Positions 1-53,544 of a stretch of 53,544 nt of DNA are shown here, in pieces. The position numbers and the translations under genes are program-made. Source of the stretch: Bacillota bacterium (lineage in GTDB: Bacteria; Bacillota; Bacilli; Alicyclobacillales; SLC66). Position 1 is the stretch's first letter, and every line of letters starts with the position of its first letter. The notes under the pieces are model-generated. The model searched no databases. It saw nothing but the letters and a program-made list of their open reading frames with translations, and was not told the DNA's origin. The stretch is taken from contig JAJZEE010000011.1 of NCBI GenBank assembly GCA_021805735.1, positions 1 to 53,544 of the forward strand, given 5' to 3'.

Positions 1-756
1 CTTGCGTTTTTCCGCGAAGGCCCTCAGCCCCTCCATTCGATCACTCGTGCCGATCACGGATTCGTACGCCCTTTGTTCGATCAGAAGACCCTCCTCGAGA
101 GCAACCTCAATGCCCTGATCAATCGCCAGTTTGGCCTGTCGAACCGCGATTGGGCCGCCATCCGTGATCGTGTGCGCCACCCTGAGCGCCTCTGCCAGAA
201 CATCATCCGCAGCCACAACGTACTGAGCCAGCCCGAATTGACCCGCTTCCTGCCCCGAGATTCTGCGGCCGGTGAAGATGAGATCCTTCGCGCGGGCTAC
301 GCCAACCAGGCGAGACAGTCGCTGCGTGCCTCCCGCACCCGGAATAATGGCCAGTCGCGTCTCCGTCAGGCCCACTGTCGCATCCGCCGCCATCACGCGA
401 AGGTCACAGGCAAGAGCGAGTTCCAGCCCACCGCCGAGCGCTACGCCGCGGACAGCGGCGATCGTCGGTATAGGCAGATCCGCAAAGCCCTCCACCACTG
501 CGCGAATTCGGCCAACAGCAAGTCGCGCCTCGTCTTCGCTCATGGAGCGGCGTTCCTTCAGATCCGCGCCTGCACAGAACGCCCTGCTGCCGGCCCCGGT
601 CAAAATCACACAGCGCGCGCGCGAATCTTCCCGAACCGCGTCCAGCGCAGCGGACAGTTCTCGCAGCAGAGCTGTGGACAACGCGTTCATGGCCTCTTCA
701 CGGTTGATCTGGATCAACCGCGCGTCACCCTCGTGGATGAGATTACACAGAGCCAC
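1..756 (-). CDS. yngF: Enoyl-CoA hydratase/isomerase family protein (YngF-like), C-terminus cut by window edge
   Basis: Reading the minus strand from a GTG at 756 gives 252 residues without a stop before base 1, so only the last few residues of a ~258-residue crotonase are missing. Crotonase features are present: LTGAGSRAFCAGADLKE (oxyanion-hole segment), RGVALGGGLELALACDLRV, and the IIPGAGGTQRL block carrying the usual catalytic Glu region (TETRLAIIPGAGG). A GGGGGG ribosome site lies just upstream of the GTG. The start overlaps the end of the HMG-CoA lyase gene by 14 bp, implying translational coupling. In Bacillus the yng operon places this enzyme beside HMG-CoA lyase, where it is thought to hydrate 3-methylglutaconyl-CoA in leucine breakdown; that substrate is inferred from context, since crotonases are hard to tell apart by sequence. 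Confidence 0.9.
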   Translation of the reverse strand, partial: MALCNLIHEGDARLIQINREEAMNALSTALLRELSAALDAVREDSRARCVILTGAGSRAFCAGADLKERRSMSEDEARLAVGRIRAVVEGFADLPIPTIAAVRGVALGGGLELALACDLRVMAADATVGLTETRLAIIPGAGGTQRLSRLVGVARAKDLIFTGRRISGQEAGQFGLAQYVVAADDVLAEALRVAHTITDGGPIAVRQAKLAIDQGIEVALEEGLLIEQRAYESVIGTSDRMEGLRAFAEKRK

Positions 757-1666
757 ATTCCATCCCCCCATCCGAAAACTGCACGGCGCTCGCATGGCTG
801 CGCAGCGAGTGGCCGACGACGCGTCTCAATTCAGCCAGCGGACGCTCCAGCGCCTCGCTGCGTATACCGGACAGAATTCCGAGGCCTTCCAACATATACA
901 CAAGATCATCGGTCGCCACGTTGCCCGAGGCGCCGGGCGCGTAAGGACACCCGCCCAGCCCGCCGAGCGCGCTGTCAAACGTCGTGACGCCCATCGTAAG
1001 CCCGACAAGGATGTTGGCCAGCGCCGTTCCGCGCGTGTCGTGCATATGCAGAGCCAAACGGTTGGTCGGGATATGTTTTAACAATGCTTCCAGAACCCGC
1101 TCTGTATCGGCGGGCGTGGCAACGCCTATGGTGTCGCCGAGCGAGATTTCGTCAACTCCGTCTTCCAGCAGGCGCAAGGCCACGCGCGATACCTGATCGA
1201 CCGCTATAGCGCCTTCATACGGGCAACCAAACACCGTCGACACATAGCCCCTCACAAAGACGCCCTGTTCTTTTGCCGTGCGCGTCACCTCTCGAAGCAC
1301 AGGATACGTTTGCGCGATCGTCTTGTTGATGTTTCTCTTGTTGTGCGTCTCGCTCGCGGACATGAATACCGCAATCGCGTTCACTCCCGTCGCCAGAGCG
1401 CGCTCCAACCCCCGCTCGTTTGGCACCAGTGCGCTGTACACGACCCCCGGCCGTTTCCGGATGCCGGCAAACACCTCGGCGGCGTCAGCCAGCTGTGGAA
1501 TCCATGCGGGGTTGACAAAACTCGAGACCTCAATGAACGGCAACCCCGCGTCCGTCAAGCTGTCAATCCAGGCGATTTTGTCCGCGGTCGGCAAGACCGA
1601 CGGTTCATTCTGGAGCCCGTCACGGGGACCGACCTCCCATACCTTGACCTGTTCAGGCAGTCTCAT
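743..1666 (-). CDS. yngG: Hydroxymethylglutaryl-CoA lyase
   Basis: A 307-residue TIM-barrel protein of the HMG-CoA lyase/DRE-TIM family. It opens with VKVWEVGPRDGLQNE, which contains the catalytic Arg-Asp pair. It has the metal-binding HMHDTRGTALANI segment and the lyase signature GLGGCPYAPGASGN with the active-site Cys. The enzyme splits HMG-CoA into acetyl-CoA and acetoacetate, the last step of leucine catabolism. Only 2 bp separate it from the biotin carrier gene upstream, and its 3' end overlaps the enoyl-CoA hydratase start, so it sits in the middle of a tight operon. Length and motifs are normal for the family. High confidence in function. Confidence 0.95.
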   Translation of the reverse strand: MRLPEQVKVWEVGPRDGLQNEPSVLPTADKIAWIDSLTDAGLPFIEVSSFVNPAWIPQLADAAEVFAGIRKRPGVVYSALVPNERGLERALATGVNAIAVFMSASETHNKRNINKTIAQTYPVLREVTRTAKEQGVFVRGYVSTVFGCPYEGAIAVDQVSRVALRLLEDGVDEISLGDTIGVATPADTERVLEALLKHIPTNRLALHMHDTRGTALANILVGLTMGVTTFDSALGGLGGCPYAPGASGNVATDDLVYMLEGLGILSGIRSEALERPLAELRRVVGHSLRSHASAVQFSDGGMECGSV

Positions 1667-1668
1667 GT

Positions 1669-1881
1669 CTACTCCAACTCCACGATAATGTCGCCTTCAT
1701 TGACAAAATCGCCTTCGCCCACGCGCACTTTCGCGACTGTGCCTGATACTTCCGCCGCCACCGGCACCTCCATCTTCATGGATTCCAGGATGACGACGTC
1801 ATCCCCCGCTTTTACCTCCTGGCCCGGAGACACCAAAATTTTGAACACAGTGCCGGCCATATTGGACGCGACAGTTTTCAT
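1669..1881 (-). CDS. yngHB: Biotin/lipoyl attachment protein (biotin carboxyl carrier, YngHB-like)
   Basis: A 70-residue single-domain carrier. The biotinylation loop ESMKMEVPV is intact, with Lys in the Met-Lys-Met context, and the rest matches a beta-hammerhead biotinyl domain ([11 protein letters not shown] ... [11 protein letters not shown]). It would carry CO2 from the biotin carboxylase encoded just upstream to a carboxyltransferase, probably encoded beyond base 1 by analogy with yngE. A GAGGAG-type ribosome site precedes the ATG. It lies 38 bp after the carboxylase gene and 2 bp before HMG-CoA lyase. A lipoyl role is unlikely because the neighbours form a methylcrotonyl-CoA-carboxylase-type set. 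Confidence 0.92.
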
Positions 1882-1919
1882 GCTCGCTCACTCCTCGCTC
1901 ACTCGTGGTAGAATGGTTG

Positions 1920-3269
1920 TCACACAGAGGACGTAAGTCCCCGTTCCCGCAAAAATGAAGTGTGTGTGTTTCCGCGCAAAAATTCCTCGTCGCGGATAAT
2001 GCTCGACAGCAACGGGATGTTGGATTTCACTCCGGCCACCTCATACCGATCGAGCGCCTCAGCCATGCGTGCGCACGCCTCATCTCGCGTGGCGCCGGAG
2101 ACGATCATTTTCGCGAACATGGGGTCATAGTATGGGGTGATGAAATCGCCTTCACGAATGCCGATTTCCTGCCGAATCCCTGCGCCCTCCGGCAGTCGCA
2201 ACGTCGTCACCAAGCCCGGAGACGGCAGGAATCGGACAGGGTCCTCCGCGCAGATACGGCACTCGATTGCGTGGCGCGCGGGCTCTCTGCCAAACAATTC
2301 GGGAGCCAATTGTTCCCCGGCGGCCACGCGCAGTTGCCACTCGACCAGATCCACCCCGTAGGCTTCCTCTGTGACAGGATGCTCAACCTGCAACCGGGTG
2401 TTCATTTCCAGGAAGTAATACTGCCCGTCTTCATCCAACAGAAACTCGACAGTGCCCACTCCCGTATAGCCGAGTTCCTGAACCAGACGCAGAGCGGACC
2501 CTCCAATGCGCTCGCGAAGTTCCGGAGTCACGGCCGATGAAGGGGCCTCCTCGACAATCTTCTGATGCCTGCGCTGAATGCTGCACTCGCGTTCCCCAAA
2601 ATGAAGCGCGTTGCCGTGCGTATCGGCCAAAATCTGAATCTCGACATGACGGGGCCGCGGAATGTATTTCTCCACATACATGGTTCCGTCGCCAAAATAG
2701 GACTTCACCCGTTTGACCGACGATTCAAAAGCCTGCAGCAAGGCTTCCTCGTCGTAGGCAGTCACCATCCCGATGCCGCCGCCGCCCGCAGACGCTTTCA
2801 GCATCACTGGGAATCCGATCAACCGGGCAGCTTCCGCCGCCTCTTGCGCAGACTCTACGGCGCCAGCGGTGCCGGGTACCACAGGGATCCCCGCACGGGC
2901 GGCCATGGCGCGCGCGCTGACCTTGCTCCCCATTTCCTCGATGGCAGAGGCGGGCGGACCCACAAAAACAAGACCGGCATCCCGACACAGTCTGGCAAAA
3001 TTCGCGTTCTCAGACAGCAATCCGTACCCAGGGTGGATGGCATCAGCATCGACACTCTTGGCCAGTTCCACAATGTGGTCCGCCCGCAAATAGCTTTGCG
3101 CGACAGGAGACGGCCCTGCTGGAACAGCCTCATCGGCCAGAGACACGTGCAGCGCGGAGGCGTCAGCCTCACTGTAGATGGCCACCGTCCTGATTCCCAG
3201 GCTTTTGCAACCGCGAATGATGCGACAGGCGATTTCACCCCTGTTGGCCACCAAAACTTTTGTTAGCAC
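1920..3269 (-). CDS. yngHA: Acyl-CoA carboxylase biotin carboxylase subunit (YngHA-like)
   Basis: 449 residues from a GTG at 3269 that follows GGGGGAG about 10 bases upstream. The frame is open further upstream, but homology begins at LTKVLVANRGEIA, which fixes this start. It carries the biotin carboxylase N-domain (VANRGEIACRIIR), the ATP-grasp glycine loop KASAGGGGIGM, the ECSIQRRHQKIVEEAPS block and EMNTRLQVEHPVTE with metal and catalytic residues. It carboxylates biotin on the small carrier encoded next. With HMG-CoA lyase and enoyl-CoA hydratase downstream, the complex is probably a methylcrotonyl-CoA carboxylase for leucine breakdown rather than acetyl-CoA carboxylase. It is the first gene of the minus-strand operon visible here. 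Confidence 0.93.
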   Translation of the reverse strand: MLTKVLVANRGEIACRIIRGCKSLGIRTVAIYSEADASALHVSLADEAVPAGPSPVAQSYLRADHIVELAKSVDADAIHPGYGLLSENANFARLCRDAGLVFVGPPASAIEEMGSKVSARAMAARAGIPVVPGTAGAVESAQEAAEAARLIGFPVMLKASAGGGGIGMVTAYDEEALLQAFESSVKRVKSYFGDGTMYVEKYIPRPRHVEIQILADTHGNALHFGERECSIQRRHQKIVEEAPSSAVTPELRERIGGSALRLVQELGYTGVGTVEFLLDEDGQYYFLEMNTRLQVEHPVTEEAYGVDLVEWQLRVAAGEQLAPELFGREPARHAIECRICAEDPVRFLPSPGLVTTLRLPEGAGIRQEIGIREGDFITPYYDPMFAKMIVSGATRDEACARMAEALDRYEVAGVKSNIPLLSSIIRDEEFLRGNTHTSFLRERGLTSSV

Positions 3270-3448
3270 GTATGTACATCTCCCCCAAATCAAGAGACGG
3301 AAAACAACGTCTCCACAGTATCGTGACTGGCCCGGCCATCCAGTCGGCGAGCCATTGCATGCAGCAATCAAACTCGCTCACCTGTATGGTATCATCTTGG
3401 AAAGCAACATGCGAACGCGCAGAACAGGCAGGAGGCGCAGTGCGAGTC

Positions 3449-4225
3449 ATGAACGATCCATCCGAACCATTTTCCACGACTTGTCCACTGTTTGGTCAAG
3501 TAGCCCTTGTTACCGGAGCATCGCGGGGAATAGGCGCCGGCATCGCCCGTACGTTGGCAAAAGCGGGGGCGGCGGTGGCGGTCAACTATTTGAATAACAG
3601 GGAACAGGCCATACACGTTGCCCGTGAATGCCAATCCTATGGCGCCAAGTCACTCGCGGTGCAGGCGGATGTCACCGATCTCGGCGCCATAACACGATTG
3701 GTTCAGGAAACGCAATTGCATCTGGGACCTCCCTCCATCCTTGTCAACAACGCCGGACGCGCCCGTTTCGGGCTGTTTATCGACACCGATGAATCCATGT
3801 TGGCCGAGTTGTTAAACGCCAATCTAAAGGCGCCATTTTTTTGCGCGCAGGCCGTTTTGCCGGGAATGCTCAAAGCAGGATATGGACGCATTATCAATAT
3901 CAGTTCCGTGTGGGGTATAGCCGGCGGATCTTGTGAGGTCGCTTACTCCGCGTCCAAAGGCGGACTCATCGCCTTTACGAAGGCTCTGGCCAAAGAGGTC
4001 GGCCCGTCCGGGATCACCGTTAACGCGGTGGCTCCCGGAGCGATTGAAACCGACATGCTCACGCATCTGTCGAGTGAAGACCTGAAGCTGTTGAGCCAAG
4101 AGACGCCAGTTGGTCGACTCGGAACGCCAGCGGACGTGGCGGCCGTCGTTTTATTTCTCGCCAGTCCAGCCGCATCATTTATGACAGGGCAGATCCTGAG
4201 CCCTAACGGCGGACTGGTGATCTAA
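3449..4225 (+). CDS. SDR family oxidoreductase (FabG-like)
   Basis: A 258-residue classical short-chain dehydrogenase/reductase. It shows the cofactor loop TGASRGIGAG, NNAG, and the catalytic Ser with YSASKGG (Tyr/Lys), ending in a GG-rich C-terminus typical of 3-oxoacyl-ACP-reductase-like enzymes. An Arg next to the first loop hints at NADPH use. An AGGAGG at 3430-3435 can serve either the ATG at 3449 or an in-frame GTG at 3440; I chose the ATG because the GTG is very close to the ribosome site. It is divergent from the yng operon and convergent with typA, only 22 bp away. The substrate cannot be read from the sequence; FabG paralogue, sugar dehydrogenase or EF-P aminopentanone reductase are all possible. 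Confidence 0.88.
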   Translation: MNDPSEPFSTTCPLFGQVALVTGASRGIGAGIARTLAKAGAAVAVNYLNNREQAIHVARECQSYGAKSLAVQADVTDLGAITRLVQETQLHLGPPSILVNNAGRARFGLFIDTDESMLAELLNANLKAPFFCAQAVLPGMLKAGYGRIINISSVWGIAGGSCEVAYSASKGGLIAFTKALAKEVGPSGITVNAVAPGAIETDMLTHLSSEDLKLLSQETPVGRLGTPADVAAVVLFLASPAASFMTGQILSPNGGLVI

Positions 4226-4247
4226 CACGATGCCGGTGCACTCCCGT

Positions 4248-6074
4248 TTAACGGGGAACGCTGGTTGCCGCAACTTTTTGAGCCCGTTCGCGTTCACCCT
4301 TGCGGAGCACCTTTTTTCGCAACCGAATACTCTTGGGAGTGATCTCGCAGTATTCGTCATCGGCAAGGTATTCAAGCGCCTCTTCGAGCGACAACAGTCT
4401 TGGCGTCTTTAATCGCGTCGTGTCTTCCTTGGTTGCCGAGCGTACGTTGCTCATGTGTTTTTCGCGACATACGTTAACCACGAGGTCGTTGTCGCGAGCA
4501 TGCTCGCCCACGACCATGCCTTCATAAACCTCAGTGCCCGGGAGGATAAACAACACGCCGCGTTCTTCCACAGACTGAATGGCGTAAGCGGTGGCAACAC
4601 CGGTCTCACTGGCAATCAGCACTCCGCTCTGCCGATCTTCAATGTCCCCTTTGTGGGGTTGATGACTGTGATACGTATGATGCATGGTTCCGTAGCCGCG
4701 CGTAGCCGTCAGCAACTCCGAGCGAAATCCGATCAAACCGCGCGCGGGAACGAGAAACTCGAGTCGTGTGCCTGATGTTCCAGGCACCATTTGCGAGAGA
4801 TCGCCGCGGCGCATGCCGATGCGTTCCATCACTGTTCCGACGTATTCCTCCGGAACGTCGATGACCAGGTGCTCAATGGGTTCAAGCAGTTCCCCAAACT
4901 CGTCGCGACGGTAGATCACTCGTGGCTTGGAGACCTGCAGTTCATACCCCTCCCGCCGAATCGTTTCTATCAGAATCGACAGATGCAGTTCACCGCGGCC
5001 TGAGACCAAAAAAGCGTCTGGTGAATCTGTATCTTCCACGCGGAGACTTACGTCTTTTTCGAGTTCCGCATAAAGGAGCGAACGAAGCTTGCGCGAAGTT
5101 ACATGCGCACCCTCACGACCAGCAAACGGGCCGTCATTGACCAGGAACGTCATCTGGAGAGACGGTTCCTCAATGGCAATGCTCGGCAGGGCTTCGGGGC
5201 GGTTAACATCGGCGACAGTTTCGCCAACCGTCAGATCCCCGAGACCCGCAACCGCGACTATGTCTCCCGCGCTTGCCTCTTCTCTTTCCACCCTGCGCAG
5301 GCCCTGAAATCCATACAGTTTGGAGACGCGTTGGGAAGCTACGCTTCCGTCCGCCTTTAACACGCTGACCTGCTGCCCAACGCGAATCTTGCCGCGGGCC
5401 ACCCGTCCAATCCCGATGCGGCCAAGAAATTCACTGTAGTCGAGGATGCTGGGTTGCCACTGCAGAGGTTCCGAAGGATCGCCGTCCGGTGCAGGAATCG
5501 TTTTTACAATCGCGTCGAACAGTGGTTGCAGATCCTGTGGAGACTGGTTCAGGTCAGTGGTGGCCGTACCCTGCATGGCGGACGCGAACACGACTGGAAA
5601 ATTGATCTGCTCATCGGAGGCGCCAAGATCCATGAACAGTTCCAGTACTTCGTCGACTACTTCCAGCGGTCGCGATAAAGGACGGTCGATCTTGTTGACA
5701 ACCACAATTGGCACAAGATCCTTTTCCAGGGCCTTTCGCAGAACAAACCGCGTCTGTGGCATGCACCCCTCAAACGCGTCAACGACAAGCAACACTCCGT
5801 CTACCATCTGCATGATCCGTTCTACTTCACCGCCAAAATCCGCATGACCAGGGGTGTCGACAATATTGATCACATAATCCTGATAAGCAATTGCAGTGTT
5901 TTTAGCCAGGATGGTGATACCGCGCTCTCTCTCCAGATCATTGGAATCAAGCACGCGATCATGGACAGTCTCGTTGCTGCGAAACACGCCTGACTGCCGC
6001 AGCATCTGATCGACCAAGGTCGTCTTGCCGTGGTCAACATGCGCGATAATCCCGATATTGCGTAGGTGATTCAC
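4248..6074 (-). CDS. typA: Translational GTPase TypA/BipA
   Basis: 608 residues from a GTG at 6074, close to the usual ~612. The G motifs are all present: AHVDHGKTT (G1), DTPGHADF (G3) and NKIDRP (G4), followed by the EF-G-like beta-barrel and the BipA-specific C-terminal domain ([21 protein letters not shown]). An upstream in-frame ATG at 6107 lacks a ribosome site, whereas GGGAGAGG precedes the GTG, and family proteins begin at [15 protein letters not shown]. TypA is a ribosome-associated GTPase involved in 50S assembly and growth at low temperature or under stress. It stands alone and converges with the SDR gene. Confidence 0.95.
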
Positions 6075-6186
6075 TGTGTTACTCGTCCTCTCCCGAAAAA
6101 CAATCATTTGTATGACAGCTTATTGTATCACACTGAATCAAGTCTTGGTATCCCGAAAAATCGCCGCAGGCGTATTTTTCTGCCCG

Positions 6187-6332
6187 GTTGTTGGTGCTGC
6201 GAAGCAGCATGAAAGTCTATCCCGAAAAATCGACAAATCGACCGGACCGTTCCTGCCGGTGGGAGTCATATATCGCGCCCCTGCTCAGACAGCGCTGTCG
6301 CTGAACTCGCGACGGGCGCAATATATGACTCC
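6187..6332 (+). repeat. Palindromic intergenic repeat, copy A (hairpin module then long-stem module)
   Basis: Part of the gap between typA and the aldo/keto reductase. At 6187-6230 is a short module with the hairpin GCTGCGAAGCAGC followed by ATGAAAGTCTATCCCGAAAAA. At 6262-6280 and 6314-6332 are 19-bp inverted arms, GGAGTCATATATCGCGCCC and GGGCGCAATATATGACTCC, with one mismatch, around a core that starts CTGCTCAGAC and ends GAACTCGCGAC. The same layout recurs at 7622, 11055, 37456 and 38241. The arms differ in sequence from the other copies but still pair. Function unknown. Confidence 0.85.
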
Positions 6333-6400
6333 TCTCCACGGTCTGCCCGGCGCACGCGTGCCCGCGATTCCGGGCCTCGAAAGGAATACTCAAAATGCTA

Positions 6401-6406
6401 TATAAT
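6401..6406 (+). promoter_or_regulatory. Probable -10 element for the aldo/keto reductase gene
   Basis: A perfect TATAAT lies 48 bases before the chosen start; no good -35 is visible 17 bases upstream. Transcription would begin near 6412, inside the first ribosome-site-like sequence (AAAGGAG, 6409-6415). That argues for the second start, at 6454. Confidence 0.5.
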
Positions 6407-6453
6407 TTAAAGGAGTCAATCGTATGGGCAGCAGCCGGATGAGGAGGCGCACT

Positions 6454-7458
6454 ATGGATATTCGCATACTGGGTCGATCGGGATTAAAGGTGCCGGAACT
6501 CTGTCTCGGCACCATGACGTTTGGAAATCAGGCTGATCCCGCCACATCACACGCCATTCTGGACAGCGCGTTTGACGCTGGCGTTTACTTTATCGACACC
6601 GCTGACGTGTATCCGCTTGGCGGAACTATCGAGCAGCTTGGAGCCACCGAAACGATCGTCGGTCAATGGCTGCAGGGTAAGCGCAATCAGGTCGTGCTGG
6701 CCACCAAGTGCTTTGGGCGGATGGGCGCCGGTCCCAACGACGGCGGTCTCGGACGCAGGCATATCATGGACGCTGTGGACGCCAGCCTTCGTCGGTTAGG
6801 CACTGATTACATCGATCTATACCAGGCTCATCAATTTGATGCCGCAACCCCGTTAGAAGAGACATTGCGAGCATTCGACGATCTTGTCCGCTCCGGCAAG
6901 GTGCGTTACATTGGGGTCTCAAACTGGCGTGCGTGGCAACTCGAAAAGGCGCTCGGCATCACCGACATTCGCAACCTGACCCGGATCAGCAGCGTGCAGC
7001 CGCGCTACAACCTCCTGTTTCGGATGATCGAGGATGAACTGGTTCCCGCCTGCCTTGACGAAGGCGTGGGCATCATCTCCTATAACCCGCTCGCGGGCGG
7101 TATGCTGACAGGCCGCTATCAGCCAGGTCAAGAGGTCGAAGCAGGATCGCGTTTCGCCCTCGGCGGCGTCTCTGGCGCTGGCGCCCTTTATCAAGGGCGG
7201 TATTGGCAGCAGACCACATTTGAAACCGTCGAACGTTATCGGCGCTGGTGTCAGGAACGCGGTCTGCAGGCGACCACAACGGCAGTCAAATGGGTATCGC
7301 AACAACCAGGCATTACGTCTGCGATCATCGGAGCGAGTCGACCTGAGCAATTGACAGACAGCCTCGCCGCGACTGCCGCACGGGCACTCACACAAGAGGA
7401 ATTGGACGACCTGAATCAACTCTGGTTCTCTCTGCCCCGCCGTCAGGAAACTCGATAG
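6454..7458 (+). CDS. Aldo/keto reductase
   Basis: 334 residues from the ATG at 6454, preceded by GAGGAGG with 6-base spacing. An in-frame ATG at 6424 also has a ribosome-like AAAGGAG but would overlap the likely transcription start. The catalytic tetrad is present: Asp and Tyr in DTADVY, Lys in LATKCFG, His in YQAHQFD. The GVSNW segment and the C-terminal phosphate-binding IIGASRPEQL (NADPH) follow. It belongs to the YajO/YhdN-like group of (beta/alpha)8 NADPH-dependent carbonyl reductases; the physiological substrate is unknown. It is monocistronic, with repeat copies on both sides. Confidence 0.92.
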   Translation: MDIRILGRSGLKVPELCLGTMTFGNQADPATSHAILDSAFDAGVYFIDTADVYPLGGTIEQLGATETIVGQWLQGKRNQVVLATKCFGRMGAGPNDGGLGRRHIMDAVDASLRRLGTDYIDLYQAHQFDAATPLEETLRAFDDLVRSGKVRYIGVSNWRAWQLEKALGITDIRNLTRISSVQPRYNLLFRMIEDELVPACLDEGVGIISYNPLAGGMLTGRYQPGQEVEAGSRFALGGVSGAGALYQGRYWQQTTFETVERYRRWCQERGLQATTTAVKWVSQQPGITSAIIGASRPEQLTDSLAATAARALTQEELDDLNQLWFSLPRRQETR

Positions 7459-7585
7459 AAAGATGCGGAGCAAAAGCAGGCGCTCGCACGGCCATTCCCC
7501 GGCATGCTCGTACTTTCTCCTCACGCTGCTTTCGCACCGTAAATGTGCGCCAACCATAAGATGAAGGCAAATAGTGCGCCCGCGC

Positions 7586-7691
7586 CATGGAAGTCTATCC
7601 CGGAAAATGTTCCTGCCAGCCGGATTCATATGCTGTGCCCCTGCTCAGACACGGCTACGCCGAACTCGCGACGGGCACAGCATATGAATCC
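7586..7691 (+). repeat. Palindromic intergenic repeat, copy B
   Basis: Perfect 19-bp inverted arms: GGATTCATATGCTGTGCCC (7622-7640) and its reverse complement (7673-7691). They flank a 32-nt core starting CTGCTCAGACACGGC with an inner CGGC/GCCG stem. Just before the arms is GAAGTCTATCCCGGAAAA, the tail of the second module, then TCCTGCC. It lies between the aldo/keto reductase and the ribbon-helix-helix-like gene. A reading frame open from 7543 runs through it into the downstream gene but is not credible as protein. Confidence 0.9.
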
Positions 7692-7737
7692 TGACGATTG
7701 GCATGTCCAGTTACCAAATGAAACGGATGTGAATGGA

Positions 7738-8295
7738 ATGAATACTCGCTCCAAGAGCAAGACTGCGCAATTACGGCTGCCCGTCGCCGTCCGCAGGCGT
7801 GTTAGAGAGGAAAGCCGCATGCTCAATCTGTCAGAGAACAACTATTTGCTCCTGTTGACGCAGATCGCGACAGCCATTCGCGGCGCTGTATGGCCAAACG
7901 GGGTCAAAGACCCGGAGGCGCTTCTGTCCATCGCGGACAATCCGTTCGTGCTGCAAATTGTTGGCGCATTGGCTGGAACGATATGGAGTCAGGTCAAAGG
8001 TGTTCTTGACACGGAGCATGCGCCAGATCAGGCACAGTCTGCCGCGAACACGGCGCCGCCACCGCCCGGCAGATCTGCCCCCGCGACAGTAACGCCCCCA
8101 ATGGCTTCGCCACAGCAACGGGCCATTCCTGGCGCGCCACCGACGCCACCGTCGGCGCAAACAAGGCCGCGCGCAGCGTCACCGTTGATTCCGCCCCCGA
8201 CGACGTCGCCTGCTTCGCCTGATGACGGTATGATCACCCTGATTGATCCGATGACCGGACGGCGTGTTCGCATGCACCGCCGCTCAGCATTGTAA
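7738..8295 (+). CDS. Hypothetical protein with N-terminal ribbon-helix-helix-like segment and proline-rich tail
   Basis: 185 residues from the ATG at 7738; a shorter version from 7819 has the better ribosome site (GAGAGG). Residues ~8-45 fit a ribbon-helix-helix pattern: strand AQLRLPVAVRRRV, then helix EESRMLNLSENNYLLLLT. This pattern is lost if the 7819 start is used, so I prefer 7738. Residues ~55-90 look helical, then ~75 residues are rich in Pro, Ala and Thr (disordered linker). The C-terminus is a compact GMITLIDPMTGRRVRMHRR. It is convergent with gerC. I do not recognise the family; DNA binding is inferred only from the pattern. Confidence 0.6.
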   Translation: MNTRSKSKTAQLRLPVAVRRRVREESRMLNLSENNYLLLLTQIATAIRGAVWPNGVKDPEALLSIADNPFVLQIVGALAGTIWSQVKGVLDTEHAPDQAQSAANTAPPPPGRSAPATVTPPMASPQQRAIPGAPPTPPSAQTRPRAASPLIPPPTTSPASPDDGMITLIDPMTGRRVRMHRRSAL

Positions 8296-8356
8296 TGTGC
8301 ATTGTAAAACGAATGACCAGAAACCTCCATACGAAGTCGCAGTCGCCATCGCTGAG

Positions 8357-9619
8357 TCACTGGGGGTCGAGCTGAGTGCCCAGCCGCCTTAGCGTCACGT
8401 TTGCAGTCACCTGCACGGCGACATGAGGCAGTTGGCGATGCCAATCATACCGCGCCATTTCATCATACGTCGAGAACTGACCGCGCGCGTATCGGAAAAA
8501 CCGAAACGGGTCCACCCGATACTTGTTGTACAACTTTCTGATCAGTGCTGTTTCCGAAAGGGACAAAGATCGAGCCACACGGGTTTCCAGGAGCTTGCGA
8601 TTGTGAGCGTCGACAAATGACGCGTCAGTCTGATCGCCCAGGAGTTCCGCTTCAAATACCTGGTTGATGCGCAGACTTGGCCGCCCGGCGGACAGATTCA
8701 CCTTCACGCTCATGGGTTCCGCATCGCGTATATTGAGACTCAGATACCCCTTTTGCCCCGTCGGCGATGCAATCGTGTACGTACTCCTTCTCAGGGTGCC
8801 GGAGAGAAACTGCAACAGACGGGTTTCCTCACCGCTTAGCGCGCAGACCATCCTGTCTCCGCGAAAAATTGCCGCGCCCACGCACTCGACAGGATTGCCG
8901 CCGGCTCGATTGATCTTGCCCGCGTCAGTACTCAATCGATCCTTTTGCATGTGTTTGCCGCTCCCCGCAGTCTTCTTGCTCTCCTTCGCGACCTGTCTGT
9001 TCTCGCTTAATATGGGTAGCACCGGGTCCTCGTTCGGTGTTTCAAGTGCGCCAATGAACTCGTGCACCTGCACTGAAGGCGCGTATCCGGTGCGACGGCT
9101 GGAATCGTGCAGATCCTCGACCAAGCGCGTGGCAGAGCTTTCGAGTACAGGCCTGTCTCCAAGAAAGATGTCCGTTACGCTGCTGTCGGCCACAAACGCA
9201 TACAACGTGCGACGAAATTCCCGATAACGCACAAGCGTGCGCAACTGTGGGAGCAACCCTTCTTTCGCCATCGATTTCCCAAATATGACGGCGGACAGAT
9301 GGGACAGATTGATCGTCCGTTCGATGCCTGCATTCATCATCAATATAGCCTCATTGAGATTTCTTCCCATAGCGGTTGTAACCGGTGTGCCCGATTGAAA
9401 GTTCCCACTGCCACCCGCCCCTCCGCTTGAACCAGAAAGTTTACTCGGAACAGCCACCCGCGCGGTTACTTGAACCTTATGTCCACTCGCTCGATCAACG
9501 CCAAGAGTCACGGCAAACGCCTGCTCTTCCAGTTCCGCGCGATCATAACATCCAGACAGCAGACTGAAGGACAATCCCAGCGACAGAATATATCCGCCAA
9601 ACGTGATTCTCGACAACAT
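8357..9619 (-). CDS. Ger(x)C family spore germination lipoprotein
   Basis: 420 residues. The N-terminus has a lipoprotein signal: hydrophobic stretch, then lipobox LLSGC (Cys ~23), followed by YDRAELEEQAFAVTLGVDR, the typical start of mature GerAC/GerBC/GerKC proteins. The C-terminal third matches the Ger(x)C domain. These lipoproteins form the C subunit of nutrient germinant receptors in the spore inner membrane together with A and B membrane subunits. Here no gerA or gerB gene lies on either side: the upstream neighbour is divergent ylbP and the downstream one convergent. It is therefore an orphan C subunit within the window. Length and signal are normal. Confidence 0.9.
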   Translation of the reverse strand: MLSRITFGGYILSLGLSFSLLSGCYDRAELEEQAFAVTLGVDRASGHKVQVTARVAVPSKLSGSSGGAGGSGNFQSGTPVTTAMGRNLNEAILMMNAGIERTINLSHLSAVIFGKSMAKEGLLPQLRTLVRYREFRRTLYAFVADSSVTDIFLGDRPVLESSATRLVEDLHDSSRRTGYAPSVQVHEFIGALETPNEDPVLPILSENRQVAKESKKTAGSGKHMQKDRLSTDAGKINRAGGNPVECVGAAIFRGDRMVCALSGEETRLLQFLSGTLRRSTYTIASPTGQKGYLSLNIRDAEPMSVKVNLSAGRPSLRINQVFEAELLGDQTDASFVDAHNRKLLETRVARSLSLSETALIRKLYNKYRVDPFRFFRYARGQFSTYDEMARYDWHRQLPHVAVQVTANVTLRRLGTQLDPQ

Positions 9620-9713
9620 GCTCCACCACCCTTGCGCTCCCCATAATCTTCCTAATCACCACTGGCTCTATGTACGGATCCCCGGATTTCCGCAGTTCGG
9701 AACAACACTGGTG

Positions 9714-9719
9714 TATAAT
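9714..9719 (+). promoter_or_regulatory. Probable -10 element for ylbP
   Basis: TATAAT, preceded directly by TG, 32 bases before the ylbP start. No strong -35 is visible, so it may act as a near-extended -10. Confidence 0.4.
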
Positions 9720-9750
9720 AAAATGGAGTAGGATGAGGAGGAGTGCCCCC

Positions 9751-10215
9751 ATGTCAAACGTTCAGAGACTTCAGGTGAATTACCGGACACTGGAAGAGTT
9801 CAAGCGCTTTCGCGAGACCGGTCTTGAAGAGTTGTCCATGATGGATGAACTTAAAGAAAACATGATTGAGAATAGTGTTGACAGTCCCTTTTATGGAATT
9901 TACGAAGAAGGAACCCTTGTAGCACGCATGAGTCTGTATTCAATCTCCGCCAAGTACGATCGTTATTTTGATCCCCCGCGCGATCACCTCGAACTGTGGA
10001 AACTCGAAGTGCTTCCTGGCTACAAGGGTCGCGGCTACGGAACTCAACTCGTCGAATTTGCAAAATCACTCGGCAGTCCAATCAAGGTGAACGTTCGCCG
10101 CAAATCCCATCCCTTTTTCACTCGGCTGGATTTTACTCCGGTCAAATACGAGGCTGCCCGAGACCGTGGGGAGAATCCATATGTATGGATCCCTGCGACC
10201 GAATCGACTCCCTGA
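9751..10215 (+). CDS. ylbP: GNAT family N-acetyltransferase YlbP
   Basis: 154 residues from the ATG at 9751, preceded by GAGGAGGAG with 7-base spacing. The protein is recognisably YlbP: it begins VQRLQVNYRTLEEFKRF, contains SPFYGIYEEGTLVARMSLY, LELWKLEVLPGYKGRGYG (acetyl-CoA-binding motif A with the R-G-x-G-Y/G signature) and ends ARDRGENPYVWIP. The substrate is not known; in Bacillus it lies next to ylbO, an RsfA-family regulator gene. An RsfA-family gene is also close here (11203-11799), so part of that neighbourhood is kept with sodA in between. Confidence 0.9.
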   Translation: MSNVQRLQVNYRTLEEFKRFRETGLEELSMMDELKENMIENSVDSPFYGIYEEGTLVARMSLYSISAKYDRYFDPPRDHLELWKLEVLPGYKGRGYGTQLVEFAKSLGSPIKVNVRRKSHPFFTRLDFTPVKYEAARDRGENPYVWIPATESTP

Positions 10216-10287
10216 CGATTTTGTGACAGAATACACATCAGTCGATGCGCTTTTCGAACCGATACCGGCACGCATATGTCATTATGT

Positions 10288-10293
10288 TATAAT
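10288..10293 (+). promoter_or_regulatory. Extended -10 promoter of sodA
   Basis: TGTTATAAT fits an extended -10 (TGn + TATAAT) 69 bases before sodA. The -35 region (CCGGCA at 17-base spacing) is weak, as is common with extended -10 promoters. Confidence 0.6.
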
Positions 10294-10361
10294 GAACGAG
10301 CGATGTGCCTCACCTGACATGGCGCACAGCCCATTACATAATCGTGGAAAGAGGGATACCG

Positions 10362-10976
10362 ATGGCATTTCAAACGCCTGCACTTCCTTACGCGACTGAC
10401 GCGCTCGAACCACACATCGACGCAAGAACGATGACCGTTCATCACGATGGACATCATGTTGCTTACACCAACAACCTTAACGCCGCGCTCGAAAATCACG
10501 CGGACTGGCAAGCGAAGAGCGTTGAGGAGATATTGGCCCATATTAATGAGGTTCCGGAAGCGATTCGCGCGACCGTACGCAACAACGGCGGCGGTCACGC
10601 CAATCACAGCCTGTTCTGGCCGCTGCTCAGCCCGAACGGCGGCGGTGAACCGACTGGCGCGCTCGCGGACGCGATCAATCACGCATTCGGCAGCTTCGCG
10701 AAATTCAAGGAAGACTTCACCAAGGCGGCGGTTACTCGATTTGGGAGCGGTTGGGCTTGGCTGGTAGTCGACGGGAGCGGCCATCTTGCGGTAACCAGCA
10801 CAGCCAACCAGGACAGCCCAATCACGGACGGTCTCACGCCGATTCTGGGTCTTGACGTATGGGAACACGCTTACTATCTCAAATATCAAAACAAACGGGC
10901 GGATTACATTGGCGCCTTCTGGAATGTTGTCAACTGGCCACAGGTTTCCAGCAATTTCGAACAGGCGAAAAAATAG
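10362..10976 (+). CDS. sodA: Superoxide dismutase (Mn/Fe)
   Basis: 204 residues from the ATG at 10362, with AGAGGG upstream. All four metal ligands are visible: His27 (TVHHDGHH), His82 ([10 protein letters not shown]), Asp165 and His169 (DVWEHAYY). The family signature [13 protein letters not shown] is intact. The enzyme converts superoxide to hydrogen peroxide and oxygen in the cytoplasm. The [11 protein letters not shown] context favours manganese, but cambialistic use cannot be excluded from sequence. It is monocistronic, with its own extended -10 promoter and a strong terminator directly downstream. Confidence 0.96.
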
Positions 10977-11000
10977 GATGGACTTTCATTGTTCGCAGTT

Positions 11001-11034
11001 AAAAGGGCGATGGTCTTATGACCATCGCCCTTTT
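11001..11034 (+). terminator. Rho-independent terminator after sodA
   Basis: AAAAGGGCGATGGTC, loop TTAT, GACCATCGCCCTTTT: a perfect 15-bp stem with terminal A and T runs, 24 bases after the sodA stop. It is symmetric and could also act on the minus strand for the RsfA-like gene. Confidence 0.92.
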
Positions 11035-11040
11035 GCCGAT

Positions 11041-11202
11041 TGCTCCTGCCAACCGGATCCATATGCTGTGCCCCTGCTCAGACACGGCTGCGCCGAACTC
11101 GCCACGGGCACAGCATATGAATCCTGACGAGCGGGTTTTTCATTCCACTGATGGTGCTGCGAAGCGCCGAGATTTTGCTTCGCAAAACTCGGACATGGCA
11201 GT
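11041..11202 (+). repeat. Palindromic intergenic repeat, copy C (long-stem then hairpin module)
   Basis: Arms GGATCCATATGCTGTGCCC (11055-11073) and GGGCACAGCATATGAATCC (11106-11124) pair with one mismatch around the conserved core CTGCTCAGACACGGCTGCG...GAACTCGC. After the arms comes CATTCCACTGATGGTGCTGCGAAGC. Then a second hairpin at 11167-11192 reads CCGAG(A)TTTTGC-TTC-GCAAAACTCGG. It fills the whole gap between the sodA terminator and the RsfA-like gene, and ends at that gene's stop codon. Confidence 0.9.
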
Positions 11203-11799
11203 TTATTCTCCTCTGTCCTGCTCGTCAAGCTTATGCTGTTCGGCGTTTTCGCTGCCCGCGTCCAGCAATTGTCTACGCCTCGCGCGGTCTACAATACTTA
11301 GCAACGCCCTGTAGTCTTCGCTAATCACAAGATGCTCGTCGGATAGACGGCGCAACTGTGCAAGCAACTCCACCTTGTCGCGCCGCAGTTTGTCCACTTC
11401 GCCGCGCGCCGATTCCGCGTCTCGTTCCAGCTGTTTGACGCGCGCCTGCAGCCCCGTAAAGTCTCGTCTGTACTGGCGCAAAAAACGCATGACAGCATTC
11501 CATGTCACCATGGCAGGCGCACTGTCTGGCACAGAATCCTGATCCGGTTGCTGTTGTTTCGACTGCTCTTCCCGATGTTCTTTGCGCGCCAACTTGGCAA
11601 AATCAATGGCTTCCAGGAATTGCTTGCGTACGCAGGCGTTCCAACGATATCCGCAAGCAGCCGGAGTGCGCTTTAGAAACTGTGCGCCCTCTTCAAATGC
11701 CGCCAACTGAGTGCTGCCTTCCCGGATATGTTGCAATATAATGTCAGCCAGCTTCGCATCGTCTTCGGCCGTCCAAGCGTCTTGTCTCATCGTCTTCAT
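11203..11799 (-). CDS. RsfA-family (prespore-specific) transcriptional regulator
   Basis: 198 residues from the ATG at 11799 (MKTMRQDAWT); GGGAGGGG lies ~11 bases upstream. The N-terminal ~75 residues are a Myb/SANT-like DNA-binding domain typical of RsfA and YlbO: RQDAWTAEDDAKLADIIL, HIREGSTQLAAFEEGAQFL, RTPAACGYRWNACVRK. After a charged, Gln-rich linker the C-terminal half (from about VKQLERDAESARGEVDK to SEDYRALLSIVDRARRR) is a predicted coiled coil, probably for dimerisation. RsfA of Bacillus modulates sigma-F/sigma-G genes in the forespore. The closeness of ylbP suggests the ylbO orthologue, which I cannot confirm. Confidence 0.88.
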   Translation of the reverse strand: MKTMRQDAWTAEDDAKLADIILQHIREGSTQLAAFEEGAQFLKRTPAACGYRWNACVRKQFLEAIDFAKLARKEHREEQSKQQQPDQDSVPDSAPAMVTWNAVMRFLRQYRRDFTGLQARVKQLERDAESARGEVDKLRRDKVELLAQLRRLSDEHLVISEDYRALLSIVDRARRRQLLDAGSENAEQHKLDEQDRGE

Positions 11800-11918
11800 G
11801 CAGTGATATACCCCTCCCGAACTCCGAGGCTCCCTAGGGCTATGTATATGCATGAAAGGCTTTGCGACAGCACTCCTTTTTCATACTGCCACCCTGTACC
11901 CCTTTGATCCGTTCGCGC

Positions 11919-12068
11919 TTACACCATACGCCGGCCACGCATCGCGCCGATCAGCATGAGAGCCGTCTTTACGCGGCGGCTGGGCCGGACATGTTTGACC
12001 GCCCAGAAGAATGTTGCAAGCTCGAACCCGAGCAGGATCATCTGTCGAATCGTCTGCCACTTCCTCAC
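11919..12068 (-). CDS. Possible small membrane-associated protein
   Basis: A GTG at 12068, preceded by GGGGGAG with 6-base spacing, opens 49 residues; an ATG at 12083 would add 5. The product has one hydrophobic stretch (MILLGFELATFFWAV) flanked by basic residues and a basic C-terminus (MRGRRMV). It lies between the RsfA-like gene and the MidA-like methyltransferase, an otherwise empty 440-base gap. The ribosome site and amphipathic pattern support it; I recognise no family, and chance is possible at this length. Confidence 0.45.
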   Translation of the reverse strand: MRKWQTIRQMILLGFELATFFWAVKHVRPSRRVKTALMLIGAMRGRRMV

Positions 12069-12239
12069 CAAGTACTCCCCCATATCTACAAGCCAGTCAA
12101 TGTAGTCAAGGGTATTTTGAGATCGAACGCATATCCTTAGTCATGCCAATTTTACACAAGGTGGAAATGGACCGATTCCAACACAAGAACCAGCGGCGCC
12201 GCGATAACCGGGATGATGGCACGGCGTTGGTACATGTGA

Positions 12240-13361
12240 TCATTTCCTCTTTGCAAGAGCAACCATAAAGCGATCTCCCATCGCGCCGGGCATGATCACA
12301 TGCTTCAGTGTCTGCAAAACTCGCGGATCCTTCGCAGCGGCGCTCTGAACGACATCCATAAAATCTGGCATATCGATGAGAAACGCCCCCTGGCGACGGA
12401 CGGAGACAGATTCATAGCCGCACTCGGCAAACGCAGCCTGCAATACTGTAAAATCGACATCGTATGTGAGATCGCATTCTCCCGGCGAATCAATCCAATC
12501 GGCGACCAGTCGATGCCGAGCATACGCGCGCAAAGACCCTTCGGGGCGGTCCGCGCCGACGATATCGCGTGTATATCCACCATAGTCGATAAAGGCCAGA
12601 TACTGAGGCTGGAGGTAGTGGGCGACATCGCGTACAAGTGCGAGAATCCCTGTCTGCGCTTCAGCGACGAGCGCGCCACAGTCGTCGTCACAGGGCGCCA
12701 GATATCGCTGCGCGTACTCAGTGAGTTCGCGATCACTGGTGGGAACAAACCGCGTCACGGACCTATCACCAAAAAAGGGACCCGGCGCCGTGTCGTCTGT
12801 CTCGGAGTCACAGGCATCCTCCCCGTCACAAACCCACAATCGCCACAGTTTGGAGCCGCTCACTCGAACCAGATCACAAGGCAGCGCGTCCAGCACCTCG
12901 TTGGCGATTACAAATCCGGATGTATATCGTTCTCCAGTCTCTCTGCGCAGGTCTGCCACCGAAGTTGCGGTCGCCAATGAGCAGCGGTCCGCCTCGCCAG
13001 GATAACGTTCCAGCAGTTGTTCAAGGACCTTCCGGGTGCGTAACTGGGCCACCAACGAGAGATCGATGCCCGCGTAAACAATCGGACGACCGGATCCGGC
13101 GGTTTTCCGAATCAGTTCGTCCAGTAGTGAAACGGCGAGGTCGCCGTCTCCGCACCCCAACTCCACGATGCACAGCGGCTGCGCCGGTTCGACTGTACGA
13201 AGAACAAAGCGCGCCCATAGCGCGCCAAAAAGAGGCGACGCCTGTGCGCTGGTGTAAAAGTCGCCAGCGCGGCCAAATCGTCTGCGCTCCCCTGAATAAT
13301 AACCATTCGGTCCATAGAGACTGCGTTGCATAAATGCCGATAACGATTCTTTGCACGTCAT
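12240..13361 (-). CDS. Class I SAM-dependent methyltransferase, MidA/NDUFAF7 (DUF185) family
   Basis: 373 residues. The N-terminus has the family hallmark [11 protein letters not shown]...[21 protein letters not shown], followed by the SAM-binding motif [34 protein letters not shown] (acidic loop) and [14 protein letters not shown]. Human NDUFAF7 is a protein-arginine methyltransferase in complex I assembly; the bacterial substrate is unknown. Its ATG overlaps the clpP stop in ATGA, and no separate ribosome site is visible, so translation is probably coupled to clpP. Pairing of this family with clpP in one transcript is unusual as far as I know. Confidence 0.88.
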
Positions 13362-13936
13362 GGACGAAGAATCTGATCGATCAGTCCATACTCTTTCGCC
13401 TCATCGGCGCTCATGAAAAAGTCCCTGTCAGTGTCTCGCGCAACCCGTTCGAGTGGTTGCCCGGAGCATTCCGCGATCAGTCTGTTCAGCCTGTCGCGGG
13501 TTTTGAGAATATGCTCCGCGGCGATCTTCAAATCTTCCGCCTGTCCCTGTTGTCCTCCAAGCGGCTGATGAATCATGACTTCGCCGTTGGGTAGAGCGCT
13601 CCGTTTCCCTTTGGCCCCGGCCGTCAACAACACGGCGCCCATCGACGCCGCCAGACCGACGCAGATCGTGGACACGTCCGGTTTAATGACCTGCATGGTA
13701 TCATAAATTGCGAGACCGGCGGTCACGGACCCACCGGGGCTATTGATGTACAGAAAAATATCCTTTTCGGCGTCTTCCGAGGCCAAAAACAGCAATTGCG
13801 CCACTACGGCATTGGCGACATCATCATCAATTTCCGTTCCCAAAAATATAATCCGGTCTCTTAACAAACGGGAATAGATGTCATACGCGCGCTCCCCGCG
13901 GCTGGTTTGCTCTATGACAGTCGGTATTACACTCAT
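13358..13936 (-). CDS. clpP: ATP-dependent Clp protease proteolytic subunit ClpP
   Basis: 192 residues, normal length. Catalytic triad Ser98 ([11 protein letters not shown]), His123 (VMIHQPLGG) and Asp172 (RDTDRDFF) is intact, as are the Gly-rich strand [11 protein letters not shown] and the N-terminal propeptide-like [15 protein letters not shown]. The ATG follows AAGGAGG with 8-base spacing. ClpP forms the double-heptamer serine protease chamber used by ClpX/ClpC in regulated proteolysis, stress response and sporulation. It is translationally coupled to the downstream methyltransferase. No CtsR heptamer repeat (GGTCAAA type) was seen upstream. Confidence 0.97.
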
Positions 13937-14014
13937 CGTTCAATGGCCTCCTTGGTTCGCTGCCTGGTCCAACCGAGTTAACCTGTCCTGTCGCGCGATC
14001 GCAGGCGAGACATT

Positions 14015-14088
14015 CAGTACACTGAAAGAAGACCGGACAGCGCCGGCCATCTGTATCCAGTGTACTGTAACCGAAGGGGGAATCACAA
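14015..14088 (-). promoter_or_regulatory. Putative clpP promoter with overlapping 10-bp inverted repeat
   Basis: On the minus strand a -35 TTGTGA (14083-14088) and a -10 TACACT (14059-14064) are 18 bases apart. The decamer CAGTGTACTG (14058-14067), which covers the -10, recurs as its inverse CAGTACACTG (14015-14024), 33 bases apart. This could be an operator pair or a leader hairpin. Confidence 0.4.
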
Positions 14089-14138
14089 CTCGTCGGCGCA
14101 AAATCTGACGGCCAGTCCGTCATGAATCGACAGCCAAT

Positions 14139-14357
14139 TTAACGAAAGCGAATGCCGTACTTACCCCGGTCGGTTTTATACAATTGCACTTCCGCTGGTG
14201 GGCGACGTCCATGGACGCGTTTATCACCTTCTATCCAAGCTGCGGCGCAATACGCTTCAAACTTGCTCTCGTAAAGCCCTGCCCAATAGACCCACGATAC
14301 AAGCCCCACCAAGTGACCACCCCCAAAAAAGCGATGAGCATAGTGTCGGCAAACCAT
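14139..14357 (-). CDS. Hypothetical small protein, reading frame uncertain (possible frameshift)
   Basis: The open frame gives 72 residues ending in a protein-like segment, KFEAYCAAAWIEGDKR ... PAEVQLYKTDRGKYGIRFR. The overlapping frame gives a credible membrane-like N-terminus (MLIAFLGVVTWWGLYRGSIG, starting near 14342) that stops internally. The two could be halves of one gene split by an indel, near the T6G5 run at about 14319-14329 or further downstream. No good ribosome site precedes either start. No known family recognised. It sits in the 658-base gap between clpP and the IDEAL-domain gene. Confidence 0.35.
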   Translation of the reverse strand: MVCRHYAHRFFGGGHLVGLVSWVYWAGLYESKFEAYCAAAWIEGDKRVHGRRPPAEVQLYKTDRGKYGIRFR

Positions 14358-14594
14358 ACTGGTCCTAATCCCCGCAATTATTGGACCGGGTCCGATAAAA
14401 GAGTGTAAAATATCCCATAGTTCTCAACCATAAGGCTGTAGTCTGTCACATTCTTGCCATCACTCATCCGCGATTCAGTACAGGCCTCTGTGCTTATTGC
14501 CGTAAATAAGGGTTGTCGTCCGACGCTCAACTCCGTATGATAAGTACAAAAGGAAGTCTCATCCGCAAAGACTCTCGCACAGGGGACGATGCAC

Positions 14595-15077
14595 ATGATG
14601 ACTCAAGCACAGTTTGACGAACTGCGAGCCAAGTTGCTGCCTTCGGGAGCGGATCGCGTGGTCGACCTGTTGGCCAGGTATCGGGATCGTATCGAGACGA
14701 TGTCCATCGTCATCGAAAAAGTTCCGCTGCTTATCATTGGACGTCATGGGATGATTGCGCGTTTACCCAAAGGCAGTACCCTGCAAAAGTTCTCCCAGCC
14801 CGACGATATACTCTCGGCATTACAGGATTTTCTTTCGCAAGACGAGACACTCTACGTCTTTGTGAACTTGCCAGACCTGCATGTGCCCGCATACATCAGC
14901 GGCTTGCTCAGAGAGATCGCGGAGAAGGTGGAGCGGCAAGAAACCTTGCGCGCCCGCATTGACGAAGCGCTTGACCGCGGCGACAAGGCTGCGTTCTGTC
15001 AGTATACGAGCGAACTGCAGCGCTTGGAGTGCGCTGAAAATGAGGAAAACGCGGAGAAGGACCTGCCGCAACTATGA
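14595..15077 (+). CDS. IDEAL-domain protein
   Basis: 160 residues from the ATG at 14595 (AGGGG nine bases upstream; further in-frame ATGs at 14589 and 14598). The C-terminal part holds a textbook IDEAL motif, ARIDEALDRGDKAAFCQYTSEL, a short helical module found in Bacillota proteins such as UPF0302/YpiB and some competence or adaptor proteins. The N-terminal ~100 residues contain two alternating strand/helix segments (SIVIEKVPLLIIGRHGMIARL; YVFVNLPDLHVPAYISGLL). It is followed 31 bp later by the DUF3055 gene on the same strand, so they may be co-transcribed. The molecular role is unknown. Confidence 0.8.
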   Translation: MMTQAQFDELRAKLLPSGADRVVDLLARYRDRIETMSIVIEKVPLLIIGRHGMIARLPKGSTLQKFSQPDDILSALQDFLSQDETLYVFVNLPDLHVPAYISGLLREIAEKVERQETLRARIDEALDRGDKAAFCQYTSELQRLECAENEENAEKDLPQL

Positions 15078-15108
15078 CACCATTTTTCCTGGAAAACGGA
15101 GTGTGGAT

Positions 15109-15375
15109 ATGACGGTCACCGATATCATGTATGATGAAACAGAAATCACTGCGATTCGGTTTGTCGGTTTCACGGGAGAATACGGGAGGTTTGACCTGGC
15201 CATCGTGACGACCAACCACTTCTTCGGGAAGCGGTTGGTCATCTCCATACAGTCCGGGCGATCTGCCATCCTGACTGCCGACGAAGCGGAGGATGCCGAC
15301 TATATTGCCTCGGCATTCCAAGTGTCAGAGCAGGACGCTGCGGAACTGGCGACCTTCTTGGCGAATAATCTATAG
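15109..15375 (+). CDS. DUF3055 family protein
   Basis: 88 residues from the ATG at 15109, with a GGAG-type ribosome site. The sequence fits the DUF3055 family of small cytosolic Bacillota proteins: YDETEITAIRFVGF, GRFDLAIVTTNHFFGKRLV, SIQSGRSAIL, then an acidic helix and SEQDAAELATFLANNL. The function of the family is not established. It is probably in a two-gene transcript with the IDEAL-domain gene. Confidence 0.82.
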   Translation: MTVTDIMYDETEITAIRFVGFTGEYGRFDLAIVTTNHFFGKRLVISIQSGRSAILTADEAEDADYIASAFQVSEQDAAELATFLANNL

Positions 15376-15463
15376 ACCTATACCTGCATCGGCGGTCCAT
15401 CATGCGAGCACCCACGCTCCCTGACGGTTCGCGGGAAACCGCCTCACGCCCCACCCTATGGAT

Positions 15464-15919
15464 CTAGACTTCGATCACAAATACCCCCTGGTAGCGGTCG
15501 GTAAATGCCTCTGACACGATGCGGTGCTCCTCGGGGTCTTCCACGGCTTCCAGACTGATCGCCTCTCCTTCGCCCGTTACGCGCAGGAAATACAGCGTTT
15601 GCCAGTCACTCTCGCGGTCATAGTACGCACCGTACATTTCGTTTCCAACCGGAAAGCAAGCGCCCATCACAAGCCGTTTCTGATCGTGCGCTTCTTCCGC
15701 GAGATCCACAAAGAAGATCCTCTCAATCGCATCGCGAACCCGCGCTTCGTACAGATCACCGGGAAAGTCCAGGATTACGGTCTCCCCTGCACTCTCGCGA
15801 ATCAGAAAGAGCTGCCGCCGTGCGTCGCGTTCAAAAACGATAAAGAGAAGATGGGTGTCTTCAAAGAAAAACGCGAAATGTTCCGCGTCCGGAAATTGAA
15901 TATTCGGGATGGCGCGCAC
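15464..15919 (-). CDS. DUF1292-like hypothetical protein
   Basis: 151 residues from a GTG at 15919 with GGAGGGGG four bases upstream; the open frame extends 40 codons further but without plausible coding signal. The C-terminal half (MGACFPVGNEMYGAYYDRE, LYFLRVTGEGEAISLEAV, EDPEEHRIVSEAF) resembles DUF1292/YrzB proteins in the order strand-strand-acidic-helix. The N-terminal half (FFFEDTHLLFIVFERDARR, ETVILDFPG) may be a diverged second copy. It is divergent from the clear DUF1292 gene at 16362. Function unknown. Confidence 0.7.
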   Translation of the reverse strand: MRAIPNIQFPDAEHFAFFFEDTHLLFIVFERDARRQLFLIRESAGETVILDFPGDLYEARVRDAIERIFFVDLAEEAHDQKRLVMGACFPVGNEMYGAYYDRESDWQTLYFLRVTGEGEAISLEAVEDPEEHRIVSEAFTDRYQGVFVIEV

Positions 15920-16361
15920 AGTTCCCCCTCCTTGGACATGGCGGCGGACCCTAGGGTTTATTTCATCTGCGATTCTGCTGCACACGAACGACATCACCAG
16001 GGCGCCTGGACAACCCATGGTAATTGTACCATCAATCATACAGATTGCGTCGAGGTCTCAGTGCGTTTCACACGCAAATTGGCTATAATGGTCGAAGTAC
16101 ATGCGTTTACAGCCACTGGTGACCGCTGGGATAATTTGCGGGATGAACCGTTCAAGATGTATAACGTCAAGCATGGGCACATTAAATCTAAGGAAGAGAC
16201 GCATCCATGATCGACCGTATTGAAGTCATGCTGGACTGACGTTAAACACCCAAGCATGAGAAACAACTGAGGCAGACGTATTTGACCAGGCAAATTCACA
16301 AATGCTATCATTGGTGGCACAGTATGCGCGGCCTATCGCGCACGAAAAGAGGGAAATCCCC
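15920..16361. other. Intergenic stretch between two divergent DUF1292-type genes
   Basis: 442 bases. A TATAAT lies at 16084-16089 but has no matching -35 and overlaps the start of a 40-codon frame (16088-16210) lacking a ribosome site. A 10-codon frame overlaps its end. I see no convincing gene or structured RNA here; promoters for one or both flanking genes must lie inside it. Confidence 0.4.
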
Positions 16362-16676
16362 ATGGCGAATCACGATGGTCACGATCATGAACATGACGAA
16401 GAACTGGAACAGGATGAGATTATCATCCTTGAGGATGAAGACGGCAACGAGCACGAGTTTGTGATCGCAGAAACATTTGAAGTGGACTCCCGGATGTATG
16501 CGGTCCTTGTATCGGCGGACGGTTCCTCTGAGGAAGGCTTCATTTTTCGCGTCGAAGAAAAAGAAGAAGACGGTGAACCATACGTCGATTTCGTCGCCAT
16601 TGAAGACGATGAAGAGTGGTCGGCAGTTGAAAAAGTGTATAACGAACTGCTCGAAGACGATGAAGACGCCGAGTAA
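16362..16676 (+). CDS. DUF1292 domain protein (YrzB-like)
   Basis: 104 residues from the ATG at 16362 preceded by AGAGGG. The N-terminus is His/Asp/Glu-rich (MANHDGHDHEHDEELEQDE), followed by the DUF1292 core: IIILEDEDGNEHEFVIAETF, YAVLVSADGSSEEGFIFRV, YVDFVAIEDDEEW, VEKVYNEL. The whole protein is strongly acidic. Family members lie near yrrL/yrzL in Bacillus and have no assigned function. The His-rich N-terminus might bind metal (inference). A terminator overlaps the last codons. Confidence 0.85.
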   Translation: MANHDGHDHEHDEELEQDEIIILEDEDGNEHEFVIAETFEVDSRMYAVLVSADGSSEEGFIFRVEEKEEDGEPYVDFVAIEDDEEWSAVEKVYNELLEDDEDAE

Positions 16677-16687
16677 TCGGCGTCTTC
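16662..16687 (+). terminator. Rho-independent terminator overlapping the DUF1292 gene stop
   Basis: GAAGACGCCGA - GTAA - TCGGCGTCTTC: a perfect 11-bp stem whose loop contains the TAA stop codon, followed by a pyrimidine-rich GCTTTCTCT. Confidence 0.75.
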
Positions 16688-16751
16688 GCTTTCTCTGAGT
16701 AATAGGATTTCGTCAAATCTCTGGCCTTGGTCCAGACGCTGCTCTTTCGAA

Positions 16752-16842
16752 CGGAGTGAGAGGGATTCGAACCCTCGATACGCCTTTACAGCGTATACTC
16801 GCTTAGCAGGCGAGCGCCTTCGACCAACTCGGCCATCACTCC
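16752..16842 (-). tRNA. tRNA-Ser (GCT)
   Basis: 91-nt type II tRNA with acceptor GGAGTGA/TCACTCC, anticodon stem-loop CTCGC-CTGCTAA-GCGAG (anticodon GCT), a long variable arm and GGTTCGAATCC. CCA is not encoded (TTC follows the discriminator G), unlike the other tRNAs in this window. Confidence 0.95.
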
Positions 16843-16858
16843 AACATGAGAAGGAAAA

Positions 16859-16934
16859 TGGAGCCACTTGCCGGATTCGAACCGGCTACCTGCTCATTAC
16901 GAGTGAGCCGCTCTACCAACTGAGCTAAAGTGGC
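16859..16934 (-). tRNA. tRNA-Thr (CGT)
   Basis: Acceptor GCCACTT/AAGTGGC, anticodon loop CTCGTAA in stem GCTCA/TGAGC, CCA encoded. Confidence 0.95.
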
Positions 16935-16944
16935 AGCAGATCAT

Positions 16945-17021
16945 TGGTGGCGGAGGAGGGACTCGAACCCCCGACACTGCGGGTATGAACCGCATGCTCT
17001 AACCAGCTGAGCTACTCCGCC
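16945..17021 (-). tRNA. tRNA-Met (CAT), elongator type
   Basis: Acceptor GGCGGAG/CTCCGCC fully paired, anticodon loop TTCATAC in stem TGCGG/CCGCA, CCA encoded. The paired first base and D-arm fit elongator Met rather than initiator; Ile2 (modified CAT) is less likely because it resembles Bacillus elongator Met closely. Confidence 0.92.
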
Positions 17022-17024
17022 TAC

Positions 17025-17118
17025 TGGCGGAGAGAGTGGGATTCGAACCCACGAGACGGTTTAAAGCCGCCTACACGATTTCCAATCGTGCTCCTTCGAC
17101 CAACTCGGACATCTCTCC
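17025..17118 (-). tRNA. tRNA-Ser (GGA)
   Basis: Type II tRNA, acceptor GGAGAGA/TCTCTCC, anticodon loop TTGGAAA in stem CACGA/TCGTG, long variable arm, CCA encoded. First gene of the four-tRNA minus-strand cluster. Confidence 0.95.
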
Positions 17119-17135
17119 ATAGCAAGACAAGAGAT

Positions 17136-17164
17136 AAGATACCACGAATCAGGCCAAGAAGCAA
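17136..17164 (-). promoter_or_regulatory. Promoter of the Ser-Met-Thr-Ser tRNA cluster
   Basis: TTGCTT (17159-17164), 17-base spacer, TATCTT (17136-17141), 18 bases before tRNA-Ser(GGA) on the minus strand. A good vegetative-type promoter. Confidence 0.7.
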
Positions 17165-17245
17165 CTGCACAAATCCCGCCAATCCCGCAATCCCGGCATC
17201 CCGCCTTTCACAACGCTCATCAGCGGTTTGGGTCGTCGAGCTTCG

Positions 17246-17656
17246 TCACTTGACGGGGGGAATGGTCTTCAGTTGCACCTTATAGGCGCGCAGCAAACCG
17301 AGAAAGTCGTGAAACCAGGGACCGCCGTACGCGACAAGGACCCCGGCCGACACGTAGTCCAGTCCACTGGCCACCCATTCAGGCTGCATGGCGCTCCAAA
17401 CAGGCGTGAGCTTTAGCATCTGCAGCGGATGTACTTGCGCGATCCCCGCGAGCACGGTTCCATTGGCCCCTGCGAGAAAATGGATGTTAACCCTGCGCAA
17501 TGTCTCCTCATAGATTTCATCCCACTTGCTGTCGTTAGGCTGCGCTTTGGCCTGCAGGTGCAGGAAGGTGATACGCTTCTTCATCTGCTGCGTCACTGCT
17601 TGGGCTCCTGCTGACAGCGCCGCCATGACTGCGACGAACTGCATCAGTTCATCCAC
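17246..17656 (-). CDS. Hypothetical protein with hydrophobic N- and C-terminal segments
   Basis: 136 residues from a GTG at 17656 with GGGGGG upstream; the open frame extends 22 codons more without coding signal. An N-terminal hydrophobic helix (LMQFVAVMAALSAGAQAV), a basic/amphipathic middle (MKKRITFLHLQAKAQPND, WDEIYEETLRRVNIHF) and a second hydrophobic stretch (LDYVSAGVLVAYGGPWFHDFLGLL) suggest a small membrane-associated protein. I do not recognise the family. It lies between trpE and a tRNA cluster, same strand as both. Confidence 0.6.
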   Translation of the reverse strand: MDELMQFVAVMAALSAGAQAVTQQMKKRITFLHLQAKAQPNDSKWDEIYEETLRRVNIHFLAGANGTVLAGIAQVHPLQMLKLTPVWSAMQPEWVASGLDYVSAGVLVAYGGPWFHDFLGLLRAYKVQLKTIPPVK

Positions 17657-17717
17657 ATGAATCCCCCCATTCCGGCTTTTGTAGAAGCCTACGCCGCGCG
17701 GATTGTCCGGTAGAACA

Positions 17718-17755
17718 CGCAAGGCGCCCCGATAGTTGCATCAAGGCGCCTTGCG
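17718..17755 (-). terminator. Terminator-like hairpin downstream of trpE
   Basis: Perfect 11-bp inverted repeat CGCAAGGCGCC/GGCGCCTTGCG with a 16-nt loop, 30 bases beyond the trpE stop. There is no clear T run on the minus strand, so termination is uncertain. Confidence 0.45.
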
Positions 17756-17784
17756 GCATCGTTAAGGGGGGAACATATTGTCCG

Positions 17785-19212
17785 TTAGAGAATTGTCGCC
17801 CGCAGAGCTCCCAGCTTATGATCACACTCCCGCCATTCCTGTCCGGGATCGGAATCCGCGACGATGCCTGCGCCAGCCTGCAAGTACGTCACTCCATTCT
17901 GATGAACCACTGTACGGATGACAATGGCGGTGTCGATATTGCCAAAACAGTCAAACATCCCGATCACGCCTCCGTACGGACCGCGCCGGAATTCCTCAAG
18001 TTCGTCAATGATCTCCATCGCGCGCACTTTTGGCGCTCCGCTCAAGGTGCCAGCCGGAAATGTCGAGAGAAAGACCTCATATGGACTGACGCCAGGTCTC
18101 AGCTTTGCCGTCACGAGCGACACCAGGTGAAATACATGAGAGTACTCCTCAATTTGCAACAGTTGAGCCACTTCAACCGTTCCGGGCGCCGCGATACGAC
18201 CGAGGTCATTGCGGCACAGATCGACCAGCATGACATGCTCTGCGCGTTCCTTGGGATCGCGCAGTAATTCCTCCATCAGCTTCAGATTCTGCTCGGGCGT
18301 CTTGCCTTTGCCTTTGGATGTACCCGCTATCGGTTTCATTTGCGCTATTCCCTGATCGACCCGCACCTGCATCTCCGGGCTCGCGCCAAAGATCAGGTAC
18401 GATCCATAGTGGGCGTAGAACATATACGGTGAAGGGTTCATCGCCCGTAACCGCCCATATACCTCCAGAGTATCGATATCGCCAAGGATACGCATGCGCT
18501 TTGATATGACACACTGAAATACGTCTCCGGCGCGAATGTATTCTTTGGCGCGTAAAATACGCCCCACGTAGTCCTCGTACGACACGTCTTCATGTACTTG
18601 CAGCGCATTCTTGTCATAGCCTTCAAATACTGGCGGGCCGTCCTTGGCCAGATTCACCAACCGCTCAATCGCCTCCAGGCCTGGTCCGTCCACACCCTCG
18701 AAATAGTGAATGTAAAGATTCATGCGTTCCGGAGTAATATGCATGACGATACGATGGATTTGCAGATGAAAATCGTCGACAGTCCTATCGTCCGCTGTGC
18801 TGTCGGGAATATCCTCAAAATAGCGGATGCAGTCATACCCGAAAAAGCCCAAAAATCCGAACGCGTGAGCAGGCAGATCAGGTTCCGGAGCAAACGCCTG
18901 CATGATGGCGTCGAGCTTTTGAGGGAGTTCTTTCCCGATAGAGTGCTCTGGAGAAAGCCCGATCCCGGACAACACGCTGTCGTGCCCTTCGATGGTCATC
19001 CGATCGCCCTTGCCCCGGGCAGACAAAACAGGAAACAACCCTATGATCGAGGAACAGTATGCACTCTTGGAATCAGTCACGGAGTCCAGTAGAAATCCCT
19101 GTTCTGGACCGTATTCCCGTACAAACGCTGTAAAAAAGGAGAATGCCTCAGCCTGTGCGGGAAATTGGTAACGGGCTGTCCGAACCCTCAACGGAGCTGC
19201 CACCCTAGTCAT
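17785..19212 (-). CDS. trpE: Anthranilate synthase component I (TrpE; PabB possible)
   Basis: 475 residues of the chorismate-binding family. C-terminal catalytic motifs include PIAGTSKGKGKT (PIAGT as in TrpE; PabB usually has PIKGT), HVMLVDLCRNDLGRIA, STFPAGTLSGAPKVRAMEIIDELE, GPYGGVIG and LQAGAGIVADSDP. Near the N-terminus GFLLDSV matches the LLES-type tryptophan feedback motif. The enzyme makes anthranilate from chorismate using ammonia from the amidotransferase encoded just upstream (trpG overlaps by ATGA). The TRAP-type leader ahead of trpG supports a tryptophan rather than folate role. The rest of the trp operon is not adjacent. Confidence 0.88.
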   Translation of the reverse strand: MTRVAAPLRVRTARYQFPAQAEAFSFFTAFVREYGPEQGFLLDSVTDSKSAYCSSIIGLFPVLSARGKGDRMTIEGHDSVLSGIGLSPEHSIGKELPQKLDAIMQAFAPEPDLPAHAFGFLGFFGYDCIRYFEDIPDSTADDRTVDDFHLQIHRIVMHITPERMNLYIHYFEGVDGPGLEAIERLVNLAKDGPPVFEGYDKNALQVHEDVSYEDYVGRILRAKEYIRAGDVFQCVISKRMRILGDIDTLEVYGRLRAMNPSPYMFYAHYGSYLIFGASPEMQVRVDQGIAQMKPIAGTSKGKGKTPEQNLKLMEELLRDPKERAEHVMLVDLCRNDLGRIAAPGTVEVAQLLQIEEYSHVFHLVSLVTAKLRPGVSPYEVFLSTFPAGTLSGAPKVRAMEIIDELEEFRRGPYGGVIGMFDCFGNIDTAIVIRTVVHQNGVTYLQAGAGIVADSDPGQEWRECDHKLGALRATIL

Positions 19213-19841
19213 TGCCGCACCCCCGTAACGACAGGCGCAGTGTCGACTGTTCCGGTCGGAGAATCAAGTTCACCAGCGATGGCAAGGAAGTTTTCGATCA
19301 TTTCATGACCGAATTCAGTCAACACTGCTTCTGGGTGAAACTGAACGCCAAACACGGGGTACTCACGATGTTGCACAGCCATCATCAACCCGTTGTCTGC
19401 GCGAGCCGTCACCCGAAGACATTCAGGCATATGTTCCGGTGAAATGACCAATGAGTGATATCTGGTGGCGTAAAACGTTGACGATATGCCTCTGAAGAGG
19501 GGTGAGGTACCGTCCTGGCGAATCAGCGAAACCTTGCCGTGCATGATCTCGCCAGCTCGTACAATGGTCGCGTCAAATGCCTGACCGATGGATTGGTGCC
19601 CCAGACATACTCCAAGAATCGGAATTTCCGTATACAATGCGGATACCGTTGCTACCGAAATTCCCGCTTCATCCGGCGTGCACGGCCCCGGTGAGATGAC
19701 AATGCCTCTCGGCTTCATGGCTGCAATCTCATCCACAGTCGTTTCATCATTGCGGTAAACTTTAACATCGGCCCCAGCCATAAGCATGTACTGGACCAAA
19801 TTGAATGTAAAGGAATCATAGTTGTCGATCACGACAATCAT
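19209..19841 (-). CDS. trpG: Anthranilate synthase glutamine amidotransferase (TrpG/PabA)
   Basis: 210 residues, class I glutamine amidotransferase. The start IVVIDNYDSFTFNLVQYM is diagnostic of TrpG/PabA. The catalytic triad is visible: Cys in LGVCLGHQSIGQAF, His and Glu in GVQFHPEAVLT. ISPGPCTPDEAG and ATRYHSL are also conserved. It supplies ammonia to TrpE and, as in many Bacilli, the same protein could also serve PabB in folate synthesis. The 3' end overlaps trpE. Expression is probably controlled by the leader at 19876-20063; AAGGCGG precedes the ATG. Confidence 0.92.
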   Translation of the reverse strand: MIVVIDNYDSFTFNLVQYMLMAGADVKVYRNDETTVDEIAAMKPRGIVISPGPCTPDEAGISVATVSALYTEIPILGVCLGHQSIGQAFDATIVRAGEIMHGKVSLIRQDGTSPLFRGISSTFYATRYHSLVISPEHMPECLRVTARADNGLMMAVQHREYPVFGVQFHPEAVLTEFGHEMIENFLAIAGELDSPTGTVDTAPVVTGVRQ

Positions 19842-19875
19842 CCCGGCATTCCGCCTTTGCTACTAAAATGGAAAC

Positions 19876-19903
19876 AAAAAAACCACTGCCGGTTCCGTCG
19901 TGG
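19876..19903 (-). terminator. Attenuator hairpin in the trpG-trpE leader
   Basis: On the minus strand CCACGACGGAACCGGCAGTGG (imperfect stem, CCAC/GTGG outer pairs) is followed by seven T. It lies between the triplet array and trpG, 35 bases before the start codon, as expected for a TRAP-controlled transcription terminator. ACTCG just before the stem could pair with CGAGT in the triplet array as an antiterminator (inference). Confidence 0.6.
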
Positions 19904-19959
19904 TCGAGTGTGCCCAAACCATGCGCAATGTACGCGCCTGGTGACAGGCTCCTGTGTGG

Positions 19960-19997
19960 CTATGCTCAACTCGCCTCAACTAAATCGGACTCTGCTC
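19960..19997 (-). promoter_or_regulatory. TRAP-type (trp RNA-binding attenuation protein) binding site
   Basis: The minus-strand transcript reads GAG-CA-GAG-UC-CGA-UU-UAG-UU-GAG-GC-GAG-UU-GAG-CA-UAG. That is seven (G/U)AG triplets in an exact 5-nt register (plus-strand triplets start at 19960, 65, 70, 75, 80, 90, 95), with one degenerate position at 85. A further GAG lies at 19949-19951. This is the hallmark of TRAP targets, which carry up to 11 triplets spaced by 2-3 nt. It sits between a strong promoter and the attenuator. Confidence 0.82.
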
Positions 19998-20034
19998 AGC
20001 CGGCGTCGCTGCTTGACGCCGCGCTATATGTGTG

Positions 20035-20063
20035 AGTCTAGCGCAGTAACCGGATATTGTCAA
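20035..20063 (-). promoter_or_regulatory. Sigma-A promoter of the trpG-trpE leader
   Basis: TTGACA (20058-20063), exactly 17 bases, TAGACT (20035-20040). Transcription would start near 20028, giving a leader of about 190 nt before trpG. Confidence 0.85.
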
Positions 20064-20231
20064 TACTCATTTTCCATGAGGTGTTGTTCACTTCCGATGA
20101 TTTAGACCCCACGTTACAAATGCCGTCGCTCGCTTCTGACCTTCCTCATATAACATCAAGATGAGAAGATCACCGTGGGGCCGATACACCGGAACTTGCC
20201 GATTGGTATTCGAAAACGTCCGAAGGAAGGG

Positions 20232-21482
20232 ATGGATGTTCAGGTGACAAAACCCCCAAGCATCAAGAAGCGAGCTAAGAAATTGAGCAGACCAGGCGCA
20301 CCCTGCTGTACACTGATCATTAACAAGACCATTGTGAAATGTGGGCGTGTGAAATGCCGAAGGCATGGACCTCGTGGACCTCGTGGACCTCGGGGACCTG
20401 CCGGACCTGCCGGACCTCCTGGACCTCCTGGACCTCCTGGACCTCCTGGACCTCCTGGACCTCCACCCCCTTGTGGAATGCCGTCCTGCCGCTGGGTCGA
20501 GAGTCCAAATAACCCGTGCTACTCCCCATCCATGCCGGCGTATTATCAGACGGTGCGTTACAGGGCCGACGGGTTTGCTCCTTTTGGTCCGTTCGCGTTC
20601 TACAAAATGTGGTACGACTTTGCCAGTACTGGCGGAATTGCTGTGGCCTCCTCTACAAATGGGATCAACTGGACTTTTCGGGCTTATGTTACTGGTCTGG
20701 TGCCTACATCTCGGCATTCCAGGGTTTTATTTGACCCAGATGGGTTTGGCATAGGGGCGCCATACAGGATTTGGTATTGGGATTCGGCCTATCTTTATGT
20801 GGATGACGCTGCCGTACTTCGCATGCTCCGAACTGCCAGTTCTGTCGACGGGATCAATTGGACCGATGACACCACTCTCGTCCAAGATACGGCCTCACCT
20901 TTGCTGACTCCTTTTCCCGCTTATAACAGGGGGAGTTATGGACCAGCAGATGTTTTGTACTTCCCGGATAATCCTCCGGTTCTTGATCCGGTCAATGCTT
21001 TTAATAACCGATACGTCATGTACTACAACATTACCGATGGATCGACTGAGCAACTGGCGTTGGCCGTGTCCGTCGATGGTGTATTCTGGAGAAAGGAAGG
21101 CCCTTTAGCTGTACTTCCCACAGGCAGTGCCGTCTCATGGGACGAGAATTATGCAACCGAGCACGCTGTGGTACTTCGCCTGACAGCGAGCAACTTCATG
21201 ATGTGGTACAGCGGAGGAAGAACAACTTCCCATGAAGGAATCGGCTGCGCGTCATCAACGGATGGGATACATTGGGTGAAATTCTCGGGAAATCCGATAT
21301 TCAGCATTAGCGATGGGGTTCTGTGGAGAAATGAACGCACGCATGACCCTTGGGTATTGTTTGATCCCTTACGATTCAGCGGTCATGGCGACTCAGTCTG
21401 CTTTAAGTTTTGGATGACCGGCGCCCCGGCCGCAGCTCCCGCGAATATTAGCGTAGGTTACGCCACCAATCTTTTGGGATAA
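20232..21482 (+). CDS. Collagen-like protein with C-terminal beta-propeller-like domain
   Basis: 416 residues from the ATG at 20232, close behind AAGGAAGGG; in-frame GTGs at 20175 and 20244 are alternatives. A basic N-terminus ([10 protein letters not shown]), two Cys clusters ([16 protein letters not shown]), then 11 Gly-X-Y triplets: three GPR, two GPA and six GPP. The remaining ~330 residues contain repeated blades with the pattern MWY-x(n)[12 protein letters not shown], AVSVDGVFW and [14 protein letters not shown], resembling five-bladed glycosidase-like propellers (GH32/43/DUF377 type). No signal peptide is visible, as in BclA-type spore surface proteins. A spore-surface role is inferred; enzymatic activity is unproven. 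A terminator follows. Confidence 0.8.
20367..20466 (+). repeat. 9-bp tandem repeats encoding Gly-X-Y collagen triplets
   Basis: About 11 near-identical 9-bp units (GGACCTCCT and variants such as GGACCTCGT and GGACCTGCC) lie in frame inside the collagen-like gene. They are prone to slippage, so repeat number may vary among strains. Confidence 0.85.
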
Positions 21483-21540
21483 GGGGCAACATCTCGTCAA
21501 GTGGCGGTTCGTCGCAAAGCAGCAGATCTAATACCCGATG

Positions 21541-21595
21541 CCGTGTCCAGGATGACCGCCGCGTGAGCGGCAGGATCTTGGACACGGTTGTTTTA
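21541..21595 (+). terminator. Terminator after the collagen-like gene
   Basis: CCGTGTCCA (21541-21549) pairs with TGGACACGG (21579-21587), with an inner GCCGC-GTGA-GCGGC hairpin, followed by TTGTTTTAG. Confidence 0.75.
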
Positions 21596-21655
21596 GTTGG
21601 AACGCAGATAGACTGGAGCGTCTTCACACCCGCGAAAAATCGCTCGCAGGCGGCA

Positions 21656-21913
21656 TCAGTACCGTGTACTGACAACCAGCTTCACCGTGTGCTTCTCCGG
21701 GATCTGCAGAGCTTGTCCAGTCTGGGGATTTCGCCCGGTGCGCGCCGCCCGCGTGGCCGGTTTGAGTTTGCCGACGCCCACGATCGTCACTTCTTCCCCG
21801 GCTTTCAACTGCTCGTGTATGGCTTCTTGCAGCGCGTTCCACGCCGCCTCTGTGTCCTTCTTGCTCAAGCTGCTTGCTTCGCGGGCCCGTGTGATCAGTG
21901 CTTCCTTGCTCAA
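21656..21913 (-). CDS. HU family DNA-binding protein
   Basis: 85 residues if started at the TTG at 21913, which follows AAGGGGG with ~8-base spacing. This reproduces the usual HU N-terminus (SKEALITRAREASSLSKKDTE) and length. The domain is complete: AWNALQEAIHEQLKAGEEVTIVGVGKL, then the beta-arm region and ATRAARTGRNPQTGQALQIPEKHTVKL with the conserved RNPQTG/IPE motif. HU bends DNA as a dimer and organises the nucleoid. The frame stays open upstream to 22195 through an XRE-like segment, so a fused 179-residue product is formally possible. I favour separate HU translation because of the TTG with its own ribosome site. Confidence 0.8.
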   Translation of the reverse strand: MSKEALITRAREASSLSKKDTEAAWNALQEAIHEQLKAGEEVTIVGVGKLKPATRAARTGRNPQTGQALQIPEKHTVKLVVSTRY

Positions 21914-22008
21914 GTTGGCTACCCCCTTCTGATCGGTGTACAGGTTCAGTATTCCGACATACGTGTGCGTCGCCCAATCATCGACCACTTTCACCCAGAC
22001 CAGATGTC

Positions 22009-22195
22009 CTAAACGCACAGTTCCAACGCCCGCGCGCGCTATGCGAATGCCCACGCCGAGAGTCGGCGTCCGCTTTTGCTGAACAATCTGACTGAGCGTA
22101 TGCGCCGATATCTCGGCGTGCGAAGCAAACCAGATCTGCTTCATGCCCCGCGCGTCCCGGATGGCTCGCAACCGATTTCTTGAGCCCACCGACAC
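22009..22195 (-). pseudogene. XRE-type helix-turn-helix regulator, apparently frameshifted/truncated
   Basis: From the ATG at 22195 the frame encodes a Cro/CI helix-turn-helix: RNRLRAIRDARGMKQIWFASHAEISAHTLSQIV, then QQKRTPTLGVGIRIARA. Small XRE regulators normally continue A-L-x-V-x-x-x-D-L-W. Here that continuation (ALELCV, then DIW) appears only in another frame, with a TAG at 22009-22011, while the annotated frame runs on into HU. This suggests an indel plus stop in a former stand-alone regulator, or a natural read-through fusion with HU. DNA binding by the intact N-terminal part remains possible. Confidence 0.5.
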
Positions 22196-22264
22196 TCACT
22201 TCGCATCATCAGCATGACCACGTATAAATGCCTCTAAACATGCGAACATCGTAATTACCAACAT

Positions 22265-22293
22265 AAAAATCTGCAGGAGAACCAGCAGATTTT
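22265..22293 (-). terminator. Terminator of the second tRNA cluster
   Basis: On the minus strand AAATCTGC - TGGTTCTCCT - GCAGATTT plus further T residues: an 8-bp stem with a T run, 16 bases after tRNA-Ile. Confidence 0.75.
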
Positions 22294-22308
22294 AACGATT
22301 TAATCATA

Positions 22309-22385
22309 TGGTGGGCCTAAGTGGACTTGAACCACTGACCTCACGATTATCAGTCGTGCGCTCTAGCCAGCTGAGCTATAGGCCC
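22309..22385 (-). tRNA. tRNA-Ile (GAT)
   Basis: Acceptor GGGCCTA/TAGGCCC, anticodon loop CTGATAA in stem CACGA/TCGTG, GGTTCAAGTCC T-arm, CCA encoded. Last gene of the eight-tRNA minus-strand cluster. Confidence 0.96.
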
Positions 22386-22388
22386 GTA

Positions 22389-22464
22389 TGGTTGCGGGGG
22401 CAGGACTTGAACCTGCGACCTTCGGGTTATGAGCCCGACGAGCTGCCAACTGCTCCACCCCGCG
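22389..22464 (-). tRNA. Initiator tRNA-fMet (CAT)
   Basis: Starts CGCGGGG with an unpaired C1:A72, has the GGG/CCC anticodon-stem pairs around CTCATAA (CGGGCTCATAACCCG) and encodes CCA. These are initiator hallmarks. Confidence 0.96.
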
Positions 22465-22497
22465 TCGATATGCTGTTTGTTCCACACCAAGGTATGG

Positions 22498-22572
22498 TGG
22501 TGGGCGGTGGCAGGATCGAACTGCCGACCCCTCGCGTGTGAGGCGAGTGCTCTCCCCCTGAGCTAACCGCCC
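22498..22572 (-). tRNA. tRNA-Val (CAC)
   Basis: Acceptor GGGCGGT/ACCGCCC, anticodon loop CTCACAC in stem CTCGC/GCGAG, CCA encoded. Confidence 0.95.
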
Positions 22573-22574
22573 AC

Positions 22575-22733
22575 GTTCGGCTTCAGATGCGTGTCGGATG
22601 GCTGCGTCACTACGCCATCGCCCGCTCACTCATGGACCTGCGCGTACACTCATTCGCGTGCGCTGCCTGTTCCTTGCCCTCCTCGCGCCTCTTTGCCTCC
22701 GGTTCGGCTTCAGATGCGTGTCGGATGGCTGCG
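22575..22733. repeat. 32-bp perfect direct repeat between tRNA-Val and tRNA-Glu
   Basis: The unit beginning GTTCGGCTTCAGATGCG and ending GGATGGCTGCG occurs at 22575-22606 and 22702-22733, 127 bp start to start. The first copy begins 2 bp after the tRNA-Val gene. The intervening ~95 bases hold no gene I can support. This is the only long spacer in an otherwise tight tRNA cluster. Confidence 0.85.
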
Positions 22734-22742
22734 CGATACGTA

Positions 22743-22817
22743 TGGTGACCCCAAGGGGATTCGAACCCCTGTTCCCGCCGTGAAAGGGCGGTGTCTTAAC
22801 CGCTTGACCATGGGGCC
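22743..22817 (-). tRNA. tRNA-Glu (TTC)
   Basis: Acceptor GGCCCCA/TGGGGTC, anticodon loop CTTTCAC in stem CCGCC/GGCGG, CCA encoded. Confidence 0.95.
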
Positions 22818-22820
22818 GTC

Positions 22821-22895
22821 TGGCTCCCCGAGTAGGATTCGAACCTACGACCCTCCGGTTAACAGCCGGATGCTCTACCGCTGAGCTATCGAGGA
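22821..22895 (-). tRNA. tRNA-Asn (GTT)
   Basis: Acceptor TCCTCGA/TCGGGGA (with a G-T pair), anticodon loop CTGTTAA in stem TCCGG/CCGGA, discriminator G, CCA encoded. Confidence 0.95.
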
Positions 22896-22900
22896 ATCTA

Positions 22901-22976
22901 TGGTGGAGCTAAGCGGATTCGAACCGCTGACCTCTTGAGTGCGATTCAAGCGCTCTACCAACTGAGCTATAGCCCC
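22901..22976 (-). tRNA. tRNA-Ala (CGC)
   Basis: Acceptor GGGGCTA/TAGCTCC containing the G3-U70 identity pair, anticodon loop ATCGCAC in stem CTTGA/TCAAG, CCA encoded. Confidence 0.95.
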
Positions 22977-23005
22977 GAAATCCACTGCCTTGCATCTGTG
23001 CGGTA

Positions 23006-23091
23006 TGGTGCCGAAGGCCGGACTCGAACCGGCACGGGGATCACCCGCGCGCTTTTGAGGCGCGTGCGTCTGCCAATTCCGCCACTTCGGC
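23006..23091 (-). tRNA. tRNA-Leu (CAA)
   Basis: Type II tRNA, acceptor GCCGAAG/CTTCGGC, anticodon loop CTCAAAA in stem CGCGC/GCGCG, long variable arm, CCA encoded. Confidence 0.95.
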
Positions 23092-23097
23092 TAACGA

Positions 23098-23174
23098 TGG
23101 CGTGCCCGGAGAGATTCGAACTCCCGGCCTTTTGATTCGTAGTCAAACGCTCTATCCAGCTGAGCTACGGGCAC
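23098..23174 (-). tRNA. tRNA-Arg (ACG)
   Basis: Acceptor GTGCCCG/CGGGCAC, anticodon loop CTACGAA in stem TTTGA/TCAAA, CCA encoded. First gene of the cluster. Confidence 0.95.
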
Positions 23175-23192
23175 AAAAAGGAGAACACGAGT

Positions 23193-23222
23193 AGAATAGC
23201 AAAAATCGACTAGCCACGTCAA
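23193..23222 (-). promoter_or_regulatory. Promoter of the eight-tRNA cluster
   Basis: TTGACG (23217-23222), 18-base spacer, TATTCT (23193-23198), 18 bases before tRNA-Arg. Confidence 0.7.
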
Positions 23223-23355
23223 GGCATTTCAGGGGAAAACTTTTTATGGAGAAGATTTGCATCTGCTGCCAACAGTCGCGGCGCGATGTGAAGGAATGCC
23301 TGAAACCGCCTTATCCCCGCGGCAATGGCCGGGGGTTTGCGGTTGTTTTTTTTGG

Positions 23356-23586
23356 TTATTCTCTGCGGTTTGTCTGTTCATTCTCATCCTTAATCTCCTG
23401 ACGGAACCCTTCGATGCTGTTGCGCCTGCGCTCATTTTTGGCCTCAATATCCGCCTTGTCGCGGTCGCTCATTTCGTGTTCGTGCGCACGCAGTTTCATT
23501 TCGGCGTGGCGTAAGTTATCCTGTGTGTCCGCAATGTGTTTTTGCAGTTTTTCTACATTGTCACGGCGATCGTCTGGATTGGCCAA
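23356..23586 (-). CDS. tlp: Tlp-family small acid-soluble spore protein
   Basis: 76 residues from a TTG at 23586 with GGGAG about 7 bases upstream; this reproduces the family start (A-N-P-D-D-R-R-D-N-V-E-K-L-Q). The rest, HIADTQDNLRHAEMKL, DRDKADIEAKNERRRNSIEGF and RQEIKDE, is typical of Tlp: highly charged, helical, no Cys. Tlp is a minor SASP made in the forespore, first named for weak thioredoxin-like similarity. It is a clear marker of an endospore former. It is monocistronic and lies between the tRNA cluster and yhaN. Confidence 0.92.
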   Translation of the reverse strand: MANPDDRRDNVEKLQKHIADTQDNLRHAEMKLRAHEHEMSDRDKADIEAKNERRRNSIEGFRQEIKDENEQTNRRE

Positions 23587-23683
23587 TGGTATCACTCCCT
23601 GGTTGCTCGTCTAAGTGGCGCAAGAGTAGTATGAAGCAACAGTCACGGGCATATGCATCAGCACTCCCGTCCGTTGCCCATGG

Positions 23684-26600
23684 TTATTCGAGGTGTATGA
23701 CGTGAACCTCTTCCTGCTCCAGGGCGGCGGCTTCCAATACAGTGTCGTGGCAAGTCAAGTAAATCATCTGTCGCGCACGCGCTTCTTGCGCCAATATATG
23801 CATGTACTCCCGGAGACGCTTCTGATCAAAGTTAACCATCGGATCGTCAAGAACAATCGGTAAAATCAGTTCTCGTTGCGCGTAGTCGCGAATCAAAGCC
23901 AACCGCATCGCAAGATATATCTGTTCCTTCGTACCGCGCGACAACTGACTCACATTCCACTCTCGTTGAAAACGATCGGTACAGATCAGTTCAGGTTTGT
24001 CCGCATCGGCAACGTTGATGCCCAACTGAGTATATTTTCCTTGTGTCACGCGCGTAAAGATCTCCGTGGTTTCCCTGATCGCCTGCGGTTGGCGCTCACG
24101 CTCAAAAGTCTCCCTGGCGCTTCGCATTAGCGTTTCCGCAGTTCTGTACACTGCCCAGGATCTGGCCAGTCGCTGCCGTTCCGTTTCAAGGGTTGCAACG
24201 TTCCAGGCCGCATCCATAGCTCCCACTCCGTCATTCCAGGATCGCAGTTCGGCCTCCAGAGTGGTAATATCCTGAATGCACGCTTCTTCTTCCTGGCGGC
24301 ATTGCCGCCACTCCGCCTCTGCAGACACGAGCGCAGCGTCGAGGTCTTCTCTCGTCACACCACTTAGAGATTCCACACGTAAATCGTAGGCGTCATGCCC
24401 CCCACAAATGCCATACGCCCGCATCCGCTCACCTTGCAACTCCTTTTCCAGTCTCTCGCGGTCAAGATGAATCGCATCAAGTTGATCAAATTCTTCCCGA
24501 GTCGTAACGCCCAAAGCGGACAACACTTGCTCTCTGCGCTCCTTATGGATCCCCCGAGCGCTTCGGTCGGCCTCAATGACTCGTTCGCTGTCGGCCAGCT
24601 TGTCCAGTAGGGTCAGCCTCTTTCTATCCGCCTCCTGAGCTTCCTGCGCAGCCCGCAAAGCCAGTTCCAACCCTGTTTTCAACCGTGTAAAAACAGCGTC
24701 CAGTTCACGTCCATCAGGATCTGCCGCGTTCGCCGCAGCAACCTCCACTCCCTCAGTGTCCGTGTCTGACAGAAGGGCCAAGACTCGCTGGACCGACTCG
24801 TTAAAGCCACTCACGCGTTGTGTGACAATCTCCCGCACCTGCTGTTTGTGCTCAATATCACCACGATTCTCCCGCCACTGTTTCACCAATCGCGCTTCTT
24901 CCAGGAACGGTTGCACAGCGCAAGGGAAGCCGTGCAGATTGAATCTCTCCAAAAAGGCGCGCCATGATTCACATACATCCTCGCAGTTTCGCAAGGTCCG
25001 TTGCTGCTTGTCCAAAGCCTCCCGGTATTCGTTGGTCCGCGAAAGCCACCGGGCATGTCGGCCTCGGGTTTCATCCAGATTTTTCCGCTCCGCCTCTACG
25101 GAACGGGTTTTGACTGCGAGTTCAGTCTGAGCCTGTACGCATTCAGTCGCGCCAAGAGGCTCAACAACTACATGAACGAGGGCGTTCTGCAGGTCTCCAA
25201 TCTGCGTGTTAAGCAGAGCCAATTCATGGTCACAGCGCGCCAATTCACGCTTCGCCTCGGCTGCCGAGTCGACGGCGGCCCTGGGCTGCACTCTTCGCAC
25301 CCACACGAAACCGCTGACAAACAGGGCCAACCCCACGACAATGGTGCCAAGACCCGAGATCACAGCGTTGTGCTGCAGCGCCGCAACTCCCAAGCCGATC
25401 AGCAGACACGAGACGATCGCCAGTACCGTGCGGGCCGCGCCGCGACCCGAGTTACCGTACTCAAGCAGGGCAGCGACGTGTTTTTCCCGACCATCCCTGT
25501 CTGACAGAAGGCGATCACGCGCCGTCATCCGTTCCCGTAGTTCACTCAGGAGCGCGACATCATTTTGAAGATCAGTCAGATCTGCCTCCAACTGAGTACT
25601 CTGAAGTTCCAAATCCGCGGCACTTTCCGTTTGCCAGGAATCAGGCAGGTCGCTCCTTGCCGGGGCGGCCAATTCCCGACAGCGATTCGCCTCTTGGGCT
25701 GCATTGTCCCGATTATTGACGGCTGCCTGTATTTGTTCAGCGAAACCCTTGGCCTCGTCGATCGTAACAGAGCCGAAATCGGCGTTGTTGACAATCTCAT
25801 CCGTCATGTGCGGGGACATTTGGCCACGCAATGAGCGCGAAGCGCGATGAAGCTCTGCCAGTTCCTGATCAAGTGCGGCGATCTGGCGCAACTGCTCTTC
25901 CACGCCGCTGGCCTGCCTGTAGAGCGCCTGCAATTCCGTCGCGAGCGCGAATGCCTGTTGATCAATGACAATTCCGTCATGTTCCCGTCTGCGCGCCTCA
26001 TATATTTCGACATGCTGGCTGAGCTGTCGCTCGACCTGTTCAAGCGCGGCGGTTGAAGCGCTGACGATCTCACGCTGCGCGCCAGTGATTCTTGGCACTT
26101 CAGTGAATTGCCTCAGCTCTTCAGTGAGCAGGACGATATGCTGGTGAATTGGATACAGCTCCACATCTCTACGCAAGCGGAGCCGTCGGGCGTCGATCTC
26201 TACTTCCCGAGCCCTTATGTCGCACGCAAGATTGTCACGGGCGAGCGCAAGTTTCCTGGTAAGCTCCATGTAAGCCTCTGGCGTATCCGAACGGTTCGCT
26301 TCCTGCGCTCGCGCCTCTGTCAGTTTTGCCAGACATTGGCGCAGTTTGGCGTTGCGAGCTCGTCCGTCAGAACTGAAGATGTCGCGCGCCTTCGCTGCAA
26401 ATATCTGTTCGATTTCCACTGGAGAATGTGACCCGAGCATGCCAACTGTGTAGATGCGTCGATGAAGACTTTGATTCAGTTGCTCGATCCCTTCCAATTC
26501 AGCGAGCTGGAAGGTAAATACCGAACGATAGATGAGGTCCTCTACAAGGCCGAGCACTGGCACTGCTTCCCTGATGGCTGGATCGCCCACATAGCTCTCT

Positions 26601-26902
26601 CCGGTCGGCGACGTGAGCATCGGTCGACCGCGTCCGCCTGTCGTCAATGCGCGTTCGAGACGCCACAGGCCCTGTATTCCATCCAGTTCAAAGGTGGCCG
26701 TCCCCCGCGCCGACTGACCAATCAGCGCTGTATTCTCCGCAATGATCGCCTTTCCAAACAACACCCCTCGAAGTCCGGCCAAAATGGTGCTCTTTCCCGC
26801 CTCATTGGGTCCAAACACGATTGTCATGCCGTCAGGCAGATGGTTCAGAACCGGACCATTGTGCTTGCCGACATTGTACAGTGAGAGCGCGCGAAGTTTC
26901 AC
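23684..26902 (-). CDS. yhaN: SMC/Rad50-like ATPase YhaN
   Basis: 1072 residues from a GTG overlapping the yhaO stop (GTGA). Walker A GPNEAGKST near residue 35, signature LSRGTKEQIYLAMRL and Walker B ILPIVLDDPMVNFDQ near the C-terminus flank ~850 residues of mostly coiled coil. The middle contains two adjacent hydrophobic stretches (AIVSCLLIGLGVAAL, ISGLGTIVVGLALFVSGFVWV), typical of YhaN and absent from SbcC/Rad50, implying membrane attachment. It pairs with the metallophosphoesterase YhaO, probably as an SbcCD-like DNA-end processing complex. N-terminal LRALSLYNVGKH and LEDLIY blocks fit the family. The precise role is not established. Confidence 0.88.
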   Translation of the reverse strand: MKLRALSLYNVGKHNGPVLNHLPDGMTIVFGPNEAGKSTILAGLRGVLFGKAIIAENTALIGQSARGTATFELDGIQGLWRLERALTTGGRGRPMLTSPTGESYVGDPAIREAVPVLGLVEDLIYRSVFTFQLAELEGIEQLNQSLHRRIYTVGMLGSHSPVEIEQIFAAKARDIFSSDGRARNAKLRQCLAKLTEARAQEANRSDTPEAYMELTRKLALARDNLACDIRAREVEIDARRLRLRRDVELYPIHQHIVLLTEELRQFTEVPRITGAQREIVSASTAALEQVERQLSQHVEIYEARRREHDGIVIDQQAFALATELQALYRQASGVEEQLRQIAALDQELAELHRASRSLRGQMSPHMTDEIVNNADFGSVTIDEAKGFAEQIQAAVNNRDNAAQEANRCRELAAPARSDLPDSWQTESAADLELQSTQLEADLTDLQNDVALLSELRERMTARDRLLSDRDGREKHVAALLEYGNSGRGAARTVLAIVSCLLIGLGVAALQHNAVISGLGTIVVGLALFVSGFVWVRRVQPRAAVDSAAEAKRELARCDHELALLNTQIGDLQNALVHVVVEPLGATECVQAQTELAVKTRSVEAERKNLDETRGRHARWLSRTNEYREALDKQQRTLRNCEDVCESWRAFLERFNLHGFPCAVQPFLEEARLVKQWRENRGDIEHKQQVREIVTQRVSGFNESVQRVLALLSDTDTEGVEVAAANAADPDGRELDAVFTRLKTGLELALRAAQEAQEADRKRLTLLDKLADSERVIEADRSARGIHKERREQVLSALGVTTREEFDQLDAIHLDRERLEKELQGERMRAYGICGGHDAYDLRVESLSGVTREDLDAALVSAEAEWRQCRQEEEACIQDITTLEAELRSWNDGVGAMDAAWNVATLETERQRLARSWAVYRTAETLMRSARETFERERQPQAIRETTEIFTRVTQGKYTQLGINVADADKPELICTDRFQREWNVSQLSRGTKEQIYLAMRLALIRDYAQRELILPIVLDDPMVNFDQKRLREYMHILAQEARARQMIYLTCHDTVLEAAALEQEEVHVIHLE

Positions 26903-28179
26903 CCGTTCACCCCTCCTTCCCCCACGTACTGCAAAACGAGACTCTGAGCGGCTTCCAGGAGTTCCTGGATCTCTTCGTCTGACAGACGATCGAGCGAAAG
27001 GTCGTGGCCATCATGAAATACCTCGTTCAACACCGGCTTCAAAAACTGTCTGGCTGCCTGTGCATCCTCCCGATAAACTCGCGCACTGCGCAAGAACTCC
27101 CCGATGAATTCACTGCTCCCAGCCAATACGTCGATGTCGACAGGCGGTCTCGTTTTAATCTCCACACCCTCAAGCAACACGGGCAGCGACGCGTTCATCA
27201 CTTCCTGCTCCAGCGTTGACTCGAACTCAGTCTGCGCCCCGAGATCCCTATGCAGCGCGGTTACACCATTCACGATCACTCTGACCACATAGGCGGCGCC
27301 CGCTCCGGCAGCCGCTTCCCGCACACTGCGCAAAACACTCTGCACTGCCTGTCCCAAGTCGTGGATCCCGGAAATATCCGACTCCAGTACGCGCCAGACT
27401 ACCGTGCTCGTCACGCGCGTTTTCATCTCCACGCGCCCCGACCCGTCAACCCCGACGATGAGGCAACCGCGTTCTCCCTCCTCTTTCACATGTCTTCCCT
27501 GTGGATTCCCCGGATACACCACCGCAGGATTGTGCGGCCGCAACACAGCAGGTTTATGAATATGCCCCAGACCCCAGAAATCAAAGTTCCTGCGCATCAG
27601 GTCCTCCAGGCGCGTGGCGCAGTAATTGGCGTGGTCGCCCGCCTGGCCCACCGCACCATGGTACAATCCGAGCGCAAAATCAGCTGTCGCATCACGTTCA
27701 AAATGGGCGGCCAGCGATTGGTATATTTCTGACTGTCCATAGCTGAATCCACTGACCTGAACGCGCGTATCGCGTATCGTGAACACTTGTGACGGCACTC
27801 GATAATCAGGTGCGGGAACGGGAGGCACAGCCGCAAACACAGTGACGTTGTCAGGCCACGCGAGTGGACGCGCGCGACCAAGCGGATCGTGGTTTCCATG
27901 ACTCACGAACACCCGAATGTCCGCACCCCGAAGCCGCTCAAATCCTCTCGCCAACTCAAACTGAACGGCCATCGGCACACGGGTCGAATCAAACAGATCG
28001 CCCGCCACTGTGACAAAATCCACTCTCTCTTCAAGCGCAATGTCAACGATTCGGTCAAACGCTTTATAAGACGCCGCCTGAACACGGCGCAACCACTCCT
28101 GGGGCAGCTGTTTCGCCAGCCCGCTAAAGGGGGTGCCCAGATGTAAATCCGCAGTGTGCAAGAATCGAAATGCGTTCAC
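26899..28179 (-). CDS. yhaO: Metallophosphoesterase, DNA repair exonuclease YhaO (SbcD/Mre11-like)
   Basis: 426 residues from a GTG at 28179 preceded by GGAGGTGG; 12 upstream codons lack coding signal. All calcineurin-type motifs appear: FLHTADLHLG, VAGDLFDSTR, SHGNHDPLGR, LGLYHGAVG, and GLGHIHKP. This is the Mre11/SbcD-type nuclease active site with two metal ions. It overlaps yhaN by 4 bp, so the two are made together, as in the Bacillus yhaO-yhaN-yhaM locus; yhaM is not adjacent here. It probably processes DNA ends with the YhaN ATPase. Confidence 0.92.
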   Translation of the reverse strand: MNAFRFLHTADLHLGTPFSGLAKQLPQEWLRRVQAASYKAFDRIVDIALEERVDFVTVAGDLFDSTRVPMAVQFELARGFERLRGADIRVFVSHGNHDPLGRARPLAWPDNVTVFAAVPPVPAPDYRVPSQVFTIRDTRVQVSGFSYGQSEIYQSLAAHFERDATADFALGLYHGAVGQAGDHANYCATRLEDLMRRNFDFWGLGHIHKPAVLRPHNPAVVYPGNPQGRHVKEEGERGCLIVGVDGSGRVEMKTRVTSTVVWRVLESDISGIHDLGQAVQSVLRSVREAAAGAGAAYVVRVIVNGVTALHRDLGAQTEFESTLEQEVMNASLPVLLEGVEIKTRPPVDIDVLAGSSEFIGEFLRSARVYREDAQAARQFLKPVLNEVFHDGHDLSLDRLSDEEIQELLEAAQSLVLQYVGEGGVNG

Positions 28180-28458
28180 GAGCCACCTCCAGATATGGGC
28201 GTATCCTGTATACACCTACTTCGACAAGGCGTCAGCGGTTCCTGCATCGCCCTATGGTCAATCGACCGGGTCGCAAGAGCACTGCATGCGGCAAGAACAC
28301 GGCATACTGGTAGACAGCGAAAACTCCGGAACGGCGATTGGCGTTCGCTCTCCCGGAGTCTCCGTTGCAGTCTGGCGGCGCGATCGCCCCAAGCGGGCGG
28401 CGGCCATTTTTTCGCGTGTAAAACTCGACCTCGTCAGCAAACAGAGGACGCAACGCGC

Positions 28459-29028
28459 CTAACGATTCTCACAGACCAAGAGATAATGAGCATCGTTTGG
28501 TTTCCGTTCTTTGACCACCGTCATCCCAAGTCTCTCCAAAGCAGTCTTTAAGTCATGCTTGGCAAGGCGGTCAGCAACCGGGGGTCCAAACGATGTCTCC
28601 TGCTTTTCCCACTCCACCATACAGAGCAAGCCGTCTGTCTTTGTGATCCTGCGCAGTTCGCGAAGCGCCTTGTCCAAATCCGGCACCTCGTGCAACACGA
28701 AAGCGCACAGCGCGCGATCCACAGCCCTGTCAGGCAACGGAATCGTCTCCGCCGCGCCCTCAAGCGTCTCAACGTTGGTCAGGCCTTCTTCTTTCGCACG
28801 CTGTTGCAGGGCCGCGAGCATCTTTGGTTCTACATCAATCCCGTATACGATACCCTTCGTTTTGTGAGCCGCCGGAATTGCAAAATAACCCGGACCCACC
28901 CCCACATCGGCCACACTGGTCAGAAGTCCAACAGACAACTCAGTCAATACAGTTTCGGGGGGCAGCAGGCGGTGGCGCTCAGGCGATAGCAAACGTTCCA
29001 TGTGTTCGGGGCCAAAACGATGACTCAA
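28459..29028 (-). CDS. Class I SAM-dependent methyltransferase
   Basis: 189 residues. SAM-binding motif I VADVGVGPGYFAIP, motif II acidic residue in YGIDVEPKML, then VETLEGAAETIPLPDRAVD, ALCAFVLHEVPDLDKALREL and the ITKTDGLLCMVEW block: a UbiE/Methyltransf_11-type fold. The substrate is unknown. It stands alone, 279 bp from yhaO; the interval has no supported gene. Confidence 0.87.
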   Translation of the reverse strand: MSHRFGPEHMERLLSPERHRLLPPETVLTELSVGLLTSVADVGVGPGYFAIPAAHKTKGIVYGIDVEPKMLAALQQRAKEEGLTNVETLEGAAETIPLPDRAVDRALCAFVLHEVPDLDKALRELRRITKTDGLLCMVEWEKQETSFGPPVADRLAKHDLKTALERLGMTVVKERKPNDAHYLLVCENR

Positions 29029-29201
29029 AATGATTTGCTCCTCTCCGTCGTTGGAATCAGCTGCTCATCGGTGAAAATTCGCATCATGGTCTAGCTTATC
29101 CCATCCGGTCGCCAGGAGCAACGCCGGAAGGATCGCTGTACCATCGCCCAGGATAGGTCTCTCAAACCGAACGGATCACAAATGCACCGCATAAAACGAC
29201 A

Positions 29202-29233
29202 GAAACCAAGGCGCCGCACAGACGCCTTGGTTC
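29202..29233 (-). terminator. Terminator of the aco operon
   Basis: GAAACCAAGGCG/CGCCTTGGTTC with a 9-nt loop, 93 bases beyond the acoC stop. On the minus strand the stem is followed by a loose T-rich stretch. Confidence 0.65.
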
Positions 29234-29325
29234 CTATACCAATCATCTACCACCACAGAAATGCCAGTGCGAAAATCCAGGCGAACACATGGCGCTCGAA
29301 AGAGACCCCCTGTGATACAGCGTCG

Positions 29326-30555
29326 TCAAACCATATTTTCCGGTTCGACCAGCACATGAACCAGGGTTTGCAGGAACCTCGCCGCTGGTCCGCCATCCAG
29401 AACACGATGGTCAAAGGTGAGACTGAGCGGCAGTCTCTGCCGCACTTCGAAATTCCCAGTGGCAAGAACTATCTGCTCCTCCACTTTTCCGACGCCCAGA
29501 ATGCCCGCCTCTGGCGGATTCAAGACGGGAGTAAAGAATCCAATTCCATATCCACCAAGATTGGTTACCGTGAAAGTGCTTCCCGTTAACTCATGCGCGG
29601 ACAGTCTGCGCAGTCGCGCCTCCTCTGCCAGACGGCTCGACTCCTGGTGGATTTCCTGCAATGTCAATTGATCGGCATGCCGAATCACTGGAACAAACAG
29701 CCCTTCTTCCGTGTCGACCGCCAGTCCGAGGTTCACGTCTGGATGATGGACAATTCCCGTATCCGTCCAACTCGAGTTGACATGTGGATGCTCGCGAAGA
29801 GCCATGCAGACACCTCGCAAAACCCAATCATTCCAACTCGCCTTCGCAGCCAGCAACTTGCGTTTTTGAGCCAGGACCGTGACGTCCGCCCAGGTGGTGA
29901 TTGTCAATTGGGCGCTTTGCTGCAGGCTTTGCAGCATTCGATCCGCTATGGTTCGACGTATCGCGCTGACGCCGATGACATCTTTAGTTTGCCTCCCGAC
30001 AGTCTTCAGCGAGTCGCTCAGGGAGTTCGAGGCTGAGCCGCTCACTGCCGCGGCGGCCGAGCGACTCGATGCCGCGCCGCGAATGTCCTCCTCAGTCACG
30101 CGGCCGTTCGCGCCCGTTCCCCCCACCGTCGCGGGGTTCACGCCCAACTCCTGCGCCAGCCGTCGCAGACGCGGTGTCATCGGCACAAAATCACCGCGCG
30201 TTTCGGAGGCTCCCGCAGGCGGCACAGGCTCGTGGACCTCCTCGCCTTGCGCAATCTCATGGACAGACTCGCTACGCACCTCCGCGCCATGCGTCAGTTC
30301 CGTCTCAATCAACGCCAAAACATCTCCGACCACTGCAACCTCCGCTCGTTTGATCAAGATTTTTTGGACCATTCCGGCGACAGGAGCTTCCAGTTCGAAG
30401 GTGGCCTTTTCCGTCTGAACCTCAACCAGGGTTTCCCCCGCCTGAACATACTCCCCCTCAGACTTATACCAAATGACAATCAAGCTTTCGGCAATATCTT
30501 CCGACGTTTGCGGCAGTTTGAACTCAAGCACTACTCCGTCCTCCGTCTGCAGCAT
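29326..30555 (-). CDS. acoC: Dihydrolipoamide acetyltransferase E2 of acetoin/2-oxoacid dehydrogenase
   Basis: 409 residues in the classical E2 order. One lipoyl domain (residues ~1-80) with lipoyl-Lys in VQTEKATFELEAP. A peripheral-subunit-binding domain ~125-165 (TPRLRRLAQELGVNPATVGGTGANGRVTEEDI). Ala/Ser-rich linkers. A catalytic core ending in SLTFDHRVLDGGPAARFL with the active-site His and Asp. It transfers acetyl groups to CoA in the multienzyme complex. It follows acoB by 2 bp. Specificity is taken from the AcoR/sigma-54 context; pyruvate or branched-chain substrates cannot be excluded by E2 alone. No E3 gene is present in the window. Confidence 0.9.
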   Translation of the reverse strand: MLQTEDGVVLEFKLPQTSEDIAESLIVIWYKSEGEYVQAGETLVEVQTEKATFELEAPVAGMVQKILIKRAEVAVVGDVLALIETELTHGAEVRSESVHEIAQGEEVHEPVPPAGASETRGDFVPMTPRLRRLAQELGVNPATVGGTGANGRVTEEDIRGAASSRSAAAAVSGSASNSLSDSLKTVGRQTKDVIGVSAIRRTIADRMLQSLQQSAQLTITTWADVTVLAQKRKLLAAKASWNDWVLRGVCMALREHPHVNSSWTDTGIVHHPDVNLGLAVDTEEGLFVPVIRHADQLTLQEIHQESSRLAEEARLRRLSAHELTGSTFTVTNLGGYGIGFFTPVLNPPEAGILGVGKVEEQIVLATGNFEVRQRLPLSLTFDHRVLDGGPAARFLQTLVHVLVEPENMV

Positions 30556-30557
30556 AT

Positions 30558-31580
30558 TTAGTGGCGCACAAGTTGTTCAACCGCTTCGCGAATCTCCTTG
30601 ACACCTGGAACAATCGCCTGCTCCAGTGGACGACTGTACGGAATCGGCACATCCGGCACAGCGAGACGCAAAATGGGAGCTTCCAGGTCATAGAGGGCTT
30701 CCTCCGCTACTATCGCCGCAATTTCTGCTGTCATCCCATAAGATCGATAGTCCTCATCCACGACCAACAGGCGGTGGGTTTTACGCACTGAGTTCAAGAT
30801 AGTCTCCTTGTCCAGCGGCACCAGAGACCGCAAATCAATCACTTCCGCTTCAATACCCTCTACCGCCAGTTGGTTGGCGGCCTCAACAGCGTGATGCATG
30901 GTCATCTGGATACCTACTATGGTGACATCTTTGCCCTCCCGGACTACGTTGGCCTTCCCAAGCGGCACCGTGTACTCTTCCTCTGGAACATGGCCGACCG
31001 AATAGTCGAGTTGATCCATCCAGCCGAGACCCTGCAGGGTCTTGTGAAACATGAAGATCACCGGGTTGTCGTCCCGGATGGCGGAAACCATCATTCCCTT
31101 CAGATCATAAGGAGTCGCTGGAGCGACCACCTTGAGCCCTGGCATATGCGCAAATGTGGCATACAGAGTTTGCGAGTGTTGAGCGGCGTCGCTGTACCCC
31201 CCGCCGACGGCCGTCATCAGCACCATGGGGAGTTTGACATTGCCCCCCGACATGTAATGAATTTTCGCCATATGGTTGTAAATCTGGTCCATACAAACAC
31301 CAAAGAAATCAACAAACATCAGTTCTACAATGGGTCGCATGCCTTCCGCCGCCGCCCCGATGGCCGCTCCGATAAAGGCTGTCTCCGAAATGGGCGTATC
31401 GCGCACGCGTTCCGCCCCAAATCTTTGATGGAGGCCTTCCGCGGAACCAAATATACCGCCATAGGCTCCGACATCTTCCCCCATGACAAAAACGTTCTCG
31501 TCGCGCTCCATTTCCTGGGCAATCGCTTCTGCCATGGCTTTGTTGCCGGTCAACAACCGTCTATGAACAACCGTACTCAC
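30558..31580 (-). CDS. acoB: Dehydrogenase E1 component beta subunit (acetoin dehydrogenase type)
   Basis: 340 residues, transketolase-like E1-beta. It has the N-terminal KAMAEAIAQEMERDENVFVMGEDVG with the conserved Glu, FGVCMDQIYNHMAKIHYMSGG (TPP-site half supplied by beta) and the C-terminal VDLRSLVPLDKETI. It forms the alpha2beta2 E1 heterotetramer with AcoA. It lies 71 bp downstream of acoA and directly before acoC in the same transcript. High confidence in E1-beta; the acetoin assignment rests on the regulator. Confidence 0.92.
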   Translation of the reverse strand: MSTVVHRRLLTGNKAMAEAIAQEMERDENVFVMGEDVGAYGGIFGSAEGLHQRFGAERVRDTPISETAFIGAAIGAAAEGMRPIVELMFVDFFGVCMDQIYNHMAKIHYMSGGNVKLPMVLMTAVGGGYSDAAQHSQTLYATFAHMPGLKVVAPATPYDLKGMMVSAIRDDNPVIFMFHKTLQGLGWMDQLDYSVGHVPEEEYTVPLGKANVVREGKDVTIVGIQMTMHHAVEAANQLAVEGIEAEVIDLRSLVPLDKETILNSVRKTHRLLVVDEDYRSYGMTAEIAAIVAEEALYDLEAPILRLAVPDVPIPYSRPLEQAIVPGVKEIREAVEQLVRH

Positions 31581-31651
31581 GACGTGACTCCTCCTTTATT
31601 TGGAACCCGTATTCTGCAGATCGTCTCTGCCCACGTCAATAACCGACTGCC

Positions 31652-32647
31652 CTACTGAGCTGCCAGATCAAACACATCTTCCAGCGCAGCCCCAGGCTGC
31701 GGGTATGCGCTTTCACGGGCAAACTGGTAGGCCTCGTCGACCGCACTGCGCGCGCGCGTCTCCATGGCGTTCAGTTCGCCTTGCGAAACCCCCTCTTCCA
31801 CCAACAGTGATTTCACCCGTACGATAGGATCTTTTTCACGCAACGCGGGAACCTCATCGATGCCGCGATAGACTTCAGGGTCACCCTGAAAGTGTCCGAG
31901 ATAGCGATAGGTTTCAATCTCAATCAAGGCTGGCCCTTCACCAAGTCTTGCCCGTTTGACAGCGTCTTCGGAAACACGGTACATCTCTACGGGATCGTTG
32001 TTGCGAACGTAAAAACCCGCGATGCCGTATGCGCTGGCCCGTTCCGCATTAAAAGGCACGGCCGTGGAAACCGCCTTGGGAACGGAGATCCCATACGAGT
32101 TATCCTCGACAACCACAATCAGCGGGAGTTTCCAGACGGCCGCCAGATTCAGGGACTCGTGAAAGGCGCCGGCATTGGCTGCTCCCTCGCCAATGAACGC
32201 GACCGCCACCCAGTCCTTCCCTTTCATCTTTGCGGCCAGCGCGGCGCCCACTGCATGCGGAACACCGGCAGCCACGATGCCCCCACAGGAGAATTTGACA
32301 TCCGTATCGAAAAGATGCATGTGCCCCCCTTTTCCCTTACCAAGCCCAGTCTCCTTGCCAAATATCTCTGCCGTCATCCTGTTTAGATCAACGCCCTTGG
32401 CGATGGCGTTATGATGCGGCCGATGAGACGCCGTAACTGTGTCTTCCTTTCGGAGATGAGCGCCGATGCCAACCGCCGCCGGCTCCTGCCCAGCGGCCAG
32501 ATGCATTTCTCCCGGCACCGTGCCCGCTCCGATGTTGAACACAGGATTCTTTCCCTCCATGTACACCTGCACCATGGTTTCCTCATAGAGACGAATCTTG
32601 ACCATCGTTTCATACATCCACTTCAACTTCTCAAGCGGTATGGACAA
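31652..32647 (-). CDS. acoA: Dehydrogenase E1 component alpha subunit (acetoin dehydrogenase type)
   Basis: 331 residues from a TTG at 32647, preceded by GGAGGAG with 6-base spacing; the frame is open 92 codons upstream, but that part covers the promoter and has no homology. It carries the TPP-binding motif in FIGEGAANAGAFHESLNLAA...VVEDNSYGIS (GDG-N type, here GEG), the GKGKGGHMHLFD segment, and the phosphorylation-loop-like YRYLGHFQGDPEVYR. It decarboxylates or oxidises the substrate on TPP. It is the first gene of acoABC, 190 bp after acoR on the same strand, behind a sigma-54 promoter. Confidence 0.92.
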   Translation of the reverse strand: MSIPLEKLKWMYETMVKIRLYEETMVQVYMEGKNPVFNIGAGTVPGEMHLAAGQEPAAVGIGAHLRKEDTVTASHRPHHNAIAKGVDLNRMTAEIFGKETGLGKGKGGHMHLFDTDVKFSCGGIVAAGVPHAVGAALAAKMKGKDWVAVAFIGEGAANAGAFHESLNLAAVWKLPLIVVVEDNSYGISVPKAVSTAVPFNAERASAYGIAGFYVRNNDPVEMYRVSEDAVKRARLGEGPALIEIETYRYLGHFQGDPEVYRGIDEVPALREKDPIVRVKSLLVEEGVSQGELNAMETRARSAVDEAYQFARESAYPQPGAALEDVFDLAAQ

Positions 32648-32705
32648 TCTCTTCTCCTCCTTCAATATTGTGTTCAGGGTGGAATGCACCCTCCACGCAG
32701 TTCCT

Positions 32706-32722
32706 ATGCAAGGTTCGTACCA
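32706..32722 (-). promoter_or_regulatory. Sigma-54 (SigL) promoter of acoABC
   Basis: On the minus strand TGGTACGAACCTTGCAT matches the -24/-12 consensus TGGCAC-N5-TTGCAT with one change and exact spacing. It is 59 bases before the acoA start, and acoR upstream encodes the matching sigma-54 activator. Confidence 0.88.
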
Positions 32723-32772
32723 TGACTGCAAAGGCTTGCCCAGCGCCAATGATGGGGGCAGTCCAACAGAAA

Positions 32773-32795
32773 AAGTGTTCCACCCCGGAACACTT
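32773..32795 (-). promoter_or_regulatory. Probable AcoR upstream activator site
   Basis: Perfect 9-bp inverted repeat AAGTGTTCC - GGGGT - GGAACACTT (minus-strand reading), about 50 bases upstream of the -24 element, a suitable place for an enhancer-binding protein. Confidence 0.72.
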
Positions 32796-32837
32796 TGGCA
32801 CACGCTATTCCGATATAGACACAAAACAGTACACAGT

Positions 32838-34790
32838 CTAACGTAACCCAAATTTGTCCATCTGCCGGTACAAGGTACTTCGTGAAATTCCAAGGTATTT
32901 GGCCGCTTCCTTGAGATTGCCACGGCAGTACTGAATCGATCGAACGAGCGCGTCCTTTTTGATTTCTTCCCTTAGCGCAGAGTGTGCAGCCTCCACTGGC
33001 GTAGTCGCGTTCACACCGCGCAGGTCCGCCGGCAAGTTTTCCGCCAGCAACTCCGGTCCATTGGTCTTTAGAACCGCCCTTTCAAGGACATTTTGCAACT
33101 CCCGAACGTTTCCCGGCCACTCGGCGCGAGTGAGGATCTGCAGTGCCGTTGGAGACACCGCGCGGACATCGCGTCCGAGTCGCACACTAAACTGTCTGGT
33201 AAAATGTTCAATCAACGGTGGGATGTCCTGCCTGCGCTGACGCAAACTCGGGATTTGGATGGGCATGACATTTAATCGATAATACAGATCAGCGCGAAAG
33301 TGCCCCTGCACCACTTCATCGCGAAGGTCCTGGTTCGTGGCTGCGACAATGCGCACGTCAACCGGGATCACCTCATGTCCACCGATGCGGACCACTTCCC
33401 GGTTTTGTAAAACCCGAAGCAACAACACCTGCATCTCAAGCGACATTTCGCCAACCTCATCAAGGAAGAGCGTTCCGCCGTCCGCGAGTTCAAATTTCCC
33501 GGCGCTGCCCCCTTTGCGAGCGCCTGTAAAAGCGCCCTCCACGTAACCAAACAACTCACTGCCAAGCAGGTCTCGCGGAATGGCTCCACAGTTGATGGCG
33601 ATAAATGGTCTGTCCCTTCTCGCACTCTCGCAGTGAATCGCCTGTGCAAACAAGTCCTTGCCCGTACCGCTCTCACCCATCAGCACAATCGTCGCATCGG
33701 TTTTGGCCGCCAGTTTAGCCTCTCGCACACAGTCCATAAACTCGCGACTGTCGCCAAGAATGTCAGCGAAAGTCATCTTCGCATGACTGTTGATCATCTG
33801 ATTGACAAATTGTCGAACCTGTTTCATTTGCTTAAAGATTACGAGAGACCCCATTTTTTCTCCCTGTGATCCGAAAATCGGTTGACTGGTTGCCAGCACG
33901 TGCACGGTTTTCCCCGTTTGCCTCACGGAAAGGTTTAATTCTCGGTGTGTAAAAGACCCCTGCACAGACCAGCGACTGTTCTGCCCCTGGTCATCGACGA
34001 GTTGGCCAAGCGTCAGGTCCATCACCTGCTCTTCCCGTAATCCCAGCAATTGCAGGAATAGATCATTCACTTTCAATACTAGCCCGGAGGCGTCAAGGAT
34101 CGCCACGCCATCTGTCAAAGCGTTCACTGTCGCTTCCAGGTAACGCTGCATCATCTCATTCTTGCGATTCCTTTCTCCCAGACTAAGCTGATTCTCAATG
34201 GCTGTGACGGCGGATACAACCATGCCAAGCGTGTGAGCGTGAACCTTTTCGAATGGTCCGGACATGTTCAGGACCCCGACAATCTCGCCCGCCGGATTGT
34301 GAACAGGGGATGCGGAGCATGTCCATGACTGGCAAGCAAAGGTGTAATGTTCTGCGGCATAAATCTGCAGAGGACGGTTTAAGGAAATGCAGGTGCCGAT
34401 GGCGTTTGTGCCCATGACAGGTTCGCTCCAGTCGGCGCCTTCCACAAACCGAATGCGTTCCGCATCCTGTAACGTCTGGTAGTCCCCAATCACCCGGAGC
34501 AAAATTCCCGACTCATTGCACAGTGTCACCATAAACCCCGAGCCCTGTAACAACTCGTACAGATGATGCATGAGCGGCATGGAAATGGAGATGAAGTCAG
34601 CACGCTGCCGTATGCACGCCTCCAAGTCAGTTGCAGACAAACACTTTGCCCCCACCGTTCGCAGAGGATTCACTCCAAAAGCGCTCGATCTCGTCCAGGA
34701 TTCGCCAACCAGAGCGTCCACGTCCGGATCGAGAACCCCATGTTGAACAAAACGTTCCCACGACAGCTTGAGGGATCTCTCATCTTTCAT
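32838..34790 (-). CDS. acoR: Sigma-54-dependent activator AcoR (GAF-PAS-AAA-Fis)
   Basis: 650 residues from the ATG at 34790 (a GTG at 34829 is the alternative; ribosome sites are weak for both). Order: N-terminal GAF-type sensor (GADWSEPVMGTNAIGTCI, HYTFACQSWTCSASPVH); PAS ~235-335 (DGVAILDASGLVLKVND); AAA+ sigma-54 interaction domain with Walker A GESGTGKDLFAQAIH, the sigma-54-contacting loop YVEGAFTGA, Walker B GGTLFLDEVGEM and RFRADLYYRLNV-type sensor; C-terminal Fis helix-turn-helix (NLKEAAKYLGISRSTLYRQM). It activates acoABC on sensing acetoin or a related metabolite. The GAFTGA loop is intact, so activation via sigma-54 is expected. Confidence 0.93.
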   Translation of the reverse strand: MKDERSLKLSWERFVQHGVLDPDVDALVGESWTRSSAFGVNPLRTVGAKCLSATDLEACIRQRADFISISMPLMHHLYELLQGSGFMVTLCNESGILLRVIGDYQTLQDAERIRFVEGADWSEPVMGTNAIGTCISLNRPLQIYAAEHYTFACQSWTCSASPVHNPAGEIVGVLNMSGPFEKVHAHTLGMVVSAVTAIENQLSLGERNRKNEMMQRYLEATVNALTDGVAILDASGLVLKVNDLFLQLLGLREEQVMDLTLGQLVDDQGQNSRWSVQGSFTHRELNLSVRQTGKTVHVLATSQPIFGSQGEKMGSLVIFKQMKQVRQFVNQMINSHAKMTFADILGDSREFMDCVREAKLAAKTDATIVLMGESGTGKDLFAQAIHCESARRDRPFIAINCGAIPRDLLGSELFGYVEGAFTGARKGGSAGKFELADGGTLFLDEVGEMSLEMQVLLLRVLQNREVVRIGGHEVIPVDVRIVAATNQDLRDEVVQGHFRADLYYRLNVMPIQIPSLRQRRQDIPPLIEHFTRQFSVRLGRDVRAVSPTALQILTRAEWPGNVRELQNVLERAVLKTNGPELLAENLPADLRGVNATTPVEAAHSALREEIKKDALVRSIQYCRGNLKEAAKYLGISRSTLYRQMDKFGLR

Positions 34791-34868
34791 GCCTTCACCC
34801 GCTATCAGTCTTGAATCTTCAGACCGCACCAGTATACAACAAAGGACCTCCGCCTCCGCCTGCCCAGT

Positions 34869-35234
34869 TTATTCTATGGGGAAGGCCATCGTCGTGAAGA
34901 GCGCCAGGGCCTCCTGCGACGTGTCGAGACGACTATGCTGAACGACAATCGGTACGTCGCTCTCCACCTGCAGTGCATAAGGAACACCCCGGGGAATGAC
35001 TCTCCCCGCCTGATTCTGTAACCGATCCAGACGAATGTGATGCGTCCGCCTGGAGGAACAACGGGCCGCAAATTGATCCATGGGTTCACGATCTTCGAAG
35101 TAGATCGTAATCTGGATCGTCGCATCCTGATCCGATGTATTGAGCACACAGACCGATTCGTGACTGACTTGGTCACCTGTACTTTTAACAGGCAGATACC
35201 CGTCCGGTATCAGCCAGACCCTGCTTCCAACCAT
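34869..35234 (-). CDS. Sensory rhodopsin transducer (ASRT) family protein
   Basis: 121 residues, complete for this family. It begins VWLIPDGYLPVKSTGD and contains HESVCVLNTSDQDATIQITIYFEDREP, RTHHIRLDRL, and VPYALQVESDVPIVVQHSRLDTSQ. The Anabaena protein binds sensory rhodopsin, but most members occur in genomes without it and are thought to be beta-sandwich sugar- or nucleotide-binding proteins near carbohydrate genes. No rhodopsin gene is present here. An AGAGG ribosome site precedes the ATG. It is monocistronic, upstream of acoR on the same strand. Confidence 0.85.
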   Translation of the reverse strand: MVGSRVWLIPDGYLPVKSTGDQVSHESVCVLNTSDQDATIQITIYFEDREPMDQFAARCSSRRTHHIRLDRLQNQAGRVIPRGVPYALQVESDVPIVVQHSRLDTSQEALALFTTMAFPIE

Positions 35235-35406
35235 AACAGACCTCTACACCTCCCCGTCCATGGGCATGCTGTGTACCCTGCAATCGAGTGCTTCGTTCTG
35301 ACCCTCATGCCCCACATCCTATATGAACAATTACGCTTATACTCTATTATAACGATAAAGATTGGGTGTGTGTCGCTTATCAGGCTCAAAAGCACAGGAG
35401 ACGCTT

Positions 35407-35438
35407 AGGGGAACTTCAGAATACGGGGAGGTTCCCCT
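35407..35438. terminator. Hairpin between the ASRT gene and the recombinase locus
   Basis: AGGGGAAC/GTTCCCCT with a 16-nt loop; no T run on either side. It could mark a transcript end or an element boundary. Confidence 0.35.
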
Positions 35439-35521
35439 GCATATGTTCATGACAATGACCACCACAATACTTCACTCGTAATTGGGCATGACATTGGCTC
35501 CCGCGTCGCAAATAGAGAGGC

Positions 35522-35692
35522 CTACGCCCCTCTGTCCACACTCGCTGCATCAGTCGGTGTATGGTTTGCCATGGAACGACCTTCCGATAATGCGCGACTC
35601 ACGATGCTTAGAACTGTCTCATTGAACCGTTCCAGGATTTCACGAGATGGCGCATTGTCTACGACTACCTTGATGCTGGGCCGAGTCTTCAA
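35522..35692 (-). CDS. Small hypothetical protein divergent from the serine recombinase
   Basis: 56 residues from a TTG at 35692 behind GGGGGTGG. The sequence K-T-R-P-S-I-K-V-V-V-D-N-A-P-S-R-E-I-L-E-R-F and on through ETVLSIVSRALSEG looks like a strand followed by an amphipathic helix; the C-terminus is Asp/Thr-rich. A longer version from 35746 is open but has no ribosome site. I do not recognise it. Its divergent position, 184 bp from a large serine recombinase, makes an accessory or directionality role conceivable, but that is only positional inference. Confidence 0.5.
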   Translation of the reverse strand: MKTRPSIKVVVDNAPSREILERFNETVLSIVSRALSEGRSMANHTPTDAASVDRGA

Positions 35693-35800
35693 ACCACCAC
35701 CCCCAATGTCTAACGTATGCCGATAACGCTTGACCAAGTGACTCAAGCGGCAATGTCAAATATCCCTTGGTCTCCATTTCCATTGAGAAAGCGATACTCA

Positions 35801-35819
35801 TGTGACAGGAAGGGTCACA
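35801..35819. repeat. Short inverted repeat upstream of the recombinase
   Basis: TGTGAC-AGGAAGG-GTCACA, 58 bases before the recombinase start and between it and the divergent small gene. It may be an operator or an attachment-site half; no partner copy was found in the window. Confidence 0.35.
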
Positions 35820-35876
35820 ATGGTCCTGTCTCGGGTAACCCTTACTGCGGAATCCAAGCGAAACGGGGAATTCGTC

Positions 35877-37394
35877 GTGACACAAGAGGGTATATCTGTT
35901 AGATCATACATTCGGGTGTCGACGGAAGAGCAGGCGGACGAAGGATTCTCCATACCCGCTCAGAAGGATCGCCTTGATGCGTTCGTCAAATCTCAGGGGT
36001 GGATCTTGCAGGAATCGTACATCGAGGAGGGTGCGAGCGCCAAAAATATGGATCGGCCTCAACTGCGCCGATTGCTTACAGATATAACATCCAAAGAGAA
36101 GCAGACTGACGTGGTGCTTGTGTACCGCTTGGACAGATTAACCAGGTCTGTCGTAGATCTGTACACACTCTTGAGTTACTTTGATCGCTATAACGTTAAA
36201 TTTCGCAGCGCAACTGAAGTATATGATACAACCACGGCGATCGGGCGGCTCTTCATAACCCTGGTTGGCGCACTCGCTCAATGGGAACGAGAGAACTTGG
36301 GGGAACGAACCAAACTTGGACAGATTGAAATGACGAGACAGGGCAAATGGAGCGGGGGACACCGCCCATTCGGATACATTTACGAGAACGGGCAGTTGGT
36401 TGTCCATCCTGAAGAAGCTGACCTGGTCATACGCATATTTGAGCGCTACACCACCGGTGGACAGGGAACTCATAGGCTCTTGCGATGGTTGAACGACCCG
36501 GCTCAACCCCAAATCTCCAGAGGAAGACACTGGACGGTCACCGCCCTCAGATATGTTCTGGATAACCCTTTATATGCCGGTTTTGTGAGATACAACTACA
36601 GAACGTCTTCAGGCCGACGCCAAAAATCGGTCATCATAGAGCCGGGGCAACATGAGGCGATTATAACTGAAGAGACATTTAAGGCGGCACAGGAACTTCG
36701 ATGTAGAAGATCAGCCCAGCCCAGGCGCTCCGGAACGGGGTCATTCAGTTTGACGGGTCTTCTTCGGTGTGCACTATGCGGCGCCACACTAGTGGGAGAA
36801 ACCAAGTATCGCACCAACAAAAATGAAAGCTCTCCGCGCCGGTACTATGTCTGCGTCAACCGTGCACACTCCGGTACGTGTCGACTACCCATCATTCAGG
36901 CACAGACCCTTGAAGAAATCGCGCTTAGTGAAATAGACAGATACTATAACGACATGTCCTCCCTGGCAGGCAACGTAATCGCCAATCACCAGACACTCGA
37001 AGAACAGATAAAACAACTCAGCGACCAACTTGCGACAATCGAGGCAAAACAGCGGAGATGGCTCAATGCGTATGAGGAAGGGGTCATATCCACGGGGCAA
37101 CTGCGCCAACGCCTTGACGGACTGCGCCACAACGAGCAGAGCATGGAACAGAAACGAGCCTCTTTACAAAAGAAACAGTATGAGACCATGGACATGGAGT
37201 TCCTTAGATCGGTTCTAAGCTCCTTTCGAGGCGTATGGGGCATCTCCACCAACGCAGAACGCAAAGAGCTCGCGCGATTGATCATTGACCGGATCATTGT
37301 ATGTGAAGGGCCCGAAATCAGATTAATTTTTCGACAGCACCTGAATCGGAGTATGGACAAGGAATCGCACCCATGTCAGATTCCCGACGCCTAA
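35877..37394 (+). CDS. Large serine recombinase (site-specific integrase)
   Basis: 505 residues from a GTG at 35877 with GGGGA 7 bases upstream. The resolvase domain has catalytic Ser in YIRVSTEEQADEGFSI, VLVYRLDRLTRSV and the ALAQWERENLGERTKLG helix. The Recombinase domain follows (GHRPFGYIYENG, TVTALRYVLDNPLYAG), then a zinc ribbon (LLRCALCGATLV ... YYVCVNRAHSGTC) and a coiled coil (LEEQIKQLSDQLATIEAK) that controls integration direction. All parts are complete, so it is probably active. It resembles phage integrases and SpoIVCA-type sporulation recombinases. No phage or transposon cargo is present next to it. Its AT content is visibly higher than its surroundings, suggesting transfer. Confidence 0.92.
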   Translation: MTQEGISVRSYIRVSTEEQADEGFSIPAQKDRLDAFVKSQGWILQESYIEEGASAKNMDRPQLRRLLTDITSKEKQTDVVLVYRLDRLTRSVVDLYTLLSYFDRYNVKFRSATEVYDTTTAIGRLFITLVGALAQWERENLGERTKLGQIEMTRQGKWSGGHRPFGYIYENGQLVVHPEEADLVIRIFERYTTGGQGTHRLLRWLNDPAQPQISRGRHWTVTALRYVLDNPLYAGFVRYNYRTSSGRRQKSVIIEPGQHEAIITEETFKAAQELRCRRSAQPRRSGTGSFSLTGLLRCALCGATLVGETKYRTNKNESSPRRYYVCVNRAHSGTCRLPIIQAQTLEEIALSEIDRYYNDMSSLAGNVIANHQTLEEQIKQLSDQLATIEAKQRRWLNAYEEGVISTGQLRQRLDGLRHNEQSMEQKRASLQKKQYETMDMEFLRSVLSSFRGVWGISTNAERKELARLIIDRIIVCEGPEIRLIFRQHLNRSMDKESHPCQIPDA

Positions 37395-37440
37395 TAAAAA
37401 ATCATATCATCAGATCAGTGGAATGAGTTGACACGACCCG

Positions 37441-37533
37441 CTCGTCAGGATTTCAGGATTCATACGCTGTGCCCATCGCGAGTTCGGCGTGGCCGTGTCT
37501 GAGCAGGGACACAGCATATGAATCCGGCTGGCA
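37441..37533 (-). repeat. Palindromic intergenic repeat, copy D (inverted orientation)
   Basis: Arms GGATTCATACGCTGTGCCC (37456-37474) and GGGACACAGCATATGAATCC (37506-37525) pair with one mismatch and a one-base bulge around the conserved core in reverse (GAGTTCGGCGTGGCCGTGTCTGAGCAG region). TCCTGCC and GACGAGCGGG flanks, seen in copies B and C, are also present. It overlaps the 3' end of the 37460-37930 reading frame. Confidence 0.88.
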
Positions 37534-37930
37534 GGAACGACCGAGCGATTCCCCGGGGAAGATAGGTGTTTATCGACGCCCAGGCGAACGCCAGCCACCA
37601 CCACCACCAGCCGGCGCCCCACCAGCCACCGTAACCACGTCCGACTCCATAACCAGGAGCCCCTCCCCATGGACCGGGTCGTGGAACCCCATAGCCAGGT
37701 CCGTAAGCGGGGCCGTAGCCCCACTGCGCCAGAGCCAAATCCAACCTCTCTTGGTCACTTCCTTGCAGTCGCTGACCACCTGCAGGCGCTGTCGGCGCGT
37801 ATTGACGTGGCACGCGCATCAGCACACCCTGATCTGTAACCCGCTCCACAATGCCTCTGTGCCAACCCCACTGAGTTTGAAATTGGACCCAGCCGCCCCT
37901 TGCCTCTTGGCATTGATCCATCGTACACAT
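37460..37930 (-). CDS. Gly/Tyr/Trp-rich small protein whose C-terminus runs into repeat D
   Basis: 156 residues from the ATG at 37930, with AAGGAGGG 8 bases upstream. The N-terminal ~50 residues are globular (GGWVQFQTQWGWHRGIVERV, GVLMRVPRQYAP), similar to small spore-coat-like proteins. Next comes a Gly/Tyr/Pro-rich stretch (YGPAYGPGYGVPRPGPWGG) and then WWGAGWWWWWLAFAWA. The last ~26 residues, beginning SFLPAGFICCVPAQTR, are encoded inside the palindromic repeat and are unlikely to be ancestral. The original stop was probably lost when the repeat arrived. Function unknown. Confidence 0.7.
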   Translation of the reverse strand: MCTMDQCQEARGGWVQFQTQWGWHRGIVERVTDQGVLMRVPRQYAPTAPAGGQRLQGSDQERLDLALAQWGYGPAYGPGYGVPRPGPWGGAPGYGVGRGYGGWWGAGWWWWWLAFAWASINTYLPRGIARSFLPAGFICCVPAQTRPRRTRDGHSV

Positions 37931-38095
37931 CGCAATATCCCTCCTTCGCCCATTGATCTAATCCTGGATGCCATAGACGCGCGGCAGACGACGACTGCGC
38001 CCGATTCGGCAACTCCACGTTACCGGCTCCTGTTGCGCAGTCGAGAATGCGCGACCGTCGCCACACGATTAGTCGAATGGCGCTGCATTGCAGAC

Positions 38096-38194
38096 TTATT
38101 GATACACCGGAACTAACAGGAAGAACAGAGCAAAGATGATCAGAAACACTACGGCCCACCTTGTATACCCGCCGAAGATCCCGCCATCATACAT
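38096..38194 (-). CDS. YjcZ-like sporulation microprotein
   Basis: 32 residues with AGGAGG upstream: M-Y-D-G-G-I-F-G-G then YTRWAVVFLIIFALFFLLVP and V-Y-Q. It has a Gly/Tyr-rich head and a single transmembrane helix, the layout of YjcZ/YczN-type microproteins made in sporulating Bacilli. It is nearly identical in its core to the product of 38442-38552, so the two are a recent duplication separated by repeat copy E. Too short for certainty, but the paralogue and ribosome site support it. Confidence 0.72.
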   Translation of the reverse strand: MYDGGIFGGYTRWAVVFLIIFALFFLLVPVYQ

Positions 38195-38221
38195 ACAACA
38201 GCATCCTCCTACCCCGAAAAA

Positions 38222-38420
38222 TAGATTGCTCCTGCCCGCCAGAACCGTATGCTGTGCCGCTTCTCAAACACGGCTGCGCCGAACTCGCCTCGGCACAGCA
38301 TACGGTTCTGGCCAAGCGAGCTTTCATTCCACTGATGGTGACGCGCAAGCGCTGAGATTTTCCTTCGCAAAACTCAGTTGAGATTTTCCTTCGCAAAACT
38401 CAGACATGAGAGTCTACCCG
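38222..38420 (+). repeat. Palindromic intergenic repeat, copy E (long-stem module plus duplicated hairpin)
   Basis: Perfect 19-bp arms AGAACCGTATGCTGTGCCG (38241-38259) and its reverse complement (38291-38309), different from copy B yet fully paired, around the conserved core. CATTCCACTGATGGTG follows, then two tandem 26-bp hairpins (38352-38377 and 38378-38403) of the type TGAGATTTTCCTTCGCAAAACTCA, then ATGAGAGTCTACCC. It lies between the two YjcZ-like genes. Confidence 0.9.
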
Positions 38421-38441
38421 GATTCTGGTCTCAGAGTTCCA

Positions 38442-38552
38442 CTAGTATGCGGTCGCGCCGGCGCCATAACCAGGAACCAGCAGGAAGAAGAGCGCAAAGA
38501 TGATGAGAAACACAACAGCCCAACGCGTATATCCGCCAAACGTTCCATACAT
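38442..38552 (-). CDS. YjcZ-like sporulation microprotein (second copy)
   Basis: 36 residues from the ATG at 38552, preceded by AAGGAGGG with 7-base spacing. M-Y-G-T-F-G-G then YTRWAVVFLIIFALFFLLVP and a PGYGAGATAY tail: Gly/Tyr-rich ends around one transmembrane helix. The central 20 residues are identical to the product of 38096-38194. Likely a spore- or forespore-membrane peptide; the family has no defined mechanism. Confidence 0.75.
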   Translation of the reverse strand: MYGTFGGYTRWAVVFLIIFALFFLLVPGYGAGATAY

Positions 38553-38679
38553 CGTACATCCCTCCTTCAAACACGCCATACAGCAACCTATGTTTTTGGG
38601 GTGTATGATTCCAGTGATGTTTGACCCGACAGTGGCGCCCATTTTATACGCAGTCCAGGTCCACGTTGTCAGCGCAGCG

Positions 38680-38728
38680 CATATTTCCCGGTTGTTGGCG
38701 CCGCGAAGCGGTATGGGAATCTATTGTA
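38680..38728 (+). repeat. Partial repeat (second module only)
   Basis: CCCGGTTGTTGGCGCCGCGAAGCGG, then TATGGGAATCTATTG, aligns with the module at 6183-6225 in copy A (CCCGGTTGTTGGTGCTGCGAAGCAGCATGAAAGTCTATCC). No long-stem module is adjacent. Confidence 0.7.
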
Positions 38729-38734
38729 GCGCTT

Positions 38735-39835
38735 CTATACGTCAAGCGCAGTGGAATGCGAATGCTCCAGTACTTCTGCAGCCTCCACCTCACGCCCTAG
38801 CCGATCAGACAAGTAGATGCCCTCGCTGATGAGCATGGTCTCCAATGCGAGTTCGGCTGTCGGCAACAACTCGACTCTACCCTGCAGAGCGGCCGCCCAA
38901 TGCCGCTCCGAAGAATCGTAGGCGTCTTCGTTCTCGTACAGCGCATGGCGTCGAAAATCGTCGGCGTCCAGGTCAAAGGTGGCGTCAATGTCCATGTCTC
39001 CGAGTGTATGGTGGAAACTGAGAGGATTCAGTCGAACGCCGCCCTCACTGCCTACCACATAACTGCCCTCAAACTTATTGAGATGAATAGCCCAGGATTC
39101 TATCACGTCAAGCGTCATTCCACCGTCAAACCGTACAAATCCCATGCCCAATTCTTCCACGTTATAGCCGCTCTCCTGTTTTCTCCGTTCATTCATTCCA
39201 GTCTCCTGATAGATTTTCCCGCTGATCCGATCTACTTTTGGCAGGTTGAGCAGGTACAGCATCTGCGAAATATGATAGACGCCCATGTCAAATAACGCTC
39301 CACCGCCGGCCGTCTGTTTGTTGACAAAGGCCTGCGTGCCATATCCATCCACGTAGGGACGACCCCGGCGACGAAAACCTGTCGACCGCGCGTGATAAAG
39401 ATTGCCCAATCTCCCATCCTCAATCAGACGCTTGGCCACCCGTGTTTCCCTTGCGTACAAGTTCGCGAGTTGAATGTGGAGTTTTCGCTGCGTTTCCTTC
39501 GCGACAGACACCATCGCCATGGCATCGGTCAACGAACCGGCGATCGGTTTCTCACAGTAGACGTGTTTGCCTGCACGCATGGCGGCCATAGAAACTTGGG
39601 CGTGGTAATTATTGTGGAGGCAGACATCGACCGCCGTAATATCATCGCGCGCCAAGAGTTCTCGAAAATTGGTGTACATGTGTGGCACCCCATATCTGTC
39701 TGCCACACTCTGCAGTTCTGTTGCATTAATATCGGCCACAGCGACAACTTCCGCTTGACGCAGTCGCTCATACGCATCGAGATGATGCTTTCCAATCTGT
39801 CCGACTCCAATAATGCCAATGCGAATAGGCTCCAA
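38735..39835 (-). CDS. Gfo/Idh/MocA family NAD(P)-dependent oxidoreductase
   Basis: 366 residues. Rossmann fold at the N-terminus with IGIIGVGQIGKHHLDAY, VAVADINATE, and the family motif HVYCEKPIAGS containing the catalytic-site Lys-Pro. C-terminal substrate domain has GGGALFDMGVYHISQMLYLL with the conserved D-x-x-x-H. These enzymes oxidise sugars or inositols at the expense of NAD(P). It is divergent from a ThuA-like/isomerase pair, which fits a shared sugar-degradation locus. The substrate is not known. Confidence 0.92.
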   Translation of the reverse strand: MEPIRIGIIGVGQIGKHHLDAYERLRQAEVVAVADINATELQSVADRYGVPHMYTNFRELLARDDITAVDVCLHNNYHAQVSMAAMRAGKHVYCEKPIAGSLTDAMAMVSVAKETQRKLHIQLANLYARETRVAKRLIEDGRLGNLYHARSTGFRRRGRPYVDGYGTQAFVNKQTAGGGALFDMGVYHISQMLYLLNLPKVDRISGKIYQETGMNERRKQESGYNVEELGMGFVRFDGGMTLDVIESWAIHLNKFEGSYVVGSEGGVRLNPLSFHHTLGDMDIDATFDLDADDFRRHALYENEDAYDSSERHWAAALQGRVELLPTAELALETMLISEGIYLSDRLGREVEAAEVLEHSHSTALDV

Positions 39836-40084
39836 TCGTTACCCCTCCATTGTTCTGGGCGAACCACCCGTGACGTGCAGCCATCCATGCCGCACCGGCT
39901 CAACCATCTGTTTCTCCCCATCATCATATCACTCCGCGCAACGGAGCCATAAATGGAACGTAAAACCGTTGGCCCAGACTCTTGAAACACTCGTGGTTTT
40001 GTGGTTAAGTCTAGAAGTACCTGTAGAGAAGTGCATAGAGACAGGCTGCGATTGGCATGTATAACAATTAGGAGTGAAGCCCCT

Positions 40085-40813
40085 TTGAATCAGGCACCCC
40101 GGGTAACGGTTTGGAACGAGTTCCGGCATGAAAAAACGGACGACAGTGTCCGTGAGGTTTATCCAGATGGCATTCATGAGGCCATTGCCGCCCCCCTTCG
40201 CGAGAGGGGCTTTCAGGTACGTACAGCGACACTTGACGATCCCGCGCACGGATTGTCTTCCGATGTGCTGGACAACACAGACGTTCTCATCTGGTGGGGT
40301 CATGTGGCCCATGATGAGGTGACTGACGACACCGTGCGTGCCGTCGTCAACCGTGTATGGAGCGGTATGGGTCTTATCGTTCTTCATTCCGCGCACTTTT
40401 CGAAAGTTTTCAAGAGTCTCATGGGTACGTCGTGTGACCTGAAATGGCGCGAAGCCGGCGAACGCGAACGCATCTGGACCGTGGACCCTGGCCATCCCAT
40501 CGCGGCCGGCGTCGGAGAATGCATCGTTTTGGACCATGAGGAAATGTATGGGGAGCATTTTGATATTCCTGCGCCGGATGAACTGGTATTTGTAAGCTGG
40601 TTCCAGGGCGGAGAAGTCTTTCGCAGCGGCTGCGCCTATCACCGAGGTCGCGGCAAAGTTTTTTACTTTCGGCCTGGACACGAAACGCACCCGACATATC
40701 GCCACAAGGATGTCCAGCGCGTGATTGAAAATGCCGTCCTGTGGGCTGGTCAAGCTGCAGGCGCAGTACCGACCTATGGCAATCATCAGCCGGAGGAACC
40801 GCTGACGCGTTAA
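40085..40813 (+). CDS. ThuA-like domain protein
   Basis: 242 residues from a TTG at 40085 with AGGAGTG upstream. The class I glutamine-amidotransferase-like fold of ThuA is seen: [80 protein letters not shown] and [16 protein letters not shown]. ThuA of rhizobia takes part in trehalose/3-keto-sugar use. It precedes the TIM-barrel isomerase gene by 48 bp and is divergent from a Gfo/Idh oxidoreductase; this trio is common in 3-keto-glycoside degradation loci. Confidence 0.88.
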
Positions 40814-40861
40814 CCGTTTATCCGATATCAGAAGAAGAGCGACAGGGAGGCCGCACAGATC

Positions 40862-41830
40862 ATGAAACTTGGAGTGTTTGCGGTATTATTTTCAGACAGG
40901 TCATTCGAGGATGCTCTGGACTACATCGTCCAGAGCGGGCTGGAAACGATCGAAATCGGCGCAGGGCCTTATCCCGGAACGGCTCATTGCAAACCCGCAG
41001 AATTACTGGGCGATCCGGCGAAACTGCAGGCTTTCAGGCAGGCCGTTGAGAGCCGTGGTCTGGAGATCAGCGCCATCAGCTGTCATGGCAATCCACTGCA
41101 CCCAGACACCGATATCGCGCGCAGCCACCACGAACAGTTTGAGCACGCTGTTCTCCTGGCCGAAGCCCTCGGTGTGAAGACAGTAATCACTTTCGCCGGT
41201 TGTCCTGGGGAATCCGATCAGTCACGGCATCCTGTGTGGGTAACCTGCCCCTGGCCAGAGGATTTCCTGAAAGTGCTTGATTGGCAATGGCAGGAGAAAG
41301 TCATTCCCTACTGGCGCGCGCAACACGACTTTCTCAAACGGCACGGCGTTCAGGTTGCCATCGAAGCACATCCCGGCTTTGTCGTGTACAACACCGAGAC
41401 TATGCTGCGTCTGCGCGAATCGTGCGGCGATACGATAGGAATCAACTTTGATCCGAGCCACCTCTTTTGGCAAGGCATGGACCCTGTGATGGGAATCAAA
41501 ACACTGGGAGCGGCAGGGGCCATCTACCATTTTCACGCCAAAGACACGGCGATTGATGCGCAAAACACCGCGGTAAACGGGGTGCTCGACACCAAGAGTT
41601 ACCGGGATGAACTACATCGCTCGTGGATCTTTCGCACCGTTGGTTACGGCCATGGCGAAGAGACGTGGCGACAGATCATCAGCGCTCTGCAGTTGGTTGG
41701 TTACCAGGGGGCGATCAGCATAGAACACGAGGACAGCCTGATGTCAGTGCCAGAAGGTTTTCAAAAGGCGGTCTCGTTTCTGCAGAAACTGCTGATTAAG
41801 GAGAAAATCCACGACATCTGGTGGGCGTAA
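40862..41830 (+). CDS. Sugar phosphate isomerase/epimerase (AP endonuclease family 2 TIM barrel)
   Basis: 322 residues. N-terminal LGVFAVLFSDRSFEDALDYI, LETIEIGAGPYPG; metal-binding residues in VQVAIEAHPGFVVYN, INFDPSHLFWQGMDP, IYHFHAKDTAID and AISIEHEDSLM (Glu-Asp-His-Glu set of xylose-isomerase-like barrels). It probably isomerises or epimerises a keto-sugar made by the neighbouring Gfo/Idh enzyme. GGGAGG lies 11 bases before the ATG. Co-transcription with the ThuA-like gene is likely. Confidence 0.92.
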   Translation: MKLGVFAVLFSDRSFEDALDYIVQSGLETIEIGAGPYPGTAHCKPAELLGDPAKLQAFRQAVESRGLEISAISCHGNPLHPDTDIARSHHEQFEHAVLLAEALGVKTVITFAGCPGESDQSRHPVWVTCPWPEDFLKVLDWQWQEKVIPYWRAQHDFLKRHGVQVAIEAHPGFVVYNTETMLRLRESCGDTIGINFDPSHLFWQGMDPVMGIKTLGAAGAIYHFHAKDTAIDAQNTAVNGVLDTKSYRDELHRSWIFRTVGYGHGEETWRQIISALQLVGYQGAISIEHEDSLMSVPEGFQKAVSFLQKLLIKEKIHDIWWA

Positions 41831-41881
41831 CCGAGACTCTTCCCGCCAAAGCAACTATAAGACAGACGGGGGATGCACCCT

Positions 41882-43042
41882 ATGCAAATGGGTGTGGTGT
41901 ACAAACAGCCACTGATTGACTCGTTTTACAGCGCCCTGTTCGAAGTCACTGGCGTGGTAATCGCTCTGATCATCATTGCCGTTTTCGTAAGTCTGACAAA
42001 GCGATTCATGCGTTGGGAAACTGACGCCTCCATAACCGTGTCGTCTCGGGACGGCGACGGCACGTTGAGTGACGAAACACCATCTCAGTATGACAGCGGG
42101 GGGAACGGCGCCAAGTATTCTATGCCGATTCCTCTGCTTGCCCGACTGACGCTGCGGCGCGGCCTCGCGGTTTTGTGGTTCTTTGACGCCATTTTGCAAG
42201 CCCAGCCGGCGATGGTCACTCTGGGATTTGTTGGAGGGGTGCTGAAAATGGCCCAGCAAAATCAGCCTCCGTGGTTATACCATCTCATGGAGCAGGGTAT
42301 CCTTGTGTGGACATCTCATCCGATTGCCGCAAACATCACCGCCATCTACATGCAGGCAGGAGTGGGAATCGCGCTGTTCATTGCCGATCCGGACACGCGC
42401 ATGGGCAGAATCGCTCTTTGGACGTCCATTCTCTGGGCAATCTTCATATGGGTATTCGGTGAAGGACTGGGTGGAATACTGACCGGAGCCGCTACCTATC
42501 TGGCCGGAAGCCCCGGATCAGCGCTCTTTTACGCTGGTGCTGCTATCCTGCTCCTGCTCCCGAAACAGCACTGGCTATCCGGAAGAGTCGCCAGGTTGGG
42601 CCAGGTCGGCATTGGGTGTTATTGGATGATTGCGGCAGGATGGCAAGCTGCGCCAAACGCTGCCTTTTTTAAATCTGGCAATCTAATGCCTTTTTTCTCT
42701 AATGCTGCCGCGATTCCCCAGCCTTCGTGGCTCGCCGCCCCCATCAACGTCATGACTGCACTGGCCTCCAACCACGCTTTCTTGTTGAACGCCGCCTTCG
42801 TGGCTATCATGGGTGTCATCGGCATCGGCATGGTTGCCAACGCTCCCAAAACATGGGTCGCGTTCCTGGCTGGCTTTTGGCTCCTGTTCAGTTGGTGGAC
42901 CAGCATGGATTTTGGCATTATGGGTGGGATTGGCACCGATCCAAACACGCCTCCGGTTGTGGCGCTGCTCATGGTCAGCACCTGGCTTATGCACCCTGCA
43001 TCGCGCAACGCGGCAGGCCAACCCCGTGCATCGGTTCCATAG
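41882..43042 (+). CDS. Multi-pass membrane protein of unknown function
   Basis: 386 residues from the ATG at 41882 (GGGGG at 41868-41872; the ATG at 41873 is too close to it). About 9-10 hydrophobic helices: an N-terminal one (LFEVTGVVIALIIIAVFVSL), a polar stretch of ~60 residues, then LAVLWFFDAILQAQPAM, LWTSILWAIFIWVFGEGLGGIL, ALFYAGAAILLLLP, VGIGCYWMIAAGWQAAP, AFVAIMGVIGIGMVA and WVAFLAGFWLLFSWWTSMDFGIMGG. Similar proteins of unknown function occur in Actinobacteria and acidophiles. It converges with csoR. No metal motif (such as Met/His clusters) is obvious. The function cannot be assigned. Confidence 0.8.
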   Translation: MQMGVVYKQPLIDSFYSALFEVTGVVIALIIIAVFVSLTKRFMRWETDASITVSSRDGDGTLSDETPSQYDSGGNGAKYSMPIPLLARLTLRRGLAVLWFFDAILQAQPAMVTLGFVGGVLKMAQQNQPPWLYHLMEQGILVWTSHPIAANITAIYMQAGVGIALFIADPDTRMGRIALWTSILWAIFIWVFGEGLGGILTGAATYLAGSPGSALFYAGAAILLLLPKQHWLSGRVARLGQVGIGCYWMIAAGWQAAPNAAFFKSGNLMPFFSNAAAIPQPSWLAAPINVMTALASNHAFLLNAAFVAIMGVIGIGMVANAPKTWVAFLAGFWLLFSWWTSMDFGIMGGIGTDPNTPPVVALLMVSTWLMHPASRNAAGQPRASVP

Positions 43043-43054
43043 CGCGACAACGCT

Positions 43055-43074
43055 GGTACAGGCGGCACTGTACC
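43055..43074. terminator. Bidirectional hairpin between the membrane protein gene and csoR
   Basis: GGTACAG-GCGGCA-CTGTACC, 12 bases after the membrane-protein stop and 28 before the csoR stop. T runs are poor, so it is only a probable terminator. Confidence 0.5.
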
Positions 43075-43101
43075 TGAAAAACTTTTCCATCAGGTCGAAA
43101 G

Positions 43102-43383
43102 CTACTTCATGCCAGCGCGAATCACTCGCATCAGCTCATTGATTTTTTCCTCGCCCCCATCACCTCGGATCGCCTCCGCCACGCAACCGCGAGTGTGACT
43201 CTCCAGGAGCGCAAGTTCAACTTTTGAGAGCGCGGCTTTCATTGATGAAATTTGGGCCAGTATATCCACACAATAGCGGTCATCCTGAATCATTTTCTGT
43301 ACGCCACGCGCCTGACCCTCAATCTTGCGCAACCGTGAAAGCAAATCGCTGGCGTCCTTTTGGTAGGGATGCATGTCGCTCAC
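43102..43383 (-). CDS. csoR: CsoR/RcnR-family metal-sensing repressor
   Basis: 93 residues, all-alpha DUF156 fold: LLSRLRKIEGQARGVQKMI, then DDRYCVDILAQISSMKAAL and ALLESHTRGCVAEAI. The ligands Cys (RYC), His (ESH) and Cys (RGC) match the Cys-His-Cys copper site of CsoR. It represses copper-efflux genes when copper is absent. No copA or copZ is next to it here. The promoter carries an operator-like GC-rich core, so autoregulation is likely. Formaldehyde- or sulfur-sensing relatives (FrmR, CstR) are less likely given the C-H-C set. Confidence 0.9.
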   Translation of the reverse strand: MSDMHPYQKDASDLLSRLRKIEGQARGVQKMIQDDRYCVDILAQISSMKAALSKVELALLESHTRGCVAEAIRGDGGEEKINELMRVIRAGMK

Positions 43384-43396
43384 CGCCTCGATTCAT

Positions 43397-43425
43397 ATAC
43401 TATGCCCCCGTATCCCACTTGTCAA
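43397..43425 (-). promoter_or_regulatory. csoR promoter with embedded CsoR-like operator
   Basis: TTGACA (43420-43425), exactly 17 bases, TAGTAT (43397-43402). The spacer plus -10 reads GGGATACGGGGGCATAGTAT, resembling the Bacillus CsoR operator half TACGGGGGTATGG. Repressor binding here would block polymerase. Confidence 0.78.
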
Positions 43426-43602
43426 CGAAGGAGCCGCGTGCAATAGGATTCAAGGTTGCGTTATTTCCGCATCGGAGAAGGACCATATTAGTGCAAATGA
43501 CGCAGACGTTCAGTCCACACGGAGAATGGGGAGCGTCCGTACACATGAAGAGGAGGTGACAAGGCTCGGATGTGAGTCACAGCAAAAAAGGAGGAAGAGA
43601 AC

Positions 43603-43971
43603 ATGGCAACCGTTTACTTCTACGGAGCCGATAAAACGGACTTGACGGCGGCGTTTTTCACAGCTCTTGCGCTGGGTATACCTGTATCACAAGTCACTGG
43701 GGACCTGAGTTTGGCAGAACGATGGGTAAGCAGTTCCCATCCCGTCATCGCTGTTGGAGGGGCTGCATTGAACAGCCTGCTCGATCACAATCCCTCGTGG
43801 ACCAGTTTCTGCAATCTTGCATCGTGGCGAGCGTCCCCATCCTATGGTCCACTTGACGGTTGTGGAACGACCGGCCTGGATTCACTCGAAATCACATATG
43901 CGCTGGCGAACAATGCGTTAAACGGAACTTCACTGTCCGGCATTCCGACACAGTGTGGAACCTGCCATTAA
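43603..43971 (+). CDS. Hypothetical protein (first gene of an unrecognised two-gene cassette)
   Basis: 122 residues, preceded by AAAAAAGGAGG. It looks like a small alpha/beta protein: VYFYGADKTDLTAAFFTALALG, then SLAERWVSSSHPVIAVGGAALNSLL, WTSFCNLASWRASPSYG, LDGCGTTGLDSLEITYALANNALN. It contains four Cys and a Cys-rich end (QCGTCH). No signal peptide is visible. The gene is 15 bp before a lysozyme-fold-like gene with a good ribosome site, so they form an operon. The combination of a conserved core and a downstream cell-wall-type fold suggests a shared function, but I do not recognise the family. Confidence 0.72.
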   Translation: MATVYFYGADKTDLTAAFFTALALGIPVSQVTGDLSLAERWVSSSHPVIAVGGAALNSLLDHNPSWTSFCNLASWRASPSYGPLDGCGTTGLDSLEITYALANNALNGTSLSGIPTQCGTCH

Positions 43972-43986
43972 GGAGATGTGCGACTA

Positions 43987-44550
43987 ATGAGCAACCAGTA
44001 TGTCAACTTGCAGGAATCGCAGTTGTTGACGGGCGGGTACTCCACAACGAAGGGGGCCATCGACAGCAGCGTTGTCAATTCCAACTACAAGTGGATGCAA
44101 CTGTTCGCAAACCTGTTTGGCTGCGCGTATAATGTCAATCCCAGATTCATTCTGGCGATTTTGGCTATGGAGACGAACTACGGGTATGTCGATCCCATGC
44201 AAGTAGGTGAAAATGCGCCTTTCATGACGAGCATGAACGAAGGCACGAACCTGCTCGTCAATTCAAAGATGGCAGCCTATTCAAGCGTACCGACCTTTCT
44301 GAGCGCATATAACGGCTTATGCAACTTCAGCGTCTCGGACGGCGAGTTTCTTCCCTACGGGGCAAGCGCCGCATACCTGGCCCTGCAGCAAAACTTCTCC
44401 GGCTATATCTATACCAACTTCGTAGGTTACATGCCGACGCTCGACGGGGCAACCTGCATAGAGTTGGCGAACACCTGCTCCCCCACTCCAAATTGCGATC
44501 CATGCGGTGGAGGGCCGATTACCTTGTCACAAATGGGAGGAACCTGCTGA
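43987..44550 (+). CDS. Lysozyme/transglycosylase-fold-like hypothetical protein
   Basis: 187 residues from the ATG at 43987; AAGGAG lies 11 bases upstream. The centre, YNVNPRFILAILAMETNYG followed by YVDPMQVGENAPF, fits soluble lytic transglycosylase-like folds: a helix ending in a catalytic-type Glu, then a Met-Gln-V/I motif. SVPTFLSAYNGL and a C-terminal Cys/Pro/Gly-rich tail (CSPTPNCDPCGGG) follow. There is no signal peptide, so export would need another route or cell lysis; a spore-coat or forespore role is possible. It overlaps the end of the convergent GGDEF gene by 24 bp. Confidence 0.72.
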   Translation: MSNQYVNLQESQLLTGGYSTTKGAIDSSVVNSNYKWMQLFANLFGCAYNVNPRFILAILAMETNYGYVDPMQVGENAPFMTSMNEGTNLLVNSKMAAYSSVPTFLSAYNGLCNFSVSDGEFLPYGASAAYLALQQNFSGYIYTNFVGYMPTLDGATCIELANTCSPTPNCDPCGGGPITLSQMGGTC

Positions 44551-47166
44551 TACCAGCTTCTTTTCAAATTCTCCAGCTGGCAGTGGTTTCATGAAATAAT
44601 ATCCCTGAAACGTTTTGCATCCCAGTTGAAACAAATTCTCTCTTTCTTCTGCGGTTTCTACACCCTCTGCAACGACCCGGAGGAACAAACTCTGTCCAAT
44701 CGCCAGTATTGACTTTGCAATTGCGTGTGCGCTGATGTTTGTAATAATTGCCTTCGTGAAGTCACGATCTATTTTCAACTCCTGAATCGGCAGCGTGTGG
44801 AGATAGGCGAGTGACGAGTACCCGGTTCCAAAGTCGTCAATGGAGAATTCCACGCCCATTCCACGCAGTGCCGCGATTTTTTGACGAACCTCTTTCGGGT
44901 TTTCCATGAGTACACTCTCGGTGATTTCAAGAACGACCCAGCCTGGATCCACATGCGCCTCTTCAATCGCCAGTCGGATTTGTTCCACAAAACTGGGATC
45001 CCGGAATTGACCGGCACTGATATTGATCGACAATCTGGGCAATCGCGCCGAAGACGGATGATTCCATGTGTGTAATTGTTGAAGCGCGCCCCGGAAAATA
45101 AGCATTCCCAGGTTCATGATCAGTCCGGCCCGCTCTGCAATTGGAATAAACTCCAAGGGCTCAATCGGCTCTCCTCGATTCCTCCATCGGCTTAGCACTT
45201 CGGCGCCAATAAGACGACCTTGGGAGTCAAATTGCCCCTGATAGTACAGTTCGATTTCTTCTCGCTCGATGGCCGAACGCAAGTCTTGTTCCAGTTGAAA
45301 TATCCGACGGGACTTCAACTTCATCTTTGGCTCATAACAGACTACCCGATTTCCACCGGAAGTCTTGGCCTCATACATAGCGAGATCCGCTTCTTGCACC
45401 AGTTCCTCTGCAAAGGCGTGGCCAACTTCCAGCACACGAACGCCAATACTTGGTTTAACATGAACAACATAGGTCTCCAACTCATAGGGCTCGATCAATT
45501 TTGCGCGAACATATTCCGCAAACCACATAGCTTCACTCACGGCGCTTTTCGAAGTGGATGGCGCGCGACTGAGAAGAACAAATTCGTCCCCGCCAAGGCG
45601 CGCAACGATATCTTCACTTCTTGAAACTTCGGTCAACCTTCTCGCCACTTCCTGCAGCAATAAATCCCCGACGCGATGCCCCAAAGAGTCATTGATTTCT
45701 TTAAAGCGATCAAAATCAATAAAAAGGAGAAATCCACTCTGAACGGAATGCCCCGCCTCAGCAACAGCCTGGTCCAGTGTTTGAAAAAACTGTCGGCGAT
45801 TGGCCAAGTCCGTCAGCGAGTCCCGGTAGGCTAAGCGGCGAATCTCTGACTCCGCAAATTTCCATTCCGACAAGTCTACGAAATGCGCAACATAGTGCGT
45901 GGTCTTTGCTTCCTCATCTTTGACTGCGGAAATCGTCAACCACTCAGGATAAATCTCTCCCTTCTTGCGTCGATTCCAGATCTCTCCTTCCCACCGCCCC
46001 GTGGTTAACAGAACATGCCATAATTTTCGATAGAACTTGGCGCTATGTCGGCCCGACTGCAAAATGCGAGGATTTTTCCCCAGGACTTCTTCCCGGCTGT
46101 ACCCCGTAATCTTCGTAAACGCTTTATTCACCAGCACAATGTTTGCATCGGCATCAGTAATAGTCATCGCCTCTTGTGATTCAAACGCTTTGGCCGCAAG
46201 ACGAATCTGGGTTTCAGCCTGGCGACGGTTTTCATCCATGGCATGAACTTCAACCGCAAACGCGAGTACATCGACAACCTCCCCAATGAGTCGAAGCTCT
46301 TCCCTTTCGAAGAAATGAGGTCGGGGATGATAAAGATTCAAGACGCCCACGACTTTCCCATGCAGCAAAACAGGAAAGCCTGCCAGGGAATGAACTCCCA
46401 GTTTCAAGGCTTCATCACGCCACGGCGTCATGGCCGGGTCCGAAGCAATGTCCTGGATGATTTGCGGTTTCCCCGTCCGTAGGGCCATCATCATAGGCCC
46501 TCTCCCTTCAGGAAGATTCTCGTCGCCTGTGAGCCGCAATTGATCCAAATAGTCTTCAGTTACTCCTGCGTGCGCCACAATATCCACGGGGTGCGTGGGC
46601 GTTAGCGAAGGCACGCCCATGCACACCATACGAAACGGACCCACATCCACCATGATGCGACATATTTCTGAATACAGGACATTCAAATCACGCAGGCGCA
46701 AAATCGCCTGGTATACCTGATTGTTGACTTCATAGATTCGCCAAAGTTCGACGTACGAACGCAGGGTCGCTTCTTCGAACGCTCGAAATACGACCGTCAC
46801 AGCCTGCGGGTTCACACCGGTTTGCGAAGGAACTGCAAGAGCTTCGACAAATCGGATAGTTCCGTCGCGATGCCGAAGTCGAACGAGCTTTGTTTTCTCT
46901 GGAATGTCGAAGAGTGAATGGAGTTGACAGGCCGGGCAATTCTCCTTGTCCGCTTGCATTTCGTGAAAAACAGTATGAATGTCCTGACCGACAACCTCTC
47001 GCGACTCAAAGCCAAGGAGATCCTGGGCAACCGCGCTCCAATGCGTACAGGTTCCATTGTGATGAACCCTGTACCACCCCATTTTCATCCGTTCCGATGC
47101 TCCTTCCTTCCCGAACGGCAAAATACCTCGGTTTTCATTGTTGCGAGCGGCGCCTGCATCAACCAT
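44527..47166 (-). CDS. PAS-GAF-PAS-GGDEF-EAL cyclic-di-GMP signalling protein
   Basis: 879 residues from the ATG at 47166, preceded by GGAGGGAG. An N-terminal PAS (residues ~30-135), a GAF (~165-315: GPMMMALRTGKPQIIQDIASD), a second PAS (~325-440: NIVLVNKAFTKITGYSREEVLG). The GGDEF domain contains VARLGGDEFVLL with an inhibitory-site RSED five residues before it. The EAL domain has EVLSRW in place of EALxRW, but keeps the metal/catalytic residues (LEITESV, IDDFGTGYSSLAYL, ELKIDRDF, VAEGVET). Both cyclase and phosphodiesterase activities could therefore be present. No transmembrane segment was seen, so it is cytoplasmic. Its ligands are unknown; the first PAS has a CPAC pair, which may hint at metal or redox sensing. 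Confidence 0.93.
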   Translation of the reverse strand: MVDAGAARNNENRGILPFGKEGASERMKMGWYRVHHNGTCTHWSAVAQDLLGFESREVVGQDIHTVFHEMQADKENCPACQLHSLFDIPEKTKLVRLRHRDGTIRFVEALAVPSQTGVNPQAVTVVFRAFEEATLRSYVELWRIYEVNNQVYQAILRLRDLNVLYSEICRIMVDVGPFRMVCMGVPSLTPTHPVDIVAHAGVTEDYLDQLRLTGDENLPEGRGPMMMALRTGKPQIIQDIASDPAMTPWRDEALKLGVHSLAGFPVLLHGKVVGVLNLYHPRPHFFEREELRLIGEVVDVLAFAVEVHAMDENRRQAETQIRLAAKAFESQEAMTITDADANIVLVNKAFTKITGYSREEVLGKNPRILQSGRHSAKFYRKLWHVLLTTGRWEGEIWNRRKKGEIYPEWLTISAVKDEEAKTTHYVAHFVDLSEWKFAESEIRRLAYRDSLTDLANRRQFFQTLDQAVAEAGHSVQSGFLLFIDFDRFKEINDSLGHRVGDLLLQEVARRLTEVSRSEDIVARLGGDEFVLLSRAPSTSKSAVSEAMWFAEYVRAKLIEPYELETYVVHVKPSIGVRVLEVGHAFAEELVQEADLAMYEAKTSGGNRVVCYEPKMKLKSRRIFQLEQDLRSAIEREEIELYYQGQFDSQGRLIGAEVLSRWRNRGEPIEPLEFIPIAERAGLIMNLGMLIFRGALQQLHTWNHPSSARLPRLSINISAGQFRDPSFVEQIRLAIEEAHVDPGWVVLEITESVLMENPKEVRQKIAALRGMGVEFSIDDFGTGYSSLAYLHTLPIQELKIDRDFTKAIITNISAHAIAKSILAIGQSLFLRVVAEGVETAEERENLFQLGCKTFQGYYFMKPLPAGEFEKKLVSAGSSHL

Positions 47167-47246
47167 ATCGCTGAACTCCCTCCGTCAACGCGCTTTGTCT
47201 ATCTTCAAGCTTAGCGAACAATATCGACCTTGCGCTAATCCTCGCA

Positions 47247-47447
47247 CTACAGCAAGGGAGCATCGAGATCCGGATAAAACTCTTCTACGCGATAGAGGGG
47301 GAACGGGCGCACATGATATTGACGATCATCGCCATGATGTATATACCGGTGGGCGCTTTCCAATGCAAAGGATATCGGTTCACCGAGGCATTGAATGGGA
47401 GTCCCCCAAATTAGACATTTCCTATGAATTCGAGAGGGGGGATTCAT
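47247..47447 (-). CDS. Possible small protein between the GGDEF gene and the giant repeat protein
   Basis: A frame of up to 67 residues from an ATG at 47447, with a protein-like end (EPISFALESAHRYIHHGDDR, then FPLYRVEEFYPDLDAPLL). AAGGAGG directly touches that ATG, which is too close. A second GGGGG lies just before an ATT codon 49 residues from the end. The start is therefore unclear and the gene is uncertain. No family recognised. Confidence 0.35.
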   Translation of the reverse strand: MNPPSRIHRKCLIWGTPIQCLGEPISFALESAHRYIHHGDDRQYHVRPFPLYRVEEFYPDLDAPLL

Positions 47448-47533
47448 CCTCCTTCTGCGGGGAAGAAACAAATCGCGCGGAACCAATTTTTTATTCGAAA
47501 AAAAGGGTTGCCGCCACGATGACCGTGAAAACA

Positions 47534-47576
47534 AAACACCGCTCTCCCTATCCATAAATCAGGGAGAGCGGTGTTT
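47534..47576 (-). terminator. Strong terminator of the giant repeat-protein gene
   Basis: AAACACCGCTCTCCCT (47534-47549) and its perfect complement (47561-47576), an 11-nt loop, followed on the minus strand by TGTTTT. It lies 70 bases after the stop codon. Confidence 0.9.
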
Positions 47577-47646
47577 CTTGCATCTGCAATTCACCTCGTG
47601 ACATCGCCATACTCATTGGCAGTCAACAATCGCCTTGCGAGTGTGT

Positions 47647-50600
47647 TCATGTCGTGGCAGTCGCCGCAGTCAGCGTCCACGTATGCCCATTCCACTCGCT
47701 CGTCAGCCCCAACCGCCTCAGCACCTGGAATACATACCAGATCGGCATGTAAGTCGTCACATTGCCGTGCAGCGGATCCGTGGCCACCGTTCCAGGTACA
47801 TGCTCTACCACTGTGCCATTGATTGAGATGCTCATGCTCCCCTGACCGAGTTTCACGTTTGACAAGTCAACCGTCGTCGACCCGGGCGTCGTCAGGTTCC
47901 ACGATGCGCCGTTCCAGGTGCTCGAGATCCCGTTTGCCTTTAGCGCCTGCATCAAGTACCAGATCGGCATGTACGTCGTCATCACGTGACTGATCGGATC
48001 CTTCTGAACGAACGACGGCAACACCTGTGTCTGCCCCGCCATCGTCAGGACCCGCTGATTCGGTTGCAGTGACAGCGCCACGAAGTCTGGATCCGAAGTG
48101 AAACTCACGACCGCTTGACCCGCCGTCACCGTCGCCTGCACCGGAATCAGTTGACTGTTTGGGCCCAACTTGTAAAATAGGGCGTCCGCAGGAATCGACG
48201 GATTCTGGATGGTCACAGTGATTGGCTTCGTCGGCGCCGCGCCAGAGAAGTTCACGCCGAGCACCACAGCCACTGTACCATCCGGCACGCCTGGCAGGTT
48301 GCCGTTTTGCGCAGGGTTGCTGCCTTGCGACAGTTGGCTGCCAAGCGCACTTGAGTCCTCTGTCGTTATGGTCATTTGCTCATTTGACGTGAACGCACCC
48401 GGTGTCACATCCACGGTGACTGTGGTGTTTCCGTAAGTCTGCGTCGTAGTGCCGCCCGCTGCGTCCACAATCTGCTGGGCCAATACTGTGGGCAACACAG
48501 GTGCCGCGTTGTTCCCGTTACCTGTGTTGTTGCCGTTGCCTGCGTTGGATGGGGCCGTAACGGTGAAGCTCTCGGCGTTGCTCGCCGTACCGCCCACGGT
48601 GACCGTCACGTTGGCCGCTCCCGCCGCGAGATCCGGCGCCGTGGCTGTGATCGAGGTGTCCGACCACGACGTCACCGCCGCTGCCGTCGAGCCAAAGTCC
48701 ACCGTGGAACTCCCCTGCGAACTCCCAAAGTTCGAACCGGTAATCGTCACCGATGTTCCCGGTGTACCAGAGGTTGGACTGACGCTCGAGATGCTCGGCG
48801 TCGGCGCCGTAACGGTGAAGCTCTCCGCGTTGCTCGCCGCTCCACCCACGGTGACCGTCACGTCGACCGCTCCCGCCGCGAGATTCGGCACGGCAGCCGT
48901 GATCGAGGTGTCCGACCACGCCGTCACCACCGCTGCCGTCGAGCCAAAGTCCACCGTCGAACTGTCCTGCGAACTCCCAAAGTTCGAACCGGTAATCGTC
49001 ACCGATGTTCCCGGCATGCCCGAAGTCGGGCTGAGACTCGAGATGCTCGGCGCTGGCGCCGAAACGGTGAAGTTCTCGGCGTTGCTCTCTGTACCGCCCA
49101 CGGTGACCGTCACGTTGGCCGCTCCCGCCGCGACATTCGGAACCGTGGCCGTGATCGAGGTGTCCGACCACGACGTCACCGCCGCTGCCGTCGCGCCAAA
49201 GTCCACCGTCGAAGTTCCCTGCGAACTCCCAAAGTTCGAACCGGTAATCGTCACCGACGTTCCCGGAGCGCCCGAAGTTGGACTGACGCTCGAGATGCTC
49301 GGCGCCGGCGCCGTAACGGTGAAGCTCTCGACGTTGCTCGCTGTACCGCCCACGGTAACCGTCACGTTGGCCGCTCCCGCCGCGACATTCGGAACCGTGG
49401 CCGTGATCGAGGCGTCCGACCACGACGTCACCGCCGCTGCCGTCGCGCCAAAGTCCACCGTCGAACTGCCTTGCGAACTCCCAAAGTTCGAACCGGTAAT
49501 CGTCACCGACGTTCCCGGAGCGCCCGAAGTCGGGCTGAGACTCGAGATGCTCGGCGCCGAGGCCGTAACGGTGAAGCTCTCGCCGTTGCTCGCTGTTCCG
49601 CCCACAGTGACCGTCACGTTGGCCGCTCCCGCCGCGACATTCGGAACCGTGGCCGTGATCGAGGCGTCCGACCACGACGTCACCGCCGCTGCCGTCGCGC
49701 CAAAGTCCACCGTCGAAGTTCCCTGCGAACTCCCAAAGTTCGAACCGGTAATCGTCACCGACGTTCCCGGTGTGCCCGAAGTTGGACTGAGATTCGCGAT
49801 GCTGGGCGCCGGGCTCGTCGACGAAACCTGGAGCGTTTGCGGCGATGTCGTCTGACCGTAGACGCTAGCCGTAACGGAGTACGTACCAACGCCCGGAGGC
49901 GAGAAGGTGTAGGTAGCCACGCCGTTTTGATTCGTTGGAAAAGGCCCAAACACTGCAGAATTGACATTGAAGTCAACAGGCACACCCGAGAGCGTCGCAG
50001 CGTTAGCGCCGGTTGCCGTCGCAGAGAAGGTGCTGGATCCCCCCGCCGCCAGACTGCTTGAGGGCAGAACCAAGCTTATCGTGCCCAGTGAAATAGGAAC
50101 GAAATCACTAAAACCGCTGGCAGAATACACACCCGCATAGACCGCTCCCGTGACCAGGCCAGAGCTCGACGGGTTTAGCGGAACGTACTGTGTACTTGAA
50201 CTGCTCAGATAAACATCCTGGGAAACTGTTGTCAACCCATTCGGAAAATTATAGCCACTCAGTATCACAAAATCTCCAATATAGAAACCAGAACCGGGAC
50301 CGAAGTATGTGGCCCCAGTAACGGTTGGCGAGACTGCGCTACTCACGTCAAATGCCTGCAAATAAGGGTACCCGCTATTCACACCGGACTGCATGCCCCA
50401 CGTGTTCGTGAAATCCCAACCCGCATTGGTAAAGGTGCTCTCGGTCTTCATGGCAACTGTGGTTTCTCCTGTCACTCCGGTTGCGGAACCGGACGGCACG
50501 TATCCCACGCCCTGCGTTTGCCCTGTCGTCTGGGAGTCAAAGAAGGAATCGGTGATGGCGCTCTGCGAGAACCAAGCCCCCACCAGCCCGCCATTATCGA

Positions 50601-53544
50601 CGGACTTCGTCCCTCCGGTCACCAAACCAGTGGCGTAGGAGTCACTGATGCTTCCGCCGTCTTGGACACCCAGCAGTCCGCCGTTGTAAGAGTAATTCAC
50701 GCCAGATACCGCTCCGGTGGCGTAGGAATTCGTGATTGTAGTCGTTCCGCCAACCTGTTGCCCCACCAGCCCTCCATTGCCAGAGTAGTTTTGGCCCGAC
50801 ACCAACGCGGTAGCGTACGAGTCACTGATGCTTCCACCGTCCTGGAGACCCACCAACCCGCCATTGCCACTGTCCGTTCCCGATACCTTTCCAGTGGCGC
50901 AGGAGTCACTGATGCTGCCGCTCTTCTCGCGGCCCACCAACGCCCCTACCCCGACAGAAAATTGAGCATTCGTGGTATTCACGGTCGCGTTCACGCCCAC
51001 AGCCTCGACCGTCCCCGTCAAGACGCCGATTAATCCCACATTTTCGTGAGTGGTGTCGTTGATTTGGATGTTTCCGATCGCGTATCCGTTCCCATTCAAA
51101 GTTCCTGAAAATGGTGTTGAATAGCCCCCAATGCGCACCCAGTTACCGCTCGCAACAGTCGGATTGGGGAGTGCGATGTCGTTCATCAGTTCAATGTTGC
51201 TGCTCAGATACTGGCTCTGGTTTTGGTCGATATATTCCAGTTGTGCGGCTGTGGATACCTGCACCCAGCCACCTACGACCGGCGGCGCGTTTGGCGCCGT
51301 AACGGTGAAGCTCTCGGCGTTGCTCGCCGCACCGCCCACAGTGACCGTCACGTCGGCCGCTCCCGCCGCGAGATCCGGCGCCGTGGCCGTGATCGAGGTG
51401 TCCGACCACGACGTCACCGCCGCTGCCGTCGAGCCGAAGTCCACCGTCGAAGTTCCCTGCGAACTCCCAAAGTTCGAACCGGTGATCGTCACCGATGTTC
51501 CCGGCGTGCCCGAAGTCGGGCTGAGACTCGAGATGCTCGGCGCCGGGGCCGTAACGGTGAAGCTCTCGGCGTTGCTCGCCGTACCGCCCACGGTGACCGT
51601 CACGTTGGCCGCTCCCGCAGTGAGATTCGGCACCGTGGCCGTGATCGAGGCGTCCGACCACGACGTCACCGCCGCTGCCGTCGTGCCAAAGTCCACCGTC
51701 GAAGTTCCCTGCGAACTCCCAAAGTTCGAACCGGTGATCGTCACCGACGTTCCCGGCGCGCCGGAGGTTGGACTGAGTCCCGTGACGCTCGGCGTCGTGC
51801 TGGACGGCGGGCTCGTCGAGGCTTGCAGGTACGGGTAACCATTGTTGACGCTTGCGTTTATGCTCCACGTGTTCGTGAAATCCCATCCGGCGTTTGTAAA
51901 TGTGCTCTCGGTCTTCATGGCGGACGTCGCCTCTCCTGTCGCTCCGGTTGCGGAACCGAGACCGACGCCGTTCGTCAATCCTGTCGCCGTTGTGTCAAAG
52001 AAGGAATCGCTCATGCTCCCGCCGTCGTTGTTGCCCACCAGCCCGCCATCGTAGGCGTAGCTTCCTCCCGTCACCGCGCCGCTGGAGTAGGAGTCGACGA
52101 CGCTCAAACTCTGTTGACCCACCAGTCCGCCGTTTTCCGAGGAGATTCCTCCTGTCACCGACCCGGTGGCGTACGTATTGGTCACGCTCGCAGTTCCGGG
52201 GTTCTGGTCGCCCACCAGTCCGCCATTGGCGGAGGTTCTCCCCCCCCCAACCGCTCCGGTCGCATAGGAGTCTGTGATATCCGCATTTTCAATGCCCACC
52301 AGCCCGCCATCGTTGGCGCCATCCCCTCCTGTCACCGTACTGGAGGCATGGGAGCCTGTGATGCTCCCGATCTGCTCTCCCACCAGCCCGCCATTTAGAG
52401 AGGACATTCCTCCGCTCACCGATCCGGAGGCATGGGAGCCTGTGACGCTTCCATTTTCAGTGCCCACCAGTCCGCCGTCTGAGGAAGACTCCCCGCCTGT
52501 CACCGACGCGGCGGCGTAGGAGTCAGTGATGCTTCCGCTCTTCTCCCAGCCCACCAGCCCGCCGACAGAGCCGACCAGCGGGTCGGAAGAGGCGTCCACT
52601 GTCACGCTCATGCCTACCGCCTCGACCGTCCCGGTCGTTACGCCGAAAAACCCCACATTGATATGGGTGGTGTCGTCGATCTGGACGTTGCTGATCACAT
52701 GCCCGTTGCCGTTGAACGTTCCGGTGAAGGGGTTTGAGGCCGAGTTCCCTCCGAAGCGCACCCAGGGAAATCCTGACAGATCGATGTCGTTCATCAGTTC
52801 GATGTTGCTGCCGAGGTACTGGCTCCGATGCTGGTCGATGTACTCGAGCTGTGCGGCCGTGGATACCTGCACCCAGCCATTTGCGACCGGCGGCGCGTTT
52901 GGCGGGGCCGTAACGGTGAAGTTCTCGGCGTTGCTCGCCGTACCGCCCACGGTGACCGTCACGTTGGCCGCTCCCGCCGCGACATTCGGAACCGTGACGG
53001 TGATCGAGGCGTCCGACCACGACGTCACCGCCGCTGCCGTCGCGCCAAAGTCCACCGTCGAAGTTCCCTGCGAACTGCCAAAGTTCGAACCGGTAATCGT
53101 CACCGACGTTCCCGGTGTGCCAGAGGTTGGATTGACGCTCGAGATGCTAGGCGCCGGGGCCGCCACGGTGAAGCTCTCGGCGTTGCTCGCCGTACCGCCC
53201 ACAGTGACCGTCACGTTGGCCGCTCCCGCCGCGACATTCGGAACCGTGGTGGTGATCGAGGCGTCCGACCACGACGTCACCGCCGCTGCCGTCGAGCCGA
53301 AGTCCACCGTCGAAGTTCCCTGCGAACTGCCAAAGTTCGAGCCGGTGATCGTCACCGATGTCCCCGGCGTGCCCGAAGTCGGGCTGAGACTCGAGATGCT
53401 CGGCGCCGGGGCCGTAACGGTAAAGCTCTCGGCGTTGCTCGCCGTACCGCCCACGGTGACCGTCACGTTGGCCGCTCCCGCCGCGACATTCGGAACCGTG
53501 ACGGTGATCGAGGCGTCCGACCACGACGTCACCGCCGCTGCCGT
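47647..53544 (-). CDS. Giant multidomain surface protein (IPT/TIG and GLUG repeats, copper-amine-oxidase-like C-terminus), 5' end outside window
   Basis: About 1965 residues are visible and the frame is still open at base 53544, so the N-terminus (and any signal peptide) is missing. From the N-side: IPT/TIG repeats, a GLUG block (GGLVG-x-GSITDSYA motifs), two IPT, a second GLUG block, an Ig-like linker (LPSSSLAAGGSSTFSA), five IPT, a PGAF-containing domain, then two copper-amine-oxidase-N-like units (THVMTTYMPIWYLMQAL, TTYMPIWYVFQVLRRLG). Each IPT reads PSISSLSPTSGTPGTSVTIT then GSNFGSSQGTSTVDFG. GLUG and IPT modules are typical of adhesins and cell-wall glycoproteins. No LPXTG or SLH motif is seen at the C-terminus; anchoring may rely on the C-terminal units. 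Confidence 0.9.
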   Translation of the reverse strand, partial: TAAAVTSWSDASITVTVPNVAAGAANVTVTVGGTASNAESFTVTAPAPSISSLSPTSGTPGTSVTITGSNFGSSQGTSTVDFGSTAAAVTSWSDASITTTVPNVAAGAANVTVTVGGTASNAESFTVAAPAPSISSVNPTSGTPGTSVTITGSNFGSSQGTSTVDFGATAAAVTSWSDASITVTVPNVAAGAANVTVTVGGTASNAENFTVTAPPNAPPVANGWVQVSTAAQLEYIDQHRSQYLGSNIELMNDIDLSGFPWVRFGGNSASNPFTGTFNGNGHVISNVQIDDTTHINVGFFGVTTGTVEAVGMSVTVDASSDPLVGSVGGLVGWEKSGSITDSYAAASVTGGESSSDGGLVGTENGSVTGSHASGSVSGGMSSLNGGLVGEQIGSITGSHASSTVTGGDGANDGGLVGIENADITDSYATGAVGGGRTSANGGLVGDQNPGTASVTNTYATGSVTGGISSENGGLVGQQSLSVVDSYSSGAVTGGSYAYDGGLVGNNDGGSMSDSFFDTTATGLTNGVGLGSATGATGEATSAMKTESTFTNAGWDFTNTWSINASVNNGYPYLQASTSPPSSTTPSVTGLSPTSGAPGTSVTITGSNFGSSQGTSTVDFGTTAAAVTSWSDASITATVPNLTAGAANVTVTVGGTASNAESFTVTAPAPSISSLSPTSGTPGTSVTITGSNFGSSQGTSTVDFGSTAAAVTSWSDTSITATAPDLAAGAADVTVTVGGAASNAESFTVTAPNAPPVVGGWVQVSTAAQLEYIDQNQSQYLSSNIELMNDIALPNPTVASGNWVRIGGYSTPFSGTLNGNGYAIGNIQINDTTHENVGLIGVLTGTVEAVGVNATVNTTNAQFSVGVGALVGREKSGSISDSCATGKVSGTDSGNGGLVGLQDGGSISDSYATALVSGQNYSGNGGLVGQQVGGTTTITNSYATGAVSGVNYSYNGGLLGVQDGGSISDSYATGLVTGGTKSVDNGGLVGAWFSQSAITDSFFDSQTTGQTQGVGYVPSGSATGVTGETTVAMKTESTFTNAGWDFTNTWGMQSGVNSGYPYLQAFDVSSAVSPTVTGATYFGPGSGFYIGDFVILSGYNFPNGLTTVSQDVYLSSSSTQYVPLNPSSSGLVTGAVYAGVYSASGFSDFVPISLGTISLVLPSSSLAAGGSSTFSATATGANAATLSGVPVDFNVNSAVFGPFPTNQNGVATYTFSPPGVGTYSVTASVYGQTTSPQTLQVSSTSPAPSIANLSPTSGTPGTSVTITGSNFGSSQGTSTVDFGATAAAVTSWSDASITATVPNVAAGAANVTVTVGGTASNGESFTVTASAPSISSLSPTSGAPGTSVTITGSNFGSSQGSSTVDFGATAAAVTSWSDASITATVPNVAAGAANVTVTVGGTASNVESFTVTAPAPSISSVSPTSGAPGTSVTITGSNFGSSQGTSTVDFGATAAAVTSWSDTSITATVPNVAAGAANVTVTVGGTESNAENFTVSAPAPSISSLSPTSGMPGTSVTITGSNFGSSQDSSTVDFGSTAAVVTAWSDTSITAAVPNLAAGAVDVTVTVGGAASNAESFTVTAPTPSISSVSPTSGTPGTSVTITGSNFGSSQGSSTVDFGSTAAAVTSWSDTSITATAPDLAAGAANVTVTVGGTASNAESFTVTAPSNAGNGNNTGNGNNAAPVLPTVLAQQIVDAAGGTTTQTYGNTTVTVDVTPGAFTSNEQMTITTEDSSALGSQLSQGSNPAQNGNLPGVPDGTVAVVLGVNFSGAAPTKPITVTIQNPSIPADALFYKLGPNSQLIPVQATVTAGQAVVSFTSDPDFVALSLQPNQRVLTMAGQTQVLPSFVQKDPISHVMTTYMPIWYLMQALKANGISSTWNGASWNLTTPGSTTVDLSNVKLGQGSMSISINGTVVEHVPGTVATDPLHGNVTTYMPIWYVFQVLRRLGLTSEWNGHTWTLTAATATT
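48550..53544 (-). repeat. Near-identical 252-bp coding repeats (IPT/TIG units)
   Basis: Nine complete copies and one cut copy. The shared sequence TTCGAACCGGTAATCGTCAC or close variants begins at 48731, 48983, 49235, 49487, 49739, 51473, 51725, 53084 and 53336. Spacing inside each block is exactly 252 bp (84 codons). Nucleotide identity is very high, indicating recent duplication or gene conversion. Confidence 0.92.

Follow-up and report, generated by a model that had tools for sequence, protein, structure and literature searches.

The leader in front of the trpG-trpE gene pair is very probably a TRAP-dependent transcription attenuator. It lies on the minus strand of the window, the whole stretch of 53,544 nucleotides from a Bacillota bacterium analysed here, directly ahead of the tryptophan genes trpG and trpE. 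Its order (20063-19876) is promoter, 5′ stem-loop, triplets, GC hairpin and seven T, followed by trpG and the overlapping trpE. TRAP itself is a textbook regulator that has been studied in depth in Bacillus. The first-pass annotation had proposed that a trpG-first pair has its own TRAP attenuator, and this proposal is supported by the presence of the TRAP gene mtrB, the triplets, the promoter, the attenuator hairpin and the gene order. Computation established the parts of the leader, their conservation, the presence of mtrB and the mutually exclusive folds at trpG.

Parts of the trpG-trpE leader

The features, all on the minus strand, are:
20035..20063, minus: promoter, −35 TTGACA (20063-20058), 17-nt spacer, −10 TAGACT (20040-20035)
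near 20028, minus: transcription start expected from the promoter position
19998..20025, minus: 5′ stem-loop, core GGCGUC (20020-20015) / GACGCC (20007-20002)
19960..19997, minus: predicted TRAP site, seven (G/U)AG triplets, kept in the family
19997, 19992, 19982, 19977, 19972, 19967 and 19962, minus: triplet starts, reading GAG, GAG, UAG, GAG, GAG, GAG and UAG
19969..19980, minus: antiterminator 5′ strand GUUG-A-GG-CGAGU, inside the triplet region
19897..19909, minus: antiterminator 3′ strand ACUCG-A-CC-A-CGAC, overlapping the terminator 5′ arm
19881..19905, minus: terminator hairpin, arms GACCAC (19905-19900) and GUGGUU (19886-19881)
19876..19882, minus: run of seven T, read from the sequence
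19851..19858, minus: ribosome-binding sequence AAAGGCGG, 9 nt ahead of the trpG start
19209..19841, minus: trpG, amidotransferase subunit of anthranilate synthase, 210 aa (TIGR00566, 234.6 bits, cut-off 121)
17785..19212, minus: trpE, anthranilate synthase component I, 475 aa (best match TIGR00564)

No other TrpG/PabA-type protein than the trpG product was found in the genome; two other matches had the lengths of GuaA and CarA. The start of trpE overlaps the end of trpG by 4 nt. Its product scored 414 bits with TIGR00564, below the equivalog cut-off of 518, and 286 bits with the Pfam chorismate-binding model, and carried a PIAGT motif as in TrpE.

A consensus promoter had been noted ahead of the triplets, and with 10 of 12 consensus matches it was borne out. 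The match is weak when taken alone, with 0.8 such matches expected by chance in that region; the TTGACA/TAGACT-type arrangement recurred in the leaders of four relatives (G011, G012, G015 and G017).

The exact 5-nt register ascribed to the seven triplets held in part: all seven fall on one grid, but one slot (19987, reading CGA) is empty, leaving one 7-nt gap between five contiguous triplets and two that lie one slot upstream. The triplet chain score was 5.7 at the leader. A scan of both strands of the window in 1,066 overlapping 300-nt segments gave 2.4 at the next best place, and the highest value among 20,000 random 300-nt sequences was 4.7. Only two sites across the 3.76 Mb of the genome have five contiguous in-register triplets. 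These chain scores and the genome-wide rarity indicate that the triplet feature is real and not due to chance. Stable TRAP binding was described for RNAs with at least seven triplets (PMC4027176), the number counted in this leader; some relatives had fewer in register.

The 5′ stem-loop had a folding energy of −17.4 kcal/mol (z −3.2). Compared over seven of the ten trpG leaders in the family, its core had changed on both sides in 4 of its 6 pairs, and all 42 of 42 cells (100%) were paired; the arms had been chosen by hand from folds and an artificial AAAA loop placed between them for the count, which favours pairing. Pairing was lost when the arms were slid. Since it was kept through two-sided changes and lost on sliding, the comparison supports the reading of the 5′ hairpin as a selected RNA structure. 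The leader as a whole was conserved too: in nine other family genomes, one of them with the leader cut by a contig end, trpG was preceded by promoter, 5′ hairpin, triplets, hairpin and T-run in widely changed sequence.

The surroundings of the gene pair held other features. The divergent neighbour is a collagen-like frame with a short tandem DNA repeat (20175-21482, plus strand), which gave a weak Pfam Collagen match below cut-off and overlaps a 209-aa ORF on the other strand. A 179-aa frame (21656-22195, minus strand) combines a C-terminal HU/IHF-like domain (residues 97-167) with a weak HipB-type helix-turn-helix match (residues 9-54), and is a possible DNA-binding fusion. Two tRNA clusters (16752-17118 and 22312-23174, minus strand), with twelve tRNA matches in all, flank trpG-trpE and the collagen-like region.

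Competing folds and rival explanations

The hairpin with seven T described ahead of trpG was confirmed as an imperfect one, with an internal loop, an energy of −9.2 kcal/mol and its T at 19882-19876; a simple consensus terminator scan had missed it. In the most stable fold of the leader in the window's own genome (G000), GUUGAGGCGAGU of the triplet region was paired with ACUCGACCACGAC, which includes the terminator 5′ arm. The computed probability of the terminator was 0.008 in the free leader and 0.949 when the whole triplet span was masked, a crude model of TRAP binding; masking no more than the last four triplets still gave 0.929. Control masks of the four-triplet size placed elsewhere in the leader gave 0.09 on average and 0.39 at most. 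When only the sequence upstream of the terminator was shuffled, none of 300 leaders combined a free value of at most 0.05 with a masked value of at least 0.9, and the mean change was 0.01. The antiterminator duplex alone was weakly above chance in G000, where 49 of 500 shuffles were equally stable, and more unusual in other genera.

A fold switch was also computed for relatives, other genera among them, with hairpin arms and transcription starts set by hand. Going from free to masked, it was seen in G012 (0.035 to 0.951), G011 (0.16 to 0.79), G017 (0 to 0.62) and G008 (0.17 to 0.92), was strongest in G006 (0.009 to 0.994) and G007 (0 to 0.99), and was weaker in G015 (0.003 to 0.22) and G016 (0.02 to 0.28). 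In G008, masking other places freed the terminator as well (control mean 0.48). G003, which has the same gene pair, gave no switch, its terminator standing at 0.97 either way. For leaders of the second family of the order, the automatic version of the test mostly met terminators that were too stable or picked the wrong hairpin or triplets.

From these parts we infer that TRAP binds the leader, that the leader responds to tryptophan and that termination takes place in the cell. With little tryptophan TRAP would be inactive, and GUUGAGGCGAGU of the triplet region would pair in the nascent leader with ACUCGACCACGAC, the upstream arm of the terminator; this pairing would block the terminator and trpG-trpE would be transcribed. 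With ample tryptophan the (G/U)AG triplets next to the 5′ stem-loop would be occupied by the TRAP ring, which would destroy the antiterminator, allow the 3′ hairpin with its U-run to form and stop transcription before trpG.

The same triplets might instead serve mainly to block translation of trpG, the hairpin being incidental. In B. subtilis, trpG (pabA) belongs to the folate operon and has TRAP-type triplets upstream, as here. TRAP there blocks the ribosome-binding site of trpG by covering it, according to papers cited in PMC4347634, and in one genus of the second family (g10, see below) the trpG start has triplets close by and no terminator in between. In the leader studied here, however, some 120 nt separate the last triplet (19962) from the start codon (19841) downstream, and the hairpin, the T-run and the competing fold stand between triplets and gene, so that we regard a mainly translational site as improbable. 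The following gene, trpE, is a further difference from the B. subtilis case. Still less probable is a constitutive intrinsic terminator or promoter-proximal hairpin, with triplets that are chance purine-rich sequence. Purine-rich GAG runs do occur elsewhere, on contig C167 of G011 and at the start of a methyltransferase frame after trpS, but the triplets are unique in the window and were kept despite sequence change, mtrB is present and the fold switches.

A leader peptide coupling translation to termination could be read from ATG 19922, where a short frame with a Trp codon (ATG GTT TGG GCA ... TAG) spans the terminator region in G000 and G012. That Trp codon is a single one, no ribosome-binding site is obvious, and G011 reads ATG GAC TTA GGC at this place, with no Trp codon but with the triplets kept; we rejected this candidate, which has very little chance of being right. 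T-boxes commonly control trp genes in Bacillota, and a T-box or another described riboswitch was therefore considered. At gathering score, tRNA families were the only Rfam matches in the window, so that this candidate was rejected as well, its probability being close to nil. We retain the TRAP-dependent attenuator as the most probable explanation of the leader.

TRAP, anti-TRAP and the trpD leader

Whether the strain has mtrB had been left open by the first-pass annotation. The gene was found, intact, in the window's genome (3.76 Mb, 170 contigs, 97% complete) at C134:26030-26233, beside a tRNA-like sequence; the refuting case named by that annotation, a genome lacking mtrB, therefore does not apply. 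Its 79-aa product gave a match of 121 bits (6e-35) in the genome search and 123.3 bits with the NCBIfam model (cut-off 117). The best structure matches were all solved TRAP proteins, aligned along its length, and the segments KLDKGEV and SAIKVRG, which we take to hold the RNA-contacting lysines and arginine of TRAP, were conserved with respect to these structures. Over the family mtrB was found in 16 of 18 genomes and over the order, probably Alicyclobacillales, in 54 of 59; the incomplete draft genome G003 was among those in which it was not found. The search for rtpA (anti-TRAP), likewise suggested by the first-pass annotation, found none in the 18 family genomes, whereas the B. subtilis trpEDCFBA system has anti-TRAP. 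Of the 59 genomes of the order, five had an anti-TRAP match above cut-off, and all five belong to the other family. This distribution suggests TRAP control without anti-TRAP.

In G019, probably Alicyclobacillus acidocaldarius DSM 446, mtrB was interrupted (L228, G019:C1:1761800-1762400), with its N-terminal piece missing and the frame broken. This genome keeps the trpG triplets despite the broken gene; related species have intact copies.

The rest of the tryptophan pathway had been described as absent, which is true of the window only: in G000 trpC lies on contig C100 with trpD ahead of it, and in relatives the trpD-trpC region follows aroB. A second TRAP-type leader, with triplets and a hairpin with a T-rich tail, precedes trpD. 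Its triplet score was 4.7 in G000 and 3.7-5.0 in 14 of 15 genomes, compared with a maximum of 3.1 in random 2-kb sequences; the trpD leader of G013 had only two triplets in register. An antiterminator can be drawn for trpD (GUGAGCG with CGUUCAC, extended by CCUUAGU with ACUAAGG). Covariation between the upstream arm and the terminator arm was not significant, as 135 of 2,000 permutations were as good, with the G010 row mis-cut, and in equilibrium folds the terminator formed with or without masking. We therefore describe this leader as TRAP-type, its mechanism being unproven; a switch at trpD, if real, would be kinetic. With such a second leader, TRAP would be able to switch off the two halves of the split pathway at the same time.

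In three genomes with fused trpEG (G001, G002 and G010), five or six contiguous triplets were present upstream of the gene; G014 had a looser group, and in G013 none could be seen.

Two other GAG runs deserve mention. Just after trpS, seven GAG in perfect 5-nt register (G000:C162:10638-10670; L003/L004, also L141 and L151) overlap the likely ribosome-binding site and the start of a methyltransferase-like frame. This run is kept in G012 and decayed in G011; it may be a further TRAP target or a coding repeat, and because it decays in G011 we leave it as a side note. In G011 itself, ten GAG triplets in perfect 5-nt register lie near a contig end (L150, G011:C167:88-135), a run of the same pattern not being found in G000 or G012.

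Control mode across the order

TRAP can control either transcription or the access of ribosomes to the RNA (PMC4347634). Both modes appear to be represented in the order. In the second family, all 39 trpG loci examined have upstream triplets, in some cases with only two or three in register, and a trpE-like frame followed trpG in the 20 loci for which downstream DNA was read. By an automatic rule, 23 of 24 loci outside genus g10 have a hairpin and T-run ahead of the gene. In g10, presumably Alicyclobacillus, all 15 species have triplets near the trpG start and no terminator between. The g10 loci (L189-L194 and others) share with the window the gene pair and its order, the TRAP-type triplets and mtrB (degenerate in G019), but in g10 the triplets are 20-82 nt upstream of the reference point, the conserved NFDSF codons, and trpG-trpE is likely under translational control there. 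Since terminators are found outside g10 and start-proximal triplets without terminator in g10, the way in which these same genes are controlled appears to vary from genus to genus. Triplets precede trpD too in 20 second-family genomes, near the start in g10 and some others.

In several second-family leaders (L197, L198, L203, L204, L216, L218, L220 and L221), a TTCAGCTC..GAGCTGAA-like sequence adjoins the ribosome-binding site and, as seen by eye, could also pair with the GAGCTGAG triplets. This suggests, by analogy with B. subtilis trpE, that an added translational refolding step may operate in these leaders.

The closest known system is the B. subtilis trpEDCFBA leader, which also has a 5′ stem-loop. 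Shared with it are (G/U)AG triplets with 2-nt spacers, an antiterminator overlapping the terminator and TRAP in the genome. It has 11 triplets, however, in place of the seven in register here, and it controls trpE-D-C-F-B-A, whereas the present leader would control trpG-trpE, with a separate leader for trpD-trpC. In the open-access literature, the scope of our search, no paper was found on a TRAP-controlled trpG-trpE pair. The open-access TRAP papers concern Bacillus or TRAP as a protein, and the sole one with both Alicyclobacillus and mtrB appears to concern iron oxidation. The attenuation mechanism is already known; the target pair, the split arrangement and the change of mode appear to be undescribed in the literature searched.

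In conclusion, we consider it likely that the trp regulon of this order is split into trpG-trpE and trpD onward, each with its own TRAP leader, mostly without anti-TRAP and with a mode that depends on the genus: most genera would use a terminator in the leader, and the presumed Alicyclobacillus would rely on triplets placed at the ribosome-binding site. If this is true, the order would be a natural series in which the targets of an RNA-binding protein move between transcriptional and translational control. A split regulon with two modes on one gene pair would offer a comparative test of triplet number, 5′ stem-loop and overlap, and the same comparison would bear on how attenuation and translational repression interconvert.
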